Below are positions 1 through 64,000 of a stretch of DNA of 64,000 nt, in pieces (within the stretch, counting starts at the first letter, position 1; every line of letters begins with the position of its first letter). Made by a program: the position numbers and the translations under genes. This DNA is from Hansschlegelia quercus (GTDB taxonomy: Bacteria; Pseudomonadota; Alphaproteobacteria; Rhizobiales; Methylopilaceae): assembly GCF_004310425.1 (NCBI RefSeq), contig NZ_SIUB01000003.1, positions 1 to 64,000 on the forward strand, in the 5' to 3' direction. Below the pieces are notes generated by a model. That model had not been told where the DNA came from. It saw nothing but the letters and a program-made list of their open reading frames with translations, and did no database searches.

Positions 1-360
1 ATGGACTGGCGGCCGAGGTCGAGCACGCCAAGATCCGGCTGTCGGATGGCAAGGAGACCGAACTGCCCCTAGGCTTCCGTGGAGGCGGGCCTGAAGGCGC
101 CGATCCGGCGGCAGGCGTTCGAGGCTCACACGAGCGCGCTGGGCGAAAGGATCGCGGAGCACATCCGCCGCTGCCTGAAGAGCGCCGGCGTCGGCGCTGA
201 CCAGATCGACGCGGTGTTCCTCACCGGCGGATCGACCCGCATCCCGCATGTCCGCGCCGCGATCTTGGGGGAGGCGCCGGAGGCCCGCGTCGTCGAGGGC
301 GACATCTTCGGCGCCGTTGGTGCAGGGCTCACCATAGAAGCGGCACGGCGTTACGGCTAA
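1..360 (+). pseudogene. C-terminal part of an Hsp70-family (YegD-like) protein, frameshifted
   Basis: The left edge of the window cuts this gene. From base 3 the reading LAAEVEHAKIRLSDGKE resembles the substrate-domain side of YegD-like Hsp70 proteins. After the phenylalanine at 75-77 the coding frame jumps. The second frame carries the Hsp70 phosphate/adenosine signature (VFLTGGSTRIPHVR) and a normal end (GAVGAGLTIEAARRYG). Removing one base near 78 restores a continuous protein, so there is one extra C. This is either a true frameshift or a sequencing error. ATP-dependent chaperone-like function is inferred from family only. Confidence 0.7.
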
Positions 361-518
361 GGCGTTCGCGGCGACCTGCGCCGCACGGATTCTGTTCATC
401 CAATGGGCCATGCCCCAGCCTCAGGCAGCCGCCTCAACCATAGCGCCTGCGTGACACTCTGAGCCTGCCACCTATCGAAGGTTGCGTTTCAAGGTCGGCT
501 GTTGGTCCATGCAGTGAA

Positions 519-536
519 GTCCGCTTCTGGCGCCGA
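519..536 (+). repeat. Copy of dispersed intergenic repeat (TCCGCTTCTGGCGC core)
   Basis: Carries the core CCGCTTCTGGCGCC, which recurs in several other gene-free stretches of this window. Only the left half of the longest copies (for example 52405-52434) is preserved here. The rest of 361-619 shows no gene. Confidence 0.5.
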
Positions 537-619
537 ATCGATCTGACACGCCGTTGATGCGATCATTGTGGCCGCATGTGATTCTAGTCAGGAGTTAGCC
601 AGAACACTTGGCACTGGGA

Positions 620-1492
620 TCAATTGCGCTCAAGGCGAGAAAGAAGGCTCGACGTATCCCAGCGGTTGCCGCCCATCCGCTCGACCTCGGCGAAAAACGT
701 ATCGACAAGCGCCGCCATTGGCAGGCTGGCCCCGTTACGACGCGCCTCCGCATTGCAGATCGAGAGGTCCTTCCTCATCAGCTCGACGGCGAACCCGAAG
801 TCGAACCTGCCTTCGTTCATCGACTCCCAGTGGTTCTCCATCTGCCAGGATCGAGCGCTGCCCTGCGAAATCGCCCCGATGACCTTCTCAAGATCGAGGC
901 CCGCGCGCTTGGCGAAGTGGATGCCCTCGGCAAGCCCTTCGATCAATCCCACCAGACAGATCTGATTGACCATCTTCGTCAGCTGCCCGGACCCGACCGG
1001 ACCGATATGCGTCGTTGCGGCGGCGTAGCTCGCAACTATTAAAGCAACCCGCTCGTAGACATGGTCGTCGCCGCCGCACATGATCGTCAGGCTGCCATTC
1101 TCAGCCCCGCGACGCCCTCCCGAGACCGGAGCGTCCATGACGTGGAAGCCTCGTTCCCTGGCGGCGACCGCCAACTGCCGCGCGACTTCTGCTGAGGCTG
1201 TCGTATGATCGACGAAGACGCTATTGGCCGGCATTGACTGGAATGCGCCGTCGACGCCGATCGACACGGAGCGCACGTCATCATCGTCGCCGACGCAGGC
1301 CATGACGAAGTCTCGCCCTTCTGCGGCCTCTTGCGGGGTGCGTGCCACAGCTCCCCTGAACTGCTTCGCCCAAGCCTCTGCTTTCGCCGGCGTACGGTTG
1401 TACACGACGACATCGTGCCCGCCGCGCGAGGCTAGATACCCCGCCATGGGAAAGCCCATAACGCCAAGGCCCAGAAACGCCACCTTCGCCAT
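620..1492 (-). CDS. NAD(P)-dependent 3-hydroxyisobutyrate dehydrogenase-family oxidoreductase
   Basis: A 290-residue protein of the beta-hydroxyacid dehydrogenase family, the usual length for the family. The N-terminal Rossmann motif is GLGVMGFPMA (residues 8-17). The substrate-binding stretch DAPVSGG lies at about 120-126. The catalytic lysine is K173 in GSGQLTKMVNQ. Members reduce or oxidise 3-hydroxyisobutyrate, tartronate semialdehyde or similar short hydroxyacids; the exact substrate cannot be read here. A good ribosome site (AGGTGAG) precedes the ATG at 1492. It is the last gene of a minus-strand run with a 2Fe-2S reductase, MOSC, RidA and an MFS carrier, which suggests a catabolic role. 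Confidence 0.9.
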   Translation of the reverse strand: MAKVAFLGLGVMGFPMAGYLASRGGHDVVVYNRTPAKAEAWAKQFRGAVARTPQEAAEGRDFVMACVGDDDDVRSVSIGVDGAFQSMPANSVFVDHTTASAEVARQLAVAARERGFHVMDAPVSGGRRGAENGSLTIMCGGDDHVYERVALIVASYAAATTHIGPVGSGQLTKMVNQICLVGLIEGLAEGIHFAKRAGLDLEKVIGAISQGSARSWQMENHWESMNEGRFDFGFAVELMRKDLSICNAEARRNGASLPMAALVDTFFAEVERMGGNRWDTSSLLSRLERN

Positions 1493-1632
1493 AACTCACC
1501 TGCCTTTGTTCACATCACGCGGAACTAGTCAGCGCGCGCGATACTTCTTCAAAATAACTTATAGTGCTTAATTGATCGCAATAAGTTTTGCGGCATCATC
1601 ATTGTATATCCGTGATCTCTCTTCGCGTTTTC

Positions 1633-2580
1633 CTACAGCAGAAGCGTCAAACGCCCTTTTGCACGGGAGACGCACGGGATCATGCGGTCATGACGTTTCG
1701 CGCTCGCCAGGACGACATCGCGGTGAATGACCGTTCCGTCGGAATATCCGCACTCGCAGGCGCCGCAGACGCCGATGCCGCAAGACGAGGACATTCGGAA
1801 CCCCTCCTCGCGTAAAACATCAAGCAACGAACGCTCTGCAGGGATATGCACGGCGCGTCCGGTGGACTTGATCAAGACATCGAACGGCTCAGGCGCAAAG
1901 TTCTCGTCGTCCAAGGCGCCAAAGTGCTCGACATGGACCTGATCCAACGGCCAGCCCTTCTTTTTCAGGTCGGACTGCAAGCTGTCCATAAGGCTCTGCG
2001 GGCCGCACGCGTAGATATGGACGCCCGCTTGCGGGCGCGGCAAGACATCCGGATCGAAGCGACGAGCTTCTGATGAGTACCAGCAACGGAGTTTGTCACC
2101 GCAGACTGCCCGGAGCTCGGAAAGCAGCGGCGCATGCGTCGGCGCGCGGGCGCAGAGATGCAGTTCGTATTCCTGGCGTCTGGCCGCAAGCGAATGCGCC
2201 ATCGCGAGGAAAGGGGTCACCCCGATCCCGCCGGCCACGAAGACGTGTCTGATCGCATCGTCCTGAAGAGGAAAGTTGTTCCGCGGATGCGACACATGCG
2301 CAGTTGACCCTTCAAGCAGATTCGCATGAGCCCATACCGACCCGCCTCTTCCAAGATCCTCGCGTTTGATTGCGATCTCGTAGCGACCGAGATCGGCGGG
2401 ATCGCTGCAGAGCGAGTATTGCCGAACCCTTCCGTCCGGCAGCCGCAGATCGACATGCGCGCCCGGCTCCCACAAGGGCAGCGTCGGGCGGTGGGGATGA
2501 ACAAGTGACAGCCGCACGATGTCCGGGGTGGTGGCGACCGCAGCCTCCACCTTGAGTTTCATGATGATGCGCGCCGACAT
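1633..2580 (-). CDS. PDR/VanB-type oxidoreductase reductase component (flavin plus 2Fe-2S)
   Basis: A 315-residue protein with the domain order of phthalate dioxygenase reductases: a flavin-binding barrel (RQYSLCSDP at about 54-62), an NAD-binding domain (FVAGGIGVTPFLAM), and a C-terminal plant-type ferredoxin with CGIGVCGAC plus a distal cysteine near MIPC. It should pass electrons from NADH to a terminal oxygenase, as in O-demethylation systems. No Rieske oxygenase gene is present in the window, so its partner is elsewhere or is not an oxygenase. The gene ends 5 bp upstream-side of the MOSC gene and is probably cotranscribed with it. Confidence 0.9.
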   Translation of the reverse strand: MSARIIMKLKVEAAVATTPDIVRLSLVHPHRPTLPLWEPGAHVDLRLPDGRVRQYSLCSDPADLGRYEIAIKREDLGRGGSVWAHANLLEGSTAHVSHPRNNFPLQDDAIRHVFVAGGIGVTPFLAMAHSLAARRQEYELHLCARAPTHAPLLSELRAVCGDKLRCWYSSEARRFDPDVLPRPQAGVHIYACGPQSLMDSLQSDLKKKGWPLDQVHVEHFGALDDENFAPEPFDVLIKSTGRAVHIPAERSLLDVLREEGFRMSSSCGIGVCGACECGYSDGTVIHRDVVLASAKRHDRMIPCVSRAKGRLTLLL

Positions 2581-2585
2581 CCGCC

Positions 2586-3170
2586 CTAGCCCAACATCTC
2601 GACGACGTCGCCCGGCCGTATCACGCCCCCGCGCTCAATGCCGCAGTTCAAACCTGCCCGGTTATAGAGGGGCAGGTAGACTGGCTGGCCGAGCAATTCC
2701 TCGATGTACTTGCAAGGAAAGCTGAGACGGCCTCCACGCAGAATGACGTCCCCGACCCGAAAGCGGCGCCCGACGAGGTGATTGAGCGGAACTCCGCGAA
2801 CCGTCAGGTTTCGGCGATGGTCGCCAGGCAGCAATTTGATCGGCCCGCCCTGAAGCGGAGGATCGTTCCGGCTCATCGCGTCGAGAGCTTCCTGTTCGAT
2901 CAGCGAGATCTCGCGCGTGTCGGGTTTGGGCGAGTAGGTCCCGTTTCCGAGATAATACCGGTCGCCCTTGATGCCGCGCCCGGCCACGCAATGGGCCTCG
3001 GTCAACTCCTCCATCTCGTAGCTCGCGGCGGGCGCGATATGGATGTTCAGCACCGTACCGCGCCAGCCGGTCGCGCCGCCGGGCACGCCTACGGCGATCG
3101 AACCCGCGGGGTGAGCGAACGCCTCGATTGTCTTCGGCGCCGGGCCGTCCGTCGGAGCCTCGTCCGTCAT
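2586..3170 (-). CDS. MOSC domain protein
   Basis: A 194-residue protein with a MOSC (molybdenum cofactor sulfurase C-terminal) fold. The stretch GRGIKGDRYYLGNGTYS resembles the conserved glycine-rich start of YiiM/YuaD-type MOSC proteins. It is followed by PGDHRRNLTVRGVPLNHLVG and a C-terminal GRLSFPCKYIEELLG that supplies the conserved cysteine. MOSC domains handle sulfur or bind molybdenum cofactor ligands. Many relatives are fused to or sit beside ferredoxin-reductase domains, as here. Its start overlaps the stop of the upstream RidA gene by 4 bp. Specific substrate unknown. Confidence 0.82.
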   Translation of the reverse strand: MTDEAPTDGPAPKTIEAFAHPAGSIAVGVPGGATGWRGTVLNIHIAPAASYEMEELTEAHCVAGRGIKGDRYYLGNGTYSPKPDTREISLIEQEALDAMSRNDPPLQGGPIKLLPGDHRRNLTVRGVPLNHLVGRRFRVGDVILRGGRLSFPCKYIEELLGQPVYLPLYNRAGLNCGIERGGVIRPGDVVEMLG

Positions 3171-3562
3171 GACTTCAACGGCCCGGACGCCAAGGCTATC
3201 GCCTCGATCTCGACCTTGGCGTCGCCTGGGAGACGCGCGACCTCGACGGTCGAACGGGCCGGCGGCGCGTCGGGAAAATGTTCTGCGTAGACGGCATTCA
3301 TCCGAGCGAAGTCGTTCATGTCCTTGAGATACACGGTGGTCTTGGCGACGCTGGCCAAGCTCGCGCCGCCAGCCTCCAGCACCGCCGCCAAATTGCCGAG
3401 CGAGACGCGGGTTTGATCTTCTATGCTGTCAGGGAACGCTCCCGAAGCCGGATCGGCCGGCAGCTGGCCCGAGACGAACAAGAAGTCGCCGATGCGAACG
3501 GCCTTGGAGAACGGGCCGATCGCTGCTGGCGTCTTGGCCGTGTCTACTGCTGATCTATTCAT
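3167..3562 (-). CDS. RidA-family (YjgF/YER057c/UK114) protein
   Basis: A 131-residue protein in the usual size range for the Rid family, with IGPFSKAVRIGDFLFVSGQ near the N-terminus and PPARSTVEVARLPGDAKVEIEAIA at the C-terminal side. The arginine in PARSTVEV is the residue that binds the imine/enamine carboxylate in RidA. RidA proteins hydrolyse reactive 2-aminoacrylate-type imines. The start at 3562 is chosen because AGAGAAG lies just ahead of it; a longer upstream reading lacks family similarity. It overlaps the MOSC gene (ATGA), so both are likely in one operon. Confidence 0.88.
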   Translation of the reverse strand: MNRSAVDTAKTPAAIGPFSKAVRIGDFLFVSGQLPADPASGAFPDSIEDQTRVSLGNLAAVLEAGGASLASVAKTTVYLKDMNDFARMNAVYAEHFPDAPPARSTVEVARLPGDAKVEIEAIALASGPLKS

Positions 3563-3656
3563 GTCTTCTCTTTTTACTAAGGCTCGGCGAGCCTTCGCCG
3601 AGTGGTTGGACCGTGGTGATGGTCGTCGACGCCGCACCTCCCGGGGAGGCCGGGCG

Positions 3657-4952
3657 TCAGAGCGTCGTGGCTTGCGGCTTCTTCATCGCCAGGACGCACA
3701 AGCCGGCGAGGACCGCGAGACCGCTCAAGTAGAGACCGATCGCGAGCGTCCCTCCCGTGGCCGCCAGCAACGTCGTAGCGATGATCGGCGCAAGGCCGCC
3801 GCCGATCGCCGCGGCGAACTGAACGCCGAGCGATATGCCGCTGTACCGAATGTTGGTCGGGAACTGAGCGGAGTACAGAGCCGGCTGAGCGCCGAACATC
3901 AGAGGGTAGATCCCGCCCAGGCAGATGACGATCGCGAGGCGGATGGCGAGCGCGTCGCCTGTGCTGAGGGCCAGGAAGGCCGGAACTGCGGCGATCGCGA
4001 GAAGGATCGTGCCGATGCCGTAGATCCGCCGCAACCCGAACTTCCCTGCGATGTAGCCCGAGAACGGGATCATGAAAAGACACAGCGTAGCGGCGAGTAG
4101 AATGCTGTTGAGGATATATGACTTAGGTATCCCCAATTTCGAAGTGGCGTATTGCAGGACGAATACGGTGACGAGATAGAACAGCGTCACTTCGGCCAAC
4201 TTCGCGCCGATAGCGAGCAGCAGCGGCCGAGGATACGCGGTGAAGACGCGGACGGAGGGGAGGGCGACCGTCTCGCCGGAAGTCTTGGCCGCCAAGAAGG
4301 CAGGACTTTCGGCGACCTTGCTTCGTACAAACACCCCGAGCGCAATCAGCACAATGCTGGCCAGGAACGGCACGCGCCAACCCCAGTTCAAAAACACGTC
4401 CTCCGGCAGGCTGCTCGCGACGGAGAATACGATTGTGGAGATGATGAGGCCGGCGGGCGTTCCCACTTGCGGCAAGCTGCCGAAAAGCGACCGCTTCTCG
4501 ACGCTCGCGTGCTCAACCGCCATCAGGACAGCCCCTCCCCACTCGCCGCCGACGGCGACGCCCTGACAAATGCGCAGGAGCACAAGCAAGACCGCCGCCC
4601 AAACGCCGATCTCGTTGTAGGTCGGCAGCAGGCCGATCAGGACTGTCGGCACGCCCATCAGAAACAGGCTCAGCAGCAGCATGCTCTTGCGACCCACGCG
4701 GTCGCCGAAGTGCCCGAAGACGAAGCCTCCCAAGGGGCGTGCGAAAAGGCCCACCGCAAAGGTTGCGAACGACGCCAAAGTGCCTGTGACCGGATCATAG
4801 CTCGGGAAGAACAGCTTACTGAAGACGAGCGCCGAAGCTGTTCCAAAAATAAAGAAGTCATACCACTCGATTGTCGTTCCGACGATCGTCGCAGCGGCGA
4901 CCCACGACTTTGATGTCGGCGGAGACGCGCTCGAATCAACATAGCTGCTCAT
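3657..4952 (-). CDS. MFS transporter, metabolite:H+ symporter (MHS) type
   Basis: A 431-residue, 12-helix carrier. The N-terminal portion (GTTIEWYDFFIFGTASALVF) and the loop FGHFGDRVGRKSMLL are typical of the MHS branch (KgtP, ShiA and relatives), which imports organic acids with protons. The loop RICQGVAVGGEWGGAVL is another MHS hallmark. Being the first gene of a minus-strand catabolic run and divergent from an XRE-cupin regulator suggests it imports the substrate of that run. The substrate cannot be assigned from sequence. Confidence 0.9.
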   Translation of the reverse strand: MSSYVDSSASPPTSKSWVAAATIVGTTIEWYDFFIFGTASALVFSKLFFPSYDPVTGTLASFATFAVGLFARPLGGFVFGHFGDRVGRKSMLLLSLFLMGVPTVLIGLLPTYNEIGVWAAVLLVLLRICQGVAVGGEWGGAVLMAVEHASVEKRSLFGSLPQVGTPAGLIISTIVFSVASSLPEDVFLNWGWRVPFLASIVLIALGVFVRSKVAESPAFLAAKTSGETVALPSVRVFTAYPRPLLLAIGAKLAEVTLFYLVTVFVLQYATSKLGIPKSYILNSILLAATLCLFMIPFSGYIAGKFGLRRIYGIGTILLAIAAVPAFLALSTGDALAIRLAIVICLGGIYPLMFGAQPALYSAQFPTNIRYSGISLGVQFAAAIGGGLAPIIATTLLAATGGTLAIGLYLSGLAVLAGLCVLAMKKPQATTL

Positions 4953-5338
4953 GACTACCCCGTCCTGACGATTTTAACTACGGCGACGCCCCAGGTTAAA
5001 ACAGGGGTTGCCTACGGGCAACTTGTTGCCTAGACATAGGGGTAACGCGGATGCTTTTAGATGCAAGCCGCATTTCTGGGCTCCCCAAGCACATTGAATG
5101 GGCGCCTGCTTGCGGCTCAAGGATAGATCGGCAGTCGAATGGTGACTGACGTCAGAACTCAAGATGCACGAAGAGGTTCGACGCGCGGTCCGGCGCGGGC
5201 GGCGTCGCCTTGTCCATCGCGATCCGGCCTTGCGCCGCATCGGAGCGGAAGCGTATCGGGAACCGCGTGTCAGGGACGACGTCGGAAAGCCGCTCGTGCT
5301 GATGCTCGGATCCATCGGCGGCGGTTCAAGTTATCGGC
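4953..5338. other. Divergent intergenic region between MFS gene and XRE-cupin regulator
   Basis: No convincing gene in this 386-bp stretch. It must hold the promoters of the minus-strand MFS operon and of the plus-strand regulator. The only structured element I see is the GTTGCC/GGCAAC inverted repeat at 5007-5032, listed separately. Confidence 0.6.
5007..5032. promoter_or_regulatory. Inverted plus direct repeat, candidate operator of the XRE-cupin regulator
   Basis: GTTGCC (5007-5012), four bases, then GGCAAC (5017-5022) forms a perfect 6-bp dyad. A second GTTGCCTA follows at 5025-5032, 18 bp after the first. It lies about 55 bp upstream of the MFS start, where a repressor of that operon would bind. 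Binding by the neighbouring regulator is inferred. Confidence 0.4.
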
Positions 5339-5908
5339 ATGGCGCAACCTGACCCTACGGAAGACATCATCCCCCCTCGGATCGGAAATCGTTTGCGCGC
5401 GTGGCGGCGGCGCAAAGAGATGACGCTCGAGCAGCTTGCGCAGGCCACAGGCCTCAACAAGGGCTTCCTGTCGCGCATTGAGAACGACGCGAAGACCCCA
5501 TCCATCGACACGTTGCTGAAATTGGCCCGAACGCTGGACGTGTCCGTCGGGCAGCTGTTCGGGGAGCAGATCGACGACGCCGAGATCCACTTGGTCCGCG
5601 CCCAGCCCTCGAAGGGGCCCGAGCCGAAGAAGGGATACGCCTTCGTCCCGCTGTCTCCTCCGGGTCAAACGCCGCGCACCGAGGCGTTCCTGATGTATCC
5701 GCCCCTCCGCTTCAAGGACACGGGACAGGCTGAACATTCAGGCGAGGAATCGCTCTTCGTCGTCGAAGGTCAGATCGAGATCAAGTTCGCCGACCGCACC
5801 CTTTCGATGACGGCGGGAGATTACCTGCAGTTTCCCGGCCATCTGGTGCACCAGATGAGAAGGATCGGGCCACGAGCGACGATCCTGATCGTCGTTTCGA
5901 AATCATGA
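5339..5908 (+). CDS. XRE-family transcriptional regulator with C-terminal cupin
   Basis: A 189-residue two-domain regulator. The HTH spans about residues 17-72 (LRAWRRRKEMTLEQLAQATG, LNKGFLSRIENDAKTPS). A cupin follows, with HSGEESLFVVEGQIEIKFA and GDYLQFPGHLVHQM as its two conserved halves. This arrangement is that of PuuR/SutR-like regulators, which sense small metabolites with the cupin. It faces the MFS-RidA-MOSC-reductase run and is followed by an isomerase-like gene, so it probably controls one or both. The first ATG at 5339 precedes the HTH by the usual short extension. Confidence 0.9.
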   Translation: MAQPDPTEDIIPPRIGNRLRAWRRRKEMTLEQLAQATGLNKGFLSRIENDAKTPSIDTLLKLARTLDVSVGQLFGEQIDDAEIHLVRAQPSKGPEPKKGYAFVPLSPPGQTPRTEAFLMYPPLRFKDTGQAEHSGEESLFVVEGQIEIKFADRTLSMTAGDYLQFPGHLVHQMRRIGPRATILIVVSKS

Positions 5909-5936
5909 GTTCAACGCGCCTCGGGGTAAGCTTGAG

Positions 5937-6572
5937 ATGGATATTGACAACTCTGTAGATTATTATTGCTGGCTGATGTCCGACTGGGCTTATCTCGGCG
6001 GCGTGCGGTTCAGGCAAATCGCCGCCCGCCATGGTCTGGCGGTTAACGTGATCCCGATGCGCATGCAGGAGGTGTACAAGGAGAGCGGCGGCATCCTGTT
6101 GGATGATCGATCCTGGCAGCGGCGCGACTATCGAATACACGAGCTGAAGCGCTGGAGCGCGCGCTTGGGCGTCCCCGTGAACATCGAGCCCAAGTTCTTC
6201 CCGACGGACGTCGATATGGCTTCATGCATGGTCATCGCCGCGCAGCGAGCGGGGCTGGCCGTCCTCGACCTTTGCGAGGCGATGATGCGTGCAATGTGGG
6301 TGGCCGATCTAGATCTGGCCGATCCCGCCGTGCTGGTCGAAATCGCGAACAGCGTGGGCATGGATGGAAGAGAGTTGCTCGCTTCCGCGACGACCGACGC
6401 CGTTCGATCGGAGTACGCCGGCAACACCCAGCGCGCTCTGGCCGCGGGCGTGTTCGGGTCGCCCTTCTACGTGTATTCCGGCGAAAAATTCTGGGGGCAA
6501 GATCGTCTCGACATGTTTGAGGAGGCGGTCGTTCGTCGGTCCGGTCGCGATCTCGGGCGTCGTCCAGACTAG
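5937..6572 (+). CDS. DsbA-family protein, 2-hydroxychromene-2-carboxylate isomerase-like
   Basis: A 211-residue thioredoxin-fold protein. The start VDYYCWLMSDWAYLGG replaces the CxxC of DsbA with an SDWAY segment, as in 2-hydroxychromene-2-carboxylate isomerases and kappa-class glutathione transferases (their motif is SPYAYL). The C-terminal cis-proline region is GVFGSPFYVYSGEKFWGQDRL, matching GVFGVPTFV...FWGQDR of the family. HCCA isomerases act in naphthalene catabolism, but many members have other unknown isomerase roles. It lies 28 bp after the XRE-cupin gene and is probably cotranscribed. Confidence 0.85.
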   Translation: MDIDNSVDYYCWLMSDWAYLGGVRFRQIAARHGLAVNVIPMRMQEVYKESGGILLDDRSWQRRDYRIHELKRWSARLGVPVNIEPKFFPTDVDMASCMVIAAQRAGLAVLDLCEAMMRAMWVADLDLADPAVLVEIANSVGMDGRELLASATTDAVRSEYAGNTQRALAAGVFGSPFYVYSGEKFWGQDRLDMFEEAVVRRSGRDLGRRPD

Positions 6573-6777
6573 CGCTTTCCCGATGCATGGTCGGGTCGTT
6601 CATGCAGCTCGCGTTCTAAGGCGACCGGCGGACATGATCGCGTTCCGGTAGGTCCGAGGGTCGCTACAGCGCCGTTTACCCACAAGACGTCAACGACCAA
6701 GCAGTCGATCGCGAAATTACCCGATAGCCGGGACGACAGTGCGTCTTGGCGTTCATCAACCAGACGAGGATCGTGAC

Positions 6778-7197
6778 ATGGCCGAGCTTTACACCGCGAC
6801 CGCGACCGCAACTGGCGGACGACAGGGACGCGTTCGATCTTCGGACGGCGTCCTCGATCAACCGCTGGCGCTTCCCAAGGAACTCGGCGGGCCGGGCGGA
6901 GCGGCGACGAATCCTGAACAGCTATTCGACGCAGGGTACGCCGGATGCTTCGAGAATGCGTTGCTGCGCGTCGCACGTGAAAAGAAGGCGCCGATCGGCG
7001 AATCGTCGGTAACCGCTCACGTATGCATCGGACGAGGACCAGACGGGTTTTTCCGCCTTACAGCCGTCCTCGAGGTAGCGGCGCCAGGCCGTGATCGTGC
7101 GGAAGTAGAGGAGTTCGTTCGCATCGCGCACGAAGAAGTCTGTCCATATTCCCGGGCAACACGCGGCAACATGGACGTCAGAATTCACGCACGCTAA
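6778..7197 (+). CDS. ohr: Organic hydroperoxide resistance protein (Ohr/OsmC family)
   Basis: 139 residues. The two redox cysteines lie in AGCFENAL and in EVCPYSRATRGN, the Ohr signatures that reduce organic hydroperoxides with dihydrolipoamide. Ohr rather than OsmC is supported by NPEQLFDAGYAGCF and the CPYS..TRGN ending. The ATG at 6778 (MAELYTATATATGG) is preferred over one 39 bp upstream because family proteins begin here. No OhrR regulator gene adjoins it. It ends tail to tail with the histidine-phosphatase-like gene, overlapping by 4 bp. Confidence 0.92.
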   Translation: MAELYTATATATGGRQGRVRSSDGVLDQPLALPKELGGPGGAATNPEQLFDAGYAGCFENALLRVAREKKAPIGESSVTAHVCIGRGPDGFFRLTAVLEVAAPGRDRAEVEEFVRIAHEEVCPYSRATRGNMDVRIHAR

Positions 7198-7793
7198 GCG
7201 CGCAGTTTCGACTGCCGCCTACCCACTTCCGACATCTCGCTTCTTGGCTCAGACGTAACGCGAAGGGCCCAACGACGACCGTCGCTGCTTAGGACGACCG
7301 AGCTCAAGGGCTCTACGTCAATACAAAAGAATGACCGCGCAGGCGCGTCAAATACATGAAGCATACAAGCCTTAAGCACGGAGGCAGGCGCAACGGCTAT
7401 TGTACGACCGGGCAACCGTTCGCATTCGGCGAGCCACCTTTTGGCCCGCGTCAAGAGGGCCTCGATTGACTCCCCTCCGTGCGCAGCTTGAGACGGGTCA
7501 GTGGTCCAAGACTGAAAACCGCCCGGATCCGCCCCGGCGACATCGTCGAGCGTCCGACCGCGCCACGATCCAAAATCAATCTCAGAAAGTTCGGCCCGCA
7601 CCTTGGCGTCGAGGCCGAGCGCCGCGGCGCTTCGTCGTGTGATCGCGTCGGGCCCGCACCAGATCCGATCGGCGCTGAGAACGGGTGGAGACGGCCGGAC
7701 AGACTGGCTCAGACCCTCGTCCGGCCCATTATCGCCCGGAAAGACAGGCCGCTTCGACCGTAGCGCGCAGATCATCAGCAGACGATGCGTCAT
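7194..7793 (-). CDS. Degenerate histidine-phosphatase-family protein (probable pseudoenzyme)
   Basis: 199 residues. Order and landmarks match the phosphoglycerate-mutase-like proteins often encoded beside CbtAB: LLMIC at the N-terminus, LSEIDFGSWRGRTLDDV in the middle, and HGGESIEALLTRAKRW. Both catalytic histidines appear lost. The RHG/CHG motif reads C9-A10-L11, and the second site, normally HASV, reads P136-A-S-V. It may be a non-catalytic relic or a binding protein. It is the last gene of the nitrile hydratase-cobalt run, 24 bp after the preceding gene. Confidence 0.7.
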   Translation of the reverse strand: MTHRLLMICALRSKRPVFPGDNGPDEGLSQSVRPSPPVLSADRIWCGPDAITRRSAAALGLDAKVRAELSEIDFGSWRGRTLDDVAGADPGGFQSWTTDPSQAAHGGESIEALLTRAKRWLAECERLPGRTIAVAPASVLKACMLHVFDAPARSFFCIDVEPLSSVVLSSDGRRWALRVTSEPRSEMSEVGRRQSKLRA

Positions 7794-7817
7794 CGGACGG
7801 TTTCCGGCATACGGTCG

Positions 7818-8480
7818 TCAACCTCGCGCCGGACCGCTCCTCTGCGAACGCAAACGCAGAGATCGCACGGCGTACCCGCCGCCGGTCAGAAGCAGCATCG
7901 CGGCAAGGCTCATGATCGCGGACGCCGGATCCCGCGCGATGTCGACCAGCCGCGGTCTGACGATCGTCGCCGTGTTGAAGGTCTCGCCGCTCGAGGAGCA
8001 GATTTCGCCTGCCTCGGGCGCCGCGCGTCGACGCGCCTCGAGCCGATCGAGGATCGCGAGCGCCGACGTTGCGCCTGAGGACTCGCGGCTCATGACGAGC
8101 AGGAGTTGCTTGGCGGCCGCGAGATAGGCGTGAGCGCAGGCGTTGAAAGGGCTGTCCTCGCGCGCGACGCCGCCGGGCGCGAGGCCCCACAGGCAGTAGG
8201 CGAACTGGACGCCGTAATGATTGTAGAGCCGGCGCATGGGCCCGTCGCTTGGCGTCTGAACGCGCGCGAGCGCGATGATCTCGTCGAGGCGTTCGTCGAT
8301 CAGCGCCATCTCGCCATGCGAGATCGCGGGGATCGACAGGCCCGCTCGGAAAGCGTCGCCGGATCCCGGTGAATGAGCGGACGCTTCGCTAGGGATCGAC
8401 GTCAGCGCGACGAGGATCGCGGCCCAGGCGAGGCGCCCGAGCCGCGACCGCTTCCAAGGCTGGAGAAAGCCTTTCGTCAC
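7818..8480 (-). CDS. Unknown exported or membrane-anchored protein in the cobalt-uptake run
   Basis: 220 residues, not recognised. It starts with a basic stretch and a hydrophobic segment ending at about residue 35 (EASA-HS), consistent with a signal peptide. A second hydrophobic segment lies at about 190-207 (AIMSLAAMLLLTGGGYAV), followed by a basic tail. Most of the chain would therefore be periplasmic and anchored at its C-terminus. Cysteines occur in AYCLWG, NACAHAY and GEICSSS. The GTG start overlaps the end of cbtA by 4 bp, so it is translationally coupled; a role in cobalt delivery is a guess from position. Confidence 0.7.
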   Translation of the reverse strand: MTKGFLQPWKRSRLGRLAWAAILVALTSIPSEASAHSPGSGDAFRAGLSIPAISHGEMALIDERLDEIIALARVQTPSDGPMRRLYNHYGVQFAYCLWGLAPGGVAREDSPFNACAHAYLAAAKQLLLVMSRESSGATSALAILDRLEARRRAAPEAGEICSSSGETFNTATIVRPRLVDIARDPASAIMSLAAMLLLTGGGYAVRSLRLRSQRSGPARG

Positions 8481-9235
8481 CGCAACGCCGCTGCGCCGGC
8501 CGTATGGCGTGGCGCGTTTTCTCTACGGGCCGCGTACTCGGTCACGGCGCCGAATGCTAGGCCGACAACGCTCCAAAGCACGGCCTGGACGCCGATCGAC
8601 GCGATCCGGAAGTTCCAGAGCGCGGCCGGCGAGAACGAGGCCGGGATTTCCTCGATGTCAGGCAGGGCCGCGAACATTACCGCGACGATCGAGACATAGA
8701 CGATGGCTGCGACCGTCGCGCCGTTCCAGCCGCCGATCCGCTCCGCGAGGCGCCGGGCGAGCATCACGGACGCGATCATAAGCGCGACCGAAAACGCGAG
8801 CATCGCGAAGAACAGTTCGGTGCGCGCGACGATCGTGTCGGCGCTGCCGACCGCCGGCGGGTTGGCGGGATATTTGAGTTGCGGAACGATGACGATCGCG
8901 ACGTAACCCAGCGTCGCGATCAGGGCCGCGACCGAGCGGGGGCTCAAGCGACCGAGACGGCCATTGGCGAAGGCGAAGGCGAGCGCGATCAGTCCGCCGA
9001 CGGCGGCCCCATAGATGACGAGGCCCGTAAACAGGCCGAGACCCGCCTGCGTCGCGCGGCTGACGATCTCAGGCTCCTCCATGCCGCCGGCGGCGCCTGC
9101 GGCATGGCTCGCGTGCTCCTCGAACGCGATGGCGTAATCGACCCAAGGTTCGCCGAAGGTCCGGGCGAAGCAGAAGGCGAGAAGGCCGGCGAGCACGCCG
9201 ACCATCATGCCCCTCAGCAGAAGGTTGCCGACCAT
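8477..9235 (-). CDS. cbtA: Cobalt transporter subunit CbtA
   Basis: 252 residues with about five to six membrane segments. N-terminal GNLLLRGMMVGVLAGLLAF, the intervening FARTFGEP and the histidine-containing loop EEHASHAAGA are typical of CbtA. LKYPANPPAVG in the middle is a strongly conserved CbtA feature. CbtA and CbtB form a predicted cobalt importer usually under cobalamin control. Here it is 11 bp from cbtB and downstream of a Co-type nitrile hydratase, so its likely job is to supply the enzyme's metal. Confidence 0.92.
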   Translation of the reverse strand: MVGNLLLRGMMVGVLAGLLAFCFARTFGEPWVDYAIAFEEHASHAAGAAGGMEEPEIVSRATQAGLGLFTGLVIYGAAVGGLIALAFAFANGRLGRLSPRSVAALIATLGYVAIVIVPQLKYPANPPAVGSADTIVARTELFFAMLAFSVALMIASVMLARRLAERIGGWNGATVAAIVYVSIVAVMFAALPDIEEIPASFSPAALWNFRIASIGVQAVLWSVVGLAFGAVTEYAARRENAPRHTAGAAALR

Positions 9236-9246
9236 CTCGCTCTCCT

Positions 9247-9468
9247 TCAGTGACAGGGAAAGCCGAGCAGATGGCGGCCGTCATGCACGAACTCATGCAC
9301 GACGGAGCCTCCGATCAGCGAAGTGGCGCCTTCTTCCGCCCCGACGAAGTAGACAGTGAGGACAAGCATCAGGCCGCCGAAAACGGCCCAGGGCAGAATC
9401 TTCGAGACCGGGATCGGCTCGGCGCGCGACGGCGTCGACGCGGAAGTGGCGAATGCGGCGTTGGTCAT
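9247..9468 (-). CDS. cbtB: Cobalt transporter subunit CbtB
   Basis: A 73-residue single-span membrane protein (LPWAVFGGLMLVLTVYFVGA). The C-terminal tail VHEFVHDGRHLLGFPCH supplies the His/Cys metal ligands diagnostic of CbtB. The start at 9468 has a GGGAG ribosome site ahead of it. The gap to the upstream DUF1097 gene is only 80 bp and cannot hold a full cobalamin riboswitch. Expression therefore probably follows the nitrile hydratase promoter rather than B12. Confidence 0.93.
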   Translation of the reverse strand: MTNAAFATSASTPSRAEPIPVSKILPWAVFGGLMLVLTVYFVGAEEGATSLIGGSVVHEFVHDGRHLLGFPCH

Positions 9469-9548
9469 CGGGATCTCCCATTCAGACCGTTGGAAGGATC
9501 GCCGCGCGGTCACCGCGCGACGATTGTCGCGAGCCGAGGCTTCGCTGG

Positions 9549-10070
9549 TCAGGAGGCGCGGACGGACTGTTTCGGCGCCACGCCATGGATCCAGCCAGCG
9601 AGCTTCGCCGAGACGAAGCCGAAGCAGGCCCCGATGATCATCGAAAACGGAACGATCAGAAGGGCGTTTCGGCTGGATGCCGACAGCATGATCGTGGGCG
9701 TGAAGGCGTCCGCGTTCTGCGTCAGGAACGAGAAGGTGCAGGCGTAGCCGTAGGTCACCGCCGGGATCGACGAGAAGGCGGGGATGTAGGCGGCAAGAAT
9801 GTAGATCGCGATCGACGCCGCCACGATGGTGGCGCCGAGAACAGGTCCCGGGGCAATGGTCGCGAGCGCCAGACCGGCGGACCATGCGACGACGACCCCG
9901 AAGAGGTTCGCGACGACGGTGGTCCTGAACGCGGCGGGGTCGCCGCCGCAGTGGTAGAAGCACGCCCAGGCCGCGAACGCCGCCCAGATCAGGAAGGCGT
10001 TGGTCGCGAGGAACAGCCAGGTGCACACGCCCCCGAGCAAGCCCACGCTGATTGCGAGAGGGATGATCAT
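9549..10070 (-). CDS. DUF1097 family membrane protein
   Basis: 173 residues, almost entirely hydrophobic, with about five predicted membrane segments. Its layout (short N-terminus, WAAFAAWACFYHCGGDP loop, FGVVVAWSAGLALA) matches DUF1097 proteins, whose function is not established. Members often sit beside amidase, nitrile or urea genes, so a permease role for nitriles or amides is plausible but unproven. It lies between the nitrile hydratase activator and cbtB on the same strand. Confidence 0.8.
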   Translation of the reverse strand: MIIPLAISVGLLGGVCTWLFLATNAFLIWAAFAAWACFYHCGGDPAAFRTTVVANLFGVVVAWSAGLALATIAPGPVLGATIVAASIAIYILAAYIPAFSSIPAVTYGYACTFSFLTQNADAFTPTIMLSASSRNALLIVPFSMIIGACFGFVSAKLAGWIHGVAPKQSVRAS

Positions 10071-10175
10071 CGCTTGCGTCCTTTCGAGACGCGGGAGGTC
10101 AAGGCTTCCCCGTTCCGGCGCACGGGGTCGCGCGCCAGTCGGCGAAGTGCCGGTTCGAAAGCCGTTACGAGGCGG

Positions 10176-10514
10176 TCAGATGACCTCGTCACGGGTGCGA
10201 TGCAGGAACTCCTCCGTCCGCCGGTCGAGTTCGTCGGCCTGGACCAGTCCCTTGTCGAGCGCGAGCTTCTCGAAGGCCGCGAGCCACTGCTCGTAATAGC
10301 TCCAGGCTTCGTCGCCAGGCTCGTGGGTCTTGTCCCACTCGCCGATGGTGCTGATCAGGCTCTTGCGGAAGTCCTCGTACGGGTAGGACTTCGCCTCGGC
10401 GAGCGCGAGCACCATGCCGAAGGCCCGGCCCTGCCATGGCTCGTCGAACTTCAGGCTCTCGCAGTTGCGCGGAATGGCCTCCCGGCCCGTGAGGTCGTCG
10501 AGATAGGCGTCCAT
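10176..10514 (-). CDS. Nitrile hydratase accessory/activator protein
   Basis: 112 residues resembling the N-terminal half of nitrile hydratase beta subunits (FDEPWQGRAFGMVLALAE, then WDKTHEPGDEAWSYYEQWLAAFEKL). This is the P14K/NhlE-type chaperone that escorts cobalt-loaded alpha subunit into the enzyme by self-subunit swapping. It follows the alpha-subunit gene by 14 bp, as expected for a Co-type operon (beta, alpha, activator). Confidence 0.9.
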   Translation of the reverse strand: MDAYLDDLTGREAIPRNCESLKFDEPWQGRAFGMVLALAEAKSYPYEDFRKSLISTIGEWDKTHEPGDEAWSYYEQWLAAFEKLALDKGLVQADELDRRTEEFLHRTRDEVI

Positions 10515-10528
10515 CGATCAGCCCTCCG

Positions 10529-11149
10529 TCAGGCCGTCGCCAGGCCGAGGCCCTGCATGGCCTCGGTGGAGACGAGCGCGGCGAGTTTCTCCTCGTCCCA
10601 ACCGTCCGTGCCGGCAGGACGTTCGGGGATGACGAAGTAGCGGACTTGGGCGCTCGAATCCCAGATCTCGATCTTGTGGTCGTCTGGCAGCTTTACGCCG
10701 AAGTCGGAGAGCACGCCGCGGGGCTCGCGCACGATGCGGGCGCGAAAGACCGGATCCTTGAACCAGTAGGGCGGCAGCCCGAGCAGCGGCCATGGCCAGC
10801 ACGAGCACAGCGTGCAGCACACCACGTTGTGGGTGCCCGGCTTGTTCTCGACGACCTTGAGGTTCTCGCCCTCGATGCCGTCGCGCATGCCGAGCTCCGC
10901 AATCGCCTTGTTGGCGTCGGCGAGAAGCCTTCCCTTGAAGGCCGGGTCAGTCCAGGCCTTGGCGACGACCTTGGCGCCGTTGAACGGCCCCATCTCATGC
11001 TCGAAGAAGTTGATGACGCGGTCGACCGTGTCGGTCCCGATGAGGCCCTTCTCGCGGAACAGGGACTCGAGCGCCTTGGTGCGCGCGGCGTAATAGGTTT
11101 CGCTCTCGCGTAGATGGTGATGATGTTCGTGGTCGTGATCGTCGCTCAT
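10529..11149 (-). CDS. nthA: Nitrile hydratase alpha subunit, cobalt type
   Basis: 206 residues. The metal site is CTLCSC at 112-117; a threonine after the first cysteine marks the cobalt rather than the iron (CSLCSC) class. An extra cysteine sits at 111. WPWPLLGLPPYWFKDP and SAQVRYFVIPERPAGTDGW are conserved alpha-subunit segments. The enzyme hydrates nitriles to amides in the cytoplasm as an alpha-beta heterotetramer. The N-terminus (residues 3-12) is rich in His and Asp, HDHEHHHH-like. The position next to CbtAB explains the cobalt supply. Confidence 0.95.
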   Translation of the reverse strand: MSDDHDHEHHHHLRESETYYAARTKALESLFREKGLIGTDTVDRVINFFEHEMGPFNGAKVVAKAWTDPAFKGRLLADANKAIAELGMRDGIEGENLKVVENKPGTHNVVCCTLCSCWPWPLLGLPPYWFKDPVFRARIVREPRGVLSDFGVKLPDDHKIEIWDSSAQVRYFVIPERPAGTDGWDEEKLAALVSTEAMQGLGLATA

Positions 11150-11213
11150 GGATATCGCCTTCTTTTGGCGGCGCGCCGCCGTTATTCGTCGTGTTGATTA
11201 AAAAGGGGCCGGG

Positions 11214-11888
11214 TCACGCCGCCTCGAGGTAGACCTCGAAGAAGTCGTTGTAGAGAACGTCGCCTTTGTCCGGGATGTCGTCCCAGAGATCGCGGGTCTT
11301 GAACTTCACCAAGTAAACCGGTTGGGCGGTGCAGATGCCGTCGGTGGGCACGTTGTCTGCGTAGAGGTAGGCGCCCTTGTAGACGGTCTCGACGATGCCG
11401 GTCCGGTTGCGGAGATAGCCCGGCAGACGGGTGTGCGCGGCGGGCGGCATGTCCTTGACGCGCACCGTGTCGCCGGTCTTGAAGATTGGGTTCACCGCGA
11501 CGTCGCGATACGGGTTCGACCCGGTGTAGAAATACTCGATCACCTTTTCGGTGACGTCGTTATCGCCGGCGTTCGGCTGCTTGGCCTCGGGGTTGTCTAG
11601 GTAGTACTTGGTCTTCTCCTCGAGTTCCTTATCCGAGATGTAGTTCCTGGAGACCAGGAACTTGCACATGCCGCCGAGCCATTTGATGTAATAGCGGTAT
11701 TTGAAGTAATCGAGTGGGTTCATGGACTCCGCGAGCACGCGCAGATCAGGCCAAGCCCAGATGCCGGTGCCCATCATTGTGGTGTGGACGGCGAAGAGTT
11801 GGGCCTCCCACGGCTCGACGAAAACGCGCTTTTCGACGTCGACGGGGCCGAGATTCTCGATGCCCCCGAGATAATGCTGGACCTTCAC
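11214..11888 (-). CDS. nthB: Nitrile hydratase beta subunit
   Basis: 224 residues, the usual size. The N-terminus (GTG start, VQHYLGGIENLGPV) and the C-terminal SH3-like barrel (FKTGDTVRVKDMPPAAHTRLPGY, then GIVETVYKGAYLYADN) are characteristic. It partners the alpha subunit downstream. A GGAGG site precedes the GTG at 11888. The gene begins about 155 bases after a leader terminator (12043-12073), so expression probably needs antitermination. It opens the nthB-nthA-activator-DUF1097-cbtB-cbtA run. Confidence 0.94.
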   Translation of the reverse strand: MKVQHYLGGIENLGPVDVEKRVFVEPWEAQLFAVHTTMMGTGIWAWPDLRVLAESMNPLDYFKYRYYIKWLGGMCKFLVSRNYISDKELEEKTKYYLDNPEAKQPNAGDNDVTEKVIEYFYTGSNPYRDVAVNPIFKTGDTVRVKDMPPAAHTRLPGYLRNRTGIVETVYKGAYLYADNVPTDGICTAQPVYLVKFKTRDLWDDIPDKGDVLYNDFFEVYLEAA

Positions 11889-12042
11889 GCTAAAGCCTCC
11901 GCGGTCGATGGGCGTCGCTCTAAGCCGACGCCTCGATTGAACCAGGCCTGCAGCGGCCGGCCGCTTTCACGGCGTTCGTGCTGGCCGAGTAAATTCTAAG
12001 ATGCAAGGCCTCTCCGCGAAGCAGGTCATCGCGACCAAACGC

Positions 12043-12073
12043 AAAAAAGGCCCGTCAGCATCCTGCTGCGGGC
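12043..12073 (-). terminator. Leader terminator ahead of the nitrile hydratase operon
   Basis: On the minus strand, GCCCG-CAGCA-GGA-TGCTG-A-CGGGC forms a 10-bp hairpin with one bulged A, followed by C and six T. It lies upstream of nthB, not after a gene, so it is an attenuator rather than an end-of-operon signal. Its first three bases are also the 3' arm of the hexaloop hairpin P2. Confidence 0.75.
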
Positions 12074-12130
12074 GACTATGCCAAGTTCCTATGTTTCGCG
12101 TGATTTGCGTCTACATGGGCAGCACTGCCC
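12071..12130 (-). promoter_or_regulatory. Two-hairpin ANTAR-type RNA site in the nthB leader
   Basis: Minus strand. P1 is GGGC-AGTGCT-GCCC (12130-12117). P2 is GGC-ATAGTC-GCC (12082-12071). Both have six-base loops with A at position 1 and G at position 4, the pattern recognised by ANTAR antiterminators. The P2 3' arm is shared with the first arm of the terminator, so P2 and the terminator exclude each other. AmiR, encoded divergently, is the obvious ligand. P2 has only a 3-bp stem. Confidence 0.65.
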
Positions 12131-12143
12131 GACGCTTGCTCCC

Positions 12144-12172
12144 AGACTGATCCGCGCTGAAAAGACAGTCAA
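12144..12172 (-). promoter_or_regulatory. Candidate promoter of the nitrile hydratase operon
   Basis: TTGACT (12172-12167) and CAGTCT (12149-12144) are separated by 17 bp on the minus strand. A start near 12137 would place hairpin P1 about 7 bases into the transcript. The -10 match is weak. Confidence 0.4.
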
Positions 12173-12239
12173 GCACATTTTTTGATCGGTCCGAGCACGC
12201 TTTTCATTCGCCTGTCGCTAAGCCGAGATCGATCGCCGC

Positions 12240-12268
12240 TTGACAAGCGACGCGGACCGTTCGAGCCT
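12240..12268 (+). promoter_or_regulatory. Candidate promoter of amiC-amiR
   Basis: TTGACA (12240-12245), 17 bp, GAGCCT (12263-12268). The -10 is weak but has the same form as the one on the opposite strand (xAGxCT). P1 begins 14 bases after it, against 13 in the nthB leader, so the two leaders have matching geometry. Confidence 0.4.
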
Positions 12269-12282
12269 AAGATATAGGCGCG

Positions 12283-12362
12283 GGGCAACGATGCCCGATT
12301 GAGCGCCATGCGTTTCGATAGATATCAAGGCGCGGACGTTGTCCGCGTCAGGCAGCGACGCC
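12283..12362 (+). promoter_or_regulatory. Two-hairpin ANTAR-type RNA site in the amiC leader
   Basis: P1 is GGGC-AACGAT-GCCC (12283-12296). P2 is GGC-AGCGAC-GCC (12351-12362). Both hexaloops have A1 and G4. The last three bases of P2 (12360-12362) are the first three of the terminator stem, so formation of P2 blocks the terminator. The linker between P1 and P2 is 54 bases. A longer stem in the linker (CGCGGAC/GTCCGCG, 12331-12347) may bring them together. Confidence 0.65.
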
Positions 12363-12390
12363 CTCAAGCCTCCCGGCTCGAGGGCTTTTT
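12360..12390 (+). terminator. Leader terminator ahead of amiC
   Basis: GCCCTC-A-AGCC, loop TCCC, GGCT-C-GAGGGC, then five T. The stem is 10 bp with one A/C mismatch. It ends 15 bases before the amiC start codon and cannot be the end of another plus-strand gene, so it acts as an attenuator. Confidence 0.8.
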
Positions 12391-12405
12391 GTGTTCGGCG
12401 ATCCG

Positions 12406-13563
12406 ATGACGACGACTGACAGCTACCGCATCGGCCTGATGTTTTCCTCGACAGGGCCCTACAGCTCGGTCGCGAGCCCCATGCTGAACGGAGCGTTGCT
12501 CGCGGTCTCCGAAGTCAACGCCGGCGCCGCGATCAAGCTCGACCCTGTCATGGTGAACCCTGGCGGCGACCTCACCCGCTATGGTCCTCTGAGCTCACAA
12601 TTGCTGTCGTCCGGCATCCGGCAGGTCGTCGGCTGCTACACCTCATCAAGCCGGAAGGAAGTCATTCCGGTTTTCGAAAAGCACGACGGCCTGCTCTGGT
12701 ATCCGTCGCACTACGAAGGCTTCGAGAGCTCCGAGAACGTCGTGTATACAGGCGCGGCCCCGAACCAGCACATCCTCCCGCTGATTGACTACCTGATGTC
12801 GTCCCATGGCGATCGGGCGTTCTGCGTCGGCTCCAACTACATCTGGGCTTGGGAGAACAACCGCATCTTGCGGGAGGTCGTCGTCGCTCGCGGCGGGACG
12901 GTGCTGGCGGAGCGCTATTTGCCGGTCGGCGAGACCGATTTCGCCAAGACCATAGAGGCGATCCTCGCGGCCAGGCCGAGCTTCGTGTTCTCGTCTCTCA
13001 TCGGCCTCAGCGGATATGTCTTCATCCGCAGCCTGCGCGAGGCCTGCCTCGCGCGCGGGATCAATCAACCGGGCGTAATGCCGGTCGCAAGCTGCAATCT
13101 GAACGAGCCCGACCTGATCGACATCGGCGGCGCGGCCATGGACGGCCACATCAGCTCAAGCGTCTATTTTTCGTCGCTGCCGACGTCAGAGAGCCGGACC
13201 TTCGTCGCGAGCTACGCCGCCGCCTATCCAGACAAGCCCTGGGCGTCGGCCGACGCGGAGGCCTCCTACATCGCAGTCAAGCTTTTGGCCGCCGCCCTTT
13301 CGGAAGCCCGCAGCGACGAAATCGGCGTAGTGCGGCGGGCGCTTGGCCATCAGCGCCTGAACGCCCCGCAGGGCGAGGTTCTGGTCGACGCCGACACCAT
13401 GCACCTCTACCTCACGCCGCGCATAGGCCGGTCCCGCGCGGACGGGAGCTTCGACGTCATCCGCCAGGAGCCGGCGGCAATCCGGCCCGATCCCTACCTC
13501 GTCAGCTTTTCCGCGACGGACGCCTGGGGCTCGCCTGCCTCCCGTCTGCGGGCGGTGAACTGA
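12406..13563 (+). CDS. amiC: AmiC-type amide-sensing periplasmic-binding-fold protein
   Basis: 385 residues of the type I periplasmic-binding fold without a signal peptide, so cytoplasmic. YRIGLMFSSTGPYSSV opens the fold; VVGCYTSSSRKEVIPVFEKHDGLLWYPSHYEGFESSENVVYTG is the ligand-pocket region seen in AmiC and urea/amide-binding relatives. AmiC binds amides and releases AmiR from an inactive complex. ATG 12406 is preferred to an upstream GTG (12391) that abuts the terminator. It overlaps amiR by one base (TGATG), giving fixed stoichiometry. Confidence 0.88.
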   Translation: MTTTDSYRIGLMFSSTGPYSSVASPMLNGALLAVSEVNAGAAIKLDPVMVNPGGDLTRYGPLSSQLLSSGIRQVVGCYTSSSRKEVIPVFEKHDGLLWYPSHYEGFESSENVVYTGAAPNQHILPLIDYLMSSHGDRAFCVGSNYIWAWENNRILREVVVARGGTVLAERYLPVGETDFAKTIEAILAARPSFVFSSLIGLSGYVFIRSLREACLARGINQPGVMPVASCNLNEPDLIDIGGAAMDGHISSSVYFSSLPTSESRTFVASYAAAYPDKPWASADAEASYIAVKLLAAALSEARSDEIGVVRRALGHQRLNAPQGEVLVDADTMHLYLTPRIGRSRADGSFDVIRQEPAAIRPDPYLVSFSATDAWGSPASRLRAVN

Positions 13564-14213
13564 TGACCCTGTCGCCAGTCCAGAATTTCCGCGGGATGCG
13601 GGCTTTGATCTTCGCCTCCGGAGAAGGCGGCATAGACACGCTCGCGTCGGTGCTGAACAAACTTGGGCTTGCCGTAGAGCGTCCCGGCGTTCCGGCGAAC
13701 GCCGCGGCGGTCGATGCGTCTTCGTTCGATTCCGCCCGCGACGTTCTGTTCATCGACGGAGACCTTGAGGGCGTCCTGGAGCCGAGCGCGATCAAGGCCG
13801 GATTGCCGCCTGTGGCCGTCATCGGTCTCGTCGGCGTCGAGGCGCCGAGTCGACTGAAGGGGCTGATGCTGCAAGGGGCCACGGCCTTCCTGCGCAAGCC
13901 GGTCTATGCCGGCGCCGTGTACACTACGCTGTTCCTTGGCGTGAACCAGTATCTTCAGCGCAAGACGCTCGCCGATCAGCTAAGCGAGCATCAGGACCGG
14001 CGGCGCCGTCGCCGGCTGGTGATCAAGACTATCGTTCGCATCATGGAAGAGCATGCGATCGACGACGACGAGGCCTACGCGTTCCTGCGCCGGGACAGCA
14101 TGCGCAGCCGCCTCAGCCTCGAGGATTACTGCGAACAGCAACTCGCCTGCCGGTCAGAGCCGACCGGATCTTCTGAAAACGCGCCTGTCGAGCTGACGCT
14201 CGCGCGGCGCTGA
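13563..14213 (+). CDS. amiR: AmiR-type antiterminator with ANTAR domain
   Basis: 216 residues. An N-terminal receiver-like domain lacks the usual phosphoacceptor pattern, as in AmiR (ALIFASGEGGIDTLASVL, LKGLMLQGATAFLRKPV). A coiled-coil linker follows (LADQLSEHQDRRRRRRLVIK). The C-terminal ANTAR domain runs from about 150 to 200 (MEEHAIDDDEAYAFLRRDSMRS). ANTAR proteins bind paired hexaloop RNA hairpins and prevent termination. Two such sites with terminators lie just upstream, one in each direction. Induction by amides through AmiC is inferred from the Pseudomonas system. Confidence 0.9.
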   Translation: MTLSPVQNFRGMRALIFASGEGGIDTLASVLNKLGLAVERPGVPANAAAVDASSFDSARDVLFIDGDLEGVLEPSAIKAGLPPVAVIGLVGVEAPSRLKGLMLQGATAFLRKPVYAGAVYTTLFLGVNQYLQRKTLADQLSEHQDRRRRRRLVIKTIVRIMEEHAIDDDEAYAFLRRDSMRSRLSLEDYCEQQLACRSEPTGSSENAPVELTLARR

Positions 14214-14331
14214 TCCCCTCACTTTCGACGACGCGGTAGACCGGCGATCGCCCGAGGGCGACGCGGCGCCTGCGCGCTTCCAGAACCCCGGCTGTCAGCG
14301 ACGCCAGCCCGCCCTCTCTGAGGAGAACGAC

Positions 14332-15321
14332 ATGAGTTGGCTCGAAAATTCCATCATGGCAGCGCGCGGCGAAGCGAAGGGTCTTGCTGGTCAGACCTTC
14401 TCGATCACCGAGGAAAGTCAGGGGAAGTACCACTACGTCTACGGGCCCTACGCCGAGCCGATCCTGCGGGTTGATCCGGGGGCGGTAGTCTCCGCTGAAA
14501 CCCATGACGCCATGGAAGGCCAGATCAAAAGCGAGAGTGACAGTCCCAGCGCGATCCTGAACTTCCCGTTCCTTAATCCGCAGAACGGCCCGATCTTCGT
14601 CAACGGCGCAGAGAAGGGCGACTGCCTCGCGGTCTACATCCGCAAGATCGTTCCGCGCGGTCCGCAGCCGGTCGGCACCACCTGCATCATGCCTGAGTTT
14701 GGCGGGCTTGTCGGCACTGGCGACACCGCCATCCTCAATCCGCCGCTGCCTGAGATCGTCAAGAAGGTCGAGGTCACCCCGGAGAAGGGCGTGGTATGGA
14801 ACGACAAGATCACGCTGCCCTACCAGCCGTTCATCGGCACGATTGGGACCTCGCCCGAGATCGAGGCGATCTCATCCCTCGTCCCCGATTATTACGGCGG
14901 CAACATGGATCTGCCGGACGTTGGCCCCGGCGCGGTGATTTACCTGCCGGTGCATGCGCCGGGCGCGCTGCTCTATCTCGGCGACTGCCACGCCACGCAG
15001 GGAGACGGGGAAATCTGCGGTTTCGCAATCGAGCATCCGACCGTCACCACGATCCAGATCGATCTCATCAAGAACTGGACGTTCCGTTGGCCGAGGCTCG
15101 AAACCGAAGGATTGATCATGACGATCGGTTCGGGTCGACCGATGGAGGACGCCGCCCGGATCGCCTATCGGGAGCTTGTCCGCTGGATGGCCGCCGACTA
15201 CGGCTATGACGAACTCGACGCGTATATGCTGCTCACGCAGGCGGGTAAGCTGCGGGTCGGGAACATGGTGGATCCCAAATACACTTTGGGCGCTTCCGTA
15301 TCGAAGACCCTGCTAGGTTAG
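14332..15321 (+). CDS. Acetamidase/formamidase family amidohydrolase
   Basis: 329 residues of the FmdA/AmdA family. Landmarks are VDPGAVVSAETHDAMEGQ, where the DxxxG/Cys-Asp core lies, FVNGAEKGDCLAVYI and GALLYLGDCHATQGDGEICG, which is the hallmark histidine/aspartate stretch. These enzymes hydrolyse short aliphatic amides to acid and ammonia. It follows amiR by 118 bp with GAGGAG before the ATG. It completes the route nitrile to amide to acid begun by the nitrile hydratase. Confidence 0.92.
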   Translation: MSWLENSIMAARGEAKGLAGQTFSITEESQGKYHYVYGPYAEPILRVDPGAVVSAETHDAMEGQIKSESDSPSAILNFPFLNPQNGPIFVNGAEKGDCLAVYIRKIVPRGPQPVGTTCIMPEFGGLVGTGDTAILNPPLPEIVKKVEVTPEKGVVWNDKITLPYQPFIGTIGTSPEIEAISSLVPDYYGGNMDLPDVGPGAVIYLPVHAPGALLYLGDCHATQGDGEICGFAIEHPTVTTIQIDLIKNWTFRWPRLETEGLIMTIGSGRPMEDAARIAYRELVRWMAADYGYDELDAYMLLTQAGKLRVGNMVDPKYTLGASVSKTLLG

Positions 15322-15431
15322 GAAGTCGAGCGATTGGCAGGCTTGGCGCTTTGCGCGAGTCTCCATCGAGAGCGCACTGGGCGGCCGCCTGAGCGCTGTT
15401 CGCTCGCTCGACTGCGACGGTCAGGTCATCC

Positions 15432-15833
15432 GTGCTTCCAGGCCTCTTGGTTCTGCTCATCTGTCAACTCGCAGGCGAGGCGTTCGCGCGCACTCCTGAC
15501 CTGCCGCTTCCAGGACCGGTCATCGGCATTGTGCTGCTCGTGGCGGCCTTGTTCGTTCGGAGCCATTTTTTCCGCGGCCGCGGCCGCGGCGATGAGACCG
15601 CCACGCACGACCATCAAGGCGCAGTCGGCGAGGCTGCGGACGGGCTGCTGCGTCATCTCGGTCTGCTGTTCGTGCCCGCGGGCGTCGGGATCGCGCACAG
15701 CTACCAGGCGCTCAACGGTCAACTGATCTCGGTAACTGCCGCATTGATCGGGTCGACGGTCATCACGCTTATCGCGACCGTCACGACCTTCCGGCTGGTA
15801 GCGCGGCGCCTGCCTAGAGACGACGGCCGATGA
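15432..15833 (+). CDS. CidA/LrgA family holin-like membrane protein
   Basis: 133 residues with four predicted membrane segments. LPLPGPVIGIVLLVAALF and HLGLLFVPAGVGI are the two conserved LrgA/CidA motifs. The family controls murein hydrolase release or, in some bacteria, pyruvate/organic acid transport. The start is a GTG. It overlaps the lrgB-type gene by 4 bp, but that partner is broken (frameshift and IS truncation), so this protein probably lacks its partner. Confidence 0.85.
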   Translation: MLPGLLVLLICQLAGEAFARTPDLPLPGPVIGIVLLVAALFVRSHFFRGRGRGDETATHDHQGAVGEAADGLLRHLGLLFVPAGVGIAHSYQALNGQLISVTAALIGSTVITLIATVTTFRLVARRLPRDDGR

Positions 15834-16286
15834 GAACGCCGACCCCGGAGCGCTTCTTCGAGCTTTGGGTCTTCCTCTCCGCGAATCCCTTGCTGTGGCT
15901 CACCGTCACGATCGGCACGTTTCTGGCCGCCCAGGCTCGCGGCGCTCGCGCGCTTCAACCCGCTGATCAATCCGGTGCTGCTCTCGATCGTCGCGATCGT
16001 TATCGTGCTGCAGCTCACGGACACGGATTACAGGACTTATTTCGAAGGCGCCCAATTCGTGCATTTCGCGCTCGGACCGGCCACCGTCGCGCTCGGCGTA
16101 TCGCTCTACCGCAACCGCAATCTCGTGAAGCGCGACGCCCTGCCGATCGTCGCTGCCCTGCTGGTCGGCGCGCCGGTCGCGTGCCGGTCCGTGATCGGTC
16201 TCGCCAGATTGTTTGGCGTCGACGCCGGCGCCATCGCGGCGCTTGCGCTCAAGTCAGTGACCGTCAGCATCGCGCTCGGCATTGTC
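15830..16286 (+). pseudogene. LrgB family protein, frameshifted and truncated
   Basis: Starts as a normal LrgB (FFELWVFLSANPLLWLTVTIGTF). It loses frame near 15935-15950 and continues in another frame (LARFNPLINPVLLSIVAIVIVLQ to DAGAIAALALKSVTVSIALGI). It stops being LrgB at about 16281-16286, where antisense transposase sequence begins. The family needs a further hundred or so residues (including the PKSVT-containing half), so it is certainly non-functional. Confidence 0.85.
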
Positions 16287-16969
16287 GATCAGGTAGTTGG
16301 TGGCGTAGGCGAAGAAGGCGTGGCCCTTGTGCGCGCCAGTCCACTGCGCAGCCGGATCAGACCGCGAGACGAACTTCGGCGTCGTCTCGCTCGCCGCGCC
16401 CCAGGCCGCCTCGTCGAGCGTGTCGAGGTACTCGCGGACGGCACGGCGGGATGCCGCAAGCTCTTCCCAGTCGACCTCGTCCACGCCGTCCGCCGAGCGC
16501 TGCCGGTTGGCGTCGGCCCGGATCAGGCTGGCGTCGACCGCGAAGCCGTCGTCGCCGACGAGGCCCTCCGTCATGCAGCGCCGGACGACGGTCTCGAACA
16601 GCTTGCGCAGCAGGTCGCTGTCGCGGAAGCGGCCGTGGCGGTTTTTGAGAAGGTCGAGTGGTGCGGCACGTCGCCGTCGAGGGCGAGCCGGCAGAACCAG
16701 CGGTAGGCGAGGTTCAGGTGAACCTCCTCGCAAAGCCGCCGCTCCGAGCGGACGCCGAAGCAGTAGCCGACGAGCAGCATCCGGATCAGCAACTCCGGAT
16801 CGATCGAGGGTCGCCCCGTCGAGCTGTAGAACGGAGCGAGCTCTCGCCGCACCTCCGACAGGTCGACGAACCGGTCGATCGCCCTCAGCAGATGGTCCTC
16901 CGGCACATGCCGCTCGAGCGAGAACTCGTAGAACAAGGCCGCCTGGTCGACCTGCCGCTCGCCCATCAT
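16282..16969 (-). pseudogene. Transposase, IS1182-like (DUF772 N-terminal), frameshifted and truncated
   Basis: The N-terminal half reads MMGERQVDQAALFYEFSLE through RPSIDPELLIRMLLVGYCFG and HLNLAYRWFCRLALDGDVP, a common rhizobial-type transposase. At about 16640-16650 the frame breaks at a run of five A; the downstream frame (LKNRHGRFRDSDLL, VDASLIRADANRQRSADG) restores the family sequence. It ends at TNYLID where lrgB begins. A missing A in the run is the simplest cause. Nonfunctional. Confidence 0.8.
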
Positions 16970-17050
16970 CGCCGATGCCCTCCACCCGCATGACGGAGTG
17001 AATCAGCGACGGCGCCTCGCTTCAACGACGGAGTTTTTCAACACAATCGG
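16282..17050. mobile_element. IS remnant (IS1182-like transposase) truncating lrgB
   Basis: Contains a minus-strand transposase whose 3' part is missing at the lrgB junction (about 16282). The outer end is probably the GGAGTTTTTCAACACAATCG stretch at 17030-17049. The matching inverted repeat at the other end is absent, so the element cannot move. The rest of lrgB is not found on the far side, implying a deletion after insertion. Confidence 0.7.
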
Positions 17051-17128
17051 CGCAGAGCGGCCGCGTCTTCGTTCGGATATGCAGCTAGGTACTTTGCTCA
17101 ATCCGCGCTTGAACGAAAACGAAGTTGT

Positions 17129-17728
17129 TCAAGCGCCAAGAGCCTGGTCCGTCGGCCATCCCGCGAGAGCAAGGTCCACGATCGCGAGGAGCTGCTCGCG
17201 GGTCGCTCCGGCTTTTGCCTGGATGGCCATCCCTTGCGAGACCGCCATGACAAACCGCGCCAGCGCGGCGGGATCGGCGTCGGCTTGAAGGTCGCCTTCT
17301 TCGCGCGCCCGGATGAACCGCTCGGCGAGCCTCTGCTCTGCGCCGCCACGGCGGCGTACTAGCTTAGCCCGAATCGCTTCGCTTTCGTCCGAACCCGCCA
17401 ACGCGCCGTTGATCCCAAAACAGCCCTGCGGCGTGCAGGCCCCGGTTTGAACCCCCGCTGAGCCCTCGAGGAACCTCCGCACAACGAAAGCCGAGCGGGG
17501 CTCAAGGAGCGCTTCATGGAAGAACCCCATGAACAGCTCGTCGTAGCGGTCGAGCGCCTTGAGGAACATTTCCTCCTTGTTGCCGAAAGCAGCATAAAGC
17601 CCGGGTCGCGCCACGCCGGTCGCAGCGGTGAGATCCGCATAGGAAGCGCCCTCGAAGCCTTTCGCCCAGAACACTGCGAGCGCGGCGTCGATCGCTTTGT
17701 CGAGGTCGAATTCGCGGTGGCGTCCCAT
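17129..17728 (-). CDS. TetR/AcrR family transcriptional regulator
   Basis: 199 residues with the HTH at about 9-55 (AIDAALAVFWAKGFEGASYADLTAATGV, then RPGLYAAFGNKEEMFLKALDRY). The C-terminal domain has C-TPQGCFGING, typical of the TetR_C branch that represses short-chain dehydrogenases or responds to electrophiles. It is divergent from an SDR gene, with two palindromic sites between them (17787-17813), so repression of both is likely. Confidence 0.9.
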   Translation of the reverse strand: MGRHREFDLDKAIDAALAVFWAKGFEGASYADLTAATGVARPGLYAAFGNKEEMFLKALDRYDELFMGFFHEALLEPRSAFVVRRFLEGSAGVQTGACTPQGCFGINGALAGSDESEAIRAKLVRRRGGAEQRLAERFIRAREEGDLQADADPAALARFVMAVSQGMAIQAKAGATREQLLAIVDLALAGWPTDQALGA

Positions 17729-17786
17729 CGGCTCTGCTTTCGATAACGCCCGTTTTCATATCCTTGACAGCCCACCACGCAAACAG

Positions 17787-17813
17787 TACCGATTGGTATT
17801 ATAACGATCGGTA
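17787..17813. promoter_or_regulatory. Double TetR-type operator between tetR and SDR genes
   Basis: TACCGATTGGTA (17787-17798) and TAACGATCGGTA (17802-17813) are two near-palindromes of the form TACCGATCGGTA, 15 bp apart centre to centre. A TATAAT on the minus strand (17802-17797) lies between them, and TTGACA (17764-17769) lies 17 bp before the first on the plus strand. A dimeric repressor bound here would block both promoters. Confidence 0.6.
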
Positions 17814-17868
17814 TTAAATTACGTCTGTCGGCCGCTTCTCCTGATCCGACGATGCAAAGGAAAACCCC

Positions 17869-18612
17869 ATGTCGAACTCCCTCGAAGGCAAGATCGCGGT
17901 CGTGACCGGCGGCAGCACCGGCATCGGCCTCGGCATTGCCAAGCGCTTCGTATCGGAAGGCGCCACGGTGGTCATCACTGGCCGCCGCCAAGCCGAACTC
18001 GATGTAGCGGTCGCTGAGATCGGTCCCAAGGCTTTGGCGATCCGCGCGGATGTCTCCGTTCTCAGTGACCTCGACGCGCTCTATCAGGAGGTAGGACGCA
18101 AGCACGGCCGCATCGATGTGCTGGTCGCAAATGCCGGCGGCGGAAGCCTCGCGAAGCTCGGCGAGATCACCGAGGAGCATTTCGATCAGACCTTTGCGAT
18201 CAACGTGAAAGGCGTCTTGTTCACGGTCCAGAAGGCGCTGCCGCTGATGGAAAAAGGCGGCTCCATCATCGTTACGGGCTCCACGACCTCGGTCATGGGC
18301 ACCGAGGCGTTCAGCGTCTACAGCGGGACGAAGGCGGCGATCCGGAACTTCGTGCGAAGCTGGATCCTCGACCTCAAAGGCCGCAACATACGCGTCAACG
18401 TGCTCAGCCCCGGACCGATCGATACCCCGGCTTTGCGCGGGGTTGCGAACCAAGCGGAGGGGCTGCTCGATTATCTCACCTCGCAGGTCCCGCTCGGACG
18501 CATCGGCGACCCCGACGAGACTGGCAAGGTGGCCGTCTTCCTCGCCTCTGACGCTTCGAGCTTCGTGAACGGCGCCGAGCTCTTCGTCGATGGGGGCCTT
18601 GCACAAGTCTGA
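17869..18612 (+). CDS. SDR family NAD(P)-dependent oxidoreductase
   Basis: 247 residues of the classical short-chain dehydrogenase type: cofactor motif TGGSTGIGLGIA (about 13-24), NAG at 83-85 in VANAGGGS, and catalytic S, Y and K in TGSTTSVMGTEAFSVYSGTKAA. The C-terminal RIGDPDETGKVAVFLASDAS segment is standard. Substrate unknown. It is under probable control of the divergent TetR, so it may act on a reactive carbonyl or quinone. AAAGGA precedes the ATG. Confidence 0.92.
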   Translation: MSNSLEGKIAVVTGGSTGIGLGIAKRFVSEGATVVITGRRQAELDVAVAEIGPKALAIRADVSVLSDLDALYQEVGRKHGRIDVLVANAGGGSLAKLGEITEEHFDQTFAINVKGVLFTVQKALPLMEKGGSIIVTGSTTSVMGTEAFSVYSGTKAAIRNFVRSWILDLKGRNIRVNVLSPGPIDTPALRGVANQAEGLLDYLTSQVPLGRIGDPDETGKVAVFLASDASSFVNGAELFVDGGLAQV

Positions 18613-18893
18613 GCGGCGCTTGCTTCCGCTTTGGCCCACCTGAGGGCCAGCGCGAGCTCCGAAGCATGTGAGGTTCTGCTCCTAAGCAAGGACTTGGACT
18701 GGGTGGTATGTCCGCTTGCCGGCGGAGTTTGATGTCAGCTCCTGGCGCGGGTCGGCGATCGGCTTGGGACTGAGGATGACCCTTAGCTGACTTTCCACAT
18801 GTCCGCTGTCTAGCGCGACTGGAAAAATGTCACGCCTGACGTTCGCAGTCGGCGAATGCGCTCCGCCAGCCTCGCACTCATGAGAGGCGAGGC

Positions 18894-19796
18894 TTACGCC
18901 GAAGCAGCTTGCGCATAATCCATCCTCTTGAGGTCAGAGATCAGATCCGGTCCGGTCGGCCGCCACCCAAGCCATCCACGCGTCTTCGCGCTTGAGGCCG
19001 GCATGTCCAGTCCGGCGAACATCGCGAACCATCCGAAATGACTTGGCGCCTCCTCGGCCGAGAGCGAGATGACAGGCATGTTGAGGCCGGCGCCCACCAC
19101 CTCCGCGATCTCGCGGGTCTCCACGCCCTCCTCGTCGACAGCGTGATACCGCGCGCCCGGTCGCATTTTCTCGAGCGCGAGCACGTAGAGCTTCGCGACA
19201 TCGAGCACGTGGGCGGCCGGCCACCGGTTGCGGCCATCGCCGATATAGGCGACGACCCCCTTTTCCCGCGAGAGCTCCACAAACGGCGTGATCAGACCCT
19301 GCTTCACTGGATCGTGAACCTGTGGAAGCCGCACCACGGAGACATTCACTCCCGCCTCAAGCAGCGCCTCGCCCGCCAACTCGGACGCGACGCGTGGGTT
19401 CGGGTGGTCTCGGTTGAAGATGTCCTCGGTCGCCGGTTGACCCGGCTTGGCGCTGCCCATGCCGGTTCCGGACGTGATGATCAAAGGCCGGTCGGAGTGC
19501 TTGAACTCCGAACCCAGCACATCGATGACGCGCCGGTCTTTGTCGCAATTTGCCGCGAAGTTCGTGAAATCATGGTCGAAGGCTGTGTGGATCACCGCGT
19601 CCGCCTGCGCCGCTCCGGCACGCAGGCTTTCGGGATCCTCCAACATGCCGCGATAGACTTCCGCTCCAGCCGCCGCAAGCGACCGCTCTCCGCTCTCCGA
19701 TCGCGTCAGGCCGAGAACCTGGTGCCCGGCGTCAAGCAGTTCAGGAATGATGCGCGATCCGATAAAGCCGGTCGCGCCTGTCAGAAAGACTCGCAT
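18894..19796 (-). CDS. NAD-dependent epimerase/dehydratase-like SDR
   Basis: 300 residues of the extended/atypical SDR type. The cofactor motif is TGATGFIGSRI (7-17). DAVIHTAFDHDF and TSGTGMG mark the middle, but the classical YxxxK is not evident, as in many atypical members. The C-terminal WPAAHVLDVAKLYVLALEK is a family landmark. Its substrate is unknown. It is divergent from an XRE-type regulator 98 bp away, which probably controls it. Confidence 0.88.
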   Translation of the reverse strand: MRVFLTGATGFIGSRIIPELLDAGHQVLGLTRSESGERSLAAAGAEVYRGMLEDPESLRAGAAQADAVIHTAFDHDFTNFAANCDKDRRVIDVLGSEFKHSDRPLIITSGTGMGSAKPGQPATEDIFNRDHPNPRVASELAGEALLEAGVNVSVVRLPQVHDPVKQGLITPFVELSREKGVVAYIGDGRNRWPAAHVLDVAKLYVLALEKMRPGARYHAVDEEGVETREIAEVVGAGLNMPVISLSAEEAPSHFGWFAMFAGLDMPASSAKTRGWLGWRPTGPDLISDLKRMDYAQAASA

Positions 19797-19894
19797 GGAA
19801 TACGTCCCGTTATTGTCCGGGGCAGAAGATCGGTCTACAACCTTTCATGTAAAAGTAGTGATCTTATCCTAGTATAATAACCAACAGGATCGCC

Positions 19895-20755
19895 ATGTCG
19901 GGCGACGTCGCCAATGCGCTTGGGAGTTTCCTGCGCGACCGCCGGATCAAGCTCGACCCCGCCGCTTTCGGCTTCACGGCTGGACGTCGCCGCACGCCCG
20001 GCCTGCGCCGTGAAGAGGTGGCGGCGCGCTCGAACATCAGCCCGACCTGGTACACGTGGCTGGAACAGGGCCGAGGAGGAGCCCCCTCCGCCGATGTGCT
20101 CAATCGCATCGCCACCGGACTGATGCTGACCGAGCCTGAGCGTGAGCACCTTTTCATCCTCGGTCTTGGGCGTCCGCCCGAGGCTCGTTATCGGCACGCG
20201 GATGCGGTGACGCCACGACTGCAACGCGTGCTTGACGCCCTGCCGAACAGTCCCGCCATCGTCAAGACGGCGACTTGGGACGTCATCGCCTGGAACCAGG
20301 CGGCGGCGACTGTTTTGACCGACTATTCCACGTTGCCCCGCGAGCAGCGCAACGTTCTGCGCATCATGTTCTCCAATGCGCGCGTGCGGGCGGCGCAGGA
20401 GGATTGGAGAAGCGTCGCCCGCTTCGTGGTGGCCTCGTTCAGGGCGGATGCCGCACGAGCCGGCGCCGGCGCCGAGATCGCGCAACTCGTCAAGGAGCTT
20501 TCCCGAACCAGCCCGGAGTTCCATGCGCTCTGGCAGGAGAATGACGTCGCTGTCGAAGGTGATGGCATGAAACGCCTTCGACATCCGGAGCTCGGTTTGA
20601 TCGAGCTCGAGTTCTCGAGTTTCGCCGTCGACGGTCGTCCTGATCTTGCGATGATCGTCTACAATCCATCCACGATGGAGACAGCGGAGCAGATACGGTC
20701 GTTCATCGCCTCGCGCGCAGGTCTGCCTAGACCTGATCTGCCTAAGTTGGATTGA
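19895..20755 (+). CDS. HTH transcriptional regulator with MmyB-like ligand domain
   Basis: 286 residues. An N-terminal XRE HTH (TPGLRREEVAARSNISPTWYTWLEQGR, about 33-60) is followed by a PAS-like MmyB ligand-binding domain (LDALPNSPAIVKTATWDVIAWNQAA, then the conserved HPELGLIELEF). This family binds fatty acids or other hydrophobic ligands and usually controls a neighbouring oxidoreductase. A TATAAT at 19873-19878 lies just ahead of the ATG. It is divergent from the epimerase-like gene. Confidence 0.9.
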   Translation: MSGDVANALGSFLRDRRIKLDPAAFGFTAGRRRTPGLRREEVAARSNISPTWYTWLEQGRGGAPSADVLNRIATGLMLTEPEREHLFILGLGRPPEARYRHADAVTPRLQRVLDALPNSPAIVKTATWDVIAWNQAAATVLTDYSTLPREQRNVLRIMFSNARVRAAQEDWRSVARFVVASFRADAARAGAGAEIAQLVKELSRTSPEFHALWQENDVAVEGDGMKRLRHPELGLIELEFSSFAVDGRPDLAMIVYNPSTMETAEQIRSFIASRAGLPRPDLPKLD

Positions 20756-20766
20756 AGAATGCCAAG

Positions 20767-20792
20767 CTCCGCTTGTGGCGCGAAGCGGCGGA
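20767..20792 (+). repeat. Copy of dispersed intergenic repeat
   Basis: CTCCGCTTGTGGCGCGAAGC plus GGCGGA, matching the longest copies at 23557-23586 and 52405-52434 with few changes. Begins a few bases after the MmyB-type regulator. Confidence 0.55.
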
Positions 20793-20854
20793 TGGGCTTG
20801 GTCCCATCTATACGTGTGGCCAAATTCGTCGCGATCGCTGCTATAGATGCGCGA

Positions 20855-21121
20855 ATGCCGAAGATGCCCAGCAAAGCAGAGCTAATCGTGACAGAGCGAT
20901 TTGAACGGCATCGGCAACCTTGGACAAATGAGGAACCGGAGAAGCTCAAGTTGTTCGCTAACAAGGGCGTGGCACTTAGCGCAATTTCGAAAGCGATGAG
21001 CCGCAGCGAAGAATCCATCAAAGACCGCGCGAACTCGATGGCATCGGTATCGCCAAGCTCCGTTAGCCGTGCCCACGGCACGGCCGGGGGCGCAACGGCG
21101 ATGCCCGCTGTTGGACGATGA
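20855..21121 (+). CDS. Small Myb/SANT-like DNA-binding protein (uncertain)
   Basis: 88 residues from the ATG at 20855; upstream ATGs in frame exist but run into the repeat. The stretch RQPWTNEEPEKLKLF, then GVALSAISKAMSRSEESIKDR, fits the W-T-x-x-E...L..F...G.....I....R....IK.R spacing of Myb-like HTH domains. Such small proteins are common and uncharacterised in alphaproteobacteria. The C-terminal 25 residues look non-conserved. It is bracketed by two copies of the dispersed repeat (20767 and 21126), which suggests insertion as a unit. Function unknown. Confidence 0.5.
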   Translation: MPKMPSKAELIVTERFERHRQPWTNEEPEKLKLFANKGVALSAISKAMSRSEESIKDRANSMASVSPSSVSRAHGTAGGATAMPAVGR

Positions 21122-21125
21122 TGCA

Positions 21126-21143
21126 ACTGCGCTTATGGCGCAT
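21126..21143 (+). repeat. Degenerate copy of dispersed intergenic repeat
   Basis: ACTGCGCTTATGGCGCAT keeps the GCTTxTGGCGC core. It lies immediately after the small Myb-like gene. Confidence 0.4.
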
Positions 21144-21172
21144 CCCGCTCTCAACTGAGCGCGGCGAATGGG

Positions 21173-22108
21173 TTAGTCAGGCTGGCCGAGCGCCCGATAA
21201 ATCTCAGCAAGATACGAGCTCATCGGAAGACCGAGTTCCGCCCCGGTGGGCAGTGGCTTCAAGAACCAGCGCTCGTAAGAGGAGCTGAGGATGCTGTCGC
21301 GAGCCATTCGGGCGAAACTCTGCCCGACCAGTTCGGCGAGATCGGGATCGTCCTTCCGAAACATGATGGCGTAGGGCTCAAATGAGAGGTAGTCGCCCTC
21401 GATCGTGAAGCTATCGCCATCAGGACGGGACGCCTTGAGGCCGTAGAGTAGGATGTCGTCGGACGCGGCCGCGTCGGCCTTTCCGGACGCGAGCGCCTCG
21501 ACGGCGGCTTCGGCGGAGGCGACCTCTTGAACCTCGATCGGCGGCGAGACTTTCACGGCCAGCCGCCGGACCACCTCGGCATTCGTCGTGCCCGCGCCGA
21601 CCGCAAGCTTTCGGCCCGCCAGATCACGATAGGACGACACGCCGTTTCCGTCCCTCCCCATGATTTTCGTGCCGGCCAGAAAGAATACGGGCGAAAAGGC
21701 CACGCTCTTGCGGCGCTCGTCGGTTGCCGTCGTTGAGCCGCATTCGAGATCGACCTCGCCCGCGGTGACCTTTGGCAGACGCGCCTCGGCCGAGAGCGGA
21801 ACAAAGACGAGCCGGATGCCGGTCTGCCAGACGGCGGCATCCGGCTCGAGCAGATCGCGATGAAGGCGGGCTGCAATGTCGGAGGCGATCCCGCGGCAGA
21901 TCTCTACCGAAAAGCCTACCGGCTGCCCGCCCCTGTTTAGGAATGAGAACGGGACCGCTCCTGTCCTATAACCAATGAGGATCGTGCCGCGGTCCCGAAC
22001 CTTCTTCAGTGTTCCCGATAACAGCCCTTCCGTCTCCTGCGCCCGGACAGCGCCGGCCATCGCCAGCCCGGCCGCTAATGCGAGGAAGAAAGCGCTGCGT
22101 CGGGTCAT
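21173..22108 (-). CDS. Amino-acid-type ABC transporter substrate-binding protein (GltI-like)
   Basis: 311 residues with a signal peptide (FFLALAAGLAMAGAVRAQ). GTILIGYRTGAVPFSFLN, QPVGFSVEICRGIA and VDLECGSTTATDERRKSVAFSPVFF are the SBP_bac_3 landmarks of glutamate/aspartate-binding proteins. No ABC permease or ATPase gene is adjacent. Instead it overlaps by 4 bp a secondary Na+/H+-dicarboxylate/amino acid symporter gene, so it may feed or sense the same substrate. Acidic amino acids are the likely ligand. Confidence 0.88.
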   Translation of the reverse strand: MTRRSAFFLALAAGLAMAGAVRAQETEGLLSGTLKKVRDRGTILIGYRTGAVPFSFLNRGGQPVGFSVEICRGIASDIAARLHRDLLEPDAAVWQTGIRLVFVPLSAEARLPKVTAGEVDLECGSTTATDERRKSVAFSPVFFLAGTKIMGRDGNGVSSYRDLAGRKLAVGAGTTNAEVVRRLAVKVSPPIEVQEVASAEAAVEALASGKADAAASDDILLYGLKASRPDGDSFTIEGDYLSFEPYAIMFRKDDPDLAELVGQSFARMARDSILSSSYERWFLKPLPTGAELGLPMSSYLAEIYRALGQPD

Positions 22109-23376
22109 GCCGGCTGTATCTCCATCTCCTCGACATATTCCCGCGCCTCGGAATCAGAGACGAGCTGCCCTTCCCACTTGGCCACGACCGCCGTTGCAAG
22201 CGAGTTGCCGATGACGTTCGTAGCCGATCGGCCCATGTCTAGAAACGTGTCGATGCCGAGGATCAAGAGAAGTCCCTCCTCGGGCAGGCTGAACTGGCTG
22301 AGCGTCGCCGCAATGACGACGAGCGAGGCCCGTGGCACGCCGGCGACGCCCTTGGACGTGAGCATTAGGGTCAGAAGCATCGCGATCTGTGTGCCGAGCC
22401 CGAGCGGGATGTCATAAGCCTGCGCGATGAACACGCTCGCGAAGGTGCAGTACATCATCGTACCGTCGAGATTGAACGAGTAGCCGAGCGGCAGAACGAA
22501 GGACGAGATGCGCGAGTTGATCGGGAATTTTGCCAACTGCTCGAGCATCTTCGGGTAGGCGGCCTCGGAACTCGCGGTCGAGAAGGCGAGCAGGAACGGC
22601 TCCTGCACGAGCCTGACGAGCCGCATGACGGCCGGCCCGAGGATGAGAAACCCGACGGCGACGAGGACGCCCCAAAGACAGATCAGGCCCACATAGAACT
22701 CGCCCATAAACTTGGCGTAGTTCACCAGAATGCTGAGGCCGTTCGTCGCGATGGTTGCGGCCATCGCGCAGAACACTGCGAGAGGCGCCAACTTCATCAC
22801 ATAGCCCGTGACCCTGAGGATGATGTGGGACAACTGCTCGATGCCGCCGAGCACGATCTTGGCTCGTTCTCCCATGGCCGCGCACGCCACGCCGAAAAAA
22901 ATCGAAAAGACGACAATCTGCAGGATCTCGTTCTCAACCATCGGCCGTATGGCAGAATCCGGGAAAACGTGTTTGATGAAGCCGTCAAGAGACATTGCAT
23001 TGGCGTTGATGCCCGAACTGACGCCGCTCACCACCTTGTGGATGCCCTCACCGGGCTGGAATAGGTTCACCAGGACCATCCCGAGCGTCAGCGATACGAG
23101 CGAGGCGCACACGAACCACAGCATCGCTTTCGCGCCGACCCGCCCAACAGCGCCGAGATCGGACATGTGACCGATGCCGACAACCAAGGTCGAGAAGACA
23201 AGAGGCGCGATGATCATCTTGATCAGACGTAAGAAGATCATGCTGCCGAACGAGATGTAGGTCGAGAAGACCTTCTGCGTGGCCGGATCGGAGAACTGGG
23301 CGTGGATCAAGCCGCCGACCACTATTCCCAGGAGCATTGCGATCAGGATGTAGGTTGTCATCCGGCTCGAACGCAT
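22105..23376 (-). CDS. Dicarboxylate/amino acid:cation symporter (DAACS family)
   Basis: 423 residues from the ATG at 23376, which sits 6 bp after a GGGAG. In-frame starts exist up to 23403. SFVLPLGYSFNLDGTMMY and LTSKGVAGVPRASLVVIAATL are the hairpin and TM motifs of DctA/GltP. It imports C4-dicarboxylates or glutamate/aspartate with cations across the inner membrane. It is the upstream gene of a two-gene run with a GltI-like binding protein, an unusual pairing. Confidence 0.93.
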   Translation of the reverse strand: MRSSRMTTYILIAMLLGIVVGGLIHAQFSDPATQKVFSTYISFGSMIFLRLIKMIIAPLVFSTLVVGIGHMSDLGAVGRVGAKAMLWFVCASLVSLTLGMVLVNLFQPGEGIHKVVSGVSSGINANAMSLDGFIKHVFPDSAIRPMVENEILQIVVFSIFFGVACAAMGERAKIVLGGIEQLSHIILRVTGYVMKLAPLAVFCAMAATIATNGLSILVNYAKFMGEFYVGLICLWGVLVAVGFLILGPAVMRLVRLVQEPFLLAFSTASSEAAYPKMLEQLAKFPINSRISSFVLPLGYSFNLDGTMMYCTFASVFIAQAYDIPLGLGTQIAMLLTLMLTSKGVAGVPRASLVVIAATLSQFSLPEEGLLLILGIDTFLDMGRSATNVIGNSLATAVVAKWEGQLVSDSEAREYVEEMEIQPA

Positions 23377-23938
23377 CGCCATCTCCCGCTCTCGCCGGCT
23401 CACCAGCTCAGCAATGTGACAGCAGTGTGGCAGCTTAACTTCTCGGACGAAAGGGGGTCGGGCTCGTGCGCGTACGGGGACCCATTAAGGGCTAGTTGCG
23501 CCGTCGGCGAATTCGTCCTGAAGAGGGGGAAGGTCTGCTTGTGGGTAGCGTGCGAACTTCCGCTACTGGCGCACAGCGGCGGTGAGCCAACTTTAGCAGC
23601 TGACCCAAAGCAGACCTCTGCCACATCTGCTTTCTGGATGCTGTCGTGTCCCTTGCCAAGCCCAGCGGGATCGTTCGCCCTCGTGTGTTGTTGAAGACCT
23701 CGTGCTTCGCCTTCAGCGTCTCGTCGCCATCGACGCTGATCGCGAGGTAGCCGTAGTGATGAAGTGCGCCGCGGATATGTGCCGCGCCGAGGACGATTCA
23801 GGAGAATTTGCTCGTGAGATCCGCGGTCGCGTCCGCTAACGGCGGCGTGCGCCCGAACGCAACTCTTGCTGGCCACCCTCGAACAGCGGTAGTTGGCCAA
23901 GTCGTCCGCAACCCGCGATACCGGCGAAAGGCTCGAGA
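23377..23938. other. Gene-poor stretch with repeat copy and possible gene relic
   Basis: Contains one of the best copies of the dispersed repeat (23557-23586). On the minus strand, about 23640-23790 can be read as GALHHYGYLAISVDGDETLK and KHEVFNNTRGRTIPLGLARD without a start. It looks protein-like but I cannot name it, so it may be the tail of a deleted gene. Nothing else is evident. Confidence 0.4.
23557..23586 (+). repeat. Copy of dispersed intergenic repeat (long form)
   Basis: CTTCCGCTACTGGCGCACAG followed by CGGCGGTGAG. It matches 52405-52434 over the whole 30 bases with about four changes. Confidence 0.6.
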
Positions 23939-25300
23939 ATGGCTGAGGGACCGACCACTTTCCGCGACCATTTTCTTTCCATTTTCCAGTCCGCCGCCGC
24001 CGATGTCGCCAGTCAAATCCAGAGCAGAAAGGACGGTCCTCCGGGAGCTGCGCCAGGCCTCGAGACGGCCGACGCCATCAATGCGTCGGCCGCGCAGGCC
24101 GCGCAGCGCTATCTGGACAGGCGAAACGGAGGGGCAGATGGGCCGCCGGGCGGATTGGGCGCTTCGCTGAAGTCCTGCGCTGACCTTGGGTTGAGGTTTC
24201 TCGAGGCCAAGCTCAAGAACGACCATGCCGCTCTCGCCGCGATCGAAGGCGAGTTCAGGGCGGGCAGCTGTGATCCCGCCTGGGCGACGACGATCAGCGA
24301 ATACGCCGGCTACTTCGGTCCTGACGGACAGCGCGGGCAGATCCCGTACATTGCGCCGTCCCAGGCGGGCGAAGGGGTCATCGAGATCAGGGCCGGAGCC
24401 AAGATCGCCCTGGTCGCCGACTGGGGCACCGGAGCCGATCCAGCGATCAAGATCCTCAAACAGATCGCTGGACTGTCACCTGACATATTCATCCATCTGG
24501 GCGACATCTACTACTCCGGCACGCCGAAAGAGTGCGCGGCTAACTTCACGCAGCCGCTGAACGCAGCACTCGGGGACGACAGGGCCGCCCTTCCGGCCTA
24601 CGTGCTGTCGGGCAATCATGACATGTACTGCGGCGGCGTCGGGTTTTACGAGACGATCGCCGCCCTCAACCCCGGACCGCTGAAGCAGTCGGCGAGCTAT
24701 TTCTGCCTGCGCTCGTCGGATGGAAGCTGGCAGCTTCTCGCCATGGACACGGGCCTTCACGATTATTCCCCGTTCTCGGTCAGCTCGGCGGTCACGTGGC
24801 TCGAGAAGAGCGAGATCGAATGGCTCCGGCGCAGGGTGGACGAGTTCGAGGGCAGGACCATCCTGCTGTCGCATCACCAGCTATTCTCGGCGTTCTCGCC
24901 GATCGGTCCAGCTGATCAGACCGGCGCGCGAAGCGCCACGAACCCCAATCTCGCTGCAGTGCTGGAACAGCTGAACGGCGACGGCAAGGTCGCCGCCTGG
25001 TTCTGGGGGCACGAGCACAACTTGTGCGTCTACGAGAAGTTCGCAAACCTTGATCGCGGCCGGTGCATCGGGCATGGCGCGGTCCCGGTTTTCGCGGACG
25101 AGAAGATCTACGAGCCGGTCGAAGGCTTGGACCTCGTTCCGAAGCTCGTCAAGGAGACGGAGCTCCGCCCCGGCGACACCGTCTGGCCCCACGGTTTTGC
25201 TTTTCTCGAACTCGGAACCGAGGGGACGCCGGCACGGGTCGACTACTATCAGGATATCGGCGGAAAGCCGTCGCTCGTGCATCGGGAGGAGATCTCCTAA
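23939..25300 (+). CDS. Metallophosphoesterase (calcineurin-like)
   Basis: 453 residues without a clear signal peptide. Metal-site motifs occur in order: D161 in LVADWGTG, GD at 188-189 in FIHLGDIYYSG, GNHD at 225-228, SHH at 311-313 and GHEH at 357-360. All five signature blocks of a calcineurin-like phosphoesterase are intact. The N-terminal 150 residues, including a helical Ala/Gly-rich part, are not recognised. The substrate is unknown. It precedes the papain-like protease by 112 bp and may or may not belong to that unit, which has its own promoter signals. Confidence 0.87.
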   Translation: MAEGPTTFRDHFLSIFQSAAADVASQIQSRKDGPPGAAPGLETADAINASAAQAAQRYLDRRNGGADGPPGGLGASLKSCADLGLRFLEAKLKNDHAALAAIEGEFRAGSCDPAWATTISEYAGYFGPDGQRGQIPYIAPSQAGEGVIEIRAGAKIALVADWGTGADPAIKILKQIAGLSPDIFIHLGDIYYSGTPKECAANFTQPLNAALGDDRAALPAYVLSGNHDMYCGGVGFYETIAALNPGPLKQSASYFCLRSSDGSWQLLAMDTGLHDYSPFSVSSAVTWLEKSEIEWLRRRVDEFEGRTILLSHHQLFSAFSPIGPADQTGARSATNPNLAAVLEQLNGDGKVAAWFWGHEHNLCVYEKFANLDRGRCIGHGAVPVFADEKIYEPVEGLDLVPKLVKETELRPGDTVWPHGFAFLELGTEGTPARVDYYQDIGGKPSLVHREEIS

Positions 25301-25350
25301 GCCGCAGCGGCGCACGGCGACAGGCGATGAGCATCAAGGCTCGCGCTTTA

Positions 25351-25365
25351 GAACAAAATGAGAAC
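25351..25365 (+). promoter_or_regulatory. LexA (SOS) box of the alphaproteobacterial type
   Basis: GAAC-AAAATGA-GAAC is an exact GAAC-N7-GAAC direct repeat, the alphaproteobacterial LexA site. TATTAT at 25367-25372 follows directly and can serve as a -10, so bound LexA would cover the promoter. The site is 48 bp upstream of the papain-like protease start. A short palindrome ACATATTATGT overlaps the -10. Confidence 0.72.
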
Positions 25366-25412
25366 ATATTATGTGAGGGCGGGCGCACGACTCGCCACCT
25401 AGGAGGATGCGC

Positions 25413-26261
25413 ATGCTGGACGTCGAGATCCTGAGTTCCGCGCTCGCTTCCCGAAATGCGACCTGGACAGCTGCGCCGACCAGGCTGACGTCGCTGCCGG
25501 CGGACATGGCGCGCGCGCTCGCGGGAGCGATGGACGAGCCGTTGGCGCATACGCTCAGCAAGGCTTCGTCCGCGACGTTGACGGCACCGCATTCGAGCAC
25601 TGAGATGCCAGCGGTCAAGGTCGACTGGCGCGACAACGGTGGGAACTATGTCAGTCCCGTTCGCGACCAGGATCTTTGCAGGTCGTGCGTGGCCTTCGCC
25701 ACCTGCGCGGTGATGGAGAGCAGCCTGCGCATCTCGGAGAGCGCGCCCGGCCTCGCTTTGGCTCTTGCCCCAAGGCCATTGTTCTTCTGCGGCCACCCGG
25801 CCGGCTGTTCGGTCGGCCGATATGCGTCCGACATTATGTCGAGCGCCCGCAACGGCGTCGCACTGGAGGCCGCTGCGCCATATTCAGTCGCCGACCAGAC
25901 GTGCAAGGCCATCGCGCCTGCGCTTAGGGTCACCGGCATCCGTCAGTGCGCGGGCGACCTCAGGACGCGTAAGTTCTTCGTCGCCGACGAAGGTCCGGTC
26001 TATGCCGAGATGCGACTGTTCGACGATTTTCTGGCTTACACGGGCGGCGTCTATCGCCATGTTCAGGGGGCCGACAACGGGCTGCACGCCGTCGTCGTGA
26101 TTGGGTATGACGACGCCGAGCACTGCTGGATCTGCCTCAACAGCTGGGGCGCGCAAGTCCAAGAGAACGGCTTCTTCCGGATCGGCTACGGCGAATGCGA
26201 GATTGACGCTCGCCCCTTCATCGCCCTCGACGTCGACCGGGTGACGGACGCGGTCTCATGA
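25413..26261 (+). CDS. Papain-like cysteine protease (peptidase C1)
   Basis: 282 residues. The catalytic set is complete: oxyanion Gln86 and Cys92 in VRDQDLCRSCVAF, His225 in NGLHAVVVIGYDD, and Asn243 in CLNSWG. This is the papain order Q-C-H-N. The N-terminal 70 residues may act as a short propeptide; no signal peptide is seen, so it is probably cytoplasmic. The ATG at 25413 is chosen because AGGAGG (25401-25406) lies 6 bp ahead. It overlaps the chagasin-like inhibitor gene by 4 bp and lies behind the SOS box. Confidence 0.9.
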   Translation: MLDVEILSSALASRNATWTAAPTRLTSLPADMARALAGAMDEPLAHTLSKASSATLTAPHSSTEMPAVKVDWRDNGGNYVSPVRDQDLCRSCVAFATCAVMESSLRISESAPGLALALAPRPLFFCGHPAGCSVGRYASDIMSSARNGVALEAAAPYSVADQTCKAIAPALRVTGIRQCAGDLRTRKFFVADEGPVYAEMRLFDDFLAYTGGVYRHVQGADNGLHAVVVIGYDDAEHCWICLNSWGAQVQENGFFRIGYGECEIDARPFIALDVDRVTDAVS

Positions 26262-26548
26262 CGCCAGCCGTCGAGCACGTTCCCGCGAGCGTCGGCGAAA
26301 TCGTCACCGTGACGGTTCCGAACTGGGCTTCGGCTGGCTTTCGATGGAGCGCGCATTTCGACGGAAAGTCACTGGAGGAGATCGACCATGTCGCCACTGC
26401 GGGCGACGACACTGTGACGGCCGGCATCGTCAGTTTCCGGTTCAGGCTCCTGGCGGCTGATGCGTCCCTGGAGCTTACGTTGAGCCGGCCAGGACAAGGC
26501 GCCCGACAGACCAACGCGTACCGCATCGGCGTCCGCCAGCACGATTGA
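26258..26548 (+). CDS. Chagasin-like cysteine protease inhibitor (I42 family)
   Basis: 96 residues, the size of chagasin/amoebiasin-type inhibitors. The three inhibitory loops can be matched: NWASAGFRW (22-30) for NPTTGYxW, GDDTVTAG (49-56) for the GxGG loop, and SRPGQ (76-80) for the RPW/F loop. A strand VSFRFRLLAADASLELTLSR lies between. There is no signal peptide. The overlap with the papain-like protease gene suggests they are made together, the inhibitor restraining the protease until released. Loop residues are diverged, so the assignment is moderate. Confidence 0.7.
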   Translation: MTPAVEHVPASVGEIVTVTVPNWASAGFRWSAHFDGKSLEEIDHVATAGDDTVTAGIVSFRFRLLAADASLELTLSRPGQGARQTNAYRIGVRQHD

Positions 26549-26559
26549 CACGCTGCCAG

Positions 26560-26577
26560 TTTTTGCAAATTCTGCAA
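26560..26577 (+). promoter_or_regulatory. Copy 1 of an 18-bp repeat with TTGCA-N5-TGCAA dyad
   Basis: TTTTTGCAAATTCTGCAA, with TTGCA (26563-26567) and TGCAA (26573-26577) as inverted arms. It ends 3 bp before the HTH gene's ATG. An identical copy lies at 26854-26871, so it may be an operator of the HTH protein. Confidence 0.5.
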
Positions 26578-26580
26578 AGA

Positions 26581-26895
26581 ATGGCGATCGAACGACAGTC
26601 GTTGAGGCAGAGGGCGTTCGCCGAGACGGCTCGGCGGGCCATGAAGGTTCAGCGGCGCACCTTGAGCCAGGTAGCCGCCGATCTGGACTGCTCGACCTCG
26701 AACTTGTCCCGCGTTCTAAGCGGCAAGATTGCAATGTCTCCCGCGATCGAGCGGGGCTTGGCGTCTTCACTGTCTATTGACGACGCTCCCGTAGAGTCGC
26801 TTATCGAGATCATCGGTGGACTGAGCCGAGAGGAACTCAAGCTGGCGTTGCAATTTTTGCAAATTCTGCAACAAGTGGGGCAGCCTCGCAGGTAG
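26581..26895 (+). CDS. Small HTH (XRE-like) protein
   Basis: 104 residues from the ATG at 26581. The HTH is RRTLSQVAADLDCSTSNLSR followed by VLSGKIAMSPAIERGLASSL (about 26-62). The tail EELKLALQFLQILQQVGQ is helical and may dimerise. A TTG start at 26545 would add QFLQILQ at the N-terminus, repeating the C-terminal QFLQILQ because both are encoded by the 18-bp repeat. It sits between the protease/inhibitor pair and the AAA-subtilase pair and is a likely local regulator. The repeat copies lie before its own start and before the ATPase gene. Confidence 0.75.
   Translation: MAIERQSLRQRAFAETARRAMKVQRRTLSQVAADLDCSTSNLSRVLSGKIAMSPAIERGLASSLSIDDAPVESLIEIIGGLSREELKLALQFLQILQQVGQPRR
26854..26871 (+). 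promoter_or_regulatory. Copy 2 of the 18-bp TTGCA-N5-TGCAA repeat
   Basis: Identical to 26560-26577 over 18 bases. Located in the 3' end of the HTH gene, 60 bp before the AAA ATPase start, where it could control an internal promoter. Confidence 0.5.
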
Positions 26896-26931
26896 GCGGT
26901 TCCTGGGCTCCGGGTCATCGCGAAGAGGAAC

Positions 26932-27912
26932 ATGGCGACAGCCGAACAGGTCATAGCGCTGGTGCGAAGCTACACTCGGCAGGACGAAGGCCGCTTTCTG
27001 CAGGTCGCCGCCCAGGTCGCCGAGGAGGCGGAGGCGCGTGGCCAAAACCGCGTGGCGGCGGAGATCCGTGGGCTGCTCGACGATGCCGCCGCCCAGAGCG
27101 GCGTGATCCGGAAGTCGGCGGACCCGATCCCGCTCGCTCGCCCGAGAGGAGAGCTTGCCGGCATCATGTCGGTGGCGATGCCCGATCGCCGCCTCGGACA
27201 GATGGTTCTGTCAGACGACCTTTCGAAGCGCCTCGATCGGATCGTCAAGGAGCAACGCGAACGGACGCGGCTGCGCGAGCGAGGGCTGGAGCCGCGCCGC
27301 AAGTTCCTGATGACCGGACCGCCAGGAACCGGAAAGACGCTGAGCGCGGGCGCGATCGCCGCCGAGCTGGGATTGCCGCTATTCACAGTCCTGCTCGACG
27401 GGCTGATCACCAAGTACATGGGCGAAACGGCCGCGAAGCTGCGGCTCGTGTTCGACGCCATGACCGAGCGGCGGGGCGTGTACTTTTTCGACGAGGTGGA
27501 CGCGCTCGCAGGCAGTCGCGGGGCGGACAACGAAGTCGGAGAGGCGCGCCGGATCCTCATTTCGTTTCTTCAGTTCCTCGACGAAGACAAGAGCGCGAGC
27601 CTTATTTTCGCAGCCACCAATCATCCCGAAATCCTCGATCGGGCGTTCTTCCGTCGGTTCGATGCGTCGATCCTCTTCGGCCTGCCTGCCGCCGAGCTCG
27701 TGCAGCCGCTCGTCGAGGAGACGCTTGTTGGGTTCAAGCTCGAAAACCTGGATTGGTACGCGATCCGCGGGGCTGCCCACGGACTGAGCCAGGCCGATAT
27801 CGTGCGGGCGAGCGACGACGCCGCCAGGGTCGCCGTCCTCGAGCACGATGGCCATCTGACAACCGCGCAGCTGATCGAATCTCTGCGGGAGAACGCAACC
27901 CAAGCGCGTTGA
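26932..27912 (+). CDS. AAA family ATPase, IetA-like
   Basis: 326 residues. Walker A GPPGTGKT (129-136), Walker B VYFFDE (183-188), sensor-1 N230 in AATN and arginine fingers RR at 241-242 are all present, so it should be an active AAA ATPase. The N-terminal 100 residues carry helical segments. AAA ATPases of this form are encoded directly upstream of a subtilase in IetAS, described in Agrobacterium as an extrachromosomal-toxicity/plasmid-incompatibility pair and later listed among antiphage systems. It precedes the subtilase by 30 bp. Confidence 0.88.
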   Translation: MATAEQVIALVRSYTRQDEGRFLQVAAQVAEEAEARGQNRVAAEIRGLLDDAAAQSGVIRKSADPIPLARPRGELAGIMSVAMPDRRLGQMVLSDDLSKRLDRIVKEQRERTRLRERGLEPRRKFLMTGPPGTGKTLSAGAIAAELGLPLFTVLLDGLITKYMGETAAKLRLVFDAMTERRGVYFFDEVDALAGSRGADNEVGEARRILISFLQFLDEDKSASLIFAATNHPEILDRAFFRRFDASILFGLPAAELVQPLVEETLVGFKLENLDWYAIRGAAHGLSQADIVRASDDAARVAVLEHDGHLTTAQLIESLRENATQAR

Positions 27913-27942
27913 CCTCGGCTATCCGTCCAGCAAGATCGCCGG

Positions 27943-30417
27943 ATGGCAGGCGAATCATACCCTCATCTGAAGCTCGACATTATCCCGTTGAAGTTGCCGT
28001 ATTCGGCGACCGGGGGAGACGACAAACGGCAGGACGTTCCTGCCGTGAAAAACCGCCGCGCCCATAGCCGCAGTCTCGCGCGCGATCTCGACCAGATCAT
28101 CGCAGCGAAGGGGCGGCTGCACGACAAGGAGCTTCCTGAGGAGGAGGCAGGCGTCCATCTCACGGCGTTCGCGCGGACCGCGGCAGGGATCCAGGCGTCA
28201 GGCGCCCTGATGGACGTCCTCTCGATCAAGGGAGAGGGCAAGGATCAGCGGGTGAACCTCTTCATCCGGTCCGACCGGATCGATGAGGCGAAGAAGCGGC
28301 TCGACCGCTACGCCGACTTCGAGGCGAATGCAGACGAGAAAGTCCGGAAACCGTGGAGCTTTCCGTTCTTCGAGGCCGCCGAGCGCCTTGCGCCGACGAA
28401 GCTGACCGATCTGTGGACTGATCGGATCGAGCTGTTTCCCAAGAAATCCTCCAGCCAGGCGGAATGGGAGGTTTGGGTCCGCGCCGATGCTGCGAACCGG
28501 GTTCGCGGTTTCGCCGGCCGTTACGGCGTGTTCTGCGAACTCGGGCAGGCGGACTTTCCGAGCGTGTCGATGATACGGGTTCGCGCCAGCGCCGACGACC
28601 TGCAGTCCTTCGTGGACGCGTCCAGCGCCGTCCTCGAGCTCAGAGCCTGCTCGAGCCTCACTCTGCTGGCCCTCAACATGAAGGCCTCAGCCCAACGCGC
28701 GCTCGCCGATGGGCTCGTCTCGAAGATTTCTGCGCCCAGGGCGGTAGCGCCGGCGGTCTGCATCCTCGACACCGGCGTTATGGCGAGCCATCCGCTTTTG
28801 GCGCCGGCTCTCGACGCCGGCGACTGCCTGACCCTGAACGACGCCTGGGATAAACATGGCTGGGACCCGCACGGAACGCGTGTGGCCGGACTTGTCCTGT
28901 ACAGAGATCTTGAGCGGCTGATCGAGAAACCGCGACAGACGCGTCTCGACGTCAGACTGGAATCCGTCGTGGTGCTGCGGCCGCCGACTGGCCTCAGATC
29001 GTCTCTGGAAAGCATCGGCGAAGTCGTCGCGGCCGTCGGTCTGATCGAAGCCGGCCGCGCCCGTCCCCGCGTTTTCTGCCTCGCATTCTCGGACTATCGC
29101 GGGTTGAACGACGGCGTCCCCACCAAGCTGTCGGGAAGCGTCGATCAGCTCGCCTGGGGCCACAACGGCGTTCAGCGGCTTTTCTGCGTCGCGGCGGGCA
29201 ACCTGTCCGACGATCCGCTCCTTGTGAGCGGCTACTCGGCACGAAATGACGCGAGCGGCATCGGCTCGCCCGGGCAGGCTCTCAACGCCCTGACGGTCGG
29301 CGGATGCACCTTCATCGAAGAGCATCCTCTTGGAGGGCAGCTTCTGTGTCCTGCGGGCGATATCTCCGTGACATCGCGGACCTCGACCTCCTGGACGCTC
29401 CGGCGCCGATCGATCAAGCCCGACCTGGTTTTCGAAGCCGGCAACGTCGGCCAGGTGGATGGCGAAGACGCTTGCGAGAGCCTTGCCGAACTTAACCCTC
29501 TGACCACGAACGCCAGTCCGCGCATGCTGCTCGGCACGCTCGGGGAGACCAGCGCTGCGACCGGCTCCGTGTCCGGCATGGCCGGTCGGCTCATGGCGCG
29601 GTATCCGGACTACTGGCCGGAGACGATACGAGGCCTGTTGATCCATTCGTCCGACTGGACGCCCGCCATGGTCGAGCGCGGCTTCGGCGACAATGAGGAG
29701 AAAAAGCGGGAGCACATCCTGTCGATGTTCGGCTGGGGCGCGCCCGACGAGAGCATGGCGAGCGACAGTGCCTCCAACCGGCTGACGCTCGTGGCTCAGA
29801 GTTCGTTGGTCCCGTTCAAGGAGGACGGCAGGAGCAACGCGCTCAACGAGTGCGCGTACCATCCGTTGCCGTGGCCGGAGACAGCGCTTAGGGGGCTGGG
29901 AGATACGGAGGTCGAGCTGCGCGTGACGCTGTCCTACTTCGTGCAGCCCGACATGCGGGCCCCCTCCGCCAGGCGCCACGCGGACTACCCGTCACATCGT
30001 CTGCATTTCGACCTCAAGGGACCCGACGACGACGATCTCGACGCCGCGCGTCGTCAAAACCGAGCGTTTCGGGGCATTCGCAGCGCCAGCCCTCCGCGGC
30101 GAAGCGAGGCCAGATGGCGACTTGGTTCGACCCTGCGAGAGCGGGGCACAGTTCACCATGACGTATGGACCGGGCCGGCAAGCGAACTTGCCCGACAGAA
30201 CGCTCTCAGGATCGCGCCAAGAGGTGGATGGTGGCGGGACGCTCCCGTCTACGCCGGCGTTCCGGTCCGCTATGCCTTGATCGTATCGCTTAGGACGCCG
30301 GAAAGCGCCCAAGACATCTACCAGGAAACCAGAACTCGCGTGGCCGCCATCGGCTCAAGGCTTAGTATCCCGCTTTTAGAGCCGTACGTCATTCAACCAG
30401 TCCCGATCTCGACCTGA
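27943..30417 (+). CDS. Subtilisin-family (S8) serine protease, IetS-like
   Basis: 824 residues. Triad: D276 in CILDTGV, H310 in WDPHGTRVAG, S537 in GETSAATGS; oxyanion Asn420 in VAAGN. The 265-residue N-terminal region and a 260-residue C-terminal region beyond the catalytic domain match the long architecture of subtilases paired with AAA ATPases. No signal peptide, so it acts in the cytoplasm. It is the last gene of the SOS-box unit. The ATPase probably recognises a target and feeds or activates this protease; the target is unknown. Confidence 0.88.
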   Translation: MAGESYPHLKLDIIPLKLPYSATGGDDKRQDVPAVKNRRAHSRSLARDLDQIIAAKGRLHDKELPEEEAGVHLTAFARTAAGIQASGALMDVLSIKGEGKDQRVNLFIRSDRIDEAKKRLDRYADFEANADEKVRKPWSFPFFEAAERLAPTKLTDLWTDRIELFPKKSSSQAEWEVWVRADAANRVRGFAGRYGVFCELGQADFPSVSMIRVRASADDLQSFVDASSAVLELRACSSLTLLALNMKASAQRALADGLVSKISAPRAVAPAVCILDTGVMASHPLLAPALDAGDCLTLNDAWDKHGWDPHGTRVAGLVLYRDLERLIEKPRQTRLDVRLESVVVLRPPTGLRSSLESIGEVVAAVGLIEAGRARPRVFCLAFSDYRGLNDGVPTKLSGSVDQLAWGHNGVQRLFCVAAGNLSDDPLLVSGYSARNDASGIGSPGQALNALTVGGCTFIEEHPLGGQLLCPAGDISVTSRTSTSWTLRRRSIKPDLVFEAGNVGQVDGEDACESLAELNPLTTNASPRMLLGTLGETSAATGSVSGMAGRLMARYPDYWPETIRGLLIHSSDWTPAMVERGFGDNEEKKREHILSMFGWGAPDESMASDSASNRLTLVAQSSLVPFKEDGRSNALNECAYHPLPWPETALRGLGDTEVELRVTLSYFVQPDMRAPSARRHADYPSHRLHFDLKGPDDDDLDAARRQNRAFRGIRSASPPRRSEARWRLGSTLRERGTVHHDVWTGPASELARQNALRIAPRGGWWRDAPVYAGVPVRYALIVSLRTPESAQDIYQETRTRVAAIGSRLSIPLLEPYVIQPVPIST

Positions 30418-30540
30418 AGGCTGCTAGTCGACCCGCGAGCTGCCGCGTTCGCCGGGGCTCATCCGGCGGAAGGTTTGGTCAGACTAAATGACGCCAACCG
30501 ACTTGTTGCATCGATGACGTCCGCATTTCAGTCGAACGCT

Positions 30541-30565
30541 AACTGCGGCTCTTGGCGCAAGCCGG
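30541..30565 (+). repeat. Degenerate copy of dispersed intergenic repeat
   Basis: AACTGCGGCTCTTGGCGCAA then GCCGG, at the 3' side of the subtilase unit. It keeps CTxTTGGCGCAAGC relative to the better copies. Confidence 0.4.
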
Positions 30566-30594
30566 GCGATTCGGATGGCATCCACTTCGCCAAC

Positions 30595-32511
30595 TCAGAA
30601 TCGACGAAGAGCCACGAGCGCTGCGGTGCCGCCGAGGAGCATGGCAACAATGCCAGCCGGGATCTCATAGGGGAACAAAGCCACGCGTCCGCCCCAGTCA
30701 GCGGCGGCGAGCAGCGCGCCCCCGATGAGCGCGGATCCAGCGAGCAAACTCGCAGGCGAACGGCATCCCGAGCCGCGTGCGGCGTGGGGCGCGACCAGGC
30801 CCACGAAGCTCAGCGGTCCGATGACGAGCGTCGCGGCCGCGGTCAGGACGCTGGCGAGCGCGAGCGTCAGCGTCTGCACCTGACGGACGCTCAGACCGGC
30901 TGAGCGCGCCGCGGGCCCGAGCGGCAGCAGCGCCAAGGGCCGAGCAAGAGCCAGCGCCACCAGAAGCCCTCCGGCCGCAACGAGAAGAATGACGAGCGCC
31001 CGCTGGGCGTCGACCAGATAGGTCGAGCCGCTGAGCCAGACGACGGCGAGCGCCATGCGCGGATCTCCGCTCGCCAGCAGGAACGAGACGACGCCCGTGA
31101 AAGCCGCAGCGAGGCCTATGCCAAGCAGCAGCGGCTGTTCGGGCGGGGCGCCTCGCGCCAGTCCCTTCAGAGCCCAGAAAGCCGCGAGGCCGGCGCCGAG
31201 ACCGCCGGCTGCGAGTTGGGCGGCGGCGCCGGCCGCCGGCGCGGCGTAAAGCAGGACGAGGAACCCGAGAGCCGCGCCGGCGCTTACACCGATCATGTCC
31301 GGGCTGGCCATGACGTTTCCCGTCATGCGCTGGAGCAACGCGCCCGCGACGCCGATCGCCGCCCCGGCGCCGAAAGCTGCAAGCGCCCGCGCGACGCGCC
31401 AGTCGAGCGCCTGCGCGGGTCCCGCCAGCCCCCAGCCATCGGCGGTGCGATCAAGAAAGAGCGCGGCGCCGAGGGCGAGCGCACAGGCGACGAGCAAGAC
31501 GCCCCATGCCGGTCGCACGCGGCCTGACGGCGTGCTTGCCGGGAGAGGCGCGAGCGAGGGACGGCGCATGCGGGCGGCGAGCGCCATCAGCAGGGGCGCG
31601 CCCAATAGCCCCGTGGCGGCGCCCGTCGGCAAATCGAGCGGGATGAGCTTGACGGTCTCGTCGGTCAGCCACAGCAGCCCCGCACCGAAGATCGGGGCCC
31701 AGAGCAGCCGCTCGGTCATGGTGCGGGCGCCGACGCCGCGCGCCAGATGCGGCGCGGCGAGACCGATAAAGGCGATCGCCCCGACCTCGGCCGTGGTGAG
31801 GGCCGCAAGCCCCGCCGCGAGCACCAGAGCCGCCAGGCGGATGACATGGGGCTTCGCGCCGAGCGCCGCTGCGCCCGCGTCCCGAAGCGCGAAGAGGGCG
31901 AAGGTGTGGGCGAGCAGTCCGGCGGCGATCCACGACAGTGCCACAAGCGGAGCGAGGTGGGCCGCCGCTGACCAGTCGTTCTGCCGGAGGGATCCGGAGC
32001 TCCACAGGAAGAGAGCCCGCATCCATTGATGATTGAACAGGGCGATCAGCGTCGTCGCGGCGCTCGCCGCAAAACCCAGGACAAGGCCTGCGATCACGAC
32101 GGTCGCCGGCCTCATCCCAACGCGCGAGGCGAGCCCGAGCGTAAGCGCCGCCGCCGTCAGGCCGCCTGCAAGCGCGATCAGGGACTGCGCCGCGCCGCCC
32201 ATGGACGCTGTTCCGAACAGAGCGAGCGCGAGCACCGCGCCGGCCGAGACGCCGGTGGTGGATGGCTCGGCGAGCGGATTGTCGAGCGCGATCTGGAGGA
32301 TGATGCCGGACAAAGCGAGCGCCGCGCCCGCCGCGATCGCTGTCGTCGCACGAGGAAACAGGGTGTAGTGCGCGAGCAGCGCCGATACGTCGCCGGGCTC
32401 CGGCGCGAGCAGCGCCGCGGACCACTCGCCGGGCGGCAGGACGCGCGCGAGGCTCGCAAGAAACAGCGCTGCGGCAAGGCCAAAAAATGCCGCCGCGACG
32501 AGCTGGCGCAT
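30595..32511 (-). CDS. FhuB-type fused iron-siderophore ABC permease
   Basis: 638 residues, double the length of a FecCD permease. Two homologous halves each carry the conserved GxxxQxxxxNPLAxPxxxGVSAGA motif (GIILQIALDNPLAEPSTTGV in half one, GALLQRMTGNVMASPDMIGV in half two) and a late GLxAPHxAR. This fusion is diagnostic of FhuB. It moves ferric siderophores through the inner membrane. The ATG at 32511 is 2 bp from the end of the binding-protein gene; a longer upstream reading is antisense noise. No ATPase (FhuC) gene adjoins. Confidence 0.93.
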   Translation of the reverse strand: MRQLVAAAFFGLAAALFLASLARVLPPGEWSAALLAPEPGDVSALLAHYTLFPRATTAIAAGAALALSGIILQIALDNPLAEPSTTGVSAGAVLALALFGTASMGGAAQSLIALAGGLTAAALTLGLASRVGMRPATVVIAGLVLGFAASAATTLIALFNHQWMRALFLWSSGSLRQNDWSAAAHLAPLVALSWIAAGLLAHTFALFALRDAGAAALGAKPHVIRLAALVLAAGLAALTTAEVGAIAFIGLAAPHLARGVGARTMTERLLWAPIFGAGLLWLTDETVKLIPLDLPTGAATGLLGAPLLMALAARMRRPSLAPLPASTPSGRVRPAWGVLLVACALALGAALFLDRTADGWGLAGPAQALDWRVARALAAFGAGAAIGVAGALLQRMTGNVMASPDMIGVSAGAALGFLVLLYAAPAAGAAAQLAAGGLGAGLAAFWALKGLARGAPPEQPLLLGIGLAAAFTGVVSFLLASGDPRMALAVVWLSGSTYLVDAQRALVILLVAAGGLLVALALARPLALLPLGPAARSAGLSVRQVQTLTLALASVLTAAATLVIGPLSFVGLVAPHAARGSGCRSPASLLAGSALIGGALLAAADWGGRVALFPYEIPAGIVAMLLGGTAALVALRRF

Positions 32512-32513
32512 CG

Positions 32514-33374
32514 TCACGGCGCGCGATCGTCGCCAAGCGCGTCCGACAGCAGCGTCGCGAAGCGCATCATGCTGGCGAGCCCGCCATAGACCCAGACCGG
32601 CGGCAGCACGACGACGTCTCGAAATGCTGGCAGCGCCCCCCACAGTGCGCTCTGCGCGAGCGCCGCCGGCGGGCCGGGCGACAGCGCCACGAGGCGGGCG
32701 CCGTCGAACCGGGCCAGCCGGTCGAGGCCCAAAGTCGCGAAGCCCCACATGTTGGTCGGGCCGCCATAGGCGTTCGAAAGCCCGACGCGCTCGAGCGCGC
32801 TCTGGAACAGGGAGCCTCGCCCGAACACGTCGGCCCGCCGATCGTCGGCGAAGTTCGCGATCAGCACAGGGCGATCAAAGTGCGGAGCGAGCGTCTCGCG
32901 AGAGTGGGCAAGCGTGGCGTCGATTCGCGACATCGCGATGGGCGTCCGGTCGGCCGCGCCACAAGCCTCGCCCATTCTAGCGAGCGCGTCGGTCGCCCGC
33001 TCGTAGGCGCGTTGGTCGGCCTCGTAAATGGCGAGCTCGAGCGTCGGAGCGATAGCTTCCAGCCGGGATTGCGGCGGCCCATAATGGCGCAGGCGCACGA
33101 TGAGGTCCGGCTTGAGGCTGGCGATCAGCGCGAGGTTTGGCTGCGCCCGCAGGCCGACATCCGCCACCTCGGCGGGTAGGTCGGGCGTCGCTACCCGCAT
33201 CCGGTAATACGGCGCCTCGGCGACGGCGATTGGGGTCACGCCTAGCAGGAGCGCGAGCTCCGTCAGCGCCCAGTCGAGCACGACGACGCGCTTGCCCACG
33301 GCCTGGGCCCGCGCCGCTCCAGCAAGGGCTAGCGCCCCGCCCAGAACGGAGCGGCGCGTCCAGCCGCTCACCAC
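32514..33374 (-). CDS. Iron-siderophore ABC transporter binding protein (FhuD-like)
   Basis: 286 residues. The N-terminus WTRRSVLGGALALAGAARAQA has a twin-arginine motif, consistent with Tat export as for several FhuD proteins. RVVVLDWALTELALLLGVTPIAVA and VGLRAQPNLALIASLKPDLIV are the PBP2 family landmarks for helical-backbone siderophore binders. It overlaps the receptor gene by 7 bp and precedes the FhuB gene, so these form one uptake unit. Confidence 0.9.
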   Translation of the reverse strand: MVSGWTRRSVLGGALALAGAARAQAVGKRVVVLDWALTELALLLGVTPIAVAEAPYYRMRVATPDLPAEVADVGLRAQPNLALIASLKPDLIVRLRHYGPPQSRLEAIAPTLELAIYEADQRAYERATDALARMGEACGAADRTPIAMSRIDATLAHSRETLAPHFDRPVLIANFADDRRADVFGRGSLFQSALERVGLSNAYGGPTNMWGFATLGLDRLARFDGARLVALSPGPPAALAQSALWGALPAFRDVVVLPPVWVYGGLASMMRFATLLSDALGDDRAP

Positions 33375-35806
33375 TTGTATTTCATCGTCGCGTAGACCGT
33401 GCGCCGATCGCCGTAATAGCAGCCATAGGCCGCAAGGCAGGTCGACATGTACTTCTTGTCGAACAGGTTCGTCGCGTTCACCTGCAGCGACACGCCTTCA
33501 AGCCGCGCGACTTTGCGGCCGAAATCGTAGCGCAGCGACGCGTCGAACAACGTCACGCCCGGCGTCTTGAACATGTTCCCTTCGTTGCCGAAGGAGGCTC
33601 CGAGATAGCGCACGCCGCCGCCGAGGCCGAGACCGTCGGCCGCTCCGGGGCCGAAGGCATAGTTCAGCCAGGCTCCCGCCTGATGCTTCGGCACGAAGGC
33701 TGGGCGGTTGCCGGTCTGGTTAGCGGTGGTCGTCCGGGTTATCTCAGCGTCCGTGTAGGCGTAGGAGACGATCGCGTCGAAGCCCTGGCCGAGATCGGCC
33801 TTGCCTTCGAATTCGACGCCTTTGACCTCGATCTCGCCGGTTTGCGTGCTGACGCCGGTGGGGCCCGCTGTGACCGCGTTCTTCTGCGTGAGATGGAACG
33901 CCGAGAGGCTGACGAGACCGTCGAAGCCTTTCGGCTGATACTTCACGCCGGCCTCGACCTGCTTGCCCTCGGATGGCTTGAACGGACTGCCGTCCGCGTC
34001 GACGTTCGACACCGGCAGGAACGACGTCGAGTAACCGATAAAGGGCGCAAAACCGCTATCGAACCGGTAGCTCAGTCCGATATTGCCGGTGAAGGCTTCG
34101 TCGTCGCTCGTCACGCGAGCGGTTCGGGCAGGCGAGACAGTTTCGGTGGCCGTCTTGTTCTTCGCCCAGTCGTAGCGGCCGCCGGCCTGGACCGTCCACG
34201 AGCCCCAATTGATGCTGTCCTGTAGGTAGAGGCCCAACTGGCGCTGGAGCGTGTCGACGCGGAGCGCAACCGGGGGCTCCGTCACCGACATCCCTGGCCC
34301 GGGATCGTAGGCGTTGTAGTTCCCCAGGTTCAGAAACGTCAGGCTGGATTCGCGATAACCGGCCTTCTCGCGCGTGAAGTCCGCGCCCACGAGCAATGTG
34401 TGCTCCAACTCCCCCGTCGCGAAACGACCCTCCGCCTGATTGTCGACGGTGAACATCTGCGACCGCTCGGGGAACGCCCAAGCATAGCGGTATAGACTGG
34501 TCGGCAGGCAGGTCGGCGCGGAAACGCAGTAGTTCTGGACGCGCCGGGTGTGGGTGTCGACCTCGCCGTAGCGAAGGTTCTGCCGCAGCGTCCAGCCATC
34601 TGAGAGTTCGTGGCTGAGCTTGTAGCCCATGAACCACTGCTCGTTGACGAAGCGGTCGTAGGACGGCTCGCCGGTGAACGTGCTCGTCGGGAGCCTGCCG
34701 TAGCCGGGGTAGCTGTAAAGCGTGCCGATCGCCGGCAGGGCGGGCTGCGCGCCGCCGCCCTTGTCGTCGACCTTCTGGTAGTGCCCGAGCAGCGTCAGCG
34801 TGGTTTCGTCCGTCGGCTTCCAGGTGAAGCTCGGAGCGATGAGGAGCTTGTCGTCCTCGACGTGGTCGGTCTGGGTGTCGGCGTCGCGGGCGAGACCGAT
34901 CAGTCGGTAGAGGAAGCGGCCGTCGGCGTCGAGCGGGCCGGAGACGTCGAAGGCGGCCTGCTTGCGGTCATGGCTGCCGCCCAGAACTTCGATCTCGCCC
35001 CTTGCCGTCTCGGTCGGCGTCTTGCTGGTCATCGCCAGGAGGCCGCCGGGACTGCTCTGGCCGTAGAGGCCCGAGGCCGGGCCCTTCAGCACCTCCACGC
35101 TTTCCAGCAAATGTGAGTCGATGCGCGCCTGCGAGTAGCCGCGGGCGCCGAAGGGCAGCCGCAGGCCGTCAAGATAACGCCTTGGCGTGAAACCCCGGAT
35201 CGTCAGCCAGTCATAGCGGGAGTCGGTGTCGCCATACTGGGTCACGACGCCCGGCGTATAGCGCAGCGCCTGGGTGACGTTCTGCGCGCCCTGGTCTTCG
35301 ATCTGCTTGCGCGTGACGACGTTGACGACGCGCGGCGTCTCGACCAGCGGCGCGCTGGACTTGGTGGCGCCCGCACTGCGGCTCGCGGCATAGCCGACCG
35401 GCTCGCCGCCCGTGCTCGCCCCCTGGACGGCGATTTCCGCAAGCTGGGTGCTGTCCTCGGCTGTGACCGCGGTTTCGCGGCGCAGTTGCACCAGCGTCAC
35501 CGCGTGCGGGTCGACTTGCTCGTAAGAAAGGCCGGTGTCCTGCAGCAGTCGGCGCAGCGCTTCGGCCGGCGCGAGTTCTCCCGCAACTCCTTGGGTCTCG
35601 ACGCCGCGCAGGGCCGAGCCGGATGACAGAAGCTTGCGGCCCGAAACCTCCGCCCATTGCGTCAGCGCCGCCCCGAGCGGCCCTGCGGGAATGGCGAAAC
35701 GAACGGGCTCCTCCGCGCGTCCTTGGCCGCATGCCGCGAATACGCTCGCGGCCGCCAGCGCGACTGCCCCCGCGCGCCGCCGCCATGCCTCAGTCCGTCG
35801 CGTCAT
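33368..35806 (-). CDS. TonB-dependent siderophore receptor with STN signalling domain
   Basis: 812 residues with a signal peptide ending near AEEP. An STN domain (about 33-105: FAIPAGPLGAALTQWAEVSG through ALRRLLQDTGLSYEQV) marks it as a FecA-type transducer. A plug follows (VNVVTRKQIEDQGAQNVTQA), then a 22-strand barrel ending in YKW, the aromatic terminus expected for outer-membrane insertion. Iron-siderophore capture is signalled to the FecR/FecI pair encoded upstream. The ligand is probably a hydroxamate given the FhuBD partners, but this is inferred. Confidence 0.94.
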   Translation of the reverse strand: MTRRTEAWRRRAGAVALAAASVFAACGQGRAEEPVRFAIPAGPLGAALTQWAEVSGRKLLSSGSALRGVETQGVAGELAPAEALRRLLQDTGLSYEQVDPHAVTLVQLRRETAVTAEDSTQLAEIAVQGASTGGEPVGYAASRSAGATKSSAPLVETPRVVNVVTRKQIEDQGAQNVTQALRYTPGVVTQYGDTDSRYDWLTIRGFTPRRYLDGLRLPFGARGYSQARIDSHLLESVEVLKGPASGLYGQSSPGGLLAMTSKTPTETARGEIEVLGGSHDRKQAAFDVSGPLDADGRFLYRLIGLARDADTQTDHVEDDKLLIAPSFTWKPTDETTLTLLGHYQKVDDKGGGAQPALPAIGTLYSYPGYGRLPTSTFTGEPSYDRFVNEQWFMGYKLSHELSDGWTLRQNLRYGEVDTHTRRVQNYCVSAPTCLPTSLYRYAWAFPERSQMFTVDNQAEGRFATGELEHTLLVGADFTREKAGYRESSLTFLNLGNYNAYDPGPGMSVTEPPVALRVDTLQRQLGLYLQDSINWGSWTVQAGGRYDWAKNKTATETVSPARTARVTSDDEAFTGNIGLSYRFDSGFAPFIGYSTSFLPVSNVDADGSPFKPSEGKQVEAGVKYQPKGFDGLVSLSAFHLTQKNAVTAGPTGVSTQTGEIEVKGVEFEGKADLGQGFDAIVSYAYTDAEITRTTTANQTGNRPAFVPKHQAGAWLNYAFGPGAADGLGLGGGVRYLGASFGNEGNMFKTPGVTLFDASLRYDFGRKVARLEGVSLQVNATNLFDKKYMSTCLAAYGCYYGDRRTVYATMKYKW

Positions 35807-35908
35807 CTCAAGCCCCCGCTCGTCTTCCAGGCCGCACGCGGCGGCCTTAACCGGGAAGACGATGGCGGCCGCCGGTCCGACACCGGCGGGCGCAAAAATT
35901 CTCAGGGG

Positions 35909-36838
35909 TCATTGCGAAGCCGCGCGCACCACGGTGATGAAGGGAAGCCGGGTCACGCGGACGGGCAGCGCCGCCGTGATCGCATCGAGCATCGTGGCGG
36001 CGTCGCCCGAGGGGAACGCGCCGGTCAGCCTCAGTCGACGCGCGTCGCCGAGAACGATGATCCGTCCGCCGACATAACGGCCGATCTCCTCCGCGACCTG
36101 GTCCAGCGGCGTGTCGTCGAACAGCAGCAGGCCTCGCCGCCACGCGGTCGCGGAGCGGACGTCGACGGAGCGCGGCGCCTGTAGGCTGCCGTTCTTGAGC
36201 GTCGTCTCCTCGCCCGCGTCGAGATCGACCTGAGCATCGGTCCGGACGTCCCGGGCGCGGACTCGGCGTTCGGTCACCAGAACGTCCGTCGCGTCGTTCG
36301 CCTGCTCGACCTCGAAGGCGGTGCCGAGCGCCCGCGCCTCAAGATCTCCGGCCTCAACGACGAAGGGACGGGCGGCGTCCGGCGACACCGCCACATGGAT
36401 GCGACCGGAATAGAGCTTCAGGCGGCGCTCACCTGGCGCGAAATCGATGTCGAAGCTCGTCGAAGCGTCGGCCTCGACGGTCGATCCGTCGGCGAGCGCG
36501 ACCGTCCGCCTCTCACAGGCGGATGTGCGTTCGTCCGCGAAATAGGCTCGCGGCGGCCCGAAGCCTCCCCCGGCGAACGCCCCGCCGAGGCCGATCGTCA
36601 GCGCTGCGAGGATCACGGCCGTTCCGCCACCACGGCTTGGCGGCTTCAGGGCGGGGCCGAGCCGAGCCCATACCCGCTCCGCCCGCTCGGCCGCCGCCCG
36701 GCGTTCGGCTGAAGACGCCTTCCAGTCCTGGTAGGCCTCCCAATCCTCCGCGACGGCGGACCCGGAATGGAGATGAACGATGCGCTCCAACGCCGCCTCG
36801 GTGAGCGGATCCAGTTCGTCCTCGGAATTGTCCGTCAT
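35909..36838 (-). CDS. FecR-family anti-sigma/signal transducer
   Basis: 309 residues. A DUF4880 N-terminal region (LTEAALERIVHLHSG, AYQDWKASSAERRAAAERAERVW) interacts with the sigma factor. A single membrane span follows (AVILAALTIGLGGAFAGGGF). The periplasmic FecR domain has RRTVALADGSTVEADASTSF. DNA upstream favours the ATG at 36838 over a GTG nine bases earlier. It lies between the receptor gene and the sigma factor gene on the same strand, the standard FecI-FecR-FecA order. Confidence 0.92.
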   Translation of the reverse strand: MTDNSEDELDPLTEAALERIVHLHSGSAVAEDWEAYQDWKASSAERRAAAERAERVWARLGPALKPPSRGGGTAVILAALTIGLGGAFAGGGFGPPRAYFADERTSACERRTVALADGSTVEADASTSFDIDFAPGERRLKLYSGRIHVAVSPDAARPFVVEAGDLEARALGTAFEVEQANDATDVLVTERRVRARDVRTDAQVDLDAGEETTLKNGSLQAPRSVDVRSATAWRRGLLLFDDTPLDQVAEEIGRYVGGRIIVLGDARRLRLTGAFPSGDAATMLDAITAALPVRVTRLPFITVVRAASQ

Positions 36839-36907
36839 TGCGTGCACGCTCTCCCGGCGCGTCGTTCCAAACTTGAAGACGTCCGGAAAACGAAGCCCGA
36901 CAGCAGC

Positions 36908-37444
36908 TCAGGCGTCAGAAGCTTCAAGACTGCGCAGGCAGACCCTGAGCGCCTTCATGATGTGCTTGCTGACCATGCTGGGCGAGATTGCCAGCCGCGT
37001 AGCGATCTCCGCATGGGTAAGGCCTTCCATGCGGTTCAGCAGCAGCGCGGCGCGGCTCTTGGGCGGCAGAGCGTCGAGCGCGGCCTTGAACGTGGCGAAA
37101 TCCTGCCGGGCGATGAGACGGCGATCGGCGAGCGGCGCTGTGTCCGCGAGCAGCGCCGCCTGCTCCAGCGGCACGGTCCGCCCCTGGCGACGCTCACGGC
37201 GCACGAGATCGACGATGAGGTTGCCGGCGATCCGCCACAGGAAGAACTGCGACGCGCCGGCCTCGGAGCGCTCGTCGTGCCGGCTCGCGACATAACGCAG
37301 GAACGCCTCCTGCGTCAGATCGGCCGCGGCTTCCCGGTCGCGCAGTCGCCGATAAGCGTATCGCCTGAGGTCGTCACTGTAGTTGCGAAACAGTGCGTCC
37401 ATATCGACGGATCCATGCGTCCCGCCTCGAAACGAAACGTTCAT
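36908..37444 (-). CDS. FecI-type ECF sigma factor
   Basis: 178 residues. Region 2 is FRNYSDDLRRYAYRRLRDREAAADLTQEAFLRYV; region 4 is LPPKSRAALLLNRMEGLTHAEIATRLAISPSMVSKHIMKAL. Both are typical of FecI. It directs polymerase to the siderophore receptor genes after FecR signalling. The start at 37444 follows GAGGGCGGG; an upstream start would add 25 unlikely residues. It is the first gene of the minus-strand iron unit; I see no convincing Fur or RirA site ahead of it. Confidence 0.92.
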   Translation of the reverse strand: MNVSFRGGTHGSVDMDALFRNYSDDLRRYAYRRLRDREAAADLTQEAFLRYVASRHDERSEAGASQFFLWRIAGNLIVDLVRRERRQGRTVPLEQAALLADTAPLADRRLIARQDFATFKAALDALPPKSRAALLLNRMEGLTHAEIATRLAISPSMVSKHIMKALRVCLRSLEASDA

Positions 37445-37904
37445 GATCCCGCCCTCAGTTGAGAGCTCCATACCTAACAGAATAAAACCTTGCAAGATCA
37501 ATAGTTTATAGGAATTCAAAACTGTCGGAACGTTGCGGCCGCGGGGTCCGATGACGGCACCGACCTGACTTCCGCTTCTGGCGCACGGCTAAGGACCGCT
37601 GTTGGCGCCGAGCGGCTGCGGATCGTTGACCGCAGGTGACCCTTTCGCGACGTCCGGAATGTTTGCTTTGCGCAGCATCCCGCAACACCAGCGCCGGGGC
37701 ATCGTTGGGACAGGTCAATCACATTAGTTCGCCTCAACGATGAAAGCGGCGATAGGTCAGGTCGTATCTTGATCACGGGTTGACCACGCCTTGATCGGTC
37801 TATATCTGCGGCCACAGACGAGTAGCCGTCCACGGCCATTCGCGTAAGCGTTAACGTCAACCAACGCGCCACATCGCCGTCGTCCGGAACCGGACCGACG
37901 GCGC
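37445..37904. other. Divergent intergenic region with two repeat copies
   Basis: 460 bp between fecI and the CynX-type MFS gene. It begins with an AT-rich stretch (37470-37515) likely to hold the fecI promoter, then two copies of the dispersed repeat (37569-37615). No gene seen. Confidence 0.5.
37569..37615 (+). repeat. Two adjacent copies of the dispersed intergenic repeat
   Basis: CTTCCGCTTCTGGCGCACGG (37569-37588) and GACCGCTGTTGGCGCCGAGC plus GG (37594-37615) share CCGCTxxTGGCGC. The pair is in direct orientation. Confidence 0.55.
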
Positions 37905-39116
37905 GTGCAGGACGTTGACGTGCAGAGCCCATCCACTTCCACTAGATCCTCGCTCGCGACAGGGCTCGGCCTCTATTGCGGCATCGTCCTGATCGGCGCG
38001 AACCTGCGCGCGCCGATCACGAGCCTTGGTCCCGTGCTTCCGGACATTCAACGCGACCTTGCGCTCCGTGGGACGGCCGCCGGCCTGTTGAACGCGCTTC
38101 CTTTGCTCATCTTCGCGCTGCTGTCCCTCACAGCTCCTGCGCTAGGGCGGCGGCATGGTCTTGAACGAATTCTCGGCGCGTCGATCGCCGTCATCCTGAT
38201 CGGCGCCGTCACTCGATCGCTGGCTTTGCCAGGCGCGATCTGGCTGGGAACGACTCTGCTCAGCGCAGGGATCGCCTTTGGCAACGTCCTTCTGCCCGCG
38301 TTGGTGAAGCGCGACTTTCCGACGCGCGCGCCGGGCCTGATCGGCCTCTACGCCGCAGCCATGGCGGCGGCCGCTGGATTGGCTGCCGGATTGGCGGCGC
38401 CCATAGCGCAAATCCCAGGCCTGAACTGGCGCTGGGCGATCGGAGTCTGGGCGCTGCTCGCGCTCGTCACGTTGTTCGTCTGGGCGCCGCAGCTCCGGGT
38501 ACGGCAGCATCACCTCGGACCAGCCCCCGCAGGCGACGAGGCGTTCGCATCGCCTTGGCGTCACCCGATCGGATGGCAGGTATCACTCTTCTTCGCCTTT
38601 CACTCCCTCGTTTTCTATTCGATCGTCGACTGGTTCGCTTCCTATGCGGCGAGCCGCGGCATCGCCCTGTCATCCGGCGGCCTGATGCTGCTCATCTATC
38701 AGTTGGTGGCGGTGGCCACGAACCTGGGCAGCGCTCCTCTCATCCGGCGGCTCCGAGATCAAAGTGGACTGGGCCTCGGGTGTGGGCTCTTGCTTCTGAT
38801 CGGCGCCGTCGGCCTATTGCTGCTACCAAACCTGTCGCTGCTGTGGCTGATCTGCGCCGGGCTCGGCGCCGGCGTGGCGATGGTCACCAGCCTGTCATTG
38901 TTCGGTCTCCGGACCCGCGATCACCATCAGGCCGCTGCGCTGTCGGGAATGGCGCAGTTCATCGGTTATGCGGGCGCAGCGGCGGGACCGTTCCTGGTCG
39001 GCGTTTTGCACGATGCGACCGGCAGCTGGACTTTTCCGCTATGCTTGCTGATTGCGTCGAGCGCGTTGGTCGCCGTCTTCGCGACGCTCGCAGGCCGAAA
39101 TCGCCTGATCGAATAG
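37905..39116 (+). CDS. MFS transporter, CynX/NimT family
   Basis: 403 residues, 12 predicted helices. GANLRAPITSLGPVLPDIQRDL after helix 1 is the signature of the CynX/NimT/YeaN group (cyanate and nitroimidazole transporters). AFGNVLLPALVKRDFP is another. The direction and substrate are not known. Two possible GTG starts (37905 and 37920) lie in frame and neither has a strong ribosome site. It stands alone between the iron and metal-resistance blocks. Confidence 0.87.
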   Translation: MQDVDVQSPSTSTRSSLATGLGLYCGIVLIGANLRAPITSLGPVLPDIQRDLALRGTAAGLLNALPLLIFALLSLTAPALGRRHGLERILGASIAVILIGAVTRSLALPGAIWLGTTLLSAGIAFGNVLLPALVKRDFPTRAPGLIGLYAAAMAAAAGLAAGLAAPIAQIPGLNWRWAIGVWALLALVTLFVWAPQLRVRQHHLGPAPAGDEAFASPWRHPIGWQVSLFFAFHSLVFYSIVDWFASYAASRGIALSSGGLMLLIYQLVAVATNLGSAPLIRRLRDQSGLGLGCGLLLLIGAVGLLLLPNLSLLWLICAGLGAGVAMVTSLSLFGLRTRDHHQAAALSGMAQFIGYAGAAAGPFLVGVLHDATGSWTFPLCLLIASSALVAVFATLAGRNRLIE

Positions 39117-39225
39117 GCGGCGTCGAGTCTCCACCGTCACGTTCACGGCAATTGTCGCCTTCCCCGACGATGCCGCCGCGTGCAGGTCCGGCCATCGATT
39201 CCTCGAACGTTTTAAGAATCGAGGA

Positions 39226-41355
39226 TCAGCGCGACGGATCGAACCGTAGGAGCCGAATGGCATTAGCGGTGACGAGCACCGTCGCCCCCGTGTCTGCGAG
39301 GATTGCCATCCAGAGCGGGGTGGCGCCGACCAGCGTCGCGACTAGGAACGCCCCCTTCAGTCCAAGCGCCAGCGCGACGTTGGTCCAGATGTTCGACAGC
39401 GTGGCTCGCGACAGGACGACCAGTTCCGCCACTCCGCCGACGCTGTCCTTGAGGAGCGCCGCGTCCGCGGTCTCGAGCGCCACGTCAGTGCCGCCGCCCA
39501 TCGCCACGCCGACCGAGGCCGCGGCGAGCGCGGGCGCGTCGTTCACGCCGTCGCCGATCATCGCGATCGGGCCCTCGTTCCGGTAAGCCCCGATGGCGTC
39601 GAGCTTGGCCGCGGGCAGAAGCTCGGCGCGCTGCTCGATGCCCAGCTCAGCCGCGATCACGGCCGCCGCGCGCGCGTTGTCGCCCGTCAGCATGACCGTG
39701 CGCAGGCCGAGCGAGCGCAGCCGCTCCAGTCCGGCCTTCGCGTCCTCCCGCGGGCGGTCCTTCAGCGCCACAAGGCCCAGCAGCCGCTTGCCCTCGCTGA
39801 CCACGACGACCGTCTTGCCCTCGCTCTCGAGAGCCGCAACGCGCTCGGCCGCGGCGTCCGTTAGGAGCCCTTCTTCCGAGGCATGCCGCGGAGAGCCAAC
39901 GGAGACGAAGCCGGAGGAGAGGCGGGCCTTGACCGCCTTGCCAGGCGTGGCGGTCCCGCCGCCGAAGGTCCGGGGGATCTCGAGCGAGAGCCGCTCGGCT
40001 TCCTCGATGATCGCGGCGCCAAGCGGATGGCTGGAGCTCCGCTCGACCGCCGCGGCCTTCGCGAGGACCGCCTCCACGGAGGCGTCGAACGGCACGACGT
40101 CGACGACCTTCGGCCTGCCTTCCGTCAGCGTGCCCGTCTTGTCGAACGCGACCGTCTTGACACGGCCGAGCGTCTCGAGCGCGGCGCCGCCTTTGATGAG
40201 CAGGCCGCGGCGCGCGCCGGAGGAGAGGCCGGACGCGATCGCCGCCGGGGTCGAGATCACCAGCGCGCAGGGGCATGCGATGAGGAGCACCGCGAGGCCG
40301 CGGTAGATCCACGTCTGCCAGTCGGCGCCAGCGAGCAGCGGCGGGACGAGGATGACGAGGAGGGCGAACGCCATGGCGGCGGGCGTGTACCAGCGGCTGA
40401 AGCGCTCGATGAACCGCGCGGTCGGCGCCTTCGAACCTTGCGCCTCCTCGACCATGTGGACGATGCGGGCGATCGTGTTGTCCGCCGCCGCCTTTGTGAT
40501 CGTGACGTGGAGCTCGCCGTCGGCGTTGATGCTGCCCGCGTAGACGCTCGCGCCAGCCTCCTTCAGCACGGGCCTCGACTCGCCCGTAATCGGAGCTTCG
40601 TTCACCTCGGAGGTTCCCTCCGCGACCGTTCCGTCCGAGGGGACGCGGTCTCCCGGACGCACGAGCACGACGTCGCCGACCGCGAGCTCCGACGCGGCGA
40701 CCTCGTCGATCCCGTCGGCGCGAAGTCGGCGCGCCGTACGCGGGATCAGGCCGACGAGCGCCTTCACGCCCGCCCGCGCCCGGTTCGCCGCGACGCCCTC
40801 GAGCAACTCCCCCAACGCGAACAGGAAGACCACGACCGCAGCCTCGGGCGCCTCGCCGATGGCGATCGCGCCGACAGCGGCCACGGACATCAGCGTCTCG
40901 ATGCTGAAGGGCGTGCCGTTGAGCGCTCCCGCAACAGCGCGGCGGACCACGGGAACGAGAGCTACAAGCGCCGCCACCACGTAGGGCCACTGGGCCCACT
41001 GCGGCTCAAGGAGCGCCACTCCCCAGGCGACGGCGAGCAGCGCTCCGGAGGCCAGCACCAGCCTGCCTTTCGCGCTCGTCCACCAGACGCCGTCATGGGC
41101 GCCGTGGTTGTGTTCATCCGCGGGGCCGGCCAGAGACGGGTCCAGCGTCTTGAAGCCGAGGGAGTCGACCTTCGCCTTGATGGTCTCGCGGCTGGTCCGG
41201 TCCTCGTCGACCGTGATGGACATGAAGCCGGCGGACACGCTGACCTCGACATCGGCGACGCCCGGCAGGCGACGCATCGCCGTCTCGATCTTCGCGGCGC
41301 AGGACCCGCAGTCCATGCCCTCGATCTGCAGCTTGAACGCGTTTGCGGCGGCCAT
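39226..41355 (-). CDS. Heavy-metal P-type ATPase (Zn/Cd/Pb class, ZntA-like)
   Basis: 709 residues. One N-terminal metal-binding domain has GMDCGSCAAKIE (13-24). CPCALVIS in the membrane marks the Zn/Cd/Pb or Cu class. Phosphorylation site DKTGTLT, HP locus SSSHPLGAAI and hinge GDGVNDAPAL are all intact. The absence of CPC-linked Cu motifs (NxxYN) and the divergent PbrR/CadR-like MerR gene favour Zn/Cd/Pb export. The start at 41355 follows GAGGTGACGAG. The promoter has the MerR-type 19-bp spacer. Confidence 0.93.
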   Translation of the reverse strand: MAAANAFKLQIEGMDCGSCAAKIETAMRRLPGVADVEVSVSAGFMSITVDEDRTSRETIKAKVDSLGFKTLDPSLAGPADEHNHGAHDGVWWTSAKGRLVLASGALLAVAWGVALLEPQWAQWPYVVAALVALVPVVRRAVAGALNGTPFSIETLMSVAAVGAIAIGEAPEAAVVVFLFALGELLEGVAANRARAGVKALVGLIPRTARRLRADGIDEVAASELAVGDVVLVRPGDRVPSDGTVAEGTSEVNEAPITGESRPVLKEAGASVYAGSINADGELHVTITKAAADNTIARIVHMVEEAQGSKAPTARFIERFSRWYTPAAMAFALLVILVPPLLAGADWQTWIYRGLAVLLIACPCALVISTPAAIASGLSSGARRGLLIKGGAALETLGRVKTVAFDKTGTLTEGRPKVVDVVPFDASVEAVLAKAAAVERSSSHPLGAAIIEEAERLSLEIPRTFGGGTATPGKAVKARLSSGFVSVGSPRHASEEGLLTDAAAERVAALESEGKTVVVVSEGKRLLGLVALKDRPREDAKAGLERLRSLGLRTVMLTGDNARAAAVIAAELGIEQRAELLPAAKLDAIGAYRNEGPIAMIGDGVNDAPALAAASVGVAMGGGTDVALETADAALLKDSVGGVAELVVLSRATLSNIWTNVALALGLKGAFLVATLVGATPLWMAILADTGATVLVTANAIRLLRFDPSR

Positions 41356-41387
41356 CTCGTCACCTCGACAATCCTGAAGCGACAACC

Positions 41388-41418
41388 GATATGGACCCTG
41401 TAGCAACTACAGGGTCAA
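41388..41418 (-). promoter_or_regulatory. MerR-type promoter and operator of the P-type ATPase
   Basis: On the minus strand TTGACC (41418-41413) and CATATC (41393-41388) are 19 bp apart. The spacer is filled by the perfect 10-bp inverted repeat GACCCTGTAG-CAA-CTACAGGGTC (41394-41416). Such long spacers are the signature of MerR-activated promoters. Confidence 0.85.
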
Positions 41419-41432
41419 GCCGGAGGGTCGGC

Positions 41433-41858
41433 ATGTCGGACATTCTCGCGATCGGCGAGCTGGGACGGGCGACCGACACCAAGGTCGAGACCATCCGGTA
41501 CTACGAGCGGATCGGCCTGCTCGCGGCGCCGCTTCGCACATCGGGCAACTACCGGGCCTATGACAGGGCGCATCTGAACCGCCTGAGCTTCATCCGGCGC
41601 TCGCGCGACCTCGGCTTCTCGCTCGAGCAGGTGCGGGCGCTGCTCGACCTCGCGGACCAGAAGGACCGTCCGTGCGAGGCCGTCGACGAGATAGCCCGGG
41701 TCCACCTCGCGGAAGTCGAGCGCAAGATCGCCGACCTTGCCGCGCTCCGCGAGGAACTCCGCGACATGGTGCGTCAATGCGGCCACGGCGCGGTCCGCGA
41801 CTGCCGGATCATCGAGGCCCTGTCGCCTCCGGTCGAGACGGCTACGTCGCCGGATTAA
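41433..41858 (+). CDS. MerR family metal-responsive regulator (CadR/PbrR/ZntR-like)
   Basis: 141 residues. The HTH (IGELGRATDTKVETIRYYERIGLL) is followed by a dimerisation helix. Metal-ligand cysteines are at CEAVDE (about 77) and in QCGHGAVRDC near the C-terminus, the CadR/PbrR pattern ending in CRIIEAL. It represses and, with metal, activates the divergent ATPase through the operator at 41394-41416. Start at 41433 chosen because all MerR proteins begin just before the HTH. Confidence 0.92.
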   Translation: MSDILAIGELGRATDTKVETIRYYERIGLLAAPLRTSGNYRAYDRAHLNRLSFIRRSRDLGFSLEQVRALLDLADQKDRPCEAVDEIARVHLAEVERKIADLAALREELRDMVRQCGHGAVRDCRIIEALSPPVETATSPD

Positions 41859-41953
41859 GGAGCCGTTCACCTTCCGCCGCGACCATGACCTCGCGGATTC
41901 GTGGCCTCGCATCTCCTTGACATGGCCCCCGAATTCCCGGATTGCGTCGCAAC

Positions 41954-42325
41954 ATGGTCGATTGGTCGAAGGCGAACTTGGCGTGGATCGGACGCATCTG
42001 CGTCCGGTTGGCGATCGCGCTTTGCCTCGTCGTTCTGGCCTTCGGCAGCGCCGTCCAGCACGGGCTTGAGGCCAACGGCGGCGCGGGTTCCACCCTTACG
42101 CTCGCCATGACGGCGGCGGACGCCTCCAGCGACCAGCCCGGCGGCGACCTCGACAAGGGGGCGGAACTCGCCGACCATGGATGCCATGGCTGTGCGGCAA
42201 TTCCCCAGCCGCTGCGGAACGGCGCGGCGGACCGCGCTTTCAACAAGGCGGTCCCGGCCTGGGCCTCGATTCCTTCGTCTTCGGGACGCGAGCCCCTCAT
42301 CGACCTTCGGCCTCCCCGGGCCTGA
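41954..42325 (+). CDS. Small membrane/exported protein with HGCHGCA motif, ahead of czcCBA
   Basis: 123 residues from the ATG at 41954. A hydrophobic segment (IALCLVVLAFGSAVQ) could be a signal anchor. The rest is probably periplasmic and carries DHGCHGCA, a possible metal-binding cluster. Similar short proteins precede czc operons in related bacteria and are not characterised. It ends 69 bp before the CzcC gene and is likely cotranscribed. Function unknown; metal sensing or delivery is a guess from position and cysteines. Confidence 0.6.
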   Translation: MVDWSKANLAWIGRICVRLAIALCLVVLAFGSAVQHGLEANGGAGSTLTLAMTAADASSDQPGGDLDKGAELADHGCHGCAAIPQPLRNGAADRAFNKAVPAWASIPSSSGREPLIDLRPPRA

Positions 42326-42394
42326 CCTGACGGCTTCTGTGTCGGCGCGCGCCTAACAAGCCGCGCCCCCGCTCGTCAGTTCTCCAGGTCAATC

Positions 42395-43666
42395 ATGCTT
42401 TTCAGAACCCGCGCGCTTGCGCTGGGGGTGGCGATCGCGCTGCTCCCGGCTCCCGCGACGCACGCCAAGTCCGCATCGCGGACCCTTACGCTTTCCCAGG
42501 CGCTGTCGCGCGCCGTCGCCTCCAGCCCGAGCCTCGCGGCCGCGGACCGGGAGATCGGCGCCGCGTCGGGGCGCGCCATGCAGTCGGCGGTGTTCCCGAA
42601 CCCCGAACTCGCCTTCGAGCTCGACAACGCCTTCGGCTCAAGGTCGAAGCGCAACCTCGACGCCGCGGAGACCACCATCCAGATCAGCCAGCTCTTCGAG
42701 CTCGGCGGCAAGCGCGACGCCCGCATGGCGGTCGCCGCGGCAGAGGGAGACGCGGCGCGGTGGGAGCGCGCCGCCACCCGCCTGCAGGTCCTCGCCGAAG
42801 CGGCCGAGGCGTTCGCGAGGACGCTCGGGGCGCAGCGGCGCGTCGCCGAGCTCGAGGACCAGGTCGACGATCTCGACCGCCTGACCCCGCTGCTGCAGAG
42901 GCGCGTCGAGGCCGGGGCTTCCTCCAGCGCCGAGATCTCGCGGGGCCGGCTGGCGACGGAGACGACGAGGGTCGAACTCGCAAAGGCGCGCGCGGCCTTC
43001 CAGTCCGCCCGGCGCGAACTCGCGGTGCTGATCGGAGAGACGGCGCCGTCCTTCGCCGCGGTCGGCGGGGACCTTTCCCGGATCGGCGCGCCGCCCTCGT
43101 TCGACGGCTTGATGGCGCGGGCCCTCCAGACGCCTCAGCTCACGCGCTTCACGGCCGTCATGGCGCAGCGGCGCGCGCTTCTTGCGGCGGCCCGCGCGAA
43201 GGCCGTGCCGGACATCACCGCGGGCGTCGCCTGGCGGCGCTACGAGGAGGACCGGTCGAACGCCGCGCTGGTCTCGCTCAGCGTGCCGCTCCCGCTGTTC
43301 GACCGGAACGAGGGCGGCGTGATCGAGGCGCAGCAGACCCTCGCCAAGACCGACGCCGAGCGCGCGGCGTCCCGGAACGCGCTGACGGTTCTGGTCGGCC
43401 GCGCCTACGAGGCGCTTCGCGGCTCCTACGAGGAAGCCCGGCTTACCCGCGGCAACGTCCTGCCCGTCGCCCGCGAGGCCTACGACAGCATCCGCTCCGG
43501 CTACGCGGAGGGCCGCTACACGCTGCTCGAGCTTCTCGAGGCGCGGGCTGCGCTTTCGGAAGCCTCCCTCAAGGAGATCGATGCGCTCGTCTCCTTCCAC
43601 GCATCGCTCGCCAGTCTCGAAGGCCTGACGGGATCCGCACTCGTTCTGTCCCGGAGAGACAAATGA
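42395..43666 (+). CDS. czcC: CzcC-type outer membrane efflux protein (TolC family)
   Basis: 423 residues with a signal peptide (ALGVAIALLPAPATHA). Two OEP repeats are visible, with SQALSRAVASSPSLAAADREI early and PLFDRNEGGVIEAQQ in the second half. SEGRYTLLELLEAR-like text (SGYAEGRYTLLELLEARAAL) near the end is the standard CzcC/CusC ending. It forms the outer-membrane exit of a tripartite metal efflux pump. Its stop overlaps the next start (ATGA). Confidence 0.9.
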   Translation: MLFRTRALALGVAIALLPAPATHAKSASRTLTLSQALSRAVASSPSLAAADREIGAASGRAMQSAVFPNPELAFELDNAFGSRSKRNLDAAETTIQISQLFELGGKRDARMAVAAAEGDAARWERAATRLQVLAEAAEAFARTLGAQRRVAELEDQVDDLDRLTPLLQRRVEAGASSSAEISRGRLATETTRVELAKARAAFQSARRELAVLIGETAPSFAAVGGDLSRIGAPPSFDGLMARALQTPQLTRFTAVMAQRRALLAAARAKAVPDITAGVAWRRYEEDRSNAALVSLSVPLPLFDRNEGGVIEAQQTLAKTDAERAASRNALTVLVGRAYEALRGSYEEARLTRGNVLPVAREAYDSIRSGYAEGRYTLLELLEARAALSEASLKEIDALVSFHASLASLEGLTGSALVLSRRDK

Positions 43667-44060
43667 CCGTTTGCAAGCCCGCCCGCGCCGCGGCGCTGAT
43701 CCTGCTCGCCTCGCTGACGGCGGCCTGCTCGAGCTCACCCGAGGCGAAGCGCATCGTACCCGTCCCGAACACGGACGGCCGCTGGGTCTATGACGGCCGC
43801 CGACCGCCGAGCTGTAACGACCGGAACCGCCGCGTCCGCCACTTCCACGGCGACGGACACACGACCGGGCACGAGCACCTCGGCCATGGCCACAAGTGGA
43901 ACGACCGGAACTTCAAGGGCTACCTGACCAAGCCGCCCTGCTACATCCGCCGCGCCGCGGACGTCCGCGGCCAGGCGACGGCCATTCCCGCAATCCAGAC
44001 ACGTCCTTCAGCCGTCGGCGTGGCCGCCGCGGCGCTCCACGCCCTGTCCGGAGACTTGTC

Positions 44061-44064
<4 letters not shown>
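43663..44064 (+). CDS. Putative lipoprotein between czcC and czcB
   Basis: 133 residues. Signal peptide with a lipobox-like LTAAC (residues 18-22). The mature part contains a His-rich segment (HFHGDGHTTGHEHLGHGHKW, about 60-80), suitable for binding Zn, Co or Ni in the periplasm. It overlaps both neighbours (ATGA on each side), so it is part of the efflux operon. I do not know a named family for it. Confidence 0.75.
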
Positions 44065-48726
<4,662 letters not shown>

Positions 48727-48740
48727 GGAAGGACACATCT

Positions 48741-49247
48741 ATGCGAACTGAACTCGCGGGCGCGGCGATGGTCCTGGCGCTCGTGGCGGGGGTCCCGGCT
48801 CCGGCGCGCGCGCTGAACGAGGACGTCATGCGCAACATCCTCTCGCCCGTCTACCTGGCGCAGAACCTCACGGCCGTCTGCATGAGGATCGATCCCGAGT
48901 TCGCTCGGAAGCTCGGAGGCAAAGGTGGCGACGCGAGCGCCCTGATCCGGCACATCCAGGACGAGATACTCGCGACGATGACGCGCGAGGAGGCGGCTCC
49001 CATTGTGCTCAGCGCCGCGGGAGCGGCCCGCGCTGTCGGCCTTGGGATGATCCGCTCTCTTGCGGGCGGTTCGATCGAGGAGCAAACGGCGCGCGCGACC
49101 TCGTTGGTACGGCCATCGCCACGGCCGTGCATCCTACTATCTCGGGGAAGTCGCTTCGATCACGTCGCCGGCGTAACGCTTGGTTCTCCGAAGAGCTTGC
49201 CCTCTCCGGCCCAGTCGCTTGGGGCGACATCGTCGAAGATGACGTAG
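48741..49247 (+). CDS. Conserved small exported protein after czcA, 3' end probably frameshifted
   Basis: 168 residues as read. A signal peptide (AGAAMVLALVAGVPAPARA) and a helical domain (EDVMRNILSPVYLAQNLTAV, ...EEAAPIVLSAAGAARAVGL) form the reliable part up to about 49110. Beyond this the reading becomes basic and unlike protein and runs 88 bp antisense into the tautomerase gene. Nearby frames offer GTAIATAV and ASYYLGEVASITSPA, which look like the true end. One or two indels are therefore likely near 49100-49130. GAGGAAGGA precedes the ATG at 48741. Function unknown. Confidence 0.6.
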   Translation: MRTELAGAAMVLALVAGVPAPARALNEDVMRNILSPVYLAQNLTAVCMRIDPEFARKLGGKGGDASALIRHIQDEILATMTREEAAPIVLSAAGAARAVGLGMIRSLAGGSIEEQTARATSLVRPSPRPCILLSRGSRFDHVAGVTLGSPKSLPSPAQSLGATSSKMT

Positions 49248-49363
49248 ATGTATTTCGGATCGGTCCCGGTTTGGCGAACGATGCTTTCCGTGATCTCGGC
49301 GGCGACATTCTTTTTCTGGTCGTGGCTTTTGCCTTCGAACCAGCTCACTCGGACGACGGGCAT
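49160..49363 (-). CDS. 4-oxalocrotonate tautomerase-family protein
   Basis: 67 residues, with the catalytic Pro next to the initiator Met (MPVVRVSWFEGKS). QKKNVAAEITESIVRQTG and YIYVIFDDVAPSDWAGEGKL match the 4-OT/CaaD/PptA superfamily. These small enzymes use the N-terminal proline as base in tautomerisation of oxoacids. It is last in a minus-strand run with a VOC protein and DoxX, so it may process a ring-cleavage product. The substrate is not determined. Confidence 0.88.
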   Translation of the reverse strand: MPVVRVSWFEGKSHDQKKNVAAEITESIVRQTGTDPKYIYVIFDDVAPSDWAGEGKLFGEPSVTPAT

Positions 49364-49415
49364 GATCTGTCTCCTTCGATGCCGCGCGTAGCGGCGTGGA
49401 CTTCTTACGCGCCCG

Positions 49416-50303
49416 TCAGACGGACGTCACGATTATCGACGTTCCCCAGGGATCGCGCCGCGAAAGCCTGTCCGGCGCGGACTCGACCGCAGGCTCCAAG
49501 GCTGTCCGCGAGCGGATAGCCTCCATTTGCCCCGCGTTCGCAATCAGGCGGACCTCGGCGAGCCCGGTCGTCCCGGCGGGCCTCATCTGGGCGCCGCTGC
49601 TGCGCCAGACGTTGGCGGCGATATGGTGGTGATACCCGCCGGAACCGAAGAAGGTCGCGCCGGGGTATCTGCAGGCGATGTCGAGCCCCAGCGCGCCGCC
49701 ATAGAAGCTCTCGGCCCCCGCGAGCGCGCCGACCCGGAGATGGACGTGTCCGATGATCGAGCCTTCCGGAGCGCCGGTCCATCCGCCGGTCGAGGCCGCC
49801 GCGAGTGAGGCAAGATCGAGCTGCGCCGTCGCCATCGCGATCATGCCGTCGCGTTTCTCCCATGTCTCGCTTGGGCGATCGGCGTAGATCTCGACCCCGT
49901 TGCCTTCAGGGTCCGAAAGGTAGAACGCTTCGCTGACGAGATGATCCGACGCCCCCTCGACGTGGACGCCGCCATCGGCAGCGTGCGTCATCCATGCAGC
50001 CAAATCCGCTCGGCTCGGCAGCAGGAAGGCGGTGTGGAAGAGACCGGCGGAGCGCGGGTCGTCGCGCCGCGCGTCCGGGTCGCGCCACAGTTCGAGCAGG
50101 GGCGTTGCGCCCGCCCCGAGCGTGCAGCCCGCGTCGCCGGTCTCCAGAACGCGGAGGCCGACGACGTCTTGGTAGAAGCGGCTGACGGCCTCCATGTCCC
50201 GCACGGTCAGCACGACCTGGCCGATCCGGATCGGCGCGCCGGCCGAGGTCACGCCGGCTGCGGAGCGGGAACCGGCGGTTTCCGCCGAGGATGGAGTTTC
50301 CAT
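49416..50303 (-). CDS. VOC-family protein, catechol 2,3-dioxygenase-like (CatE type)
   Basis: 295 residues with two vicinal-oxygen-chelate modules. The first has IGQVVLTVRDMEAVSRFYQDVVGL; the second has IIGHVHLRVGALAGAESFYGGALGLD and GGYHHHIAANVW, supplying the metal-binding histidines. This is the form of CatE/YfiE-like extradiol dioxygenases. It is preceded by DoxX and followed by a tautomerase, fitting degradation of a catechol or quinone. The divergent LysR likely controls it. Confidence 0.87.
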   Translation of the reverse strand: METPSSAETAGSRSAAGVTSAGAPIRIGQVVLTVRDMEAVSRFYQDVVGLRVLETGDAGCTLGAGATPLLELWRDPDARRDDPRSAGLFHTAFLLPSRADLAAWMTHAADGGVHVEGASDHLVSEAFYLSDPEGNGVEIYADRPSETWEKRDGMIAMATAQLDLASLAAASTGGWTGAPEGSIIGHVHLRVGALAGAESFYGGALGLDIACRYPGATFFGSGGYHHHIAANVWRSSGAQMRPAGTTGLAEVRLIANAGQMEAIRSRTALEPAVESAPDRLSRRDPWGTSIIVTSV

Positions 50304-50327
50304 GATTTGCGTCCTTGATCGATGCGC

Positions 50328-50753
50328 TCAGCGAACGCCGAGCGACCGTGTCGTTCCTGGAGTCGGACGAAGAGCGAGAGCTCCGTCGCCAAGCAGGGCG
50401 ACGGCCACGAGGCCGACGATCCAGAGCGCGACGAACTCCCAGCCGCCGTTCGGATTGTTGAAGAAAAAGCCGGCGGCGCCGTGGACTGTGACGATCGCGC
50501 CGATGAGGATCGGGATCAGGGCGAGCGCGACGACCCTGGCGTAGACGCCCGCGATCAACGCGGCGCCGCCGAGCGTCTCAGCCGCGATCACGACATAACC
50601 GAGGGCGCCGGGCAGCCCAAGGCTCTCGAAAAACTGCGCCGTTCCGGCCGGCGTGAACACGAACAGCTTGAGGCCGGCGTGCGCGAGAAAAAGCCCGCCC
50701 ACCGCAACCCGCAGAAGGGCGGCGGCGAAAGGGGCGGTGCGTGTATCGATCAT
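50328..50753 (-). CDS. DoxX-family membrane protein
   Basis: 141 residues with four membrane helices. AALLRVAVGGLFLAHAGLKLF and LGYVVIAAETLGGAALIAGVY match DoxX/YphA. Family roles are poorly defined (redox of quinones or sulfur species). The start at 50753 has AAGGAG 7 bp ahead. It is the first gene of the minus-strand run controlled from the region shared with LysR. Confidence 0.88.
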   Translation of the reverse strand: MIDTRTAPFAAALLRVAVGGLFLAHAGLKLFVFTPAGTAQFFESLGLPGALGYVVIAAETLGGAALIAGVYARVVALALIPILIGAIVTVHGAAGFFFNNPNGGWEFVALWIVGLVAVALLGDGALALRPTPGTTRSLGVR

Positions 50754-50861
50754 CTGAGACTCCTTAGATGATGGTCTTGTCCCCGCCGATGTACGCCTGA
50801 GCTTCATATTTGATAATGCGCGCGCTAGGAGTAACACTTCACACTAATGGAGTGAGGCGGC

Positions 50862-51791
50862 GTGCTCGATCGGATCCTCGGACTCCAGGTCTTCGCCAAA
50901 GTGGCCGCGCTGGGAAGCCTATCGGGCGCGGCGAGGGCGCTCGGCATGTCCCAGACTATGGCGACGAAGCATATGGCGGCCGTGGAGAACCGGCTGGGCG
51001 TCCGGCTCGTGCACCGTACGACGCGCAGGATCTCCTTGACCGAGGCCGGGCGGCGCTACCTGGAGAGCGTCGAGCGGATTCTGTCCGAGATGGCTGAGGC
51101 TGACGCTCTTGCGGCGGCGGAGCGTGTTGAGGTGACGGGCGCGCTGAGGGTGAACGCTCCGGCCTCCTTCGGCGTCCGCGAGCTCGCGCCAATCCTGCCG
51201 GAGTTCGCCCGCCTTCATCCCGCTTTGCGGATCGAGCTTGGGCTGAGCGATCGCGTCATTGACCTCGTCGAGGAGGGCTGGGACGTCGCGGTGCGGATCG
51301 GCCGCGTCTCGGACCAGAACCTGATCGCCCGCAAGCTTGCGCCCTGCCGCCTGCTCGTCGCCGGCTCGCCGGCCTATCTCTCGGAACGCGGCGTCCCCCG
51401 AGCGGTAGCGGAGCTCTCCGCCCACAACTGCCTTGGCTACACGCTGTCGAGCGCTGTGGGGCCCGGCCACTGGCTCTTCGGGACGGATGGGGGCGTCCGG
51501 GCTCCCGTCTGGGGAAACCTGCAGGCGAACAACGGCGACGCGCTCGTGGCGGCGGCGGTCGCAGGCCAGGGACTGATCTACCAGCCAACATTCATCGTCG
51601 CCGACGAATTGAGAGCCGGCCGTCTCGTAGCTGTTTCGCTCGATGTCGCGCCGATCGAGCTTCCCGGGATCTTCGCCGTCTATCCGGGCGCGAGGCGGCC
51701 GCCCGCAAAGATCCGCGCCTTCGTAGACTTCCTTCTGGGACGGTACGGCTCTGCGCCTCCCTGGGAACGCGGCCTCTACCTCCCGGGGTAA
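50862..51791 (+). CDS. LysR-family transcriptional regulator
   Basis: 309 residues. HTH at about 4-60 (LGLQVFAKVAALGSLSGAAR, TTRRISLTEAGRRYLESVERIL). The effector domain follows (GALRVNAPASFGVRELAPIL; DVAVRIGRVSDQNLIARKLAP), the arrangement typical of the DHBP/CrgA branch that regulates dehydrogenases and DoxX/VOC operons. It starts with GTG and is divergent from doxX, 108 bp apart. Confidence 0.92.
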   Translation: MLDRILGLQVFAKVAALGSLSGAARALGMSQTMATKHMAAVENRLGVRLVHRTTRRISLTEAGRRYLESVERILSEMAEADALAAAERVEVTGALRVNAPASFGVRELAPILPEFARLHPALRIELGLSDRVIDLVEEGWDVAVRIGRVSDQNLIARKLAPCRLLVAGSPAYLSERGVPRAVAELSAHNCLGYTLSSAVGPGHWLFGTDGGVRAPVWGNLQANNGDALVAAAVAGQGLIYQPTFIVADELRAGRLVAVSLDVAPIELPGIFAVYPGARRPPAKIRAFVDFLLGRYGSAPPWERGLYLPG

Positions 51792-51906
51792 TCAGCTTCA
51801 GGCGAGACTGAAGCGGGCGCCTCGCCTTCCGGGGGAGCGTTAGCACGAGCGTGGAGCGAGCGACGGGCCCAGCTTGATAGCGTCGAGGCCAAGCGAGCCG
51901 TGATCA

Positions 51907-52144
51907 TAGCTGGAAGGTCGGGCCGGGCATGAAAGTCGGCATCGTGGGCCTCGGCGGGCTTGGCCACATGGGCGTGAAGCTCGCTCACGCGATGGGCGCG
52001 CATGTCGTGCTGTTCACGACATCCCCCGGCGAGGTCGAGGACGGCAAGGGCCTCGGCGCCGACGTGGTGATCTCGAAGAACCCGGACGAGATGGCGGCGC
52101 ACGCCGGAAGCTTCGACTTCATCCTCGACGCGGTCGCGGCGTAG
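51907..52144 (+). pseudogene. Fragment of a zinc-type alcohol dehydrogenase (YahK-like)
   Basis: The readable part runs from WKVGPGMKVGIVGLGGLGHMG through LFTTSPGEVEDGKGLGADVV to FDFILDAVAA, then a stop. These are the NAD-binding domain of YahK/AdhC-like alcohol dehydrogenases. The catalytic N-terminal half and the C-terminal end are missing. The remaining sequence has few substitutions, so the loss is recent. Confidence 0.82.
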
Positions 52145-53130
52145 ACTGAGACAATATCATCCAGGTGGCGGCGGCCTCCTGCCACGACAGGCCGTCGGGA
52201 TGTTCTAGGTCGCCCGAGGTGCCATACTGACCAGGAAGAAGCATGGGACGACGCTGACCTTGCCAAGTCCCTAACTAGCGCCTGAACGCCCCGACGGTGC
52301 GGTTTGACCGTGCCTCTAATCACTAATGGTGGGCAGCCGACGCCGCACTGTTCTACAGCGGTCATGGTCCTTCGGCCGATGTCGGCTCTTTGGACAAGCG
52401 CCGAATTCCGCTTCTGGCGCCAAGCGGCGGTGAGTTCAGGTCGCAGCCTGACCCGTAGCTGTAGTTCGGCATGTCCTCTTTATAGCCAGCCTGCGCGATC
52501 AAGCCGTTTGTCTTAAGCGCAGCGATCCACGGTTCGGGCGAAACTGCCGTTAGGCCATTAGCTCCGCTAGTATGGTCAGGACGCCGATGCGCCGAGCGAT
52601 GTGTCGCCGGTTTCGGCGATGAACGGCGCACGAGAGTCCTGCGCTTCCAGTCAGAGCGAGTATCACTCCAAAGGTCGCGGCCTTCGACACCTTAATAACG
52701 AAGCAGGTCGCGAGTGGATTACAGGTTCCTTCGCGCTCCCAAGGCGCGGCGCCATATCGCGACCAGAAAATCCACGTGCGCCAGACCTTTGCGGAGGGCG
52801 TCGGAATCATCCTGGGGTCACTGCGAAAAAGGCCCGGCAACTCAGTTGACGGAACGTCTAGATCGCGCGCGACAGACGGCCGGCCCGAAGCCTATCCGCG
52901 AGAATGAAGGTCGGTTGATAGACGGCGCCTTGGCCAGACGCAGCCGCAGCGACGAGCGCGTCGCCGTCAGGGTTCCCGAACGGGCGCTTTCACGGTCCCG
53001 TTGCCAAAACAGCCATGCGTCGGGAAGAAACAATGGCTATAGCGACGCTAACAGCGCCGCGTTCTGCGAAACACGCCTGGCGTCGAGACACTCTTATTCT
53101 GAATTTTCACTCAATGTGTCTCTAGGGAGC
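52145..53130. other. Gene-free 1-kb stretch with a repeat copy
   Basis: No convincing gene on either strand. It holds the best copy of the dispersed repeat (52405-52434). A minus-strand reading at about 52510-52560 (PEPWIAALKTNGLIAQAG) is vaguely transposase-like, but is too short to name. It looks like the scar of deletions after the alcohol dehydrogenase relic. Confidence 0.5.
52405..52434 (+). repeat. Copy of dispersed intergenic repeat (reference copy)
   Basis: ATTCCGCTTCTGGCGCCAAG followed by CGGCGGTGAG. The arms CCGCTT and AAGCGG are inverted, so the repeat can fold as a short hairpin around TCTGGCGCC. Confidence 0.6.
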
Positions 53131-53415
53131 TCAAGGTCGGAAGTGCATCACCGACGCTTCTCCCGAAAGGTATGGCGCAAAGCAGCCGAGGAACTCTCCG
53201 AACGACGGGTCGTTCACGAACCGCTCGGTATGGGCTTCAAGCGACTCCCACTCGATCTCGAGCACGAAGACGTCTGGCTGCTCTACCGTCGAACCGATGC
53301 GGTGGCTCAGGTAGCCGGGTTGCCTCACCAGGATCGCCGCGGCCTGAAGCCATCCTTTTTCAAAGGCATCCCTGTTCTCGGGCGCGACCGGGAATTGCGT
53401 GAGCTCAACAATCAT
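53131..53415 (-). CDS. Antibiotic biosynthesis monooxygenase (ABM) domain protein
   Basis: 94 residues, the size of ABM/YgiN/HmoB single-domain proteins. VELTQFPVAPENRDAFEKGW and VLEIEWESLEAHTERFVNDP are characteristic of the dimeric alpha-beta barrel fold. Members oxidise quinols or haem, or serve as aldehyde-quinol monooxygenases, without cofactors. Its start abuts the stop of the isochorismatase-family gene (1-bp overlap), so the two are cotranscribed. Confidence 0.82.
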   Translation of the reverse strand: MIVELTQFPVAPENRDAFEKGWLQAAAILVRQPGYLSHRIGSTVEQPDVFVLEIEWESLEAHTERFVNDPSFGEFLGCFAPYLSGEASVMHFRP

Positions 53416-54077
53416 CAGGGGGTCCCGTTTTTCGAATTGGCGGCGGCGGCGCGAAGCGCTTCGATGGCCTCGAACTTCGAGACGACGTCGCCATATTTGC
53501 TATGGATATCGAAGAGGTTGGCTTCATGCGGAGCCACATGACGGTCTCCCACGCACTCGCGCACGACGATGGTGCGAAACCCGTGCTGCACTCCGTCGAC
53601 GGCGGTCGCACGGATACACCCGCTCGTGGAGCAGCCGAGAAGGACGATGGTGTCCACCCCGCTCGCGTGAAGAGTGGAGGCGAGGCTCGTTCCGAAGAAG
53701 GAGCTCGCATACTGCTTGGTCATGACGAGTTCGCCTGGTCGGGGCGCCACCTCGTCGCAAAATTCGGCGAGCGGATTGCCGTCCGCCATCGCCGTCATCA
53801 CGGTCGACTTCTTCACCCAGACGCCGCCGTCGGCGCAGTCTTGCGCGAAGTATCGGATATTAGTGTGAATCACGGGAAGACCGAGCTCGCGGACGGTCGC
53901 GAGGAAGGTTTCTGCTTCGGCCACCGCCGACACGACGCCTTCGGCATAGAGCGGCGAGCCTTCGGTGGTGTAGCCCTTCATGAAATCGATCATCAGGATG
54001 GCCGGGCGCTCGCCGAAGCCGATGCGTCCGTCCCAGACGCCCCTGTAATTTTCCTGCAGGCTTTGCCGGTCGATCAA
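53415..54077 (-). CDS. Isochorismatase-family cysteine hydrolase
   Basis: 220 residues. Catalytic aspartate in PAILMIDFMKGY, lysine in MTKQYASSFFGTSL and cysteine in LLGCSTSGCIRATAVD form the triad of this family. The N-terminal extension and the LxxxGVDTIVLLGCSTSGCIR block resemble N-carbamoylsarcosine/ureidoacrylate-type amidohydrolases. It likely hydrolyses an amide or carbamoyl product of the neighbouring oxygenases. It is the first gene of a two-gene run with ABM, and AraC lies upstream. Confidence 0.88.
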   Translation of the reverse strand: MIDRQSLQENYRGVWDGRIGFGERPAILMIDFMKGYTTEGSPLYAEGVVSAVAEAETFLATVRELGLPVIHTNIRYFAQDCADGGVWVKKSTVMTAMADGNPLAEFCDEVAPRPGELVMTKQYASSFFGTSLASTLHASGVDTIVLLGCSTSGCIRATAVDGVQHGFRTIVVRECVGDRHVAPHEANLFDIHSKYGDVVSKFEAIEALRAAAANSKNGTP

Positions 54078-54183
54078 GCGCTAGCCTCCCATCGCGATGT
54101 GCTAGGAGGCTAGCGACGCCCGAGGAGCGGCGCTTGGCGTTGCGTGCGCCGTTCCTAGGGAATCTGCGCGCTCATCGGTCGCC

Positions 54184-55134
54184 TCAGGCGCGCCCGGCGT
54201 CTCGCGTTTGGCGTGGGGTCTCGCCGAAATGCGCCCGGTAATGCCGGCTGAACTGGGCGTGGTCGCCGAAGCCCCAGCGATAGGCGATCTCGGCGATGGT
54301 GTCGCGCCGGTCAGCGTCCTGCAACTGGCTGCGGCATTCCTCGAGCCTCAACTCCCGGATCCAGCGTCCGACGGTCCTGTCTCCTCCGCTGAAGAGGTCG
54401 TGGAGGTATCGGACCGAGATGCCGCATTCGGCGGCGATGAGTTCCGGCGTCAACGAACGCGACCGCAGGTTCTGGCGGATGAACCGCTCAATTCGGCCGA
54501 TATGGGCGCGTTGGACCGTGCTCTCGCCGCTGCGGAGCACGCGCTCGTCGCCCTCCAGGGCGAGACTGAGAAGATCGATCAGATGGGAGCCGAGGCGGTC
54601 GTGGAGGCGCTTGTCCGTCTCATCCAGGCGCTGCGGCATCGCCGAAAGCGTATCGAGCAGAAGGGCGCCCATTCCAAGTTCGGCGTCGAACACCTGCGAC
54701 GCGAACCGGTCTATCGACCGGACCCGATGTCTCAGGCTCTCGGAATCAAGCTTGACAACCCAGAGCTCGTTGTCGCCCGAGTGCTCGAACTCATAGGGCG
54801 AATTGCCCCGCTGGATAAAAAACCCCCTCGTTTTGCAGTTCAGCTCGACGTCGTTCTGGCGAAAGCTCGCGCCGGACCGAAGCGCGAACGTGATCAGCAA
54901 CTGTTCGCTTGCGATCGAGCGAAGATGCTCGCGCTCGCGCCGATAGCGGACGGCGCCCGAAGCGAAGCGGGCGAGCGAAGTCGGCCCGACGTCCCAGTAG
55001 GTGACGTTGCCACCGAAATGGCCGGGGTCGCGGATCTCGACGTCCAGGGGGAAGAAGATCTCGCTGACTGACTCAGACCAGTATTGAGCTCTCGTCCCAG
55101 GAGGAGCCGCGTCCGCAGTGTACTCGATCGACAT
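54184..55134 (-). CDS. AraC-family transcriptional regulator (paralogue 1)
   Basis: 316 residues. A cupin-like N-terminal effector domain (RAQYWSESVSEIFFPLDVEI, RGFFIQRGNSPYEFEHSGDN) precedes a two-HTH AraC domain (LTPELIAAECGISVRYLHDL, IAEIAYRWGFGDHAQFSRHY). It resembles the plus-strand neighbour at 55556-56521 over its whole length, so both arose by duplication. The start at 55134 is preferred over 55176 because GGGGGC lies ahead. It probably controls the isochorismatase/ABM pair on the same strand. Confidence 0.9.
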   Translation of the reverse strand: MSIEYTADAAPPGTRAQYWSESVSEIFFPLDVEIRDPGHFGGNVTYWDVGPTSLARFASGAVRYRREREHLRSIASEQLLITFALRSGASFRQNDVELNCKTRGFFIQRGNSPYEFEHSGDNELWVVKLDSESLRHRVRSIDRFASQVFDAELGMGALLLDTLSAMPQRLDETDKRLHDRLGSHLIDLLSLALEGDERVLRSGESTVQRAHIGRIERFIRQNLRSRSLTPELIAAECGISVRYLHDLFSGGDRTVGRWIRELRLEECRSQLQDADRRDTIAEIAYRWGFGDHAQFSRHYRAHFGETPRQTRDAGRA

Positions 55135-55555
55135 CGCGCCCCCGGAAAACCGAGCTGAACCCGAAGCAATTCGCATTAGTCGGGCAAGCCTTGTGCCAGC
55201 TGCCCGCGTTCAGCGGCTTTTTCGGAATCTGCTCAGGCTCAGGCAGCGCCGTCGCCACTTCCGAGCGGGATCTGAAGCTTACGGCATCGAACTACCCGCC
55301 CGATGCTGCGAAGCTGACCATACTGAAAGTGTTTTGCACAAGTTCGCGGCATGGGCGCGTCGCATCTTTGAGGCCCAAGCGCCGCTGATCGACGAACGAG
55401 CTTTCTTTGTTAACCGTGAGTTTGCAAGAACCTGAGGGAGGTGTCTGAGGAGGGCCGCCGCGGAACGAACCTTTGGCCGAAAGCTCCGTGTGGCATGCCG
55501 CTTGCTGCAACGCAAACGGCGGGCAAACGAAGTCAGTCTTTGTTGAGGTGATGCA
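55135..55555. other. Divergent intergenic region between two AraC paralogues
   Basis: 421 bp. It must hold both regulators' promoters. I found no clear terminator or gene; short readings do not resemble proteins. Confidence 0.5.
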
Positions 55556-56521
55556 GTGTACCGCGAATACTGCGCTCAAAGCGTACCCGCGCCCCAGCGG
55601 GCCAGATATTGGCAAGACATGGCGTCTGCCGTCATCTTCCCGCTCGACCTGTCGTTTCAGGATGGAGATCGATTCAGCGGAACTCTCAGAAGCTGGGATC
55701 TTGGATCAGCGTCGCTCATTCATCTTCAGACGGACGCGGCGCGTTATGTACGACGCAACCACCATGTGAGCGCGGACAGCGGCGACCATGTGCTGGTCTC
55801 CTTCTCCTCGCACTCTGATGTCGGTTTCAGCCAAGACGGCGTGGATCTGCTCTGTCGCAAGCGACAGTTCTTCATTGAAAAGACTCACCAGGCGTCGGAT
55901 TTCGTTCAGTCGGACTTCAACGAGGTCTGGGTCCTCAAGCTGCCGATCACGTCCCTAAAGCGATATACCAGGTCGATCGATCCCTTCTACTCCTCCCTGT
56001 TCGATGGAGACACGGGAGTCGGCGGGCTGCTGTTCGACATGGTCCGGCAGATTCCGCACCGCTATGGCGCCACCAACTCCCTGGCGGCGGAAGGCGTCGG
56101 GCAGACGCTGATGGAGCTTCTTGTTCTTGCCGTCGAGGCCGATGAACGCGCGTTGACGAGCGGGAGGTCGTCGGTCCAGCGAGGCCACGTCGCGCGTATC
56201 GAAAAATTCGTGCGCCAGCATCTCGGCGACCCCGACCTCTCGCCGGAGAAGATCGCCCGCGCATGCAACATCTCGGTGCGATATCTGCACGCGCTCTTCC
56301 AGGGTAGCGGGTCGTCCGTCGCCCAGTGGATACGCGAGATGCGGCTGGAATCGTGCCGGACCCAGCTCTGCGAACCTCATCGTCGTGAAAGCCTGGGCGA
56401 GATCGCCTACCGCTGGGGCTTCGGCGACCAGGCCCAGTTCAGCCGCCTCTTCAAGGCGCAGTTCGGCATGACCCCGCGCGATATGCGCGCCGAGGCGCGT
56501 AAGGCCGCCGAAGCAGGCTAG
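55556..56521 (+). CDS. AraC-family transcriptional regulator (paralogue 2)
   Basis: 321 residues starting with GTG. The N-terminal effector domain (RARYWQDMASAVIFPLDLSF; RKRQFFIEKTHQASDFVQSD) and the C-terminal HTH pair (LSPEKIARACNISVRYLHAL; LGEIAYRWGFGDQAQFSRLF) parallel the minus-strand AraC gene. Likely regulator of the downstream ABC transporter and monooxygenase genes. The two regulators may sense related ligands, one on each side of the divergent promoter. Confidence 0.9.
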   Translation: MYREYCAQSVPAPQRARYWQDMASAVIFPLDLSFQDGDRFSGTLRSWDLGSASLIHLQTDAARYVRRNHHVSADSGDHVLVSFSSHSDVGFSQDGVDLLCRKRQFFIEKTHQASDFVQSDFNEVWVLKLPITSLKRYTRSIDPFYSSLFDGDTGVGGLLFDMVRQIPHRYGATNSLAAEGVGQTLMELLVLAVEADERALTSGRSSVQRGHVARIEKFVRQHLGDPDLSPEKIARACNISVRYLHALFQGSGSSVAQWIREMRLESCRTQLCEPHRRESLGEIAYRWGFGDQAQFSRLFKAQFGMTPRDMRAEARKAAEAG

Positions 56522-57093
56522 GCCGTCAGGCGAACAAGCGCCCCGAGGTCAGGCCGTAGCGCCGACGATGATGAATCCGCCGTCTCGATTGGCGCCGGAT
56601 GAGCCCGCCTGAGCCCATCGCTTCGCCCGCGATAGGCGATGCCGCCGACGCCCGCCGGTCGGGGTAGGTCAAGCCTGAGGGCGGGGTCGTTGCGGAGCCC
56701 CACAGGACGAGGGCTTGCCGACACAAGCGACAGCGTGCGCCGGCTAAGCCGCAAGACGGCTTCAGTGTTAAGCCGCATCGCTTCTAGCCCGCTCGCACGA
56801 TCCGGACGAACGGGGCGCCGAGCGCCGCGGCCGGCCGACCATGCGCCTCCAGCCAAGTCTTTGTGCGCACTCCCGCAAGATGATCCGGCATGAAGTTCAC
56901 TACGGTGTTGGTGGACGGAAACAGTCCAAGGCCGAGCGAGCTGCGGCTCGATGCGCGAAGCAGCCGCCGGTCAAACAGCAGGGATGGAAGCCGCCGCGGG
57001 CGAAACGCATTGCGGCTGTTCGGCGCGCCGCCGATCGGCATGGACCCGTGCGCTCTCGAAGGCGAGAAGCCGCGGAAGATAAGGGACCTGGTC
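56522..57093. other. Stretch without a convincing gene ahead of the ABC transporter
   Basis: 572 bp. A minus-strand reading (about 56790-56900, VVNFMPDHLAGVRTKTWLEA and following) is protein-like but has no recognised family and a weak start. The transporter promoter must lie here. No repeat seen. Confidence 0.45.
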
Positions 57094-58173
57094 ATGCACA
57101 TTCGTCTGAAGCGTCTACTCGCCTATGCGCTTGTCGCCGGGAGCATTTTCTCGCTTTCGGCCGCGCCCGCAGCCGCCGAGCAGAAGACGAGCTTCAAGGT
57201 CGTCTGGTCGATCTACGCCGGCTGGATGCCTTGGGGATATCTCGTCGACCACGGCATCATGAAGAAGTGGGCCGACAAATACGGCATCGAGGTCGAGGTC
57301 ACCCAGCTCAACGACTACGTCGAGTCAATCAACCAGTACGCGGCCGGCAAGTTCGACGGCGCGGCGATGGCGAGCATGGACGCGCTGACCATTCCCGCCG
57401 CCGGCGGCGTCGACACGACCGTGCTGGTCATGGGCGACTACTCGAACGGCAATGACGGCATCGTGCTCAAGAAGGGCAAGACTGTCGCTGACATGAAGGG
57501 CCAGAAGGTCAATCTCGTGGAGTTCTCGGTTTCGCACTACCTGCTCGCCCGCGCGCTGGAGAGCGCCGGCCTGACCGAGAAAGACATCACGACGGTCAAC
57601 ACGTCCGAGAACGACGCCGTCGCCGCCTTCACCGGCTCCGACAGCATTCAGAACGTCGTGAGCTGGAACCCGATGCTCAGCGACATCAAGAAGACGCCGG
57701 GCGCCACGCCCGTGTTCGACAGCTCCAAGATCCCCGGCGAGATCATGGACGTCATGACGGTCAACACCGAGACGCTCAAGGACAATCCGGCGCTCGGCAA
57801 GGCTCTCGTCGGAGCCTGGTACGAAATGCTCGCGCTCATGAATTCAGGGACGCCCGAGGCCGCGAAGGCCATCGAGTCCATGGCGTCGGCGTCGGGGACC
57901 GATCTCGCGGGCTTCAAGGCGCAACTCGCGACCACCTACATGTTCAACACGCCCGCCGAGGCCGTTCAGTTCACCACGGCGCCGGCGTTGTCGAAGACGA
58001 TGGATCTCGTCCGGACGTTCTCCTTCGACCATCGCCTGCTCGGAGAGGGGGCCAAGTCGAAGGACGCCGTGGGCATCGCTTTCCCGGACGGGACGGTTCT
58101 CGGCGACCCCAACAACGTCAAGCTCCGCTTCGACGCCTCCTTCACTAAGATGGCGGCCGACGGGAAGCTCTAA
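57094..58173 (+). CDS. Urea-carboxylase-related ABC transporter substrate-binding protein
   Basis: 359 residues. Signal peptide YALVAGSIFSLSAAPAAAEQ. FKVVWSIYAGWMPWGYLVDH, LNDYVESINQYAAGKFDGAA and TIPAAGGVDTTVLVMGDYSN are hallmarks of the urea-carboxylase-associated binding proteins of the NitT/TauT type. The mature protein should bind a urea-, guanidine- or amide-like compound. It is followed directly by a permease and an ATPase gene. No urea carboxylase or allophanate hydrolase is in the window. Confidence 0.87.
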   Translation: MHIRLKRLLAYALVAGSIFSLSAAPAAAEQKTSFKVVWSIYAGWMPWGYLVDHGIMKKWADKYGIEVEVTQLNDYVESINQYAAGKFDGAAMASMDALTIPAAGGVDTTVLVMGDYSNGNDGIVLKKGKTVADMKGQKVNLVEFSVSHYLLARALESAGLTEKDITTVNTSENDAVAAFTGSDSIQNVVSWNPMLSDIKKTPGATPVFDSSKIPGEIMDVMTVNTETLKDNPALGKALVGAWYEMLALMNSGTPEAAKAIESMASASGTDLAGFKAQLATTYMFNTPAEAVQFTTAPALSKTMDLVRTFSFDHRLLGEGAKSKDAVGIAFPDGTVLGDPNNVKLRFDASFTKMAADGKL

Positions 58174-58174
58174 G

Positions 58175-58993
58175 GTGCGCCGCATTATCAATGTAAAGCC
58201 GGATCCGAGGAGCCTCGCGCTCCTCGGTCTGGCGCCCTTCGTGGGTTTGCTCGGGCTTTACGTGGCGTCGTCCGCCGTGCGGCTCGCCGCCAATCCGGGC
58301 GACAAGCTTCTCCCGCCGCTCAGCGCTATGGCTTCGACGCTGAGCCGGCTCGCGCTGGAGGCCGACGCGCGCACCGGGCAGATGGTGTTCTGGGCCGATA
58401 CGGCCGCAAGCCTCCAGCGGCTGGGCCTCGCGATCGCGGCGTCCGTCATCATCGCGATTACCGTCGGCACAATCCTCGGCCTCGTTCCATGGGCCAAGGC
58501 GCTCGGCAACCCGCTGATCGCGGCCATCTCTCTCATTCCGCCGCTCGCGCTGCTTCCCATCTTGTTCATCGTGTTCGGCCTCGACGAGCTCTCCAAGGTC
58601 GTGCTGATCGCGATCGGCGTCGCGCCGTTCATGATCCGCGATCTGGCCCTGCGCATCGAACAGATGCCCTACGAACTCCTGATCAAGGCCCAGACGATGG
58701 GCGCCTCGACCTGGCAGATCATCGTGCGCATCGTGCTGCCGCAGATGCTGCCGCGGGTCATCGACGCCCTGCGTTTCTCGATCGGACCGGCGTGGCTGTT
58801 CCTGATCGCGGCCGAGGCGATCGCCGCCACGAATGGGCTCGGCTACCGCATCTTCCTCGTTCGCCGCTACCTCGCGATGGACGTGATCCTGCCTTACGTC
58901 GTCTGGATCACGCTGCTCGCATTCGCCATGGACTTCGCCCTCAGACTACTGAGCGCGCGGCTCTTTCCCTGGGCGCGGATCTCGACGTCATGA
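58175..58993 (+). CDS. ABC transporter permease (NitT/TauT class)
   Basis: 272 residues with about six membrane segments. The EAA loop reads MPYELLIKAQTMGASTWQII, and LPQMLPRVIDALRFSIGPAWLFL is typical of the SsuC/TauC/urea-carboxylase-related class. The GTG start lies 1 bp after the binding-protein stop, and the end overlaps the ATPase by 4 bp, so the three are one operon. Confidence 0.9.
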   Translation: MRRIINVKPDPRSLALLGLAPFVGLLGLYVASSAVRLAANPGDKLLPPLSAMASTLSRLALEADARTGQMVFWADTAASLQRLGLAIAASVIIAITVGTILGLVPWAKALGNPLIAAISLIPPLALLPILFIVFGLDELSKVVLIAIGVAPFMIRDLALRIEQMPYELLIKAQTMGASTWQIIVRIVLPQMLPRVIDALRFSIGPAWLFLIAAEAIAATNGLGYRIFLVRRYLAMDVILPYVVWITLLAFAMDFALRLLSARLFPWARISTS

Positions 58994-61272
58994 CCGAGAT
59001 CATGATCCGGGACGTCTGGAAGGAATACGCGGACCAGACGGTCCTGGAACGCCTGAACTTCACCGTCGCAGATGGCGCGTTCTGCGCGCTTGTCGGGCCC
59101 TCCGGCTGCGGTAAGACGACCTTCCTGCGAATGCTTCTGTCGATGGAGCTGCCCACGCGCGGCGAGATCACGATCGGGGGCGCGCCGATCGCCCGCGAGC
59201 CGGACCGCGACCGAGGCATCGTTTTCCAGCGCTATTCGGTTTTTCCGAACCTGACCGTGCTCGGAAACGCCATGCTGGGCGCCGAGCTCGCCGGAGCGCG
59301 CTTCACAGGTCGGTTGTTCGGTCCTCGCCGCCGCGCGGCCGAGGCCGCCGCCGTAGCGATGCTCGAGCGGGTCGGCCTCGGCCACGCGCTGGCGCGTTAT
59401 CCAAGCGAGCTCTCCGGTGGGATGCAGCAACGCCTCGCGATCGCGCAGGCGCTGCTCTGCAAGCCCAAGGTGCTGCTGCTAGACGAGCCGTTCGGGGCTC
59501 TTGATCCAGCCACCAAGACGCAGATCCACGAACTTATGCTCGAGCTCTGGCGCGATCAGAAGATGACCGTGTTCATGGTCACTCATGATCTGCTCGAGGG
59601 CTTCAGCCTCGCGACCCGCGTGCTCGGCTTTGACAAGGTGCGCCGCGATCCGCAGGCGCCTGAGGTCTACGGCGCCACGCTTCAGCAGGACTACGACCTG
59701 ATCGGCAAAGGTGCGGATCAGAGGGTGGCCCTTCTGGAGGACTGGCGGAGCGGACGGTTGAAGGCCGATCAAGCCTTGACGGGCGCTCCCAAGTTGCTGC
59801 CGCCCGCAAGCGTTCCGACCCTCACGCACAATAATTTGCAGCTCGGCGCACAACTGGATGATCGTCCTAGAGATAAAACCGAGGTGTCTGTAAAGGAACT
59901 CTCAGGTTATGAGAAGCCTCACCCGAGGGTGACGAGTAATTCAAGAGGAAAAGACATGCCCGCAAAAAAGTTCCATCTCGGCTGGTTTACGAACTTCACG
60001 CCTGATGAGTGGAATGGCCCGTTTTCGAACGGCGGAATGCCGTGGAACGGTGAGTTCTACGTCGACATGGCGAAGATGCTCGAACGGGCGTGCTTTGATT
60101 ACATCATGCTCGAGGACAAGCTCGCGGTCTCCGAGACCTACGGCGGCACCTCGGAGGCCTACCTCAAGCACGCGCTCGGCTTCGCGCCGAAGCAGGATCC
60201 CGTCCCTCTCGCGACGCTGATCGGCGGCGCGACCAAGAATCTGGGCGTGGTCGCGACCATGTCGACGATGGCCTATCCGCCGTTCCTGCTGGCGCGGCTG
60301 TGCTCGACGGTCGACAGCATCGCGGAAGGCCGCTTCGGCTGGAACATCGTGACCTCCGCCGAGAACGCCGCTGCGCAGAACTTCGGCATGACCGAGCTGC
60401 CGCCGCGCGAGCTGCGCTACGACATGGCGCACGAATACATGGACCTCTGCTACCGGCTCTGGAATTCGTGGGACGAGGGCGCGATCGTCCGCGACCGTGA
60501 AACCGGAACCTATGTCGACTACACCAAGGTCAACGCGATCAACTTCGAAGGCCGGTTCTTCAAATGTCGAGGCCCGCTGAACACCGTCCGATCCCCGCAG
60601 GGCGTCCCGGCTCTGGTGCAGGCCGGCGGTTCGCCGAAGGGACGCGACTTCGCCGCTAAGCACGCGGACTCCATCATCGCGATTGGCGAGGGCGTCGAGG
60701 GGATGCGGGAGTATCGCTACGACATCCGGGCCCGCGCCCGCGCTCACGGCCGCAATCCCGACGACATCAAAGTCCTCTTCCTGGTCGCGCCCGTTCTTGG
60801 GGAGACTGAGGACGAGGCCTGGGCGAAGTACCGGCGCATGTCGGCCGAGCCGCAGTTCCTTGAGCAGTGCCTCGTGCTGATCTCGGCGATCACCGACATC
60901 GACTTCAAGAAGTACGACCTGGACAAGCCGCTGCCGGAGAAGCTTTACACGAACGGCGAACAGGGATCGCTCGACATGTTCCAACAGTGGGGCTCGAACA
61001 AGACGCTCCGCGACCTCGTGGTCGAAGCCTCCGGCGGCATCGTGGCCTCGGTCGAACTGGTCGGCACGCCGGAGCAGGTCGCCGACAAGATGGGCGAGAC
61101 CATGGAGATGGTCGGCGGCGACGGCTTTCTGATCACCACGCCCGTGCAGGCCACCAATCGACGCACGGTCATTGAGGTCTGCGAAGGACTGGTGCCAGCG
61201 CTTCAGCGTCGCGGACTGGTGCGTACGGAATACACGGGCAAGACGCTGAAGGAGAACCTGCGCTCCTTCTGA
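58990..61272 (+). CDS. ABC ATPase reading through into an NtaA/DszA-type flavin monooxygenase
   Basis: One open frame of 760 residues. Residues 1 to about 285 are a complete ATPase: Walker A GPSGCGKTT, signature LSGGMQQR, Walker B VLLLDEP, and H-loop VTHD. It would energise the transporter. There is then a non-conserved linker of about 40 codons from somewhat less GC-rich DNA, followed by a full LLM monooxygenase (from 59956). No stop separates them. A ribosome-site-like GAGGAAAAG sits before an internal ATG at 59956, as for a separate gene. A lost stop or a frameshift in the linker is as likely as a real fusion. The frame has intact motifs in both parts. Confidence 0.75.
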   Translation: MTEIMIRDVWKEYADQTVLERLNFTVADGAFCALVGPSGCGKTTFLRMLLSMELPTRGEITIGGAPIAREPDRDRGIVFQRYSVFPNLTVLGNAMLGAELAGARFTGRLFGPRRRAAEAAAVAMLERVGLGHALARYPSELSGGMQQRLAIAQALLCKPKVLLLDEPFGALDPATKTQIHELMLELWRDQKMTVFMVTHDLLEGFSLATRVLGFDKVRRDPQAPEVYGATLQQDYDLIGKGADQRVALLEDWRSGRLKADQALTGAPKLLPPASVPTLTHNNLQLGAQLDDRPRDKTEVSVKELSGYEKPHPRVTSNSRGKDMPAKKFHLGWFTNFTPDEWNGPFSNGGMPWNGEFYVDMAKMLERACFDYIMLEDKLAVSETYGGTSEAYLKHALGFAPKQDPVPLATLIGGATKNLGVVATMSTMAYPPFLLARLCSTVDSIAEGRFGWNIVTSAENAAAQNFGMTELPPRELRYDMAHEYMDLCYRLWNSWDEGAIVRDRETGTYVDYTKVNAINFEGRFFKCRGPLNTVRSPQGVPALVQAGGSPKGRDFAAKHADSIIAIGEGVEGMREYRYDIRARARAHGRNPDDIKVLFLVAPVLGETEDEAWAKYRRMSAEPQFLEQCLVLISAITDIDFKKYDLDKPLPEKLYTNGEQGSLDMFQQWGSNKTLRDLVVEASGGIVASVELVGTPEQVADKMGETMEMVGGDGFLITTPVQATNRRTVIEVCEGLVPALQRRGLVRTEYTGKTLKENLRSF
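59956..61272 (+). CDS. LLM-class flavin-dependent monooxygenase (NtaA/SnaA/DszA family), internal start
   Basis: 438 residues from the ATG at 59956. N-terminal KKFHLGWFTNFTPDEWNG, the diagnostic GRFGWNIVTSAENAAAQNFG, and QGVPALVQAGGSPKGRDFAA match the NtaA/SnaA/DszA group of FMNH2-dependent monooxygenases, at the usual length. These need a separate flavin reductase, and an SsuE-type reductase gene lies on the opposite strand 2.4 kb away. The substrate is probably what the ABC system imports. Listed separately because a normal ribosome site precedes this start, although the frame is continuous with the ATPase. Confidence 0.75.
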   Translation: MPAKKFHLGWFTNFTPDEWNGPFSNGGMPWNGEFYVDMAKMLERACFDYIMLEDKLAVSETYGGTSEAYLKHALGFAPKQDPVPLATLIGGATKNLGVVATMSTMAYPPFLLARLCSTVDSIAEGRFGWNIVTSAENAAAQNFGMTELPPRELRYDMAHEYMDLCYRLWNSWDEGAIVRDRETGTYVDYTKVNAINFEGRFFKCRGPLNTVRSPQGVPALVQAGGSPKGRDFAAKHADSIIAIGEGVEGMREYRYDIRARARAHGRNPDDIKVLFLVAPVLGETEDEAWAKYRRMSAEPQFLEQCLVLISAITDIDFKKYDLDKPLPEKLYTNGEQGSLDMFQQWGSNKTLRDLVVEASGGIVASVELVGTPEQVADKMGETMEMVGGDGFLITTPVQATNRRTVIEVCEGLVPALQRRGLVRTEYTGKTLKENLRSF

Positions 61273-61293
61273 ACGCAGGATCGACGACGAATG

Positions 61294-61324
61294 AAAAAGG
61301 GCGGCCCACGCGGTCGCCCTTTTT
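61294..61324. terminator. Bidirectional terminator between monooxygenase and ribA
   Basis: AAAAAGGGCGGCC, loop CACGC, GGTCGCCCTTTTT. The stem is 8 bp (one G-T) flanked by A and T runs on both sides, so it serves both the plus-strand operon and the convergent rib operon. Confidence 0.88.
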
Positions 61325-61349
61325 CATTGGAGCTGGAGACGACCGTCGA

Positions 61350-62432
61350 TTAGCCGCTGAGCAGATGGCCGAAGCGGAGGCGCTTGGTTTCGAGGTAGCC
61401 GGCGTTTTGCGGGGTGGCGGGGGCGATCAACGGCGTCCTCGACGCGACGTCGAACCCGAGAGCGCGCAGCGCGAAGATCTTCGCGGGGTTATTGGTCAGC
61501 AGCCGCAGGCGCTCGACCCCGAGGAGCCGCAACATCGCGGCCGCGGGCTCGAAGCTGCGGTCATCCGGTTCGTAACCAAGCGCGATGTTGGCGTCGAGCG
61601 TGTCGAGGCCGAGATCCTGCAGGCGATACGCCCTCAGCTTATTGACGAGCCCGATCCCCCGTCCTTCCTGATCGAGATAGAGCAGGACGCCCGCGCCGGA
61701 TTCGAAGATGAGCCGGCCGGCTTCATGCAACTGCGGGCCGCAATCGCAGCGCATGCTTCCGAACAGGTCTCCGGTGAGGCATTTGGAGTGGATGCGCACC
61801 AGCGGCGGCCCGGCCGCCCGGACGTCGCCGACGACAACGGCAAGATGCTCGGCGGCGTCGACATCGGAACGGAATGCAAGCATCCGTGCCGTCGGGGCCG
61901 CCGCGAGCGGCATCGGGGTTTCCGCCACGAGGCGCAGCCTTGCGCTCGATCCTCCGCCGGCGGTGAACGCCATGATCGAAGCGGCTTCAACCTCGACGAA
62001 ATCGTCCAGGCTGCGATCAGCGGCTCCGACGATCAAAGTCGGGATGAGCCGCGCGAGCCGAGCCAGCGAGATCGCGGCGTCGGAACCTTCGGGAGGGCTG
62101 GCCGGCCGGAACGGTGGAGAAGACGGCTCGGCGTCTGAGAGGGCAGATAGCGCCTGCGGCTCGAACAGACTGTCAGGCGCCTCAAACGCCCGCGCCGTCG
62201 ATGGTTCCGCGTCGCCTCTCGCCATAAAGGCTGCGCGTCCGGAGGCGACGACAAGCGTCCGCTTCCCCGTATTGTCTAGAAGGTCATCGATTCCGCTGGG
62301 TGAAGCCGCCTCGGCCGACAGAACCAGCAAAGGCGCACACGCCTTGATGATGACGGGCCGGCCGCCACGCAACTCCGCCACAGCGCGCAGGACCGAACGG
62401 TCGGCTCGGGGCGCAACTCGGGAATCACGCAC
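61350..62432 (-). CDS. ribA: GTP cyclohydrolase II
   Basis: 360 residues. The C-terminal domain has [20 protein letters not shown] with the three zinc cysteines, [17 protein letters not shown] and [11 protein letters not shown], as in RibA. It makes the first riboflavin intermediate from GTP. The N-terminal 165 residues are less conserved and take the place of the DHBP synthase half of bifunctional RibBA. The gene starts with GTG and overlaps ribB by 8 bp. Confidence 0.92.
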
Positions 62433-63129
62433 TCAGCGGACCTAGCGAATAGGGCGTGTTCCCCTCAACCCGGTAGCGCGCCAATGCGGCGACGGTCCCG
62501 ATCCTCAAGCCATGTCTGCGTGCGAAGGCCACGAGTTCGGGCGTGCGCGCCATATGGCCGTCGGCGCTCATAATCTCGCAGATCACGCCCGCTGGGCTCA
62601 GGCCCGCGAGGCGCGCGACGTCGACGGCCGCCTCCGTATGGCCCGGACGCTCGAGCAGGCCGCCCTCGCGAGCACGCAGCGGAAAGACGTGGCCCGGGCT
62701 GACAAGGTCGGCTCCTCCCATAGCGGGATCGATCACGGTCGCGATCGTGTGCGCGCGATCGAATGCCGAGATACCGGTCGTCACCCCCTCTTTCGCCTCC
62801 ACCGAGACGGTGAAGCCCGTTCCGCGCGGACACCCGTTATGCTCGACCATCGGCCTGAGACCCAGTTCCTCAACGCGCCGCGGGGTCAAGACGAGACAGA
62901 TCAGGCCGCGCGCGTGTGTGGCCATGAAATTGATGACCGCAGGGGTAGCGAACTCGGCTGCGACGACGAGGTCGCCCTCGTTCTCGCGATCTTCGTCATC
63001 GATCAACACCACCATCTCGCCTCGGGCGACGGCGGCCACGATCTGGTCGGCGGAAGAGAAGAAGGACGCGAGCGCGTTGGCGCAGTCCAGCGTCGGCGCC
63101 GATACCGGCCTATGCAGCGGAGCGTTCAA
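62425..63129 (-). CDS. ribB: 3,4-dihydroxy-2-butanone 4-phosphate synthase
   Basis: 234 residues. The acidic metal/catalytic motif is [10 protein letters not shown] (about 43-52); [20 protein letters not shown] and [20 protein letters not shown] follow, all RibB landmarks. The only start upstream of the conserved domain is a TTG at 63129, overlapping the FMN reductase stop (TTGA). It supplies the four-carbon unit of riboflavin. Found in a reductase-ribB-ribA operon rather than with the ribDEH genes. Confidence 0.92.
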
Positions 63130-63668
63130 GCTGCCTCCAGCGTGCGTGAGACAGCCTGGTCGAAATGGCTGATCGCCTGGTGAAGCATCTCCCGATGTTT
63201 GATGTCCGTGATGAACTCGGGACCGGCAGGATCTAGCGCGCTCTCGATCATGAAGTGCCCCTGAACCGAGTGGCGTGCGCCGAGCGCATGAAGGATCGGC
63301 CGCAGCGCGTAGTCGAGCATCAAAACGTGGGCCATGGTCCCGCCGGTCGCCAGCGGAAGGATCGCTTTGCCCGTCAGCGCGAATTGCGGCAGCAGATCGA
63401 TAAATGTCTTCAGCAGGCCGGAGAAAGAGGCCTTGTACGTCGGCGTGACGAAAACGACGCCGTCAGCGAGCTCCACCAGTTCGATCGCTTCCCCAATTGC
63501 CGGATCGGACGCCTGGGCTGACAGCAGAGGCCCGGCCGGCAAATCGCGCACTCGGAGGTGCTTCGTCCGCATGCCGCGCTCCGCCAGCCGCTCGCTGACA
63601 TATTGAGCGAGCTTCGCGGTCTTCGAATTTTCGGAGGGGCTCCCGGACACGACGAGAATGAACGGCAT
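63126..63668 (-). CDS. NADPH-dependent FMN reductase (SsuE family)
   Basis: 180 residues of flavodoxin-like fold. [22 protein letters not shown] opens the phosphate loop; [34 protein letters not shown] is the SsuE/MsuE flavin site. It supplies FMNH2 to two-component monooxygenases such as the one at 59956-61272. First gene of the operon with ribB and ribA, so flavin synthesis and reduction are coordinated. Confidence 0.92.
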
Positions 63669-63838
63669 CGGATATCCTTGCTCGAAGCAGTCTCAGGCTG
63701 TTCACCGGCCTTCAGCTTATATCCCGGAGCCTAGAGATCGCGCGGCCGTCGCGCTTGCCGGGCTACGCACAAGCCTTTGATCATGTGCGCAGCCCGGAGA
63801 CCCTCGATGTGGGCGCCGACCAGGAACGGCGCGGCGGG

Positions 63839-64000
63839 TTAGGTCGTCTGCGCGTCCTCAAGAGTGAAGCCGATCTTCAGCGTGACCTGGAAATGCGCCA
63901 CCCTGCCCTCCTCGACGTGGCCGCGGGTCTCCACGACCTCGAACCAACCGATGTTTCGCACGGTTTTCGCGGCGTCCGTGACGGCGGTCTTGATGGCGTC
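63839..64000 (-). CDS. Dodecin family flavin-binding protein (5' end outside window)
   Basis: The last 53 residues and stop are present. DAIKTAVTDAAKTVRNIGWF, with EVVETRGHVEEGRVAHFQVT after it, is dodecin, including the tryptophan that stacks on flavin. Dodecins form dodecamers that store riboflavin or FMN. The beginning is cut by the window edge. It fits the adjacent flavin synthesis and reductase genes. Confidence 0.9.
   Translation of the reverse strand, partial: DAIKTAVTDAAKTVRNIGWFEVVETRGHVEEGRVAHFQVTLKIGFTLEDAQTT

Follow-up and report, generated by a model that had tools for sequence, protein, structure and literature searches.

The intergenic region between the divergent genes nthB and amiC of Hansschlegelia quercus encodes two leader RNAs that, to judge from sequence, are very probably antitermination switches controlled by AmiR, with AmiR released by amide acting on both the nitrile hydratase operon and the amidase operon. 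Since the paired leaders are conserved in about ten related loci, one amide sensor probably switches both operons. Such control of both operons had been proposed from a reading of the window (the whole stretch of DNA analysed, 64 kb) alone, and it is supported by the ANTAR/AmiR fold of the regulator, the conservation of loops and stems across ten loci, and covariation; it is also backed by the lack of strong leader matches in those genomes of the family that do not carry this AmiR.

Two leaders between nthB and amiC

Direct reading of the sequence shows, between nthB (minus strand) and amiC (plus strand), a promoter-like element and a leader on each strand, the two units pointing away from each other. 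Each leader consists of a hexaloop hairpin with a 4-bp stem (P1), a second hexaloop hairpin with a 3-bp stem (P2), and an intrinsic terminator. All four loops in the window have A at position 1 (A1) and G at position 4 (G4), and in both leaders the terminator begins, at its 5' end, with the 3' arm of P2, so that P2 and the terminator are mutually exclusive. The hairpins and terminators of the original prediction, its A1/G4 loops and its overlap of P2 with the terminator are all confirmed at their positions, and the gap of 13-14 bases that it gave between promoter and P1 corresponds to 13 and 14 bases from the −10-like hexamers. Its picture of leaders flanking the amiC-amiR pair needs correction, as both sit together in the nthB-amiC intergenic region. 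It also overlooked the two-tier form of P1: the hexaloop hairpin tops a longer structure, with a lower stem of 4-5 bp and a 3' bulge beneath it in both leaders.

On the minus strand, the predicted promoter of the nitrile hydratase operon (TTGACT-N17-CAGTCT, 12144-12172) has its −35 hexamer TTGACT at 12172-12167 and its −10-like hexamer CAGTCT at 12149-12144, and TTGAC and a −10-like element are kept in the aligned loci. The two-tier P1 of this nth leader (12107-12135), with covariation in both tiers, is formed by the lower stem GCGTC/GACGC, a 5-nt 3' bulge (ATGTA) and the upper hairpin GGGC(AGTGCT)GCCC (12130-12117). After the lower stem comes a 24-nt spacer (12083-12106; 34 nt from upper P1 to P2), whose spacing is kept in most of the ten loci and whose sequence varies, and then P2, the predicted antiterminator hairpin GGC(ATAGTC)GCC (12082-12071), which was located by reading and by the descriptor given below. 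The 5' arm of the intrinsic terminator (12043-12073; GCCCGCAGCA..TGCTGaCGGGC at 12073-12050, U6 at 12048-12043) contains the 3' arm of P2. On the plus strand, the predicted promoter of the amiC operon (TTGACA-N17-GAGCCT, 12240-12268; −35 TTGACA at 12240-12245, −10-like GAGCCT at 12263-12268) is kept in homologous leaders. It is followed by a covarying two-tier P1 (12277-12307; lower stem GGCGC/GCGCC with a 3' bulge, upper hairpin GGGC(AACGAT)GCCC at 12283-12296), a middle hairpin in the P1-P2 linker (12329-12349) that folds at −14.7 kcal/mol and ends 1 nt before P2, the predicted antiterminator hairpin P2 itself (GGC(AGCGAC)GCC, 12351-12362; read from the sequence and matched by the descriptor), and an intrinsic terminator seen in sequence and folding (12360-12390; stem 12360-12385, U5 tract to 12390). 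Folded alone, P2 has an energy of −2.8 kcal/mol, against −15.8 and −17.9 kcal/mol for the terminators; because P2 is so weak beside them, termination would be the default and a protein would be needed to hold P2.

The linker between upper P1 and P2 in the window, likewise overlooked in the original prediction, is 34 nt in the nth leader and 54 nt in the amiC leader. Most nth leaders share the 34-nt linker, and most amiC leaders have one of 43-54 nt (longer in one); nearly all amiC leaders carry a linker hairpin ending 1-2 nt before P2, and the few without it have a spacer near 20 nt. The linkers of eut sites measure 5-12 nt, and one of 14 nt strongly lowered induction by EutV (PMC3369931); both window leaders lie outside this 5-12 nt range. 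Since linker length was free to vary in the published search motif (PMC3369931), the short linker is a property of EutV sites and not a definition of the family. Either AmiR tolerates or needs another spacing, or the folded linker shortens the distance.

Rarity and conservation of the leaders

A descriptor requiring a 4-bp P1, a 3-bp P2 overlapping the 5' arm of the terminator, A1 and G4 in both loops, and a T-run matched the two leaders and nothing else on either strand of the 64-kb window, and gave no match in 100 dinucleotide shuffles. With a looser dual-loop pattern the 3.6 Mb genome has four matches, of which these leaders are two. The leader covariance model, whose training set consists partly of these very sequences, scores them at 93.8 and 90.2 bits; the next best match in the genome reaches 26 bits. 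Weak genome matches of 17-26 bits (on contigs C17, C11 and C7) fall on a gene-end terminator and GC-rich stretches, and were taken as chance. A search of the window at Rfam gathering thresholds returned no match, so there is no library family for comparison.

A survey of one genome per species carrying AmiC yielded 80 loci. In ten of these (L028-L037), from genera that include Methylopila, Chelatococcus, Ancylobacter, Hansschlegelia, Xanthobacter, Kaistia and Azospirillum, nitrile hydratase genes are divergent from amiC-amiR-fmdA, and both leaders are present in all ten. Most of the remaining AmiC loci have fmdA about 5 kb downstream of amiC-amiR, with an ABC transporter between them in annotated examples, and the amiC leader is retained in relatives without nitrile hydratase. 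Loops were counted in nine of the ten loci plus the window, one near-duplicate being left out (40 loops): 37 carry A at position 1 and 39 carry G at position 4, and the other loop positions are more variable. The exceptions are G1 in the nth P1 of L028 and L036 and in the amiC P2 of L033, and T4 in the amiC P2 of L036. In one Beijerinckiaceae MAG (L037:5610-5703, minus strand), the loops of nth P1 and P2 are kept, and the closing arm of the terminator and the T-run are lost. Amongst Bradyrhizobium and Rhodopseudomonas amiC leaders (L038, L039, L042, L048, L067, L082 and similar ones), the P1 stem and A1 are kept, G4 is often absent, and the P2 loop often begins with G; this clade possibly has a different loop specificity.

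The stems vary in a compensatory manner. In nth P1, three sequences have AU in place of GC in the upper stem, and two have CG in place of UA in the lower stem. Across the nth and amiC leader families together, 99% of the cells are paired, with 21 double-changed cells compared with 7.8 in shuffled and at most 5 in slid alignments. An alignment of 43 amiC leaders has P2 and the upper stem of P1 paired in every sequence and contains 42 double-changed cells; single positions of the lower P1 stem take five or six different pair types. These compensatory changes are mostly concentrated at few pairs. The terminator pair 90-108 differs between the nth and amiC leader families; the amiC P2 stem is invariant in the 43 sequences and so gives no covariation information. 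The four originally predicted hairpins are, in short, conserved: both leaders are kept in ten related loci, and their P1 stems covary. Short GC hairpins are frequent in such genomes, and the leaders might be supposed to be chance GC-rich structures beside ordinary terminators; the empty shuffles, together with conservation and covariation across genera, make this extremely unlikely, and as far as sequence allows it is already refuted by the conservation.

Conservation also bears on a narrower reading, in which AmiR controls the amiC leader alone, its nth counterpart being a copy that is decaying or is regulated at the DNA level. The broken nth terminator of L037, the variation at P1 loop position 1 in two loci, and the fact that most proteobacterial nitrile hydratases have no nearby ANTAR gene are consistent with this reading. 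It is nonetheless improbable, given that nth P2 has A1 and G4 in all ten sequences and nth P1 has G4 in all ten, that the 34-nt spacing holds in most loci, and that the nth stems covary and the promoter is kept.

AmiC, AmiR and the neighbouring genes

AmiC (12406-13563, plus strand; Peripla_BP_5) is an amide-sensor protein of the AmiC/urea-binding type, in which we saw no signal peptide by eye. It matches solved AmiC structures with an E-value of 4e-66; because urea-type (ABC) binding proteins match well too, these structure matches do not fix its ligand. The start of amiR (13563-14213, plus strand) overlaps the stop of amiC, and its product comprises a pseudo-receiver, a coiled coil and an ANTAR RNA-binding domain. 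The ANTAR domain (PF03861) scores 37.3 bits against a cut-off of 27.3, the Pfam AmiR_N domain falls below its cut-off (20.1 against 27), and the sequence is remote from known AmiR (phmmer E 1.5e-4). An AlphaFold model (mean pLDDT 85.7) has as its best match the full-length AmiR of the AmiC-AmiR complex (1qo0; TM 0.68/0.75), followed by EutV-RNA; by this predicted fold, the protein is a genuine ANTAR protein with pseudo-receiver and coiled coil. The RNA-contact residues R168, M172 and R175 of EutV (PMC8934654) align with R176, M180 and R183 of AmiR, which are near-invariant in 32 relatives.

Downstream of amiR lies a gene for an FmdA-type formamidase/acetamidase (14332-15321, plus strand; Pfam PF03069, below the NCBIfam equivalog cut-off). 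In the opposite direction, all on the minus strand, are nthB (11214-11888; nitrile hydratase beta subunit, GTG start, Pfam NHase_beta N and C, TIGR03888), nthA (10529-11149; alpha subunit, Pfam NHase_alpha, TIGR01323), a nitrile hydratase accessory protein (10176-10514; TIGR03889), a DUF1097 membrane protein that is kept in the operon in related loci (9549-10070), and a cobalt transporter region (8477-9465) made up of the CbtA subunit (8477-9235) and, upstream of it, a CbtB-like small protein that scores below cut-off (9247-9465). The NthA sequence contains the motif CTLCSC, which we take to be that of cobalt-type nitrile hydratases. Further along the window, at 15975-16991, an LrgB-like reading frame after lrgA is apparently broken by minus-strand transposase-like reading frames. 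A second nitrile hydratase alpha gene (C9:73895-74437), lying about 10 kb past the end of the window, has no leader-model match. Besides amiR the genome has a single ANTAR gene; it is NasT-like and stands with a NasS-like gene at about 197 kb of contig C12, with a hairpin and T-run downstream.

Within the family, the leader model scores 90-99 bits in five genomes only, which are exactly those with this AmiR; the others reach at most 30 bits. The genome that reaches 30 bits (G010) carries a remote amiC-amiR pair immediately upstream of nthAB, and its match lies between the two; in G096 the order nthBA-DUF1097-amiC-amiR runs in one direction, with a weak match just before nthB. With the divergent loci, these two genomes show amiC-amiR and nitrile hydratase joined in three gene orders. 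The two orders other than the divergent one, with the regulators upstream or downstream, are those of L143:711-4080 and L144:5361-9993, each with a leader-like match. Among 57 other genomes of the phylum sample, compared by eye, no ANTAR gene was found near nitrile hydratase, and the leader model has no match at the other nitrile hydratases of this genome (C9, 73.9 kb), G014 (C8) or G017 (C59).

The same comparison speaks to the signal. The genome's NasT-like gene stands beside a NasS-like gene, and A1/G4 loops are common to ANTAR sites; on these grounds the leaders could be sites bound by nitrate-responsive NasT, the signal being nitrate and not amide. We consider this very improbable: there is no strong leader match in family genomes that have an ANTAR gene and lack a close AmiR (for example G016, which has nitrile hydratase), and the leaders always adjoin amiC-amiR. 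Amide-released AmiR is the regulator retained below.

A Klebsiella plasmid amiC-amiR operon (L172:3440-3490), of a kind common to very many plasmid records, has a leader terminator with an AATGAA hexaloop overlapping its 5' arm. For the P. aeruginosa amiE leader, the plasmid collection gave no match of useful similarity.

Discussion

The AmiC-AmiR system responds to amides (PMC3369931). Observed here are the RNA elements, how they are conserved, and the families to which the proteins belong; AmiR binding, release by amide and readthrough we infer, as follows. On each strand transcription would start just before P1. When amide is absent, AmiR would be held by AmiC, and the terminator would fold in each leader. 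Binding of a short amide to AmiC would free AmiR, which would dimerise and bind P1 and P2 at their A1/G4 hexaloops; P2, thus stabilised, would take the 5' arm of the terminator, and RNA polymerase would read through. One sensor would in this way induce its own operon, amiC-amiR-fmdA, which would turn amide into acid and ammonia, and the divergent operon for nitrile hydratase and cobalt uptake, which would convert nitrile to amide. Amide, as the product of nitrile hydratase and the substrate of the amidase, would induce both operons in a positive loop.

As in the known AmiC-AmiR system, the sensor AmiC and the ANTAR antiterminator AmiR are encoded with an amidase, and the leader bears a terminator; unlike in that system, the amidase is of the FmdA type, the AmiR sequence is remote, and a separate leader serves a second, divergent target (nitrile hydratase and cobalt uptake). 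The dual-hexaloop RNA of Enterococcus faecalis EutV (PMC3369931, PMC8934654) similarly has two A1/G4 hexaloop hairpins, with P2 overlapping the 5' arm of the terminator. The leaders described here differ from it in their linkers (34 or 54 nt versus 5-12), in the lower stem with 3' bulge that carries P1, and in the amiC linker hairpin, and the sensor partnered with the ANTAR protein is a binding protein in place of a histidine kinase. Closer in logic are the NasS-NasT leaders (nas, nos; PMC6759348), in which a binding-protein sensor frees an ANTAR protein that targets leader terminators, with several targets per cell; the signal and the target genes differ, however, and the NasT of this genome belongs to a separate pair, with no model match at its locus. 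Nitrile hydratase clusters of Rhodococcus (pNit, R. rhodochrous BAA870) also have an AmiC-like protein upstream of nthBA, a nickel/cobalt transporter and an amidase, but their AmiC-like protein neighbours an ArsR-type helix-turn-helix protein instead of an ANTAR protein.

There is precedent for antitermination by AmiC-AmiR, for dual hairpins as ANTAR sites and for ANTAR regulons. A report of ANTAR antitermination of nitrile hydratase was not found in the searchable literature, which leaves subscription papers outside, and the supplementary hit tables of PMC3369931 could list a case; within this literature, nitrile hydratase as a target of AmiC-AmiR and the present RNA geometry appear new. We see an even chance that the leaders represent an AmiR-class geometry unlike that of EutV (P1 as the tip of a two-tier hairpin, P2 34-54 nt away, and the distance fixed by a single-stranded spacer of about 20-24 nt plus an optional hairpin abutting P2), combined with a single regulator driving two divergent operons for consecutive steps of nitrile use. 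The conserved long linkers offer natural variants for probing how ANTAR dimers bridge two hairpins, a question for which current models are mainly based on EutV. Nitrile hydratase is an industrial enzyme, and RNA control by an amide sensor, if true, would provide a compact inducible switch and would explain induction by the product, amide, in these alphaproteobacteria.
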